Assembly (NCBI GenBank): GCA_946616835.1
Contig: CAMOJK010000019.1
Location: 1-34,312 of the forward strand
Direction: 5' to 3'
Length of the DNA stretch: 34,312 nucleotides
Origin: an uncultured Lachnospiraceae bacterium
Lineage (GTDB): Bacteria; Bacillota; Clostridia; Lachnospirales; Lachnospiraceae
Shown here: positions 1 through 34,312 of the stretch, piece after piece
Position numbering within the stretch: position 1 is the stretch's first letter
How the letters are laid out: every line of letters begins with the position of its first letter
The notes under the pieces: generated by a model
Databases searched by the model: none
What the model saw: the letters and a program-made list of their open reading frames with translations, nothing else
Told to the model about the DNA's origin: nothing
Made by a program: the position numbers and the translations under genes

Positions 1-2
1 CA

Positions 3-722
3 CGGCAGCTTACAAAGGTTCGTAAGGACGGTACTCTTAAGTATCTGCGTCCTGACGGAAAGAGCCAGGTATCTGTTGAATATGATGAAAATGACAAGGT
101 CGTAAGACTTGAGGCAGTGGTTCTTTCTACACAGCATGATGATGATGTGACACAGGAACAGATCCATGAGGATATAAAGAAGTATGTCTTTGATCCTGTC
201 CTTCCCAAAGAGCTTATTGATGCGGATACAAAGATATATATCAACCCTACAGGCCGCTTCGTAATAGGCGGACCTCACGGTGATGCAGGTCTTACAGGCA
301 GAAAGATAATCGTTGATACCTACGGTGGATATGCCCGTCACGGTGGTGGCGCATTCTCCGGCAAGGATTGTACAAAGGTTGACCGTTCAGCAGCTTATGC
401 AGCAAGGTATGTGGCAAAGAATATCGTGGCTGCAGGTCTTGCAGATAAGTGCGAGATACAGCTCTCCTATGCAATTGGCGTAGCGGAGCCTACTTCCGTA
501 TCCGTTGACACTTTTGGTACAGGTAAGCTTGCTGATGATAAGCTGACAGAGATCGTCAGGGAGAACTTTGACCTTCGCCCTGCCGGAATCATAAAGATGC
601 TTGATCTGCGCAGACCTATTTACAAGCAGACCGCATCTTATGGTCATTTCGGACGTGATGACCTTGATCTTCCCTGGGAGAAAACAGACAAGGTGGATGT
701 ACTGAAGAAGTACCTGGACTGA
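3..722 (+). CDS. metK: S-adenosylmethionine synthetase, C-terminal part (start lies before the window)
   Basis: Makes S-adenosylmethionine from ATP and methionine in the cytoplasm. The reading frame is open from the first bases, and the first residues ([20 protein letters not shown]) are the central domain of MetK, so the gene is cut by the window edge and the GTG at 117 is not its start. Further on are the family signatures [20 protein letters not shown] and [19 protein letters not shown], which line the ATP, Mg and K sites, and the usual tail with YGHFGR. The gene ends at a TGA, followed by a weak hairpin and then a structured RNA. It supplies the methyl donor used repeatedly by the cobalamin methyltransferases further along, but it is not transcribed with them. 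Identification is very safe. Confidence 0.97.
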
Positions 723-737
723 GAGTAGTTGACCTGA

Positions 738-765
738 TTCACATAGACTATATGTGGGAGATTTT
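738..765 (+). terminator. Weak intrinsic terminator candidate after metK
   Basis: A short stem (CACATA with TATGTG, extendable by G-U pairs) is followed by AGATTTT. It lies 16 bases after the metK stop and could separate metK from the structured RNA. The stem is short and the T-run is only four bases, so read-through into the RNA is possible. Confidence 0.3.
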
Positions 766-782
766 GGTTAGCTACTAAGATT

Positions 783-1005
783 TCCCACACCGTATAGACT
801 CGCCTGACGGTGTAAAGTGAACCTTAGCAGTTCTCGGAAATGCATGAATACACTAGGAACGCCCCACCATGGAGGGTGGGGCGAGTGAACAACGCTACAT
901 GGATGTAGCGTGTGAACGGTTCCGGACGAGGTGGATACGTTTGGGCATTTCCGTAAGAACTGCTTGGTGAACGACCCCACCGGCAGGTGAGCTATCGGTG
1001 TGGGA
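783..1005 (+). ncRNA. Large structured non-coding RNA (raiA-like candidate)
   Basis: No coding region is convincing here, but the stretch folds into a closed multi-helix RNA. The ends pair over long range: TCCCACACCG at 783-792 with CGGTGTGGGA at 996-1005. The pairing continues inward (ATAG with CTAT, CTCGCCTG with CAGGTGAG, GGTG with CACC). A second helix of about 18 pairs joins AGCAGTTCT and CGGAAATGC (around 826-845) to GCATTTCCG and AGAACTGCT near 942-964. Inside are two perfect hairpins, CGCCCCACC/GGGTGGGGCG and ACGCTACAT/ATGTAGCGT. The motif GTGAAC occurs four times, each time beside a helix. Length, multi-branch layout and an independent terminator resemble the raiA RNA class of Firmicutes, but I cannot confirm the family without a covariance model. 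A transposon end was considered and is less likely. Confidence 0.72.
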
Positions 1006-1023
1006 TACTTCAATAGAAATTAG

Positions 1024-1060
1024 AACTTCCTACATACCATATGTGGGAAGTTTTAGTTTT
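1024..1060 (+). terminator. Intrinsic terminator of the structured RNA
   Basis: A 13-bp stem (1024-1036 with 1040-1052, one G-U pair, loop CCA) is followed by TTTTAGTTTT. It lies 18 bases after the closing helix of the RNA. The minus-strand glycosyltransferase ends inside the T-run, so the hairpin may also stop transcription from that side, although its minus-strand tail is less T-rich. Confidence 0.75.
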
Positions 1061-1784
1061 ATCTAAAAAAATTATATTTCAGTATGCACCATATTGCGCG
1101 GAAGGCATCTTTTACTCCGATCTTCTTTCCTTCCTCAAATGTTCTGGGGGAGTAGGAAATAGGAATCTCATATATCCTTCTTTTCTGTTTCGCAATCTTG
1201 GCTGTAACCTCCGGCTCAAAACCGAATCTGTTTTCGCAAAGCTTCGTAGACTGGATAACTTCACGCAGGAACATTTTATAGCAGGTCTCCATGTCCGTAA
1301 GGGACAGGTCTGAGCAGATGTTTGACATACCTGTGAGAACCTTGTTTCCGAATTCGTGGTAAAAACCATCTACGCGATATTTATTGCCTTTTAGATACCT
1401 GGAACCGTATACTACCTCAGCGTCGCTTTCGACAAAAGGGACTATGAGCAGTTTTATATCATTGGGGTCATACTCCAAGTCTGCATCCTGTACTATTACG
1501 AGGTCACCTGATGCAGCTTTGAAACCTCTCCTTAAAGAAGCACCTTTGCCCATATTCTTTTTGTTTAGTATGAGCTTGTCTATCTTTTTTTCTATTCTGA
1601 GTTTTTTTAGTAACTCCCTTGAACCATCGGTGGAGCCGTCATCTACAACGATGATCTCTTTTTTAAAGTCAACTGCTCTTACTGCTTCTAGGACATTTTC
1701 AATGGTCCTTATTTCGTTAAAGACAGGCAGAATGACTGAAACAACGATATCATTTATATCTTTTTCAAGTGTGACATGTTTCAT
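1059..1784 (-). CDS. Family 2 glycosyltransferase, DPM1/polyprenyl-phosphate sugar transferase-like
   Basis: Predicted to move a sugar from a nucleotide donor to a polyprenyl phosphate or another envelope acceptor at the inner face of the membrane. The 241-residue protein has a GT-A fold: the opening strand VSVILPVFNE (about 11-20), the donor-binding IIVVDDGSTDGS (about 44-55), the NMGKGASLRRG loop, and the metal-binding QDADLEYDP (about 98-106) followed by VVYGSR. The late FGFEPEVTAKIAK segment is typical of the dolichyl-phosphate mannose/glucose synthase subgroup. No long C-terminal membrane anchor is present, so it is the short soluble type. The start at 1784 is preceded by AAAAGGAGCC. It is a lone gene facing the structured RNA. 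The donor sugar and acceptor cannot be read from the sequence. Confidence 0.9.
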   Translation of the reverse strand: MKHVTLEKDINDIVVSVILPVFNEIRTIENVLEAVRAVDFKKEIIVVDDGSTDGSRELLKKLRIEKKIDKLILNKKNMGKGASLRRGFKAASGDLVIVQDADLEYDPNDIKLLIVPFVESDAEVVYGSRYLKGNKYRVDGFYHEFGNKVLTGMSNICSDLSLTDMETCYKMFLREVIQSTKLCENRFGFEPEVTAKIAKQKRRIYEIPISYSPRTFEEGKKIGVKDAFRAIWCILKYNFFR

Positions 1785-2020
1785 TATTTGGCTCCTTTTT
1801 TGAAAAGACTGATCTAAGGTATATTTTTAGTCGTGGCTACGGAAAAATACCCGGCTACTATGATAGATTAAAATCAGTTTTATAACAAGTTTTTTGTGGC
1901 GATATTGCATGATTTATAATAAAATGGTTTTGAAAGAAGATCAAAGATATCTGTTTGTTCTTTCGCAGGTCTTTAGAAAAGAAAATTTTATACTGTATCG
2001 TATAGTAAAGAGGAAAAAGA

Positions 2021-2362
2021 ATGGCGGAAACCCATAAAGAAAATACAGCCAATAGTGAACACACACATCATCATGGACATCATACCCACAGCCATACCCA
2101 TGATCCTGCTGAGATAAAAAAGATTGTGAACAGTCTTTCGCGTACTATAGGTCACCTTGAGTCCACAAAGAAAATGCTAATAGACGGACAGGACTGCGCG
2201 GATGTGCTTATTCAGCTTGCGGCAATAAAGGGTGAAGTGAATAATGCCGGAAAGGCACTATTAAAGGAGCACCTGGAGCACTGTATAGTAGAAGCTGTCG
2301 CAGAGGATGACAAGGAAGCTGTTGATAAGATGAACAAAGCTATAGATATGTTTATGAAATAA
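2021..2362 (+). CDS. CsoR/RcnR-family metal-sensing repressor with a histidine-rich N-terminus
   Basis: A small all-helical DNA-binding repressor (113 residues) of the CsoR/RcnR/FrmR family. The core has the family cysteine in GQDCADVLIQLAAIKGEVNNA, followed by the helix HLEHCIVEAV carrying the His and second Cys, a Cys-His-Cys set as in copper-sensing CsoR. Ahead of the core is a stretch of alternating histidines (residues about 15-28: HTHHHGHHTHSHTH), which could buffer or pass on Ni, Zn or Cu. Start ATG 2021 follows AAAGAGGAAAAAGA. CsoR genes usually sit beside an efflux ATPase or copper chaperone; here there is no such partner, so its target must be elsewhere. Family assignment is firm; the cognate metal is inferred. 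Confidence 0.88.
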   Translation: MAETHKENTANSEHTHHHGHHTHSHTHDPAEIKKIVNSLSRTIGHLESTKKMLIDGQDCADVLIQLAAIKGEVNNAGKALLKEHLEHCIVEAVAEDDKEAVDKMNKAIDMFMK

Positions 2363-2425
2363 TGGTATCCTGATATTGTTCTCGCAGCCGGATTTGCACA
2401 TGGCAGTTTGGCTCAGTTCAGTTTA

Positions 2426-3136
2426 TTACTGCGCATTCAGTTCATATTGTTTAAGCATTTCGCTGATTTTTTCTACACTGTTGAACATCATTACATCTAT
2501 GATAGAAAGATTTTCAACAAAAGGCTCTGTAAACTGTTTGTATTTCACCTTATCATATTTCATATCGATAAAGTAAAGCTGCATACCATTGGCGGCAAAG
2601 GACTCCTGATCATAAAGTTCCCGACCGCCGGTGGGATTAATATAGGTGTCTGCACCGAGTTTTTTACATATGGCTATGATTCTGTCCTGGCCCCTGAGGG
2701 TTGGATCCTTTTCGACTAAGGAGGATTTTGTAAAGTCTGTGTTTATCTCCAGATAGGAGGCGGTTTCCCTGATACTGTAGAAAATAAAATCCGTAAGGTC
2801 TATTTCAGAGTTTGTCATTACGCGTTCTATCATGGGATAAACTGCGTCAAAATATGGAGCTCGTCTGTATAAGTCCTGGACGAGGCGTAAAAAATTCATC
2901 CGGCTTTTAGGCTCGGGAGAAAGCTTCGAGTCCATTATGAGTTTGTTCATGGACGGGTGGTCCAGAGATATGGTAAATGGATGGGGCGAATTACCATCTA
3001 ATATTCGGTTTCTGTTTATGAAGCCTTTTTTTATATAATTCACGTCATCCAGCAGGACGAAGCGGTCAGCAGCTGCGATAAGCTGCCAGTAACCGATATA
3101 TGGAAAAAGATAAGGTTGTGTAATCGCCAGTTTCAT
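2426..3136 (-). CDS. WbqC-family protein
   Basis: WbqC proteins occur in polysaccharide and natural-product clusters; their reaction is not settled, with an acyl- or aminoacyl-transfer role suggested. The 236-residue protein opens with the family signature KLAITQPYLFPYIGYWQLI, then DRFVLLDDVNYIKKGFINRNR. It has a middle INTDFTKSS segment and ends with the typical acidic SIIDVMMFNS region. The frame is open for a further 32 codons upstream, but the family begins exactly at the Met whose codon is at 3136, so I chose that start. There is no ribosome binding site before it; a TATAAT box sits seven bases upstream instead, suggesting a leaderless mRNA. It is alone on its strand, between csoR and the spermidine synthase-like gene. 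Confidence 0.87.
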   Translation of the reverse strand: MKLAITQPYLFPYIGYWQLIAAADRFVLLDDVNYIKKGFINRNRILDGNSPHPFTISLDHPSMNKLIMDSKLSPEPKSRMNFLRLVQDLYRRAPYFDAVYPMIERVMTNSEIDLTDFIFYSIRETASYLEINTDFTKSSLVEKDPTLRGQDRIIAICKKLGADTYINPTGGRELYDQESFAANGMQLYFIDMKYDKVKYKQFTEPFVENLSIIDVMMFNSVEKISEMLKQYELNAQ

Positions 3137-3143
3137 AAGTGAT

Positions 3144-3152
3144 ATTATAGCA
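3144..3152 (-). promoter_or_regulatory. Extended -10 promoter of the WbqC gene, implying leaderless transcription
   Basis: On the minus strand TGCTATAAT (TG-N-TATAAT) ends seven bases before the chosen ATG at 3136, so transcription should begin at or next to the A of the start codon. No TTGACA-like box is visible at the usual distance, which fits an extended -10 promoter. No Shine-Dalgarno sequence is present. Confidence 0.6.
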
Positions 3153-3440
3153 CAACTGTCAGTATTTATCGCAGAAGTTATTTTTTTGAATACATGATTT
3201 TTTTTACATGCGTTATATGATAAAATGAACATTAGTTCGTTATTGGCTCATGCATCATTGATTTTCAGTTAAATGCGCATGGTGAGTCAGTAACAAAAAC
3301 ACCCGTATATAGCCTGTGGAAAGCAAAATGATGATTCGTATTTAAAGTGACTCGGGGTTGGCTGTGAGAAAACTAATATCATGTAGCAAGAGGGAAGTTT
3401 TAAAAGATTGTAACGAAATGCATAGAGGGCAGAAATAATA

Positions 3441-5072
3441 GTGAAGATTGATATTTTAAAAAACAGATACTACCTTTATATAACCGAGTTTTTTGCAGGA
3501 ATGGCAGTGATGGCAGTGGAGTTGGGCGCTTCCAGGCTGCTGGCGCCATATTTTTCCTCGTCACAGATAGTGTGGACCATAATAATAGGCACCATTATGA
3601 TCGCCATGGCACTTGGAAATGTGATCGGGGGAAAATGGGCCGATAAGGGAGATGGACCGGACAAGCTTTTTACAAGGATACTGATAGCGGCGATCTGGAT
3701 AGCCTTTATACCTGTCCTTGGGAAATATATCATACTGGCCATAACCGGCCTGATGATAGTTACGGTTTCAACAGGACTTTTGATCTGGTCGTCCTTTGCA
3801 GCCTGCATGATCATATTTGTTTTTCCATTGTTTTTATTGGGAACAGTGACGCCGTCTCTTATTAAATATACCATATCCGATATCGGTGAGAGCGGTTCCG
3901 TTGCCGGAAAGCTTGGAGCCTGCAATACGATCGGATCGATCATAGGGACATTTCTGCCTACTTTTGTAACTATCCCTTCCGTAGGAACATCTGCCACATT
4001 CCTGATTTTTGCAGGGATACTTATAATAATTGCTGCCGTATATTTTCTGACAGCAAAAAGTGGGAAGATAAAAAAAATCATTCTCGGAGCCGGCAGTGCT
4101 TTGTTTTTGCTTGCTTGCATATTAGGGCACCGTTCCAATTTTGCATTTTGGAATGATTCGCTGACCTATGAGGGTGAGTCAATATATAACTATCTGCAGG
4201 TGACGGATTCTGACCGGGCTACCATGTTATCCACGAATGTTTTATTCGGTGTACAGTCTATTCGCATGAAGAGCAGTGATCTGACAGGAATGTATTACGA
4301 TTACGCGTTGGCAGCACCGACTATGGCCATGTATGCCGGAGAGAAAGCAAAAACCTCAGAGGATCTGGACATACTGATCCTTGGAATGGGAACGGGAACT
4401 TTCGGTATGCAGTGTACTAAGTTTTTCCCGGGCTCTGAAGTGACCGGTGTGGAGATAGACGAAAAGATAACTGATCTTGCACATGAATACTTTGAACTGT
4501 CGGATGACATAGTGGTCCATACATATGACGGACGTGCCTATCTGCAGGCAGATAAGGGAAAATACGATGTGATCATGGTGGACGCCTATCAGGATATAAC
4601 CATACCATTCCAGATGAGCAGCGTGGAGTTTTTCACAATGGTAAGGGATCATCTGAAAGACGGTGGTGTGATGGTAGTCAATATGAACATGCACGGCTAT
4701 GATGAAGCGGGTGGTCCTGATATAACTAACTATCTTTCGGATACGGTGGCAAGTGTATTTCCAAATGTGGTTGTAGTCGATGTGAGGAATTCCACCAACC
4801 GTGAGCTTTTTGCATCTGTCGACACTGACATGATGTCGGCACTATCAAAAGGATGTGAGAATGTTCCTGATGAAGGTCTGAAAAATCAGCTTACGGATGT
4901 CAGGGAAAGGCTGTCGGTACATGAGAGTGCGGGACTGGTACTTACTGATGACAAGGCCCCTGTTGAACTGCTGGGGATGCAGGTGATCGATTCACTGATA
5001 AACGATGAATTGGATTATTACAAAGATGTATACAGGGAAGACGGTTTAAGCGGTCTTATGGAGTCATTTTAA
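3441..5072 (+). CDS. Membrane-fused spermidine synthase-like protein
   Basis: A 543-residue fusion. Residues about 1-225 form six to eight hydrophobic membrane segments, opening with the FFAGMAVMAVELGASRLLAPYF signature region of fused spermidine synthases. Residues about 300-480 are a Rossmann methyltransferase-like domain of the SpeE type: LDILILGMGTGTFG is the nucleotide-binding loop, TGVEIDEKI binds the ribose, and YDGRAYLQ and MVDAYQD correspond to the polyamine-site region. The second acidic residue and the stretch after it differ from true spermidine synthases, so the substrate may not be putrescine. The GTG start at 3441 follows AGAGGGC at a usable distance. dnaE begins 15 bases after the stop, so the two are probably co-transcribed. 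Architecture is clear; catalysis is inferred. Confidence 0.85.
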   Translation: MKIDILKNRYYLYITEFFAGMAVMAVELGASRLLAPYFSSSQIVWTIIIGTIMIAMALGNVIGGKWADKGDGPDKLFTRILIAAIWIAFIPVLGKYIILAITGLMIVTVSTGLLIWSSFAACMIIFVFPLFLLGTVTPSLIKYTISDIGESGSVAGKLGACNTIGSIIGTFLPTFVTIPSVGTSATFLIFAGILIIIAAVYFLTAKSGKIKKIILGAGSALFLLACILGHRSNFAFWNDSLTYEGESIYNYLQVTDSDRATMLSTNVLFGVQSIRMKSSDLTGMYYDYALAAPTMAMYAGEKAKTSEDLDILILGMGTGTFGMQCTKFFPGSEVTGVEIDEKITDLAHEYFELSDDIVVHTYDGRAYLQADKGKYDVIMVDAYQDITIPFQMSSVEFFTMVRDHLKDGGVMVVNMNMHGYDEAGGPDITNYLSDTVASVFPNVVVVDVRNSTNRELFASVDTDMMSALSKGCENVPDEGLKNQLTDVRERLSVHESAGLVLTDDKAPVELLGMQVIDSLINDELDYYKDVYREDGLSGLMESF

Positions 5073-5087
5073 AAAACGGGGGTTAAT

Positions 5088-8000
5088 ATGTCTTTTGTCC
5101 ATTTACATACGCATACGGAATACAGCCTGTTAGACGGCTCAAACAAAATAAAGGATTATGTCAGCAGGGTAAAGGAGCTGGGGCAGACTGCCGCAGCCAT
5201 AACGGACCATGGCGTTATGTACGGCGTAGTTGATTTTTACGAGGCTGCTAAGGAGGCTGGGATCAACCCTATCCTTGGCTGCGAGATATATGTTGCTCCT
5301 GGTTCAAGATTTGACAAGGAAGTTTCAGGCGGTGACGACAGGTATAACCATCTCATTCTTCTTGCGGAGAATGATACAGGCTACCGTAATCTTGTAAAGA
5401 TAGTATCCAAGGGATTTACCGAAGGGTATTACTATAAGCCGCGTGTAGATCATGAATTGCTTGAGCAGTATCATGAGGGACTTATCTGTCTGTCGGCCTG
5501 CCTTGCCGGAGAAGTTCCCAGATTTATAACCAGGGGCATGATAGAGAAGGCGGAAGAAACTGCACTCTGGTACAAAAATCTTTTCGGTGAGGGCAATTAT
5601 TATCTGGAAATGCAGGATCACGGCATACCGGCACAGAGAACGGTTAATATGGAACTTATGCGGATGAGCCGTGACCTGGACATTCCTTTAGTTGCTACCA
5701 ATGACTGCCATTACACCTATGCGGATGATGCACAGGCTCACGATGTGCTTCTCTGCATACAGACAGGTGCACATTTAAGTGACGAGAACCGCATGCGCTA
5801 CGAGGGCGGGCAGTTCTATGTAAAGAGTGAGGAGGAGATGCGTGAACTCTTTCCTTACGCAACAGAGGCGATAGAGAATACCGCAAAAATTGCCGAGCGC
5901 TGTCATGTGGAAATTCACTACAGCAAACCTCTTCTGCCGGTATATAAGATCCCTGAAGAGTTTGACAGCACATCATATATTGAGAGCCTGCCGGAATCAA
6001 GAAGGGCGTATATTAAAAATGGCGAGGACAGCTATCGTAAAGCCGGAGAGGCTACAGAAAGTGAAAAAACTGACGGCACGGCTACTGTGGAAGAGTATAT
6101 CCGTTCCTGGCAGTACCTGAATTATCTCTGTGATATGGGAATGCGGGAAAGGTATCCTGAGCAGTACAGGCTTTCACAGGCAGGCTCCGGCGATGTGGTA
6201 CCGATACCTGAGCCGGTTGCTGAGAAAGATGCCGGCGGTTCACTGGACAGCATGATAGACAGTGCCATAAAGGATGATGAGGTAAAAAGAAAATATGCCG
6301 ATGACGGAGGTATTTCTCCTGTATGGTCCTGGAATGCGTTATGCAGACGGCTGGAATATGAGCTGGATGTAATGCGGACCATGGACTTCGTGAATTACTT
6401 TCTGATAGTGTGGGACTATATCAATTATGCCAAGGAGCATGATATCCCGGTGGGACCGGGGCGTGGAAGTGCAGCCGGAAGTATAGTATCATACGCGATC
6501 CATATTACCGATATCGATCCCATACGATATCAGCTGCTTTTCGAGCGTTTTCTTAATCCGGAACGTGTATCCATGCCTGATATAGACGTGGACTTCTGCT
6601 ATAACCACCGTGAGGATGTCATACAGTATGTCCGTGAAAAGTACGGCAGCGAGAAGGTGGTCCAGATCGTAACCTTCGGAAAGCTTTTGGCAAAAGGCGT
6701 CATAAGGGACGTGGGCAGGGTAATGGATCTGCCCTATGCTAAATGTGACCAGTTAGCTAAAATGGTCCCTGACGAGCTGAATATCACCCTGTCTGATGCA
6801 CTGGAAAAGAATCCGGATCTTATGGCTGAATACAGGGGAGACGATGATGTACATACACTTATTGATTATGCGCTTAAGCTTGAGGGGCTTCCCAGGCAGA
6901 CGGGCATGCACGCCGCCGGAGTCGTGATATGTCCCAAGGCTGCAGATGATATGATTCCCCTGGCACTTGGGGGAGACAATGCTGTGATGGCACAGTTTAC
7001 CATGGCTACACTGGAGCCTCTGGGCCTGCTTAAGATGGACTTTCTGGGGCTTAGGACACTTACGGTCATAAAGGATACCTTAGACAATATAAAGGCTGCC
7101 ACCGGTAAGACAATAGATATTTCAAAGATCGACTATGAGGATCCGGCGGTTTACGCCATGCTTTCATCCGGTGACTGTACCGGTGTGTTCCAGCTTGAAA
7201 GTGCGGGCATGACGGATTTCATGAAGACTCTTAAGCCGCAGTGTCTTGAGGATGTCATTGCCGGTATATCGCTTTATCGTCCGGGGCCTATGGATTTCAT
7301 TCCGAAGTATCTTGCGGGTAAGAACGATCCGCAGCACATAGTATATGAATGTCCGGAGCTCGAGCCGATACTGAAGGCTACATACGGATGTATAGTTTAC
7401 CAGGAGCAGGTTATGCAGATAGTGCGTGACCTGGCAGGATTTTCCATGGGAAGGTCTGACAATGTGCGTCGTGCCATGAGCAAAAAGAAAGAATATGTCA
7501 TGGAGCATGAGCGTAACATATTCATCCATGGCAATGAAAGCGAGATAGAGGAAGCAAAGAAAAAGGGCCTTCCTGAGGTGGACTGGCCGGCCTTTGTTCC
7601 GGGCTGCGTAAAGAACGGGATATCCGAGGAGGCAGCCAGCCGTATTTATGCAACTATGATGGACTTTGCCAAGTATGCATTCAATAAATCACATGCAGCC
7701 TGCTATGCGGTGGTAGGATATCAGACGGCGTATCTCAAGCATTATTATCCGGCGGAGTTCATGGCAGCTATCATGACATCCGTTATTGACAATTCCACAA
7801 AGCTTTCCGAATACCTGATGTATATCAGGACAAAAGGGATAAATCTACTTCCTCCTGATATTAACTATGGTGGCGTGGGATTTACCGTAAATGAGAACGG
7901 GATCTATTATGCGCTGAATGCCGTCCGGGGCGTGGGGGGCAATGTTGTAGCGGCAGTGGTAAAGGAACGTGATGCTAACGGCCCCTATAGGAGCATGCGT

Positions 8001-8936
8001 GATTTTATAGAGCGTACATCGGATAAAGGCATAAATAAGCGCCTGATAGAAAATCTTATAAAAGCGGGAGCTTTTGACTGCTTTGGTGTTAAGCGCAAGG
8101 AACTTATGTATATTTATCCTGACATAATGGATTCGGTAGCTGCGGACAGGAAGAGCTCCATGGCGGGGCAGATCAGCCTTTTTGATCTTATGGGAGAGGA
8201 AGGCAGGAGCCAGCGTGAGACTGTTATTCCCAAGGATATAGGAGAATTTGAACGCGAAGATCTGCTCATGCTGGAAAAGGAAGTGCTTGGCATATATTTA
8301 AGCGGTCATCCTCTTGAGGAATACATGGGATTGTGGGATTCCCTGGTGACCAATTACACTACGGATCTGTATCTGGAGGAATACGAAAATATCAGCGAGC
8401 TTAAGACTATGAATGTGTCTGACGGTTCAAGGATCTCACTGGCAGGGATTGTTTCCGGCATAAAGATCAAATATACGAAAAAGGGTGATGCTATGGCCTT
8501 TGTTACACTGGAGGACCTGGTGGGACAGGCTGAGGTCATAGTATTTCCAAAGACTCTTACACAGTACAGGTCGCTGCTTGCCGAGGACAGTAAAGTGATA
8601 ATAAACGGAAAAGTCAGTGCCGAGGAAGAAAAGGACGGTAAACTTATCGCTGAAAGGATCGACAGTATAGAGTCTGTTCAGAAGACTCTTTGGATACAGT
8701 ATAAAGACGAAGCTGAGCGAAATGATAAGATTAATGACATAAAAAAAATCCTCTCCGAACACCCGGGGCTGGATGGACTGAGAGGATATATATCAGATCA
8801 GAAAAAGGTACTTCATCCGGATGAAGGCGGCGCTGAGATTTCTGCACAGTTAGTAAGTGAACTGCGGGAACTGTTGGGAAATGATAATGTGAAGGTCACA
8901 TATGCATTACCTCAGGTAAAGGGTTGGCGCAGGTAG
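5088..8936 (+). CDS. dnaE: DNA polymerase III alpha subunit, DnaE type
   Basis: Replicative polymerase catalytic subunit. The PHP domain opens with VHLHTHTEYSLLDG (residues 4-17). The polymerase palm has GPGRGSAAGS and PDIDVDF, whose Asp498 and Asp500 match the catalytic pair Asp401/Asp403 of E. coli, followed by QIVTFGKLLAKGVIRDVGRV. The fingers contain FQLESAGM and LYRPGPM, then the tandem HhH region and an OB domain around residue 1115 (ISLAGIVSGIKIKYTKKG). At 1282 residues it is longer than the usual 1150-1170. The extra length lies mostly between the PHP domain and the palm (about residues 290-420), a charged, low-complexity stretch. No intein is present. The start ATG at 5088 follows a GGGGG-containing site. 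Identification is certain. Confidence 0.97.
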   Translation: MSFVHLHTHTEYSLLDGSNKIKDYVSRVKELGQTAAAITDHGVMYGVVDFYEAAKEAGINPILGCEIYVAPGSRFDKEVSGGDDRYNHLILLAENDTGYRNLVKIVSKGFTEGYYYKPRVDHELLEQYHEGLICLSACLAGEVPRFITRGMIEKAEETALWYKNLFGEGNYYLEMQDHGIPAQRTVNMELMRMSRDLDIPLVATNDCHYTYADDAQAHDVLLCIQTGAHLSDENRMRYEGGQFYVKSEEEMRELFPYATEAIENTAKIAERCHVEIHYSKPLLPVYKIPEEFDSTSYIESLPESRRAYIKNGEDSYRKAGEATESEKTDGTATVEEYIRSWQYLNYLCDMGMRERYPEQYRLSQAGSGDVVPIPEPVAEKDAGGSLDSMIDSAIKDDEVKRKYADDGGISPVWSWNALCRRLEYELDVMRTMDFVNYFLIVWDYINYAKEHDIPVGPGRGSAAGSIVSYAIHITDIDPIRYQLLFERFLNPERVSMPDIDVDFCYNHREDVIQYVREKYGSEKVVQIVTFGKLLAKGVIRDVGRVMDLPYAKCDQLAKMVPDELNITLSDALEKNPDLMAEYRGDDDVHTLIDYALKLEGLPRQTGMHAAGVVICPKAADDMIPLALGGDNAVMAQFTMATLEPLGLLKMDFLGLRTLTVIKDTLDNIKAATGKTIDISKIDYEDPAVYAMLSSGDCTGVFQLESAGMTDFMKTLKPQCLEDVIAGISLYRPGPMDFIPKYLAGKNDPQHIVYECPELEPILKATYGCIVYQEQVMQIVRDLAGFSMGRSDNVRRAMSKKKEYVMEHERNIFIHGNESEIEEAKKKGLPEVDWPAFVPGCVKNGISEEAASRIYATMMDFAKYAFNKSHAACYAVVGYQTAYLKHYYPAEFMAAIMTSVIDNSTKLSEYLMYIRTKGINLLPPDINYGGVGFTVNENGIYYALNAVRGVGGNVVAAVVKERDANGPYRSMRDFIERTSDKGINKRLIENLIKAGAFDCFGVKRKELMYIYPDIMDSVAADRKSSMAGQISLFDLMGEEGRSQRETVIPKDIGEFEREDLLMLEKEVLGIYLSGHPLEEYMGLWDSLVTNYTTDLYLEEYENISELKTMNVSDGSRISLAGIVSGIKIKYTKKGDAMAFVTLEDLVGQAEVIVFPKTLTQYRSLLAEDSKVIINGKVSAEEEKDGKLIAERIDSIESVQKTLWIQYKDEAERNDKINDIKKILSEHPGLDGLRGYISDQKKVLHPDEGGAEISAQLVSELRELLGNDNVKVTYALPQVKGWRR

Positions 8937-8970
8937 CCGGATTATAAGTGTTACAGCCTTTGGTTTATAC

Positions 8971-9765
8971 TTACAGTTCCCTAGATCTTTCTGCGGCGGC
9001 TTCTACAGCGTCTATAACGGTTCCGCGGAAGCCTGCTTCTTCAAGTACTCTTACGGCTGCAATGGTAGTTCCTGCAGGGGAGCATACCATGTCCTTCAGC
9101 TCACCGGGGTGCTTGCCTGTATCTATCATAAGTTTTGCGCTTCCGTATACCGCATTTGCGGCAAATTCATATGCCTGGGCTCTGGGCATCCCTTCTTCAA
9201 CGGCTGCATCTGCCATTGCTTCGATGAACATGAATACATATGCAGGAGAGCTCCCACTGACTGCACATACGGCATCCATAAGGTTTTCAGGTACAACAGA
9301 TGCTTTACCGAAGGACTCGATTATGGAAATCGCATTTTTTAATTCGTCTTCTGTTACCGCATCATTAGGGGTTACACCTGTTATTGCCGCACCTACAAGG
9401 GCAGCAGTATTGGGCATGCATCTTACGAATTTGAGTTTTTTGCCAAAAGCTTCTTCAAGCCATGTAAGACTCTTGCCGGCCATAATGGAGATGATGACTG
9501 TATCATCTGTAATGACATCTTTAAAACTGTTTATGGCAGATACTGCATACTGAGGCTTAACTGCAAGTACAAGATAATTTGAAGCTTTAGCAACTTCACG
9601 GTTATCAGTGGTAGTATTGATACCGAATTCTTCTGTCCTTTTTTTCACAACAGCTTCACTTGCATCTGAACCGTAGATATTCTCTTTTTTCTCAAGTCCG
9701 TTTTTTAACAGACCTCCGATCATTGCTCCTGCCATGTTACCCATTCCGATAAATCCTATGTTCAT
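8971..9765 (-). CDS. proC: Pyrroline-5-carboxylate reductase
   Basis: Last step of proline synthesis: NAD(P)H reduction of 1-pyrroline-5-carboxylate. The 264-residue protein begins with the dinucleotide-binding MNIGFIGMGNMAGAM. It continues with VLAVKPQ, the MPNTAALVG loop and the C-terminal dimer domain with VSGSSPAYVFMFIEA and SPAGTTIAAV, which carry the substrate-binding Ser and Thr. The frame extends 29 codons further upstream, but the start at 9765 is set by the perfect AAAAGGAGGAACATC site and by the family N-terminus. A TATAAT hexamer lies upstream on the minus strand (9796-9801) without a recognisable -35 box. It is a single-gene unit, separated from trmH by a long inverted repeat. 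Confidence 0.95.
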   Translation of the reverse strand: MNIGFIGMGNMAGAMIGGLLKNGLEKKENIYGSDASEAVVKKRTEEFGINTTTDNREVAKASNYLVLAVKPQYAVSAINSFKDVITDDTVIISIMAGKSLTWLEEAFGKKLKFVRCMPNTAALVGAAITGVTPNDAVTEDELKNAISIIESFGKASVVPENLMDAVCAVSGSSPAYVFMFIEAMADAAVEEGMPRAQAYEFAANAVYGSAKLMIDTGKHPGELKDMVCSPAGTTIAAVRVLEEAGFRGTVIDAVEAAAERSREL

Positions 9766-9817
9766 GATGTTCCTCCTTTTATTGTATGAGATTTTATTAT
9801 AGTAACGAATGTATCGC

Positions 9818-9868
9818 GCTTTCGCGACAGATAATGCTTGCCTGTAAGGCATTGTCTGTTACGAAAGC
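9818..9868. repeat. Long imperfect inverted repeat between proC and trmH
   Basis: Arms 9818-9837 and 9849-9868 match at 17 of 20 positions, and the inner CTT/AAG closes further to leave a small loop. On the minus strand it begins just after the trmH stop, so it probably ends or protects the pfkA-trmH message. There is no T-run after it, so it is not a standard intrinsic terminator. A second small palindrome, CGCGCTTTCGCG, overlaps its outer edge. Confidence 0.7.
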
Positions 9869-9872
9869 TGCA

Positions 9873-10664
9873 TCAGCTATGTGATATAAACGATCTCTGC
9901 CTTGCTGCCTCATACATAAGTATTGCGGCACTTACAGATGCATTCAATGACTCCGTTTTGCCTGCCATTGGAATATGTATGGTACATCCCCCCGAATCAG
10001 TTACTCTTTCTATTGTCTCTTTTTTTAATCCGTTTCCCTCATTGCCGATGAGCAGGGCACAGCCTTTGCTGTAGTCCACGGTGTTATAGGGAACCGATGC
10101 CTCAAGTGCAGCAGCAAAGACGGTTATATTTTTATCTTTAAGTATTTTGAAAATATCATCTAATTGTGGAACAGTGACAAAGGGAAGCCTGAGTATGGCG
10201 CCCATGGTGGAGCGTACTGTCTTGGGGGAATAGGGATCGGCACAGTCTGAAGTCAGGATGATTCCGCTGCAGCCTGCGGCTTCCGCAGTACGGAACATTG
10301 TGCCCAGATTCCCGGGGTCCTGAATAGTCTCTAACATAAGGAGCATAGGGGATTTAGCGGCAGTTAAGTCATTCATTACATATTGCTTTTGTCTGACAAT
10401 GGCGATCACACCCTGCGGTGTATTTACAGCTGAAACCTTTTCGAAGATCCTGTTATCCAGGATCTCGGCATTTGAAGGTAGTGCATTCGGATTTTTCTTA
10501 TAAAACTCCTCAGATATAAATACAGCATCCAGATCCGCAGGCGGTATTTCGCACAGCATCCGTATTCCCTCCACAAGAAAAAGGCCCTCCTCACGGCGGA
10601 CCTTTGCCTTATCCCTTAATGCTATGAGATGCTTTATTTTTTCGTTTGCTGCGGATGTTATCAT
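9873..10664 (-). CDS. TrmH/SpoU-family RNA 2'-O-methyltransferase
   Basis: Methylates a ribose 2'-OH of rRNA or tRNA using S-adenosylmethionine. The 263-residue protein has an N-terminal substrate-binding domain (MITSAANEKIKHLIALRDK, typical of the rRNA-modifying branch) and a C-terminal SPOUT knot. Motif 1 is ETIQDPGNLGTMFRTAEAAG with the catalytic Arg, motif 2 is LLIGNEGNGL, and motif 3 is IPMAGKTESLNASVSAAI. It starts inside the pfkA stop (ATGA overlap), so translation is coupled to pfkA. Family is certain; the exact modified nucleotide is not deducible. Confidence 0.93.
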   Translation of the reverse strand: MITSAANEKIKHLIALRDKAKVRREEGLFLVEGIRMLCEIPPADLDAVFISEEFYKKNPNALPSNAEILDNRIFEKVSAVNTPQGVIAIVRQKQYVMNDLTAAKSPMLLMLETIQDPGNLGTMFRTAEAAGCSGIILTSDCADPYSPKTVRSTMGAILRLPFVTVPQLDDIFKILKDKNITVFAAALEASVPYNTVDYSKGCALLIGNEGNGLKKETIERVTDSGGCTIHIPMAGKTESLNASVSAAILMYEAARQRSFISHS

Positions 10665-11635
10665 AATATCTTTGAAAGTTCGTACTCATAATCAGGTATT
10701 GACTTGCTCATGGCAAGTGCTTCGTCTATATCAAAATCAACAAACTCGCCGTTCTTCTGTGCAACCACACGGTTTGTCTTGCCTTCTTTCAGAAGGTCTG
10801 CAGCCATTGCACCCATTATGGAAGCGTAGTAGCGGTCCTTACAGGTGGGGGAACCGCCACGCTGCATGTATCCGAGAATGGTAGCTCTTGTTTCAACGCC
10901 TGTTGCAGCTTCTATTCGTCTAGCCATGGAGGTGGAGTGTCCGATGCCCTCGGCATTGATGATTATGTGATGTTTCTTGCCGTTTTTTCTGTTTTCGATT
11001 ATGTGGTTGATAAGTGTCTGCTCGTTGTAGTCATACTTTTCGGGAAGCAGGATGTCTTCCGCACCGTTAGCAACACCGCACCACAGGGCTATGAAGCCGG
11101 CATTTCTTCCCATTACTTCTATTATAGAGCATCTTTCGTGTGAGGACGATGTATCGCGGACTTTGTCGATGGCCTCCATTGCCGTATTGATGGCTGTATC
11201 AAAGCCGATGGTATAGTCTGTACATGAGATATCCAGATCGATAGTTCCCGGAAGGCCTATCGTATTGATGCCCTCATGTGAGAGCTTCTGGGCACCGCGG
11301 TATGAACCGTCTCCGCCGATGACCACAATGCCGTCAATCCCGTGTTTACGGCATATTTCCGCACCTTTCTGTACACCCTCGGGGGTTTTGAATTCTTCGC
11401 ATCTTGCGGTTCCAAGTATGGTTCCGCCAAGTCCTATTATTTCAGATACGGAATGTCTGTCCATATCCATGAACTCTTCATTGATCAGGCCCTGATAGCC
11501 TTTTTTTATGCCTTTCACTGTCATGCCGTTGGCAAGTGCTTTCCTGACTACCGCCCTGATGGCAGCATTCATTCCCGGTGAATCTCCGCCGCTTGTGAGT
11601 ACGCCGATTGTTTTTATTTCTTTTGTTTTAGCCAT
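10661..11635 (-). CDS. pfkA: ATP-dependent 6-phosphofructokinase
   Basis: Committed step of glycolysis: fructose 6-phosphate to fructose 1,6-bisphosphate. The 324-residue protein has TSGGDSPGMNAAIRAVV (about 14-30) and VVIGGDGSYRGA, where the Gly after GGD indicates ATP rather than pyrophosphate. It also has LPGTIDLDISCTDYTIGFDT with the catalytic Asp and IEVMGRNAGFIAL. The common form is TIDND; here a Leu replaces the Asn, confirmed in the DNA (codon CTG). I recall the same change in other Lachnospiraceae enzymes, so it is probably a lineage trait. ATG 11635 follows CAGGAGAC. The gene shares a four-base overlap with trmH. Confidence 0.96.
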   Translation of the reverse strand: MAKTKEIKTIGVLTSGGDSPGMNAAIRAVVRKALANGMTVKGIKKGYQGLINEEFMDMDRHSVSEIIGLGGTILGTARCEEFKTPEGVQKGAEICRKHGIDGIVVIGGDGSYRGAQKLSHEGINTIGLPGTIDLDISCTDYTIGFDTAINTAMEAIDKVRDTSSSHERCSIIEVMGRNAGFIALWCGVANGAEDILLPEKYDYNEQTLINHIIENRKNGKKHHIIINAEGIGHSTSMARRIEAATGVETRATILGYMQRGGSPTCKDRYYASIMGAMAADLLKEGKTNRVVAQKNGEFVDFDIDEALAMSKSIPDYEYELSKIL

Positions 11636-11768
11636 TTCTATGTCTCCTGAAAAAGGTTTATGGTCTGTTAACTGTGGATTTCAATTGCTTTGTTTTGTTC
11701 ATCAAATGTTACCATGGGTTATTTTAGTCTATGAAAGGGATTTTTTCAATAATATTGAAATTTACTAT

Positions 11769-11797
11769 TTGCAATAATACAAACAAAGTCTTATAAT
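11769..11797 (+). promoter_or_regulatory. Promoter of the cobalamin operon
   Basis: TTGCAA at 11769-11774 and a perfect TATAAT at 11792-11797 are separated by 17 bases, the ideal sigma-A spacing. Transcription would begin near 11804, just before the riboswitch closing helix at about 11810. The preceding stretch from 11636 holds only AT-rich sequence upstream of pfkA on the other strand. Confidence 0.75.
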
Positions 11798-11809
11798 CTT
11801 GTGTGTTTC

Positions 11810-11967
11810 GCAGGGTGCCGGAGGTCATGCTCCGGATAATAGGGAACAGGGTGAAAATCCCTGACGAGCTCGTCACCGTGATAATGACCGGCTGCTCATT
11901 TGACTGCCCACTGGAGAAATCCGGGAAGGGAAGTGGGCCGGGATGATCTTAAGTCGGGAGACCTGCC
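11810..11967 (+). ncRNA. Cobalamin (adenosylcobalamin) riboswitch aptamer
   Basis: The conserved elements appear in order: AATAGGGAA (11838-11846), CAGGGTGAAAATCCCTGACGA, a GCCCACT arm (11906-11912) pairing with AGTGGGC (11932-11938), CCGGGAAGGG, and the B12-box end GTCGGGAGACCTGCC (11953-11967). GCAGG at 11810 can pair with CCTGC at the end to close P1. The aptamer lies between a strong promoter and the cbiK start, and an intrinsic terminator follows, so binding of cobalamin should favour termination and shut down the whole operon. Confidence 0.95.
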
Positions 11968-12096
11968 TTGTGAAGATGCGTGCCGCGAGATCCGGCATGA
12001 GCGCGTCGTGGAATTGTCGTGTCCTGAAAGATCGGTAAGCAGTGTGTCCTGGTCAGGCTGTTTGCGGTGTGGAAGGAAACGGGGTTTCCGGAAGTC

Positions 12097-12125
12097 GCTC
12101 TTTGCCTACGGCAGGGAGCTTTTTT
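12097..12125 (+). terminator. Riboswitch-controlled intrinsic terminator
   Basis: A ten-pair stem (12097-12106 with 12110-12119, two G-U pairs, loop TAC) runs straight into six T's. It lies about 130 bases after the aptamer and 50 bases before the cbiK start. The intervening 11968-12096 region is GC-rich and probably holds the competing antiterminator helices. Confidence 0.88.
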
Positions 12126-12177
12126 GTTCTTATCTTAAATTTAAGAACAGATGTTAATCACAAAGGAGGAAAAAAAC

Positions 12178-13428
12178 ATGAAAAAGAGATTTTTTGCCAT
12201 GGCATTGACAGCAATGCTGGCAGCAGGAACAGTGATGACTGGCTGTGAAGGCGGCAGTGAGCCTGCACCTGCGGAAACAGAGACTGAAGCTACGGAAGAA
12301 GCTGCTCCTTCTGCAGAGGCTACTGAGGAGGGCAGTGAAGGTTCAGCAGAGGAGGATCAGGCATTGGCAGATAATGTTGCAGAACTTATCGATGCTATCT
12401 ATGTACAGACCAGGACTGACGAGACAGATGCGCAGTGTGCTGCTGCAAAGGAAGCATGGGATGCACTTACAGATGCACAGAAAGAACTTGTAGAAGGCGA
12501 ATTTGCCGATCCCGATTATTTCGGCCGTGATACCGGTGATGCATCAAAGGACGATCCGCTTAATGCTGATGAAATAGGCGAGAATGAGATACTTGTAGTA
12601 AGCTTCGGAACATCATTCAACGACAGCCGTACAAATGACATAGGCGGTATCGAGAAAGCTATTCAGGAAGCATATCCCGACTGGTCCGTACGACGTGCTT
12701 TTACCGCACAGATCATAATCAACCACGTACAGGCTCGTGACGGTGAGTTTATTGATAATGTGGAGCAGGCTCTGGACCGTGCTGTAAGTAACGGTGTTAA
12801 GAATCTTGTTGTACAGCCTACACACCTTATGCATGGTGCTGAGTATGATGAGCTTGTTGAAGCACTTGAAAAGTACAGTGATAAATTCGAGTCAGTCATC
12901 GTTTCAGAGCCTATGCTGGGTGAAGTTGGCGCTGATGCAACAGATGTAAATGATGATAAGAAGGCTGTTGCTGAGGCGGTTGTTGCAGCTGCTGTAAGCG
13001 AGGCCGGTTTTGAGAGCCTTGATGCGGCAAAGGAAGCAGGAACCGCTATAGTTCTTATGGGACATGGTACTTCACATAAGGCAAAGGTAACCTATGAGCA
13101 GATGCAGGCACAGTTTGATGCTCTTGGATATGAGAACGTATTTGTAGGAACAGTAGAGGGTGAGCCTGAGAGCACTGAATGTTCTGCTGTTATTGATAAT
13201 GTTTCGGCTGCAGGATATACAAATGTAGTACTCAGACCTCTCATGGTTGTTGCCGGTGACCATGCAAATAACGATATGGCAGGTGATGAAGAGGATTCAT
13301 GGAAGAGCATGTTCGAAGCAAGTGGAAAGTTTGATTCAGTTGACTGCCAGATCCTTGGACTTGGTTCTATTCCTGAAATAGAAGCTATCTATGTAGCACA
13401 TATCGATGAAGCATTAAAAAAAAAATAA
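12178..13428 (+). CDS. cbiK: Exported lipoprotein anaerobic cobaltochelatase, CbiK type
   Basis: CbiK inserts Co(II) into sirohydrochlorin. This 416-residue version carries a lipoprotein signal (MKKRFFAMAL, lipobox ending at Cys23) and an Ala/Glu-rich linker (24-65). A small helical linker module follows (about 70-118: AELIDAI..., WDALTDAQKELV), then the chelatase domain (135-415). That domain has VVSFGTSFNDSR, QPTHLMHGAEYDEL, LMGHGTSH with His296, and VVAGDHANNDMAG with His362; the last two match the metal-binding histidines of Salmonella CbiK. The start follows AAAGGAGG. It is the first gene after the riboswitch. An exported chelatase cannot easily serve the cytoplasmic pathway, so capture of metal or tetrapyrrole is possible. 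The reading frame ends directly in an A10 tract. Confidence 0.9.
   Translation: MKKRFFAMALTAMLAAGTVMTGCEGGSEPAPAETETEATEEAAPSAEATEEGSEGSAEEDQALADNVAELIDAIYVQTRTDETDAQCAAAKEAWDALTDAQKELVEGEFADPDYFGRDTGDASKDDPLNADEIGENEILVVSFGTSFNDSRTNDIGGIEKAIQEAYPDWSVRRAFTAQIIINHVQARDGEFIDNVEQALDRAVSNGVKNLVVQPTHLMHGAEYDELVEALEKYSDKFESVIVSEPMLGEVGADATDVNDDKKAVAEAVVAAAVSEAGFESLDAAKEAGTAIVLMGHGTSHKAKVTYEQMQAQFDALGYENVFVGTVEGEPESTECSAVIDNVSAAGYTNVVLRPLMVVAGDHANNDMAGDEEDSWKSMFEASGKFDSVDCQILGLGSIPEIEAIYVAHIDEALKKK
13416..13425 (+). repeat. A10 homopolymer, probable frameshift or slippage site
   Basis: Ten consecutive A's span the last three CbiK lysine codons, and the TAA stop follows at once. A -1 ribosomal shift, or one extra A in the transcript, joins CbiK in frame to the next reading frame, which lacks its own start and ribosome binding site at its proper N-terminus. 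Confidence 0.7.
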
Positions 13429-14162
13429 CTCTGAGCAGTAACTTAAACGGAACATCGGGGCTGCCTGCAGATGGTACATACACAGCAGTATTTACTACAG
13501 ACAGTTCCATGTTTCATGTAAATGAAACTCTTAACGATCAGGGAACACTTACTGTAAAAAATGGTGTGGCAACGATCCATGTGAGTCTTGCCGGAGACGG
13601 AATACTGAAAGTATTCCAGGGATCTGCCGAAGATGCACAAAAGGAAGGCGCCAAGATAATTGAGCCCACCGAGGATACGGTGACATATGATGATGGTTCT
13701 ACCGAAGTGGTGAATGGCTTTGACATTCCGGTTCCCGTGATCGGCGAGGAATTTGATGTAGCTATCATAGGAAAAAAGGGAAAGTGGTACGACCATAAAG
13801 TAAAGGTTGAGCTGGCAGAGGATGCTTCAGCCGATATTCAGCTGAAAGACGGTGAATATACTGTAAAAGCAGTTCTTTCGGGTGGAACAGGTAAAGCATC
13901 TGTTACCTCACCTGCCGAGTTTACTGTTAAAGACGGTCAGGCTACAGTTTATGTTGAATTTTCAAGTGACAATTATGACTATGCCATATGGGATGATGTA
14001 AAATATACTTCAGATATTAGTTCAGGTTTGTCAGTATTTGCATTTCCTCTCGTAGGTTTTGATGTTGAGATTCCCTTTGTTGCAGATACTACAGCAATGA
14101 GCAAGCCTCACGAGATTGAATATACAATATGCTTCGATTCTTCAACTATAGAAGAAAAGTAA
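13416..14162 (+). CDS. Tandem beta-domain module, probably the C-terminal half of a CbiK fusion made by frameshifting
   Basis: The frame is open from the A10 tract to 14162. The first ATG, at 13509, falls inside the first domain: the preceding codons read LPADGTYTAVFTTDSS, the opening strands of that domain. There is no ribosome binding site and no signal peptide, so expression as part of CbiK is the simplest reading. Two beta-rich repeats are visible, each with the motif LTVKNGVATIHV or FTVKDGQATVYV and a leading TYTAVF/EYTVKA strand. The second has NYDYAIWDD and a C-terminal TTAMSKPHEIEYT. The style resembles extracellular Ig- or NEAT-like ligand-binding modules attached to Gram-positive lipoproteins; the ligand is unknown. 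The substrate-binding protein gene overlaps its end by 34 bases. Confidence 0.7.
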   Translation, partial: KKKITLSSNLNGTSGLPADGTYTAVFTTDSSMFHVNETLNDQGTLTVKNGVATIHVSLAGDGILKVFQGSAEDAQKEGAKIIEPTEDTVTYDDGSTEVVNGFDIPVPVIGEEFDVAIIGKKGKWYDHKVKVELAEDASADIQLKDGEYTVKAVLSGGTGKASVTSPAEFTVKDGQATVYVEFSSDNYDYAIWDDVKYTSDISSGLSVFAFPLVGFDVEIPFVADTTAMSKPHEIEYTICFDSSTIEEK

Positions 14163-15346
14163 ATAAACTTGTAATTACATGGACTCTTTTCGCTTGTATA
14201 TCCCTGTGCGGATGTACGGGCGGAGAGTCTTTTTCTGTTTCTGAGAATGGAAATACAGCGGAAAATATACCACAGGATGCAGAATGGGGAAATCAGGCAG
14301 CAGATGCCGGAGCTGTGCCCCTGAAGATAACCGGCATACGGGAGAATGCTGCCGCTACAGAGTTTTCCATAACTGACTATGAAGGCGGTTATACATCCAT
14401 AGAGATATCTGACGGCAGGAAATACCTGATAGTTCCCGAGGAAACTGAGATTCCGGAAGATACAATGGGAATGACGGTAATAAAAAGACCCGTGGATAAT
14501 ATCTATCTGGCAAATTCTGCGGCGATGTGTGAATTTGCAGAGCTTGAGGCCGTTGATGCTGTCAGATTTTCAGGAATAGAAAAAGACGATTGGACCATAG
14601 ATGAAGCAGTATGTGCAATTGAATCCGGCGATATGATCTTTTGCGGTAATTACGGTGCACCGGATTATGAAACACTTACGGCAGAGGGGTGTGAACTTGC
14701 AATAGAGAATACCATGGTAAACCATAAGCCTGAAGTTGTTGAGAAGCTTGAGGGCTTAGGAATACCGGTTCTGATAGATCGTGCCAGCTACGAGGCTGAT
14801 CCTATTGGCAGGATGGAGTGGATAAAGGTTTACGGCCTGATCCTCGGGAAAGAGGATGTTGCGGAGGTTGCCTTTAATGAACAGAAAGCCATAGTTGATT
14901 CAATGGAAGAGTATGGAAACACGGGTTTTACGGTGGTGGCCTGCTATGTCAGTGCCAATGGACAGATAGTCTGTACTAAAGGTGGAAGCTCATTGGCAAG
15001 GATGACTGAAATGGCCGGGGGAAACTATATACTTACTGCAGATGAGAATGATGAAAGTGTAAAGTCGACTGTAAAATACGGAATGGAAGAATTCATGACA
15101 CTTGCCGGAGAGGCGGATTTTCTGGTATATGATGCTACAATTGACCATGTCGACAGTCTGGATGATATAATAGACAAGAATGCAATGTTTGCTAATTTCA
15201 AGGCGTTTGAGGAAGGTAATGTATGGGTGATGGAAGGCTCTTTATATCAGAACTCAAATGAAGTAGGAACAATAGTCAGTGATATACATAATATGCTGAC
15301 AGGAGAAGGGGAGACAGTTCACCTCAGAAAGCTTGGAAAAAATTGA
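14129..15346 (+). CDS. ABC transporter substrate-binding lipoprotein, probable corrinoid or metal-chelate binder
   Basis: A 405-residue class III (BtuF/FepB-like) solute-binding protein. The N-terminus MLRFFNYRRKVNK is followed by a hydrophobic segment and a lipobox ending at Cys29. The two lobes follow: an N-lobe with SAAMCEFAELEAVDAV, and a C-lobe with GFTVVACYV, a long linking helix and MAGGNYI. The only start giving a signal peptide is ATG 14129, which overlaps the previous frame and has no clear ribosome binding site, suggesting coupled translation. Position in a cobalamin-riboswitch operon next to a FecCD permease suggests corrinoid uptake; the adjacent chelatase makes a cobalt-tetrapyrrole an alternative ligand. 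Confidence 0.85.
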   Translation: MLRFFNYRRKVNKLVITWTLFACISLCGCTGGESFSVSENGNTAENIPQDAEWGNQAADAGAVPLKITGIRENAAATEFSITDYEGGYTSIEISDGRKYLIVPEETEIPEDTMGMTVIKRPVDNIYLANSAAMCEFAELEAVDAVRFSGIEKDDWTIDEAVCAIESGDMIFCGNYGAPDYETLTAEGCELAIENTMVNHKPEVVEKLEGLGIPVLIDRASYEADPIGRMEWIKVYGLILGKEDVAEVAFNEQKAIVDSMEEYGNTGFTVVACYVSANGQIVCTKGGSSLARMTEMAGGNYILTADENDESVKSTVKYGMEEFMTLAGEADFLVYDATIDHVDSLDDIIDKNAMFANFKAFEEGNVWVMEGSLYQNSNEVGTIVSDIHNMLTGEGETVHLRKLGKN

Positions 15347-15360
15347 TTGGAAATAACTGA

Positions 15361-16365
15361 TTGGAAAAAGCCGGAACGAAAAAAAGAACGATCATAGGTT
15401 TTGGGATAATGTTAGTGCTGCTGGGAACGGCAGCGTTCATATCTGTTGCCGCCGGGAGTGTTTCCGTAAATATCTTTGCTCCCCTTTCGGATAATGACAG
15501 CATGATCATTTTTGATATCAGATTGCCGCGTACTCTTTTGGCGGCAGTATCAGGTGCGGCTCTTGCCGTTTCGGGATATCTTCTTCAGACCTTCTTCAGA
15601 AATCCGATAGCAGGTCCCTATGTAATGGGTATATCATCGGGAGCAAAAATGACTATGGTTCTTGCCATGACATTTGTCGTGGCAAGTGGTGGAAGCATGA
15701 CATCAGTCCTTAAGATCGTTGCGTCGTTTGCAGGTGCGCTGCTGTCAACTTTTCTGATACTCATATTGTCTTTCAGAGTTAAAAGCATGAGTGTGCTTTT
15801 GGTGGCAGGCATAATGGTGGGATATATCTGTACGGCTGTCACTGAATTCATAGTAACATTTGCTGATGACACTTCTATAATAAGCCTTCACGGCTGGGCG
15901 CAGGGAGGTTTTTCCAGTGCGGCATTTCCCGGAACGTATACTGCGGTGATACTGGTGCTTATCGGAATCGCAGGAGTATTCCTTATGTCAAAGCCTATAG
16001 GCGCATATATGCAGGGAGAAAAGTATGCTGAAAGTCTGGGGGTCAATGTCCGTGGGCTTCAATTGCTGATGATCATTTTTTCAAGCTTTCTTTCCGCGGT
16101 CGTTACAGCCTATGCCGGTCCCGTATCATTCGTTGGCATAGCAGTTCCCTTTCTTGTAAAAAAACTCATAAAGCAGTCCAGACCGATAATCCTGATACCG
16201 GCACTTATACTTGCCGGAGCTGCTTTTACTCTGTTCTGCGACATAGTTGCAAGGCTTTTGTTTTCACCGATCGAGCTGTCGCTTTCTACCGTGACGGCAT
16301 TCTTTGGTGCGCCGGTAGTTCTCTTTATAATGGCCGGGAGAAAGAGAGGGCAGCGGGATGAGTGA
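15361..16365 (+). CDS. FecCD/BtuC-family ABC permease
   Basis: A 334-residue integral membrane permease with about ten hydrophobic segments. Signatures are FDIRLPRTLLAAVSGAALAVSGYLLQ, FRNPIAGPYVMGISSGA, and the late GPVSFVGIAVPFLVK coupling region that contacts the ATPase. The TTG start at 15361, after GGAAATAACTGA, keeps the basic N-terminus (EKAGTKKR); an ATG at 15409 would cut into the first membrane helix. Its stop overlaps the next start by eight bases. Together with the preceding lipoprotein and the following ATPase domain it forms a complete type II importer, likely for corrinoids. Confidence 0.92.
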   Translation: MEKAGTKKRTIIGFGIMLVLLGTAAFISVAAGSVSVNIFAPLSDNDSMIIFDIRLPRTLLAAVSGAALAVSGYLLQTFFRNPIAGPYVMGISSGAKMTMVLAMTFVVASGGSMTSVLKIVASFAGALLSTFLILILSFRVKSMSVLLVAGIMVGYICTAVTEFIVTFADDTSIISLHGWAQGGFSSAAFPGTYTAVILVLIGIAGVFLMSKPIGAYMQGEKYAESLGVNVRGLQLLMIIFSSFLSAVVTAYAGPVSFVGIAVPFLVKKLIKQSRPIILIPALILAGAAFTLFCDIVARLLFSPIELSLSTVTAFFGAPVVLFIMAGRKRGQRDE

Positions 16366-18259
16366 CATGATAAAAGCGAGTGGGATTTCAGCAGGGTACA
16401 GTAAAAAAACAGTGCTGGAAGGAATTGACTTTGCTGTTTCGAAGGGTGAACTGATTTCATTGATCGGTCCAAACGGTGCGGGAAAGTCAACTCTCTTACA
16501 CGTGGTGGCAAGACAGCTTGAGGCAATGGCCGGTACGGTATATATATCCGGAACCGATATCCGTGAGATCAAAGGGAAAGATTTTTCAAAGAAAACAGCC
16601 GTGCTTTTTACTGCCAGGACACGACATGAAAATGAAAGCTGTTTTGATGTGGTATCGGCCGGAAGGTATCCCTATACCGGATGGTTTGGTATCCCTGAAA
16701 AAGCTGATATAGAAATAATAGAACAGGTTATGCGTGAAACCGACTGCTATGAGCTAAGGAACCTTCTTTTTGATAACCTGTCTGACGGGCAGAAACAGCG
16801 TGTGCTGATAGCGAGAGCTTTGGCACAGTGCCCTGAGGTGCTTATACTTGATGAACCTGCGGCATTCCTTGACCTGAAATATCAGATAGAGATGATGGAG
16901 CTTTTAACCTCCGTTGCACATAGGGAAGAGTCTCCTGTAACTGTATTTATGTCTGTGCATGATCTTTTTCTGGCAAACAGTTTTTCGGACCGGGTGCTGA
17001 TGGTAAAGGACGGGAAGATTTATAGATATGGTCTGCCCCAAGATGTAATGAAGTCTGAGATCCTGTCAGGACTTTATGATGTAAGCAGGGAAAAGATCGA
17101 AGAGATAATGAATCCCGGCGGAATATATGAAAGAGTCGGTGATAAAAAATTAAAAATAGGTTATACCACGGGAACTACCGCATCGCTTGCTTCTTATGGC
17201 GCGGCAATGCTTTTGCTTACGGGGGAGGTCCCGGATAAGCTTTCGCTGTATACGCCCGGAGGAATGTTGGTCAGCGTGTCGGCGGAGTCATCGGAGCTTC
17301 TTGAAGATGGAAAGCTTGCTGTATGCACCGTTAAGAAAAGAGCAGGAGACGATCCGGATGTGACGGATGGTATAAAGATTACATCAAGTGTCAGATTAAA
17401 CGAAAGCGGTACTGTCAATATCGATGGAGGGGCCGGTATAGGGCGGGTGACCAAGCCGGGACTTGACCGCAGTATTGGAGAAGCTGCCATTAATTCTGTA
17501 CCAAGGAAAATGATAACGGAAAGTGTGATCCGTGCAGCCGATGAAAACGGATACGAGGGAGGCTTTGATGTGGTGATATCCGCAGAGGACGGTGCAGTAC
17601 GGGCGAAGAATACAATGAATCCTTACCTTGGGATAGAGGGGGGGATATCTATCCTCGGGACCAGCGGTATAGTAGAGCCTATGTCTGAAAGGGCTGTGGT
17701 GAAAACCATAGAAGTGGCCTTAAAGCAGATACGCAGCGAAGGTGCAGAGAGGGTGATACTCACGCCGGGAAATCTGGGCGAAGACTTTATAAAGAAGTGC
17801 ATGGATCCTAAGCTTGGCATCAGATATGCCAGAGTTTCTAACTTTATCGGGGATGCGATAGAGCTGTGCAAGGCAGGCGGTTTTAAGGAAGTAATGCTTA
17901 TCGGCCACACAGGAAAGCTCATAAAGATAGCCGGTGGCGCAATGAATACCCACTCATCCTACGCTGACGGAAGACAGGAAGTTATAGGCTTTCATGCTGC
18001 TATGTGCGGTGCACCGGCTGAATGCATAAAAAAGATAGGTGATCAGGTTACAACGGAAGCCTGTGTGGATATCTTGAAAGAGTATAATGTATTGGAGGCT
18101 GCTACACAGGGGATACTTGATGCCATACAGAGCAGGCTTGAAAGGAAAGCAGGAGAGAATATGAGGATCGGCGCACTTTTGCTTACAAGGAAGTACGGCG
18201 TATTCGGGGTAACTGACAAAGGCAGGGAACTGATAAAAGAGTGGGGCGGTGAGATTTAG
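16358..18259 (+). CDS. cbiD: Fusion of ABC importer ATPase and CbiD (cobalt-precorrin-5B C1-methyltransferase)
   Basis: Two whole proteins in one 633-codon frame. Residues 1-250 are a FecE/BtuD-type ATPase: Walker A GPNGAGKST, an atypical signature LSDGQKQR, Walker B VLILDEPAAFLDL and the switch His in SVHD; the usual Q-loop region reads LFTART. Residues about 251-633 are CbiD, which methylates C1 of the corrin ring precursor. It opens with IGYTTGTTAS (the family norm is GYTTGTCA, so Cys is replaced by Thr) and contains GIGRVTKPGL, NPYLGIEGGISILGTSGIVEPMS and LIGHTGKLIKIAGG. An in-frame ATG at 17108, after GAAGAGAT, would give a free 383-residue CbiD of normal size, so both forms may be made. 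The fusion ties uptake directly to biosynthesis. Confidence 0.92.
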   Translation: MSDMIKASGISAGYSKKTVLEGIDFAVSKGELISLIGPNGAGKSTLLHVVARQLEAMAGTVYISGTDIREIKGKDFSKKTAVLFTARTRHENESCFDVVSAGRYPYTGWFGIPEKADIEIIEQVMRETDCYELRNLLFDNLSDGQKQRVLIARALAQCPEVLILDEPAAFLDLKYQIEMMELLTSVAHREESPVTVFMSVHDLFLANSFSDRVLMVKDGKIYRYGLPQDVMKSEILSGLYDVSREKIEEIMNPGGIYERVGDKKLKIGYTTGTTASLASYGAAMLLLTGEVPDKLSLYTPGGMLVSVSAESSELLEDGKLAVCTVKKRAGDDPDVTDGIKITSSVRLNESGTVNIDGGAGIGRVTKPGLDRSIGEAAINSVPRKMITESVIRAADENGYEGGFDVVISAEDGAVRAKNTMNPYLGIEGGISILGTSGIVEPMSERAVVKTIEVALKQIRSEGAERVILTPGNLGEDFIKKCMDPKLGIRYARVSNFIGDAIELCKAGGFKEVMLIGHTGKLIKIAGGAMNTHSSYADGRQEVIGFHAAMCGAPAECIKKIGDQVTTEACVDILKEYNVLEAATQGILDAIQSRLERKAGENMRIGALLLTRKYGVFGVTDKGRELIKEWGGEI

Positions 18260-18261
18260 AT

Positions 18262-19854
18262 ATGGTAGTTTTTGTAGGAGCAGGATCCGGTGATCCGGAA
18301 CTGATCACGGTAAAAGGAAAAGAATACCTGAAAAAGGCAGACTGTATAATATATGCGGGGAGTCTGGTCAACCCTGAGCTTTTAAAATATGCAGGGGAGA
18401 ATACCACTGTTTATGACAGTGCAAAGATGACTCTGGAAGAAGTGATATCCGTCATGGAAAGATATCGGAACGGTTTGGTAGTAAGGCTCCATACCGGGGA
18501 TCCATCGTTGTATGGCGCTATCAGGGAACAGATGGAGCAGCTTGATATGCTTGGAATAGAACACCATTCTGTTCCGGGAGTATCCAGCTTTTTGGCGGCG
18601 GCTGCATCGCTTGATGCAGAATATACGCTGCCTGAAGTGAGCCAAAGCCTGATAATCACACGTGCAGAGGGGCGTACTCCGGTGCCCGCGGGCCAGCAGC
18701 TTCATGTGCTTGCTGCTACGGGAGCATCACTGGCAATTTTTCTTTCAGCTTCTCTTACGGAAAAGGTAAAGACAGAGCTGCTGTCAGGCGGTTTATCCCC
18801 GGATACACCTGTTGCGATAGTCTATAAGGCATCCTGGCCGGATGAAAAGATATTAAAATGTACTATAGAAACTCTTCCGGAAGCTGCGGAGGCGGAAGGC
18901 ATAGAAAAGACTGCCCTGATACTGGTGGGCGATTTTCTGAAAGGTGCGGGAGATCGATCTAAGCTTTATCATCCGGATTTTACGACTATGTACAGGAGCG
19001 GTAAGAAAAAAAGAAAGCTGAGTATTGCCGCTTTTACGGATAAAGGATATGAATTGGGCAAAAAAATAGCGGAAGCATTAAGGAATAGTTATGCTGTTAA
19101 GAATAAAGCAGGCTGTTCTATCGGTGATAGGACAGATTCGGAAGGTAGAAATCCGGATTATATTACCTGCGACCGCATTGAAAGAGGTGGTCTCTCAAAA
19201 TGGACACAGAGCATGTTTTACGAGTCAGAGGCTATAGTATTCGTAGGCGCGGCAGGAATAGCTGTCCGTGCGATTTCGGCCTTTCCCAGGTCAAAGACTT
19301 CGGATCCCGCGGTAGTGGTAGTGGATGAGGACGGAAAGTATGCAATCCCCATATTGTCTGAGGAGTATGGCGGAGCAAACCGGATTGCTCAGGAGATAGC
19401 GGGAATAACAGGAGCACAGGCTGTCATAACAAGCAGGCAGGGAAAAAAGAATGAGAAGAGATATGTTACGGTAGGTATAGGTTGCAAGCGGGGAACTTCG
19501 TACGAGGATATAGAAAAGGCATATGATACTTTCATAAGGGATAACGACATTCCTTATGATGAAGTCAGTGCATTTGCAAGCATAAATTTGAAAAAGGACG
19601 AAGAGGGACTGCTGGAATTTGCGGATAAGAAAGGAATACCTATAGCCTTTTATTCACCGGAAGAGCTCATGGAAGTTCGGGGCGAGTTTGAATCTTCGGA
19701 TTTTGTGATGAAGATCACAGGATGTGATAATGTTTGTGAGAGGGCGGCAGTTAAGCTGGCGGGAGAAGCAGTTTCTGTACATAAGACAGCTTATGACGGA
19801 GTTACCCTGGCAGCTGTTTACGGAGTGATAGCACCGGTGAGTGAGAAGAAATAA
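18262..19854 (+). CDS. cbiF/cbiG: Fusion of CbiF (precorrin-4 C11-methyltransferase) and CbiG (cobalt-precorrin-5A hydrolase)
   Basis: Residues 1-250 are CbiF, which methylates C11: VVFVGAGSGDPELITVKG, YAGSLVNPELL, LHTGDPSLYGA and SVPGVSSFLAAAA are the tetrapyrrole-methylase signatures. Residues about 254-530 are CbiG, which opens the delta-lactone and releases acetaldehyde: VFVGAAGIAVRAI, PAVVVVDEDGKYAIPILS and VGIGCKRGTS. The usual HLGGAN element reads EEYGGANRIA here, losing the His. The two steps follow each other in the anaerobic pathway, so the fusion is functionally sensible. The gene starts two bases after the CbiD stop. Both halves are confidently assigned. Confidence 0.94.
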   Translation: MVVFVGAGSGDPELITVKGKEYLKKADCIIYAGSLVNPELLKYAGENTTVYDSAKMTLEEVISVMERYRNGLVVRLHTGDPSLYGAIREQMEQLDMLGIEHHSVPGVSSFLAAAASLDAEYTLPEVSQSLIITRAEGRTPVPAGQQLHVLAATGASLAIFLSASLTEKVKTELLSGGLSPDTPVAIVYKASWPDEKILKCTIETLPEAAEAEGIEKTALILVGDFLKGAGDRSKLYHPDFTTMYRSGKKKRKLSIAAFTDKGYELGKKIAEALRNSYAVKNKAGCSIGDRTDSEGRNPDYITCDRIERGGLSKWTQSMFYESEAIVFVGAAGIAVRAISAFPRSKTSDPAVVVVDEDGKYAIPILSEEYGGANRIAQEIAGITGAQAVITSRQGKKNEKRYVTVGIGCKRGTSYEDIEKAYDTFIRDNDIPYDEVSAFASINLKKDEEGLLEFADKKGIPIAFYSPEELMEVRGEFESSDFVMKITGCDNVCERAAVKLAGEAVSVHKTAYDGVTLAAVYGVIAPVSEKK

Positions 19855-19904
19855 ATGCTGTCAGTCAGTGGTAAGCTGATATAGAGTTTGTGCGGAGGAA
19901 AGTG

Positions 19905-20660
19905 ATGGGTGTACTGTATGTAGTGGGTATAGGTCCCGGCGGATATGCGGACATGAGCATAAAGGCAATAGATGCTATAAAAAAATCCGAATTGATAGTA
20001 GGATATACGGCTTATATCAGATTGCTTAAGGAGAGTCTTTCAGAAGAGGTCTGGATGCGGGATAAGGATTTCTATGACACAGGAATGATGGGAGAGGCTA
20101 AGCGGTGCAGGTATGCCATAGGGGAAGCAGTCAAAGGACGGACGGTTTCCGTGATATGTACCGGGGATGCCGGAGTGTATGGTATGGCATCGCCTGTTCT
20201 TGAGCTGCTTGATGAAAGGAACGTAAGCGTGGAAGTAATACCGGGTATCACTGCAGCCTGTTCAGGAGCAGCGATACTGGGGGCACCTCTTAGCAATGAT
20301 TTCTGTGTGATATCACTTTCTGACAGGCTTACTCCGTATGAGGTGATAGTGAAAAGGTTAAAAGGTGCTGCCACTGCGGATTTCCCTATAGTTCTTTATA
20401 ATCCTGCATCAAAGGGAAGGCCGGATGCACTTAAAAAAGCGGTAGAAGTGTTAGAAGAGTGTGGTATTCCGGAGTCTACGGTCTGTGGTATAGCGCATAG
20501 TATAGGTCGTGATGGTGAGAGTGTGACAATAACAGATCTTGGTCGGCTTTGTGATAATGAGGTCACAATGTCAGATACTGTTTTTATAGGGAATAGTCTG
20601 AGCTATAAAAAAGATGGGCGTATAGTTACGCCAAGAGGATATAAAATGTCTCAGGATTAA
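19905..20660 (+). CDS. cbiH: Cobalt-precorrin-3 C17-methyltransferase
   Basis: Methylates C17 and drives ring contraction. The 251-residue protein begins MGVLYVVGIGPGGYADMS and has GYTAYIRLL, CTGDAGVYGMA, IPGITAACSGAAILGAPLSNDFC and VLYNPASKGRP, all diagnostic of CbiH/CobJ. The frame can be opened at 19890, but the GGAGG at 19894-19898 sits six bases before ATG 19905, which I take as the start. It is the standalone CbiH without the ferredoxin-like extension seen in some homologues. A 50-base gap separates it from cbiFG. Confidence 0.95.
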   Translation: MGVLYVVGIGPGGYADMSIKAIDAIKKSELIVGYTAYIRLLKESLSEEVWMRDKDFYDTGMMGEAKRCRYAIGEAVKGRTVSVICTGDAGVYGMASPVLELLDERNVSVEVIPGITAACSGAAILGAPLSNDFCVISLSDRLTPYEVIVKRLKGAATADFPIVLYNPASKGRPDALKKAVEVLEECGIPESTVCGIAHSIGRDGESVTITDLGRLCDNEVTMSDTVFIGNSLSYKKDGRIVTPRGYKMSQD

Positions 20661-20705
20661 GCATATGCAATCCTGTGTCCGGTGATGCATTATTATAGTA
20701 AGCGC

Positions 20706-20742
20706 AGTAAACGACAAAATAAAAAGTGTTTTGTCGTTTACT
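20706..20742 (+). repeat. Perfect 14-bp hairpin between cbiH and cbiJ
   Basis: AGTAAACGACAAAA at 20706-20719 pairs perfectly with 20729-20742 across a nine-base loop. It sits 21 bases before the cbiJ start and is not followed by a T-run, so it is not an intrinsic terminator. It may be an RNA-processing or stability element that sets different levels for upstream and downstream genes of the operon. Confidence 0.7.
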
Positions 20743-20763
20743 ATATAAATAGAAAGGCAGAAA

Positions 20764-21507
20764 ATGAAAATACTTATATTTGCGGGGACATCGGATGGCA
20801 GGGAATTGTCATATCGTCTGGCGGAAAAGTACGATGTGACGGCATCAGTTGCGACAGAATACGGCAGAATTCTTGAAGAAAGCTATGGGGATTCAGGGCA
20901 TATAAAAGTTTTATCCGGCAGGATGACTGAGGATGAAATGGAAACGCTCATGAAGGATTATGATGTCTGCATTGACGCTACTCATCCCTACGCAGTCGAA
21001 GCCGGAGAAAATATTAAAAAGGCGGCAGAGTGTGCCGGAATCAGGCTGCTAAGGCTTGGACGTAAGGCTTGTAAGATTCCGGATGATGCAGCAGTTTTTT
21101 CTACTGTGGCAGAGGCGGCAGAGTATCTTAAAGAAAAAAAAGGAAATGTGCTGATCGCTACCGGCGTCAAGGAAATAAAGAAGTTTATTACGGTCGGAAA
21201 GGAGCGGCTTACTGTGAGGATACTGCCGGCGGATGAGTCGCTAAGGAGTGCAAAAGATTCCGGCTTAACTGAAGAGAATATCCTGACAGGGGTAGGACCA
21301 TTTTCGAAAGAGGATAATATTAAAGTCATAAGGGAAAGAAATATAGAATATTTTGTGACAAAGGATGGCGGTACTGCCGGGGGATTTCCTGAGAAAGCCG
21401 CAGCCTGCAGGGAGTGCGGAATACAGATGGTCGTAATAAAGCGGCCGGAAGGCAGGGAAGGAATCGGGACAGAGGAGATTATTGAAGAAATCGCAAAATT
21501 TGAATGA
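20764..21507 (+). CDS. cbiJ: Cobalt-precorrin-6A reductase
   Basis: Reduces the ring of cobalt-precorrin-6A with NAD(P)H. The 247-residue protein opens with KILIFAGTSDGRELSYRLAE and contains DATHPYA, GNVLIATGVKEIKKF, VRILP, and the C-terminal FVTKDGGTAGGFPEKAAAC, all of the CbiJ/CobK family. The start follows AAAGGCAG, placed after an intercistronic hairpin. The order CbiH-CbiJ-CbiET matches successive steps of the pathway. Confidence 0.94.
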   Translation: MKILIFAGTSDGRELSYRLAEKYDVTASVATEYGRILEESYGDSGHIKVLSGRMTEDEMETLMKDYDVCIDATHPYAVEAGENIKKAAECAGIRLLRLGRKACKIPDDAAVFSTVAEAAEYLKEKKGNVLIATGVKEIKKFITVGKERLTVRILPADESLRSAKDSGLTEENILTGVGPFSKEDNIKVIRERNIEYFVTKDGGTAGGFPEKAAACRECGIQMVVIKRPEGREGIGTEEIIEEIAKFE

Positions 21508-21579
21508 TCAAATAGATATAACAAGAGTTTTATGTGATCTGGTATAAGATAAAAATAGTTAAACACAGGGTGGAAAGAT

Positions 21580-22818
21580 ATGATCTATATAATGGGAATG
21601 GGGGCCGGAGGGTATGAAGGGCTTACCATAGAGGAGTCAGAGATAATAGCCGGAGCAAAATGTCTGCTTGGTGCAAAGCGTCTTCTTGATAATATTCCTG
21701 ATGACAGGACACATGGCGAGAAAAAAAGCATTATCCGTGCATCTGAGATTGTCGGATACATTGAAGAACATAAAGAGGGTGATATCTGTGTACTTTTTTC
21801 AGGTGACACCGGCTTTTATTCTGGGGCAGACGGATTAAAAAAAGTACTTGATGAAAGGGAATACAAGTACAGGATCATACCTAATGCCTCATCTTTTTCT
21901 GTGATGGCATCAAGGATAGGTGTTGATTACAGGAGTAGCACATTGGTTTCGCTTCACGGAAGATGCGGCAGTGAGAACGAGTTTAAAAGAGCTGTGACAG
22001 GTGCGCTTATGAAGGGAAGGTCAGTTTTTTTCCTTACAGGCGGGGAAAATTCTCCGGCACGCATCGCAAAAGTCCTTGTTGATGCCGGACTGTCAGATGT
22101 GTGTATGTATATTGGGGTATCACTGGGGGAAAGCGGAGAAACATTAGTATCGGATTCTGCTGAAGTGATATTGGGACAGACATTTGCAGATCCGAATATA
22201 GTATATGTTCCGGAAGTGCATGTGTATAAAAGACGGATTCCGGGAATAGACGATGAGGAATTCATCCGAGGTGATATTCCGATGACGAAGAAATATATAA
22301 GGGGCGCTGTTATATCTGAAATGGCAGCTGCAAAAGGGAAGGTATCAGTCATATGGGACATAGGTGCCGGAACAGGAAGTGTAAGCGTGGAGGCTGCATT
22401 GTGTTTCCCTGATGCTACGGTGCAGGCAGTAGAGATAAAGGATGAAGGAGTTTCACTTATCAGGGAGAACAGAAAGAAATTCCATACATACAACATGGAG
22501 GTTATCTGCGGTGCGGCATCTGATATTCTGGGAAGTCTGGAAAATCCTGATGTGGTATTTATAGGAGGAAGCGGCGGGGAGCTGTACTTCATACTCGAAT
22601 ATTTATACAGATCAGGGCAAAAGATACATGTCGTGATGACAGCAGTTACTATTGATACAATAAGTGAGATTCACCGATACCTTGAAGAAAAAAATATGGA
22701 AGCATCCATGTGTGAGATAGCTGTAAGTAATGTAAAAAAGATAGGAAGCAGTCATATGCTAAGACCTGAGAGTCCGGTGTTTATCATTAGTTTTGATATT
22801 GGCGGGGAGGCGGTATGA
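21580..22818 (+). CDS. cbiET: Bifunctional CbiE-CbiT: cobalt-precorrin-7 C5-methyltransferase and cobalt-precorrin-6B C15-methyltransferase/decarboxylase
   Basis: 412 residues with two SAM-dependent enzymes. CbiE (about 1-200) has YIMGMGAGGYEGLT, LLGAKRLL, LFSGDTGFYSGA and LHGRCGSENE. CbiT (about 215-412) is a Rossmann methyltransferase that opens with the typical EFIRGDIPMTKKYIRGAVIS and carries VIWDIGAGTGSVSVEAAL, AVEIKDEG and VFIGGSGGEL. The same fusion is known as CobL in the aerobic pathway. The start follows GGTGGAAAG, and the stop overlaps cbiA by four bases. Confidence 0.95.
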   Translation: MIYIMGMGAGGYEGLTIEESEIIAGAKCLLGAKRLLDNIPDDRTHGEKKSIIRASEIVGYIEEHKEGDICVLFSGDTGFYSGADGLKKVLDEREYKYRIIPNASSFSVMASRIGVDYRSSTLVSLHGRCGSENEFKRAVTGALMKGRSVFFLTGGENSPARIAKVLVDAGLSDVCMYIGVSLGESGETLVSDSAEVILGQTFADPNIVYVPEVHVYKRRIPGIDDEEFIRGDIPMTKKYIRGAVISEMAAAKGKVSVIWDIGAGTGSVSVEAALCFPDATVQAVEIKDEGVSLIRENRKKFHTYNMEVICGAASDILGSLENPDVVFIGGSGGELYFILEYLYRSGQKIHVVMTAVTIDTISEIHRYLEEKNMEASMCEIAVSNVKKIGSSHMLRPESPVFIISFDIGGEAV

Positions 22819-24155
22819 TCTCGTTTATGTTGTCCGCTCTTCAGTCAGGAAGCGGGAAGACAATGGTAACAGTGACACTGCTTGAGCTTTTAAGACGCAG
22901 GGGATTAAAGCTCTGTTCCTTTAAGACAGGGCCGGATTATATAGATCCAGGATTTCACAGATGCGTGGAGGGAGTGGATACTCATAATCTGGATCTGTTC
23001 ATGTCTGATGAGAATACTGTGAAAAGCATCTTTGCTGAATCGTGCAGTGAAAAGGATTGCGCTGTGATAGAAGGCGCAATGGGTTTCTATGACGGTCTTG
23101 GCGGCATAAGCGAAAAGGCAAGTTCCTATGATGTGGCTAGAGTTTTAAGGCTTCCCGTGATAATAGTGATCGATGCGAAGGGCCTTTCTTTTTCCCTGTC
23201 GGCCGTGCTGAAGAGCTTTGCTGAATTCAGGAAGAATGCGAATATAGTTGGCTTTATCCTGAACAGGACATCGCCCGTTATGGCAGAAAGAATGGGCGCA
23301 GCCATAGCCGGAGAGACGGGGCTTAAATACTTCGGATATATAGAAGAATCAGAAGGCATAAAAATAGAGAGCAGGCATCTGGGACTTGTGAGGGCTTCTG
23401 AAAATAAGGACATCATTGAAGGAATAAAAAGCTCTGCTGATAAGGCGGCTGATACGATAAAGCTGGACGAGATAATTAACGCCTGCAGGCATCAGGATGA
23501 CCTTTGTTATATAAAAGGTATAATAAAAGGCTTTGATGTGAAAATCTGTGTAGTACGGGATGATGCTTTTTCATTTGTCTACAGGGAAAGCCTGGAACTT
23601 TTTGAAAAGCTTGGAGCTGAAATAGAGTATGTAAGCCTGCTTAAAGATGAGAAGCTTCCGGATGACTGTAAGGGACTGTATATTCCCGGGGGATATCCGG
23701 AGCTTTATGTCAAGGAACTGTCGAGCAATATGTCCATGAGGCAGTCAGTAAAAAAGGAAATAGAGTCAGGTCTGCCTGTTATAGCAGAGTGCGGCGGCTT
23801 TATGTACCTCCAGGATTCCATAGAGGAAGACTGGAAGCATTATAAGATGGCAGGAATTTACGGCGGGCATGCCAAAAAGACAAAGGGTCTTGTCAGGTTC
23901 GGATACGTGACTCTGGATGACGGGAAGGGCGTGGTTATGAACGGGCATTCCTTCCATCATTATGATATCGGAACTGAAAACCTTGGCAGTGACTACCTAG
24001 TAACAAAGCCCTTAAGCAAAAAGTCATGGCGCGAGGCCTACAGGCTGAACGGAGGCTACGCCGGATTCCCTCATTTATATCCTGCAGGCTGCATGGATTT
24101 TGTTAAGGAATTTCTCAAGTCCTGTGAGAAGTATCGGGATCAAAATAAAGATTGA
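22815..24155 (+). CDS. cbiA: Cobyrinic acid a,c-diamide synthase
   Basis: ATP- and glutamine-dependent amidation of the a and c side chains. The 446-residue protein has an N-terminal P-loop domain (SALQSGSGKTMVTVTLLELL, residues about 6-25), FKTGPDYIDPGFH and EGAMGFYDGL. Its C-terminal class I glutaminase-like domain has GLYIPGGYPELY, the catalytic Cys in PVIAECGGFMYL, and a late GHSFHHYD. The size is that of the CbiA family rather than CbiP. Start and previous stop overlap as ATGA, indicating coupled translation. Confidence 0.95.
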   Translation: MISFMLSALQSGSGKTMVTVTLLELLRRRGLKLCSFKTGPDYIDPGFHRCVEGVDTHNLDLFMSDENTVKSIFAESCSEKDCAVIEGAMGFYDGLGGISEKASSYDVARVLRLPVIIVIDAKGLSFSLSAVLKSFAEFRKNANIVGFILNRTSPVMAERMGAAIAGETGLKYFGYIEESEGIKIESRHLGLVRASENKDIIEGIKSSADKAADTIKLDEIINACRHQDDLCYIKGIIKGFDVKICVVRDDAFSFVYRESLELFEKLGAEIEYVSLLKDEKLPDDCKGLYIPGGYPELYVKELSSNMSMRQSVKKEIESGLPVIAECGGFMYLQDSIEEDWKHYKMAGIYGGHAKKTKGLVRFGYVTLDDGKGVVMNGHSFHHYDIGTENLGSDYLVTKPLSKKSWREAYRLNGGYAGFPHLYPAGCMDFVKEFLKSCEKYRDQNKD

Positions 24156-24187
24156 ACACTTAGATAGAGCGAGGTAAGTTCAGCAAT

Positions 24188-24685
24188 ATGGTGCATCTGT
24201 ATCATGGCGAAGGAAAGGGAAAGACTACGGCTGCTGTGGGGCTCAGCGTTAGGGCTGCCGGCGCAGGGCTAAAAGTTGTTTTCGTGCAGTTCATAAAGAC
24301 GAGAGCCACATCAGAACTAGAAAATCTGGAAAGCCTTGGGGTGACTGTCATCAGGCCGCAGGGAGAGAGCAAGTTTGCGTCCAAGATGAATGAGGAAGAA
24401 TTAAAGGAAATAAAAATAGTCCACGATGAAAATTTAAGGACTGCTCTTTCGTTAAAACCTGACCTTCTTGTTTTAGACGAGGCCTGTGCTGCATTAAAAT
24501 ACGGATGCGTGGATGAAGGCCTCTTAAAAAGCGCGATGGAGTACGGCAGGGAAAAGGAAGCCGTATTTACCGGAAGGAATCCGGCACAGTGGATGCTGGA
24601 CGGCGCGGATTATGTGACGGAAATGAAATGCATAAAGCATCCGCTTAAAAAGGGCGTAAAGGCCAGACTGGGGATAGAATATTGA
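24188..24685 (+). CDS. cobA: Cob(I)alamin adenosyltransferase, CobA type
   Basis: Adds the adenosyl group to reduced cobalt. The 165-residue protein opens with the ATP-binding VHLYHGEGKGKTTAAVGLSVRAAG, followed by VVFVQFIKT, DLLVLDEACAALKYG (Walker B-like) and TGRNPAQWMLDGADYVTEM, the last being highly typical. Homologues include BtuR/CobO; this is not the PduO or EutT fold. It lies 32 bases after cbiA with only a weak GAGG site, and its stop overlaps the TTG start of cbiC. Confidence 0.94.
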   Translation: MVHLYHGEGKGKTTAAVGLSVRAAGAGLKVVFVQFIKTRATSELENLESLGVTVIRPQGESKFASKMNEEELKEIKIVHDENLRTALSLKPDLLVLDEACAALKYGCVDEGLLKSAMEYGREKEAVFTGRNPAQWMLDGADYVTEMKCIKHPLKKGVKARLGIEY

Positions 24686-25323
24686 TAAAGCTTCCAATGG
24701 ACATAGAAAATAAGAGCATGGAGATAATTGAGGCAGAGCTTAGGGAAATGGGATACAGCATTCCTTCCGAAGAGCTGCCTTTAGTAAAGCGCGCCATACA
24801 TGCCAGCGCTGATTTTGACTATGCGGAGAACTTAAGGTTTGTAAATGATGCGGTCAGTCGCGGAGTGGAGTCGCTGAAAAACGGATGCTGTATTGTCACT
24901 GATACAAATATGGCAAAGACAGGGATACATGACAGGACCTTAAAGCTGCTGGGCGGGGAGTCAGCCTGCTTTATGAGTGATCCTGAAATCGTAGCTGCGG
25001 CAAAGGAAGCAGGGACCACCAGGGCAGAGATGTCAATGCGCCATGCATCCGGGCTTTACCCTGATGCCATATATGCCATAGGAAATGCTCCCACTGCGCT
25101 TATGACCCTTTCGGAGCGTATAAGAAATGGATTCAGGCCGGCGCTTGTGATAGGAGTGCCCGTCGGTTTCGTAAATGTGACTGAAAGCAAGGATGAAGCT
25201 CTGGAAGTATGCAGCGAATACGGGGTGCCTGCCATCATATCTATGGGAAGAAAGGGAGGCAGCACCATAGCGGCGGCCCTTATTAATGCGCTGCTTTATG
25301 AAGCGTCGGGGAATGTGAGATGA
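24682..25323 (+). CDS. cbiC: Cobalt-precorrin-8 methylmutase
   Basis: Moves the C11 methyl to C12 to give cobyrinic acid. The 213-residue protein has IENKSMEIIEAEL, KRAIHASADFDYAENLRF with the catalytic His, CCIVTDTNMAKTGI, the YAIGNAPTALMTL strand and VGVPVGFVNV-type VIGVPVGFVNVTESKD. The TTG at 24682 overlaps the cobA stop and gives the family-like leader before PMDIE; an ATG at 24697 is the alternative. The downstream stop overlaps cbiP by four bases. Confidence 0.94.
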   Translation: MIKLPMDIENKSMEIIEAELREMGYSIPSEELPLVKRAIHASADFDYAENLRFVNDAVSRGVESLKNGCCIVTDTNMAKTGIHDRTLKLLGGESACFMSDPEIVAAAKEAGTTRAEMSMRHASGLYPDAIYAIGNAPTALMTLSERIRNGFRPALVIGVPVGFVNVTESKDEALEVCSEYGVPAIISMGRKGGSTIAAALINALLYEASGNVR

Positions 25324-26801
25324 AGGCAAAGAGCTTAATGATACAGGGGACAATGTCAGGAGTGGGCAAAAGCCTGCTGGTTACCGCGCTCTGCAGGATA
25401 TTTGCAGAGGACGGCGTGAAGGTGTGCCCTTTTAAGAGCCAGAACATGGCCTTGAATAGTTTCGTGACTGCCGATGGCTTTGAAATGGGAAGGGCCCAGG
25501 CAGAGCAGGCTTTCGCGGCAGGGCTGCAGCCTGATGTGAGGATGAATCCTATTCTTCTAAAGCCTTCAGCGGATTCTGAAAGCCAGGTGATACTTAACGG
25601 AAAAGTGCTTAGCAGCATGAATTCCAGGGAGTATTTTAAGAAGCGCGGGGACTTCATGCAGGAGATTCTGAAGGACTTGGACAGCCTGTCCGAAGAATTC
25701 GAACTTATAATAGCTGAAGGAGCAGGGAGCCCGGCGGAGATAAACTTGAATAAGAATGACATAGTGAACATGGGGCTTGCAAAAGCTGCAGACATGCCGG
25801 TGATACTTGCAGGGGACATAGACAGGGGCGGAGTGTTTGCCCAGTGCCTTGGAACCGTGGAATGGATGGAAAGGGCAGAGCGCGAACGGATAAAGGGATT
25901 TGTGTTTAATAAATTCAGGGGAGATCCCACGCTCTTAAGCCCCGGACCGGAAATGCTTTTTGAAAGGACAGGGATACCGCTTATAGGGGTGGTACCTTAT
26001 GTGCCGGGGCTAGAAATAGATGATGAGGATTCCATAAGCGACAGGTTAAAGCCCACAGGCGGAAATAATAAAGACGCAAGGGTTGATATAGCTGTGGTAA
26101 GGCTTCCGAGGATATCCAATTTTACGGATATCATTCCCCTGGAGGATAATGCATTCGTATCAGTCAGATATGTAGAGAGCCCTGAAAGACTTGGCAATCC
26201 TGACCTGATCATACTGCCGGGAACAAAGACTACTATTTCCGACCTGAGGTGGATGAAGCAGAACGGCCTGTATGAGGCAGTGCTTACAGCTTCTAAAAAC
26301 GGAAGCTTCGTATTTGGTATATGCGGCGGTTACCAAATGTTGGGAACGGAACTGCTGGACCCTTACGGAGAGGATGGCGGCGGAAAAGAAAAAGGACTTG
26401 GTCTTCTTCCGGTCAGCACTGTTTTCTCAAAGGAGAAAAACAGGAGACAGATAAAGGGAAAGAGTTCATCCGGTGCATCAGTTGAAGGATACGAGATCCA
26501 TATGGGTGAAAGCAACATAGGTGGAGAAAGGTTATTTATGTTGGATGCAGATGGGCAACAGTTCTCTGAGGGATGCATAACCGATATAGCCGCGGGGACC
26601 TATGTGCATGGACTATTCGATACCGGAGAATTTGCTGATGAACTGATCGAGCTTGTTTGCAAAAAAAGAAACATCGATTTTCCCAAGGAAGGGAAGACGG
26701 AGACAAAAAAGCAGAGGTTTGAGCGCAGCGTAAAGAGGCTGGCAGACAGCGTGAGGGAGTCTGTGGATATGGATAAGATAAGGGAGATCGCAGGGCTTTG
26801 A
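25320..26801 (+). CDS. cbiP: Cobyric acid synthase
   Basis: Amidates the b, d, e and g side chains using glutamine and ATP. The 493-residue protein has an N-terminal P-loop MIQGTMSGVGKSLLVTALC, FKSQNMALNSFVT, EGAGSPAEINL and GDIDRGGVFAQ. Its C-terminal glutaminase domain has LIILPGTKTTISDLRW, the nucleophile Cys in FGICGGYQMLG, EIHMGES and TYVHGLFD. The length matches CobQ/CbiP. It is translationally coupled to cbiC through an ATGA overlap and to cobT through a TTGA overlap. Confidence 0.96.
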   Translation: MKAKSLMIQGTMSGVGKSLLVTALCRIFAEDGVKVCPFKSQNMALNSFVTADGFEMGRAQAEQAFAAGLQPDVRMNPILLKPSADSESQVILNGKVLSSMNSREYFKKRGDFMQEILKDLDSLSEEFELIIAEGAGSPAEINLNKNDIVNMGLAKAADMPVILAGDIDRGGVFAQCLGTVEWMERAERERIKGFVFNKFRGDPTLLSPGPEMLFERTGIPLIGVVPYVPGLEIDDEDSISDRLKPTGGNNKDARVDIAVVRLPRISNFTDIIPLEDNAFVSVRYVESPERLGNPDLIILPGTKTTISDLRWMKQNGLYEAVLTASKNGSFVFGICGGYQMLGTELLDPYGEDGGGKEKGLGLLPVSTVFSKEKNRRQIKGKSSSGASVEGYEIHMGESNIGGERLFMLDADGQQFSEGCITDIAAGTYVHGLFDTGEFADELIELVCKKRNIDFPKEGKTETKKQRFERSVKRLADSVRESVDMDKIREIAGL

Positions 26802-27874
26802 TACAGGGCGATAAGGAAAAAGAATTATACAGACTGATAGAAAGTATCAGGGATACGGATGCAAAAGCTTATGAAGAGTGTGCAAGGCGCTGGGATTTAG
26901 TTGCTCATCCCCTGCATGGTCTTGGTGTGCTGGAGGACGATATAAAGCAGATCGCTGCGCTGACCGGAAGCGCGGATGTAAGCTTAAAGCGTAAGGCTGT
27001 AGTAGTGTGCTGTGCAGACAACGGTGTAGTGGCGGAAGGCATATCACAGACGGATTCAAGCGTGACAGGGATCGTTGCAGACAATATAGCTGAAGGCAGG
27101 TCTTCGGTATGCCGTATGGCTGCAGTGGCAGGCTGCGATGTGATACCCATTGATCTAGGAATAAAAGATTACAAGGGACACCGCGGTGTAAAAGATATCC
27201 GTATAGGCAATGGAACGGAAAATATCTGCGAAGACCCTGCAATGACAAGGGAACAGGCAGCAGAGACTGTTATAGCAGGAATAGAACAGGTGCGCCTGCT
27301 TTCAGAAAAGTATGACATCATAGGCGTCGGTGAAATGGGAATTGGAAATACCACCACTTCAGCGGCTATAATTTCAGTGCTTCTTGGTACAGATGCCAAT
27401 GAGGTCACCGGACGTGGCGCCGGCCTTTCTAATGATGGACTTGAAAGAAAGCGTAAGGCTGTAAAAAAAGCGATTGAAAGAAGTAATGTAAGCAAAGAGG
27501 ATGGCCTGGGAGTTCTTGCAGAGCTTTCAGGCTTCGACCTGTGCGGAATGTGCGGACTCTTTATAGGCGGGGCGATATACCGTGTCCCCATGATAGTGGA
27601 CGGAATATGCAGCCAGGCGGCGGCACTTGCAGCATGGAATCTTACAGAGAAGGCAGCCGGTGCTATGATCGGAAGTCATATTTCTTCAGAACCGGTATCA
27701 GAAATGATACTTAATAAGCTTGGAATACAGAGTGCCATAAGTGCCCGCATGCATCTGGGTGAGGGAACCGGAGCGGTTGCACTGATGCCCATGCTGGATA
27801 TGGCACTGGCAGTGTATTCCCAGGGATATACCTTTGATGACGGCGGGATAAAGGCCTATGAGCATTTTAAGTGA
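26798..27874 (+). CDS. cobT: Nicotinate-nucleotide:dimethylbenzimidazole phosphoribosyltransferase
   Basis: Activates the lower ligand base as alpha-ribazole phosphate. The 358-residue protein has the HPLHGLGVLE start region, VVCCADNGVVAEGIS, VGEMGIGNTTTSAAI, TGRGAGLSNDGLERK and MHLGEGTGAV, whose Glu is the catalytic base. The TTG start at 26798 overlaps the cbiP stop and follows a GGGAG-like site. No DMB-making gene (bza or bluB) is visible in the window, so the lower ligand may be imported or of another type. Confidence 0.95.
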   Translation: MIQGDKEKELYRLIESIRDTDAKAYEECARRWDLVAHPLHGLGVLEDDIKQIAALTGSADVSLKRKAVVVCCADNGVVAEGISQTDSSVTGIVADNIAEGRSSVCRMAAVAGCDVIPIDLGIKDYKGHRGVKDIRIGNGTENICEDPAMTREQAAETVIAGIEQVRLLSEKYDIIGVGEMGIGNTTTSAAIISVLLGTDANEVTGRGAGLSNDGLERKRKAVKKAIERSNVSKEDGLGVLAELSGFDLCGMCGLFIGGAIYRVPMIVDGICSQAAALAAWNLTEKAAGAMIGSHISSEPVSEMILNKLGIQSAISARMHLGEGTGAVALMPMLDMALAVYSQGYTFDDGGIKAYEHFK

Positions 27875-28934
27875 TGGAAAAAAGAATATGCACGGCGGAA
27901 ACATTTATCCCTACCTGAAGGAAACGGGCAGTGAACCGCTGGATTTCTCGGTAAACATCAGCCCGCTGCCGGTGCCTGAGGAAGTGAAGCGTGCATTCAT
28001 TGACGAGGCAGAACACCTGCATAGATATCCGGATACTGAGTGTACGGAACTCAGAGAAAAACTTTCGGTAAAATACAATGTTCCGGCAGAGCGTATTGTG
28101 ATCGGTAATGGCGCATCGGACCTGATATACCGTATAGCATATGCATTAAAGTGTAAGAACGTGCTTATGCCTGTGCCGGCTTTTTCTGAATACGAAGCCG
28201 CATTTTCTGTGGCGGGAACCAAACCTGAATTTTACTATACTGATGGGACAAAGGATTTTGTTATTGATTCAGACTTGGCGGATGCTATAAGTCCCGAAAC
28301 GGATGCGGTGATAATGGGTGTGCCGGCTAATCCCAGCGGTAAGCTGGTGGATGATAGGACACTGTCAGAAATTTTAAAGAAATGCAGTGAGTGTGGAACA
28401 TATCTGATATTAGATGAATGTTTTCTCCCGTTCATAAAGGATGGCCTATCCATATCGACAGAGGATTTCAATGAGAGAGTGATCATAATACGAAGCTTTA
28501 CTAAGATATTTGCTATGCCCGGAGTCAGGCTGGGCTGCTGCTTATGCGGTGCGGGGGAGCTTGCTGAAAAGATTAAAAAGGCCGGGGCGCCCTGGCAGGT
28601 AAGCAGTATGGCATGTAAGGCAGGAGTTGCGGCTCTTGAAATGGATGAGTATGTAAAAAGCGTGAGAAGAATAGTTAATACGGAGCGCAGCAGACTTTAT
28701 GATGCGCTTGAAAAAGCAGGTGCAAGGATTGTAAAGTCTGATGCGGATTTTATACTTTTTCAGAGTGATAGACTTACGGAAGAGGAATTCATAAAAAGAG
28801 GGATAATGATCCGCAACTGCGGAAACTTCAGGGGACTGGATGATACATGGCATAGGATAGCTGTTAAGAGTACCGAAGATAATGAGGCTCTTATTGCGAC
28901 GATTACGGATATCACAGGAGGCGGACAGGGATAA
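27858..28934 (+). CDS. cobD: L-threonine-O-3-phosphate decarboxylase
   Basis: PLP enzyme that makes (R)-1-aminopropan-2-ol phosphate for the lower loop. It is 358 residues from ATG 27858, which overlaps cobT by 17 bases; the ATG at 27888, giving MHGGNIYPYL as in most homologues, is a good alternative. Aminotransferase fold I features: FSVNISPLPVPE, IGNGASDLIYRIA, VPANPSGKL, YLILDECF, the PLP lysine in SFTKIFAMPGVRLG, and the late Arg in WHRIAVKS. It is coupled to cobU through a TAATG overlap. Confidence 0.92.
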   Translation: MSILSDGKKNMHGGNIYPYLKETGSEPLDFSVNISPLPVPEEVKRAFIDEAEHLHRYPDTECTELREKLSVKYNVPAERIVIGNGASDLIYRIAYALKCKNVLMPVPAFSEYEAAFSVAGTKPEFYYTDGTKDFVIDSDLADAISPETDAVIMGVPANPSGKLVDDRTLSEILKKCSECGTYLILDECFLPFIKDGLSISTEDFNERVIIIRSFTKIFAMPGVRLGCCLCGAGELAEKIKKAGAPWQVSSMACKAGVAALEMDEYVKSVRRIVNTERSRLYDALEKAGARIVKSDADFILFQSDRLTEEEFIKRGIMIRNCGNFRGLDDTWHRIAVKSTEDNEALIATITDITGGGQG

Positions 28935-29482
28935 TGCTTGTATTGGTCACTGGCGGATCGGCCTCCGGAAAATCTGCTTTTGCGGAAGAAATCGCTGAAA
29001 AGATAAGGGATAAGAACGGGAGCAAGTATTATCTTGCTTTTATGAAAAATGACAGCGAGGCTGCGGAGAAACGTATCGAGCGCCATAGGAAATTAAGGCA
29101 GGGAAAGGGATTCGTCACGCTGGAGATACCCTGTGACTTAGATAAGAAGCTGCCGGAAATACATCAGAAACGGTGCAGTCATGATACCGTGCTTATGGAA
29201 AGCGTGGGCGTGCTGCTGGCTAATGAAATGTTTAAGGAAGGCAGTATGCGTGAGGATGCAGGAGAATGTGTGCTTTCGGAACTGCTTAATGCATCAGAAT
29301 ATTTTGAGAATGCAGTGATAGTTGCTGAGGATGTTTTCACAGACGGAAATGACTATGACGAATACAGCAAAAAATTTATCGAGGCACTGGGATATGTGAA
29401 CAGATGGCTTGCAGAGAAAGCGGATGCCGTGGCGGAGGGAGTTTGTTCGTATCCCTTATGGATAAAAGGCGGGGTAGATTAA
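28934..29482 (+). CDS. cobU: Adenosylcobinamide kinase/guanylyltransferase
   Basis: Phosphorylates adenosylcobinamide and transfers GMP to it. The 182-residue protein has an intact P-loop, VLVTGGSASGKSAFAEEIAE, then YLAFMKNDSEAAEKRIERH in which the His after ERIERH-type Arg is the expected guanylyl acceptor, and a VLMESVGVLLANEMF region. The C-terminus (YVNRWLAEKADAVAEGV) is typical. The next gene begins in its stop codon and encodes a second CobU-like protein, so the two may act as a pair. Confidence 0.88.
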   Translation: MLVLVTGGSASGKSAFAEEIAEKIRDKNGSKYYLAFMKNDSEAAEKRIERHRKLRQGKGFVTLEIPCDLDKKLPEIHQKRCSHDTVLMESVGVLLANEMFKEGSMREDAGECVLSELLNASEYFENAVIVAEDVFTDGNDYDEYSKKFIEALGYVNRWLAEKADAVAEGVCSYPLWIKGGVD

Positions 29483-29865
29483 TGGAACTGTATGTAGGTG
29501 GAAAGTACCAGGGAAAACTTAAGCATGTACTGGATACGCATAAGGACTTAAATGAGACTGATGTGGCAGACGCTGCTGTATGCAGTGATGCTGATATCCT
29601 GTCACATAAGATAATTAATCATTTTCACGCATATATCAAGAGAAAAACAGATCAGGGTGAGGATGTGACAGATATCCCTGCAAAACTGAAATCAGAAAAT
29701 CCTGATGTGATCATAATATCCGATGAAATCGGATGCGGCATAGTGCCTGCAGATCCCATGGACAGTACCTGGCGTGAAGAATGCGGCCGAACTCTTTGTG
29801 AAATTGCCCGTATGTCGGATCGATTCGAGCGCATTGTCTGCGGCTGCGGGATACGGATAAAATAA
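29482..29865 (+). CDS. CobU-like half protein (second CobU-family member)
   Basis: A 127-residue protein with the outline of CobU but altered key parts. The start MELYVGGKYQGKLKHVL replaces the normal P-loop GGxxSGKS with GGKYQGKL, which lacks the Ser. The end, IIISDEIGCGIVPADPMDSTWREEC and then VCGCGIRIK, matches the CobU C-terminal NEVGxGIVP region. The middle is short and the guanylyl-acceptor segment is absent. The start at 29482 overlaps the cobU stop by one base. Such short CobU-like proteins occur in Clostridia next to cob genes; the activity is unknown. It is the last recognisable operon gene. Confidence 0.75.
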   Translation: MELYVGGKYQGKLKHVLDTHKDLNETDVADAAVCSDADILSHKIINHFHAYIKRKTDQGEDVTDIPAKLKSENPDVIIISDEIGCGIVPADPMDSTWREECGRTLCEIARMSDRFERIVCGCGIRIK

Positions 29866-29906
29866 TTTTTTCTGTGGTAAATATATGTAAAAAGGAATGT
29901 GTAGTC

Positions 29907-30038
29907 ATGAATGATTTTAAGCAGATTATAAAAGCCGGAATATTTGGAGTTGTTGTGGGGGATGCGCTGGGTGTTCCCGTGGAGTTTACAAGCAGGGGAG
30001 AACGCCGGAAGGATCCTGTGACGGATATGCGCGAGTAG
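29907..30038 (+). pseudogene. Truncated ADP-ribosylglycohydrolase remnant
   Basis: ATG 29907, after AAAAAGGAATG, opens a 43-residue frame reading MNDFKQIIKAGIFGVVVGDA then LGVPVEFTSRGER and ending at VTDMRE. This is the N-terminus of the ADP-ribosylglycohydrolase (ARH/DraG) family up to the point where the active-site TWSDDT segment should begin; a TAG follows instead and no continuation is found in any frame. It is therefore a decayed or deleted copy. It marks the boundary between the cobalamin operon and the accessory region. Confidence 0.8.
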
Positions 30039-30098
30039 CCTGATAAAAGGAAAAAGAATCCATGAAGGATTTAAGCAAAAAAAGCCGACCGGAAGGAA

Positions 30099-30407
30099 GT
30101 GTCTGACTTAAATATGCCATTGGGAAGCTTTGTCACCGGATATGATCCGCAGTTCAAGAGGGACTTCATATCATTATATCCAAATGGAGCAAATGATATA
30201 GAGCAGAATATAGTTTTCTTTGATGATAACAGCAAGACTTTGGATTATGCTCCGAAAGTTTATATAAATGTACATGAGTTAGCAGGAGATAATTTCGATG
30301 TATGTTTATATGTAAAAGACTATATGTATGATGAAAATGGAAAGCCAAGGGTGTTCTGCGGAGCTTATGACAGTAATTGTCCGAATTACAGTGATGTCAT
30401 TCCTTAG
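30099..30407 (+). CDS. Hypothetical protein, possibly a remnant
   Basis: I do not recognise this 102-residue acidic, aromatic-rich protein (SFVTGYDPQFKRDFISLYP, KVYINVHELAGDNFDVCLYV, KPRVFCGAYDSNCPNYSD). The start is uncertain. GTG 30099 touches the GGAAGGAA site too closely, and ATG 30114 is 17 bases from it. The frame is open back to 30075. An overlapping 14-codon ORF at 30062, with its own AAAAGGAAAAAG site, runs in another frame (MKDLSKKSRPEGS) and could be its original N-terminus after a frameshift. No membrane segments or signal peptide are present. Confidence 0.45.
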   Translation: MSDLNMPLGSFVTGYDPQFKRDFISLYPNGANDIEQNIVFFDDNSKTLDYAPKVYINVHELAGDNFDVCLYVKDYMYDENGKPRVFCGAYDSNCPNYSDVIP

Positions 30408-30416
30408 GATGAAAGT

Positions 30417-30474
30417 TTGACAACTAAATTTACTTCTGTTAATCTATGAGTGTTTCCGGCAGTCTGCCGGAAAC
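30417..30474 (+). other. Intergenic stretch with a TTGACA box and a perfect hairpin
   Basis: TTGACA at 30417-30422 has only a poor -10 candidate (TAATCT, 17 bases on). A perfect 10-bp hairpin GTTTCCGGCA/TGCCGGAAAC lies at 30452-30474 with loop GTC and no T-run. The rest up to 30684 shows nothing further that I can support, apart from the AAAGGAG site of the next gene. Confidence 0.4.
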
Positions 30475-30684
30475 TGCACCGGGTATCGCCCGTTGCATAT
30501 ACCACATAATAATAAACATACGATGCCTGAGACCGTTCTTAAGCTGTCTTTGTAGGATTACCGTAATCCTTTCAGTTATCTGATTTTCTCCGGTTTCATA
30601 CTGCGTCGGGAAAGGAGAAACATGCTACCACATACGCGTTGAGAATAGTAGTGAATAGTGTTAAACTGAAAGGAGTCAAGTTAT

Positions 30685-31587
30685 ATGGGTGAAAAAGATA
30701 TAACTGAAAAGGCACTGATATCTTGCAATGATGTCTTTGCTGACATAGTCAACAACTTAGCATTCGGCGGAAGGAAACGCATAGCCGAGGAAGATCTGGA
30801 GCAGGCGCCGGACCGTGGAATTTATTTAGGCGGGAACGGTTTCAGGGAGCTGGAGAGGGATGTCTCAAAGTACTGGAAAGAGAACAGCGTCCGCATAGCA
30901 GTGCTTGGAATAGAAAACCAGACAGTTCCTGAAGATGATATGCCATTTCGAATAATCGGATATGATGGGGCGGCATATCGGGACCAGATCAGATATGAGA
31001 CTGATGCAAACGGAATCCGAAGGAAGATAGTGGATCGACATCCGGTCATAACCCTGGTACTGTATTTCGGATATGACAAACACTGGGATAAAGCCCGTAC
31101 ACTGCACGAGGCACTCGGCGATAGACTGAAACCGGAATTGGAAGAACTGGTTCAGGACTATGCAATCAATCTGTATGAGATTGCCTACCTGACGGATGAA
31201 CAGCTGCAAGGCTTTAAAAGTGATTTCAAATATGTGGCAGACTATTTTGTGCAGAAGCAGCGGACGGGAACATATAAGGGTTCACGCGAAGAAATGAAGC
31301 ATGTCCGTGAAGTGCTGCAGTTAATGGCAGTACTGACTGGAGACAATAGGTTTGCCAAGGTGACAGGATCAGAAGCAGAAGAAAATACGAAAGGAGACAT
31401 TCGTTGTATGTGTGATGTTTTAGACGCGATAGAGAAGAAGGGATATGAAGAAGGTAAAGTGTCACAAGCTAAAGAAGTTGCGATAAGGATGTACCAGAAA
31501 GGTGTTGATGTAGCAGATATTGCTGATTATACGGGTACAGGAACCGAGACTGTCCTTGAATGGCTGAATGCAGCCGGGGAGATATGA
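30685..31587 (+). CDS. Rpn family PD-(D/E)XK nuclease (recombination-promoting nuclease/transposase-like)
   Basis: A 300-residue protein of the Rpn (transposase_31-like) group, DNA endonucleases studied in E. coli as RpnA-E and implicated in phage defence. The N-terminus KALISCNDVFADIVNNLAFGG is typical. The nuclease core has DVSKYW, then VRIAVLGIENQT with the E-x-Q-type metal residue, and HPVITLVLYFGYDKHWD with KARTLHEAL. The C-terminal 60 residues form a small helical domain (MCDVLDAIEKKGYEEGK...ETVLEWLNAAGEI). Start ATG follows AAAGGAGTCAAG. An internal in-frame ATG with its own AAAGGAG site could release that C-terminal domain alone. A free-standing copy of the same domain lies downstream. 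Confidence 0.85.
   Translation: MGEKDITEKALISCNDVFADIVNNLAFGGRKRIAEEDLEQAPDRGIYLGGNGFRELERDVSKYWKENSVRIAVLGIENQTVPEDDMPFRIIGYDGAAYRDQIRYETDANGIRRKIVDRHPVITLVLYFGYDKHWDKARTLHEALGDRLKPELEELVQDYAINLYEIAYLTDEQLQGFKSDFKYVADYFVQKQRTGTYKGSREEMKHVREVLQLMAVLTGDNRFAKVTGSEAEENTKGDIRCMCDVLDAIEKKGYEEGKVSQAKEVAIRMYQKGVDVADIADYTGTGTETVLEWLNAAGEI
31408..31587 (+). CDS. Possible intragenic small Rpn protein (RpnS-like antitoxin) from an internal start
   Basis: ATG 31408 is in frame within the nuclease gene and is preceded by AAAGGAG (31390-31396), a full ribosome binding site 11 bases away. It would make 59 residues, MCDVLDAIEKKGYEEGK to NAAGEI. In E. coli rpn genes an internal start gives a small C-terminal protein that blocks the long toxic form. 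The neighbouring free ORF at 31886 begins at the equivalent Met, which supports this start. Translation from it is inferred. Confidence 0.4.
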   Translation: MCDVLDAIEKKGYEEGKVSQAKEVAIRMYQKGVDVADIADYTGTGTETVLEWLNAAGEI

Positions 31588-31676
31588 TTCCTGCACTACA
31601 ATGAATGCCGATGAATGTGTAAAGAGTATTTATAGTTTAATAACCAAATTTAATAATATTTTAGAAAGGAGTCAAG

Positions 31677-31844
31677 ATGAATACACTAAATGATTTTATA
31701 AATGAACAACTACAGAACCCTGTTTTCAAAGAAAGGTATGATGCGCTGGAGCCTGAAATCTCTGCAATACAGACTATGATAGATGCCAGAAAAGAAAGTA
31801 AAGTGACACAGACGAAACAGGAAGATGTCACAGGAATATCATAA
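31677..31844 (+). pseudogene. Truncated HigA-like Xre antitoxin remnant
   Basis: ATG 31677 follows AGAAAGGAGTCAAG and opens 55 residues: MNTLNDFINEQLQNPVFKER, YDALEPEISAIQTMIDARK and ESKVTQ, the N-terminus of HigA-type antitoxins up to the first helix of the HTH. It then runs into KQEDVTGIS and stops, so the recognition helix is missing. No partner HigB toxin is seen. It could still be expressed as a small protein, since start signals are intact. Confidence 0.6.
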
Positions 31845-31885
31845 GCTGATATAAAATCTGCAGTTAGTAAAAGGGGAATCGCTGT

Positions 31886-32077
31886 ATGTGTGATGTTTTG
31901 GATGCGATAGAGAAGAAGGGTTTCGACACAGGCTTTGGTGAAGGTAAAGAGTTACAGGCTAAAGAAGATGCAATAGGAATGTATCGGAAAGGCATGGTTA
32001 CGGATGATATTGCAGAAATCATAGGCACCAGTACAGAAACTATCCTTGAATGGCTGAATGTAGCCGGGGAGCTGTAA
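31886..32077 (+). CDS. Free-standing copy of the Rpn C-terminal domain (possible orphan antitoxin)
   Basis: 63 residues that align end to end with the C-terminus of the Rpn nuclease upstream: MCDVLDAIEKKG..., then GTSTETILEWLNVAGEL. There is a short insertion (FDTGFGEG). It starts at the Met corresponding to the internal start of the long gene and has its own site, AAAAGGGGAAT, nine bases before the ATG. No nuclease core lies upstream of it. A strong terminator follows. It is either the leftover of a deleted second rpn gene or a solo antitoxin; intact signals favour expression. Confidence 0.65.
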   Translation: MCDVLDAIEKKGFDTGFGEGKELQAKEDAIGMYRKGMVTDDIAEIIGTSTETILEWLNVAGEL

Positions 32078-32100
32078 TCCCTTCAGAAGCTGAGAATGCT

Positions 32101-32130
32101 TACCTCCACCATTTGGGTGGAGGTATTTTT
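32101..32130 (+). terminator. Intrinsic terminator after the Rpn-domain ORF
   Basis: ACCTCCACC (32102-32110) and GGTGGAGGT (32116-32124) form a nine-pair perfect stem, extended by T-A, with loop ATTTG and a T5 tail. It lies 24 bases after the stop at 32077 and closes the nuclease/antitoxin unit. Confidence 0.9.
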
Positions 32131-32208
32131 CTGCTGTTTTCTATGTCTACAATTTCATTATAAGGTGGTGTTAGGCATATGATTCACATCATTTAGGTGT
32201 GACTTTGA

Positions 32209-32241
32209 CGGATAATGGATAATTATTTGTGGGATTATCCG
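32209..32241. repeat. Inverted repeat upstream of the HTH gene, possible operator
   Basis: CGGATAAT (32209-32216) and ATTATCCG (32234-32241) are perfect 8-base arms around a 17-base AT-rich centre. They lie about 100 bases before an HTH gene, in the only promoter-sized gap for it. Arms of this size and spacing suit autoregulation by a dimeric repressor, which is an inference. Confidence 0.45.
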
Positions 32242-32337
32242 TACTTACCAACATTTAAGATAAATGATATCTTTTAATTGTCAGCAGGACAATGCATTGC
32301 CAGACTAAAACAATCATAAAGAAAGGATGTACATATA

Positions 32338-33081
32338 ATGGCAAGACCAAGAACTTTATTGGAATTTAATGGAAAAAAGTATTATTTCAAAAAAGGATCT
32401 GTTGCGGATCTTTGCAAATCTAAAGAGAAGACAAGGAATTCAATCATCAACAGACTGGCAGAAAAAACTGGCTTTGGCAGAAATACAGTAAGAGACTGGC
32501 TTAATGGAAAAAACGGTCCGTCCACTGAAGAGGCTGTAGCTGAACTTGCGAAAGAGTTTGGGCGTGATAAATTCGATTTTTTGGAAGAGATAACAGAAAA
32601 CGATACAAAGAAGGACAGAAACACAATAGAAGGGAGCAATGTAGAGATGAAGAATACAATAAATGAATACGAAAGAATGGTTGCAAGAGAAATATACTGT
32701 GAGATGCTGGAAATGCTCCAGTTCATAGAATGGGAGGATCCGCTTGATGATGAACCGCTGCCAAGAATCAAAACAGAAGTGAGCGGAAGATTTGATAATC
32801 AGGAAGACGCAAGAACTCATTATCTTTTAGCAATAAAGAAGACTGCTCTTGATTTGCCGTCTAAGGTCAGGGTTGAGCTGGAGGATCTTGTTGAAGACTG
32901 TTTTGGACCATTCGATATTGAGAATAACGAGATGTATTTCAATTCACCGGATTACCTGGATTACATAAAGAAGAATGACTGGTATGATGACTGTGAGACA
33001 AGATATAAGTACTCTGCTACATTCCGGACGGATATGTCAAGCAGACTTGATAGAATTATGGCAGATTATGCAAGATACTGA
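32338..33081 (+). CDS. HTH (Xre-like) protein of unknown function
   Basis: 247 residues. Residues about 28-80 form a helix-turn-helix: SIINRLAEKTGFGRNTVRDW and then LNGKNGPSTEEAVAELAKEF, the pattern of an Xre/cro-type domain. The rest is acidic and helical (YERMVAREIYCEMLEMLQFI; LDLPSKVRVELEDLVEDCFG) with no recognised domain. Start follows GAAAGGAT. It is separated by 15 bases from the next gene, so the pair is probably co-expressed. It may be a regulator of the pair or of the helicase unit downstream; a toxin-antitoxin-like role is possible but unsupported. Confidence 0.6.
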   Translation: MARPRTLLEFNGKKYYFKKGSVADLCKSKEKTRNSIINRLAEKTGFGRNTVRDWLNGKNGPSTEEAVAELAKEFGRDKFDFLEEITENDTKKDRNTIEGSNVEMKNTINEYERMVAREIYCEMLEMLQFIEWEDPLDDEPLPRIKTEVSGRFDNQEDARTHYLLAIKKTALDLPSKVRVELEDLVEDCFGPFDIENNEMYFNSPDYLDYIKKNDWYDDCETRYKYSATFRTDMSSRLDRIMADYARY

Positions 33082-33096
33082 AAGGGGACTTAAAAT

Positions 33097-33522
33097 ATGA
33101 AGATAGTAGATGTACCTGGATGGAAGTATTTTGTAGATGAAAGCCGTTATGGCAAGTTTGATCCGGCTAAAGTTGGGAAATGGATGTTCTTTTATAAGAG
33201 CCAGTCTGCACATGAATTTGCAGCAGAAAAGTGCAGGGAGGCTGTAGAAAGGGGCGTAATATGCGAGTCTAAGGTATCAGATAATCCTATAGAAGGTGTT
33301 TCTTGCTTCTATCTTAACTGTGATGACATGGATGGACATAAGGGGGTAATACAGTTTTTCCTTGATAATAATATGATCAGCAGGACTAAGAACGGACGGC
33401 TATACAATATTTCATTTAAGCTCGACAGACAGACCATAAATGGCGAATATGGACAAAATTTTAAGCCGGTCATTAAGTTAGACGAGTTTATAGACCTAAA
33501 CAGTGGTAAATGGCTTAAGTAA
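33097..33522 (+). CDS. Hypothetical protein paired with the HTH gene
   Basis: I do not recognise this 141-residue soluble protein. It has aromatic-rich opening strands (VPGWKYFVDESRYGKFDPAK), a KWMFFYKSQSAHEFAAEKCR helix, EGVSCFYLNCDD, and a C-terminal ISFKLDRQTINGEYG followed by FKPVIKLDEFID. The middle, alternating strand and helix with DDMDGHKGVIQFFLDN, suggests a small alpha/beta domain, perhaps nucleic-acid or effector binding. Start follows AAAGGGGACTTAAAAT, a good site. A terminator lies 30 bases after it, so the two-gene unit ends here. Confidence 0.55.
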   Translation: MKIVDVPGWKYFVDESRYGKFDPAKVGKWMFFYKSQSAHEFAAEKCREAVERGVICESKVSDNPIEGVSCFYLNCDDMDGHKGVIQFFLDNNMISRTKNGRLYNISFKLDRQTINGEYGQNFKPVIKLDEFIDLNSGKWLK

Positions 33523-33551
33523 AATTCATATTTTTCTCCTTTTCTTTTTGT

Positions 33552-33585
33552 AAAAAGCTCTTCCTTGTACGGGGATGGGCTTTTT
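33552..33585 (+). terminator. Intrinsic terminator after the HTH/unknown gene pair
   Basis: AAAAAGCTC pairs with GGGCTTTTT around a 16-base loop, giving a stem that ends in T's and reads as a terminator in both directions. It lies just after the stop at 33522. Confidence 0.6.
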
Positions 33586-33729
33586 GCTTGTAAAATAGTG
33601 CCCGAATCCTTATAAAGGGAATAAATTAATACTTATATAGCACAATTAATGCACTTATAATGAAAAATAAGGTGAAAAAGGCTGGTAGTGGGATGTAATG
33701 AGCATAATTAAGTCTGTACAGCTATAATA

Positions 33730-33738
33730 TGGTATAAT
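33730..33738 (+). promoter_or_regulatory. Extended -10 promoter of the helicase gene
   Basis: TGGTATAAT (TG-N-TATAAT) lies 78 bases before the helicase start, with a second TATAAT at 33723-33728. The stretch 33586-33729 is AT-rich and otherwise shows no gene. No strong -35 box is seen at the right spacing. Confidence 0.5.
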
Positions 33739-33816
33739 TTATAGGTTATCAGCAGCGATTTATATGTTGAGAAACATGCATAATCACTGAAAAATGATGG
33801 CTGGGAGAATAAACTT

Positions 33817-34312
33817 ATGGGATCGAATGGGGTTGAGTATTCGCCAGGCATGAGGATTATCGTCCGGGGCGAAGAGTGGATCGTAAAAAGAGTTGAAACA
33901 AACAGTCTGGGAAATCAAACCCTTCAGGTAATTGGTATCTCCAATCTGGTGAAGGATTACGAGTCCCGTTTTATGACTGATCTTGAAAAGGATATAGAAA
34001 TTGTAGATCCGGCAAAGGTAAAATTGGTACCGGATGATTCTGCATTTTTTAAAAAGTCAAAGCTCTACATAGAGAGCCATCTTAGACAGAAAATCCCAAC
34101 AGATAACAAAATACATATCGGAGATAAGGCAGCTATGGATCTGATGCCTTATCAACTTGAGCCTGCACAGATTGCACTCAACAGAACCAGACAGCGTATT
34201 CTTATTGCCGATACGGTAGGTCTTGGTAAAACATTGGAAGCAGGCATTCTTATGAGCGAGCTCATTGCCAGAGGCAAGGGCAAGCGTATTCTTGTTGTCA
34301 CTGTAAAGAGTA
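33817..34312 (+). CDS. SNF2-type helicase, N-terminal part (runs off the window)
   Basis: ATG 33817 follows CTGGGAGAATAAACT and opens a frame that continues to the last base (165 codons visible). The first 60 residues are a small beta domain (SPGMRIIVRGEEWIVKRVET), as found ahead of the motor in bacterial SNF2 proteins of the HepA/RapA or DrmD kind. The motor then starts with MPYQLEPAQIALN and the Walker A motif in ILIADTVGLGKTLEAGIL (around residues 126-142), then KRILVVTVKS. In DISARM and related defence loci such a protein is followed by methyltransferase and DUF1998/helicase genes, which would be beyond the window. Helicase identity is firm; the defence system is a guess. Confidence 0.85.
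   Translation, partial: MGSNGVEYSPGMRIIVRGEEWIVKRVETNSLGNQTLQVIGISNLVKDYESRFMTDLEKDIEIVDPAKVKLVPDDSAFFKKSKLYIESHLRQKIPTDNKIHIGDKAAMDLMPYQLEPAQIALNRTRQRILIADTVGLGKTLEAGILMSELIARGKGKRILVVTVKS

Follow-up and report, generated by a model that had tools for sequence, protein, structure and literature searches.

The window, a stretch of 34,312 nucleotides from an uncultured Lachnospiraceae bacterium (contig 19 of a 178-contig assembly of 3,046,760 bases, 85.6% complete), raises the question of how a reading frame without a start of its own comes to be expressed. The gene of an exported CbiK-like chelatase ends in a run of ten A's and a stop codon, and the next frame, offset by -1, encodes a module of two beta domains. 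The locus also includes a cobalamin riboswitch aptamer and an adjoining ABC transporter, as follows:

11796..11984 (+), RF00174 aptamer of a cobalamin riboswitch, preceding the CbiK gene (102.9 bits in Rfam, E 6.7e-25)
12178..13428 (+), exported CbiK-like chelatase of 416 aa, an open reading frame from the ATG at 12178 (PF06180, CbiK, 245.3 bits over residues 138-413)
12244..12246 (+), Cys23 of the putative lipoprotein signal in the CbiK N-terminus MKKRFFAMALTAMLAAGTVMTGC, read by eye
13416..13425 (+), A10 tract at which slippage is proposed, with the same sequence in two other species
13426..13428 (+), TAA stop codon of the CbiK frame, from the sequence
13425..14162 (+), frame of the NEAT module, offset by -1 from CbiK, 245 codons and a stop codon (dN/dS of ~0.06 against the related genome AB2028)
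13449..13515 (+), predicted RNA stem 3' of the tract (z -2.66), beginning ~23 nt past it
13467..13814 (+), first beta domain, putative NEAT1 (position, family alignment and AlphaFold model)
13839..14156 (+), second beta domain, NEAT2
14129..15346 (+), substrate-binding lipoprotein of the neighbouring ABC transporter (Peripla_BP_2), whose ATG overlaps the 3' end of the NEAT frame
15361..16365 (+), permease of the FecCD type (among NCBIfam rows BtuC fits best, though far below its equivalog cut-off)
16358..18259 (+), ABC ATPase fused to CbiD in one frame, 633 aa

A TwoAYGGAY RNA (RF01731, 96 bits) was also found in the window, at 811-978 (+).

The CbiK frame closes with TTA AAA AAA AAA TAA (...ALKKK*), the first A of the tract being the third base of a codon, and the TAA follows the tract immediately, exactly as stated in the original prediction. 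Its claim that the next frame has neither a start codon nor a signal peptide was borne out as well. The NEAT frame is open from 13410 to its stop at 14160-14162 and reads KKK-ITLSSNLNGTSGLPADGTYTAVF... across the junction; its first ATG, GTG or TTG is the ATG at 13509, already within NEAT1, and it has no signal peptide. The whole assembly contains two A/T runs of ten or more, one of which is the A10 at this junction.

We examined the identity of the two protein halves. The CbiK motifs MGHGTSH and VAGDHA align with the cobalt chelatase 1qgo, which we take to be the Salmonella enzyme, with the aligned His residues presumably catalytic. The score against the NCBIfam equivalog for sirohydrochlorin cobaltochelatase (186.9 bits) is far under the cut-off of 400, so this particular function should not be transferred to the protein. 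The NEAT pair scored 37.9 bits with PF05031 (gathering threshold, 32.8), its best stretch lying in the second domain, and 30 of the 33 aligned members, the window included, matched this family at E 0.01 or better. The predicted fold of the second domain is indeed the NEAT beta-sandwich, and we firmly assign this domain to NEAT on sequence and predicted fold. The first domain obtained an AlphaFold model with block means mostly of 90 or more, the fold matches listed fall mainly on residues 139-243, and its designation as NEAT1 is taken from its position and the family alignment rather than from a match of its own. What had been predicted as a ligand-binding beta module can therefore be specified as NEAT-type, firmly for the second domain and provisionally for the first. 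A profile of the module matched no solved NEAT structure by sequence (one match at E 0.42). Invariant columns of the 33 members include H229, Y233, Y184, and Y186, and the heme-ligating pair of tyrosines four residues apart is absent from the conserved columns, as judged by sequence only. PMC5026354 describes, for NEAT domains, a heme-ligating tyrosine and a second tyrosine four residues on; ChtD and ChtE of C. perfringens are also without the pair, yet such proteins bind heme according to the title of that article.

We then searched for the same arrangement in relatives. The NEAT module was present in 24 of the 35 genomes of the window's genus, its own genome counted, and the window arrangement (A10 and the same frames) recurred in two more species, UBA4364 (98% identical) and AB2028 (91% identical, in a record not labelled MAG). 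The three genomes of this window clade are counted as species, since each species is represented in the collection by a single genome. Among the relatives, the best 80 of 370 were kept, and 127 further stretches, a subset of the matches, were taken. The family draw gave a match in 143 of 397 genomes, with loci taken from 66 genomes, mainly fused and shorter-frame loci; this sample omits most separate-type loci with longer frames of their own, and a second family draw gave the same genomes as the first. In the genus of G429 (locus L049, Butyrivibrio), 59 of 79 genomes had a match and 55 of the 59 were taken, and a further draw among the relatives of G323, in which 71 of 295 had a match, added G510 and otherwise mostly genomes already sampled.

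The census was based on 237 loci, which gave 175 rows by exact junction string in which NEAT1 comes after the end of CbiK. Collapsing five near-duplicates left 170 rows (102 separate, 63 fused, and 5 shifted) and L238 added one shifted row; the window and UBA4364, which have identical junctions, were counted once. The resulting 171 distinct CbiK-to-NEAT1 junctions comprise 102 cases of separate genes, 63 in-frame fusions, and 6 junctions that are out of frame. As the small-flank rule of the census would class the G510 junction as separate, we added a check for a hydrophobic segment, which relies on a hydrophobicity threshold and not on a signal predictor. All 105 uncollapsed separate NEAT rows had such a segment after their own start codon, and none was found to lack it.

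The one-frame fusion orthologues for which the original prediction had suggested a search were thus found (63/171). Orthologues of the second frame with their own start and signal peptide, which it had set against a joined product, exist too (102/171), but none belongs to the three species of the window clade; they represent a different layout, used by other members of the family and genus. These numbers bear on a homopolymer error in sequencing or assembly, by which the gene would be an ordinary in-frame fusion. The frequency of such fusions and the fragmented state of the window's assembly are in line with an error, but the A10 is agreed on by three assemblies of three species, AB2028 among them, and two further species, G323 and G510 of the genus g290, agree on A9. 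Since the same A10 was obtained in three assemblies of three species, we rejected sequencing error as very unlikely, to the point of being negligible.

Evaluation of tract length revealed A9 or A10 at all six out-of-frame junctions (A10 in window/UBA4364, AB2028, G210, and G429; A9 in G323 and G510) versus A9 at 3 of the 165 others (the in-frame fusions L234 and L236 and the separate pair L103), an association with a Fisher's exact p of 2.6e-9 when rows are taken as independent, which they are not fully. In 822.7 kb of nonduplicate junction-bearing loci, we counted 15 A/T runs of at least nine, and the runs of at least ten were all located at shifted junctions (4/4, two of them in the window clade). 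An A/T run of about nine or more at a frame transition, as used to recognize slippage genes, is therefore present as A10 in three lineages and as A9 in g290.

The shifted rows fell in four separate places of a quick FastTree phylogeny of CbiK: the window clade (support 99), G429 next to the in-frame fusion L051 (support 87), G323 next to the in-frame fusion L134 (support 88), and G210 next to the separately encoded pair L108 (a weak support of 49). G510, the genus mate of G323, is absent from this tree. The deep branches around the window clade are weakly supported, so this clade may have originated either from a fusion or from separate genes. Conservation of the tract and of the offset holds within lineages, across three window-clade species and two g290 species, and is not family-wide, as 165 of the 171 junctions are unshifted. 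G323 and G510 both kept A9 and the -1 offset, with different flanks and with the tract beginning at codon position 1 and 3, respectively; the codon phase thus differs, and what has been kept is the length of the tract and not one codon-phased heptamer. In all seven species with a shifted junction, no start codon precedes the Met inside NEAT1. Tracts also occur at the junction of in-frame CbiK-NEAT fusions (A9 in L234 and L236; A8 in L235, L210, and L154), and a one-base slip in these would lead to an early stop in most cases, within a few codons for one A in L234 and L236.

Although it has no start codon, the NEAT frame is under purifying selection. Between the window and AB2028, we obtained a dN of 0.047 and a dS of 0.737 for the NEAT frame (dN/dS of ~0.06) and a dN of 0.028 and a dS of 0.446 for CbiK. 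Between G323 and G510, the values were 0.119 and 1.399 for NEAT1 and 0.144 and 1.904 for NEAT2, with dS in the near-saturated range of 0.9-1.9 and dN/dS of up to ~0.09. A neutral frame break with both halves intact is not expected to last over such a divergence. The second frame could still belong to a decayed gene or be started internally and remain cytoplasmic, readings for which we found nothing beyond the frame break itself and to which we give very little credence. We rejected decay on the dN/dS of ~0.06 and internal initiation on the lack of a start codon ahead of the Met inside NEAT1; the frame also has no signal peptide, whereas the separately encoded NEAT rows all have their hydrophobic segment. 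Low divergence at the junction was not counted as evidence. The window and AB2028 differ at a single position (13323) within 13187-13481, where about forty differences are expected from the overall rate, and the window and UBA4364 show a mosaic, with 27 of their 58 differences inside 180 bases, so that recombination explains the pattern equally well. The three window-clade species diverge patchily at 12881-13060 and 13187-13481, which suggests recombination within the CbiK gene.

The junction is real and conserved within its clade, and A-tract slippage is its best reading; among the three readings offered at the outset (programmed slippage, a phase-variable tract, and a sequencing error), the first is indeed the best supported. 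We propose that CbiK and the NEAT frame are probably one gene whose expression involves slippage at the RNA level on the A10 tract, most likely stuttering of the RNA polymerase. RNA with A10 would yield the free exported CbiK lipoprotein of 416 aa, RNA with A11 or A8 would yield a CbiK-NEAT-NEAT lipoprotein of 661 or 660 aa, respectively, and RNA with A9 or A12 would yield a CbiK of 420 or 421 aa. The cell surface would then carry a mix of free and NEAT-tethered chelatase. In G429, where the NEAT frame is at +1, a change in tract length of -1 or +2 (A9 or A12) would join the two halves.

Two proteins could also arise from one mRNA species by programmed -1 ribosomal frameshifting on A_AAA_AAA. 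All seven species have an A_AAA_AAx heptamer at the tract, in frame with CbiK, and the 3' stem is unusually stable in the window (z -2.66, with 2 of 200 shuffles as stable) and in AB2028 (z -2.89). However, the start of the window stem ~23 nt past the tract makes it weak evidence for any role, the other lineages do not show comparable stability (z of -0.30, 0.47, -1.57, and -0.70), and folding against shuffles detected no shared 3' RNA stimulator outside the window clade. Furthermore, a -1 shift suffices in three lineages but would give a short product in G429, where NEAT needs +1. Because this +1 is out of reach of a -1 ribosomal shift, a single mechanism for the four lineages is more easily provided by a change in RNA tract length, and we consider ribosomal frameshifting rather unlikely.

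Alternatively, the tract length might change in the DNA, so that individual cells switch production of the CbiK-NEAT fusion on or off. For such phase variation, a homopolymer that breaks the frame of a surface lipoprotein gene is a classic setting; A8 or A9 tracts are found at the junction of some in-frame fused relatives (L154, L210, L234, L235, and L236), and Baranov et al. (PMC1088944) caution that replication slippage is still possible even where a run is conserved. In addition, the other long tract of the genome differs from that of a relative (A11 versus A9). Nevertheless, A10 is uniform in the three window-clade species (one genome per species) and A9 is shared by both g290 species despite their large synonymous divergence, so that the lengths are not scattered, whereas a phase-variable tract should have left some of these species in frame. 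We thus regard phase variation as unlikely.

This other tract, the second A/T run of at least ten in the assembly, is an A11 at C9:3136-3146 (G000; L244 1501-1511) and is also located at a frame transition, where a short frame, MEQGYHNEHLREQVKKKIR*, is followed by a -1 frame leading into a protein without a Pfam match at E 0.001. G021, which is 97% identical, has nine A's at this site and one continuous frame. The C9 site cuts both ways: it fits an organism that avoids long A tracts other than at frame junctions, and it shows a change in length between relatives.

Slippage on the A tract of the CbiK gene, our preferred reading, has arguments against it. Long A runs can also undergo replication slippage, with C9 as an example of tract drift, and the tract may be maintained as a tolerated rescue rather than for a useful expression of two products. 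Most relatives do without it, 165 of the 171 junctions being plain fusions or separate genes. We tentatively suggest, as a possibility that goes further, that poly-A slippage evolved at least four times in this one family as a stable state between fusion and separation, which would fix the ratio of free to tethered chelatase and would exist in both slip-to-fuse and slip-to-truncate forms.

Some bacterial genes and IS elements are known to yield two proteins by transcriptional slippage. According to PMC4256274, tssM1 of C. rodentium has an A11 with a stop 28 nt downstream, its RNAs contain 10-15 A's, ~20-25% frameshifting gives the long product, and both forms and their ratio are needed, while tssM3 of Yersinia pseudotuberculosis has an A9 in frame from which slippage gives a short form. 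As described there, these genes share with the CbiK junction an A run just upstream of a stop, a next frame that encodes the missing C-terminal domain, and two length variants; the out-of-frame layout is that of the window clade, and the in-frame A9 layout is that of L234 and L236. They belong to another protein family, whereas the present case is an exported lipoprotein of Lachnospiraceae known from sequence alone, in which the same junction gained tracts in four lineages. A different gene with a cytoplasmic product, dnaX, offers a second comparison. In its form with 10 A's, and in the GeneTack clusters (sections of PMC3711429), an A10 is likewise found where frames meet and programmed transcriptional realignment was inferred; the main text of that article has 0 occurrences of CbiK. 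In the portions of PMC3711429, PMC5009743, and PMC9227772 that deal with chlD, a magnesium/cobalt chelatase, we found again a tetrapyrrole metal chelatase with two products from one gene and an A-rich slip site, but of another chelatase class and described as ribosomal -1 frameshifting at A_AAA_AAR. The open-licence PMC listings that we searched showed neither slippage in a CbiK or NEAT gene nor a fusion of CbiK with NEAT. A mechanism of this kind is already known; what these listings did not show is the gene, its position on the cell surface, and the repeated appearance at the same junction in four lineages.

NEAT domains bind heme. From the protein families present, we infer a surface system that may bind or exchange metal in tetrapyrroles. 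Because the Tyr pair is not conserved, heme is a candidate ligand only, and cobalt tetrapyrroles are equally likely in this cobalamin context. The NEAT heme proteins IsdX, Isd, and Hbp2 differ from the window module, which is without the conserved Tyr pair and is fused or adjacent to CbiK. The chelatase mix would probably handle tetrapyrroles next to the ABC importer, in a cobalamin-biosynthesis operon, and a mixture of free and tethered forms could, at a guess, balance capture against turnover. The CbiK half is also similar in sequence to the "Heme-binding protein FetB" of PDB 9b86 (E 2.1e-37), which is presumably located outside the cytoplasm. Judging from its name, this is the P. gingivalis FetB that the accessible part of PMC13402209 presents as a chelatase exchanging metals in porphyrins. 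FetB comes from a different phylum, and the same part of that article mentions neither NEAT domains nor slippage. The analysis makes visible an exported CbiK-NEAT tetrapyrrole system in Lachnospiraceae, the NEAT half of which annotation pipelines may list as truncated or may miss. Across the family, the two domains that meet at this junction are fused in some members, encoded apart in others, and apparently joined by slippage in a few, which provides a natural experiment on why a cell would want a mixture, and direct tests should be possible in AB2028, since its record is not labelled MAG.

The relative positioning of the two parts varies beyond these junctions. NEAT1 was found without an upstream CbiK end in 44 loci, and in 39 of the 44 it precedes CbiK in the same frame; the reverse order of signal peptide, NEAT1, and exported CbiK in one frame is seen in L184, L197, L130, and others, largely from the genus of G429. 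That CbiK and NEAT domains are joined in several ways supports a joint function. We also observed a TGA after a CbiK-NEAT1 fusion (L041, position 2842), after which NEAT2 continues in frame without an intervening signal peptide, and an in-frame TAG within an otherwise open exported CbiK in genome G015 (L019, position 1219).
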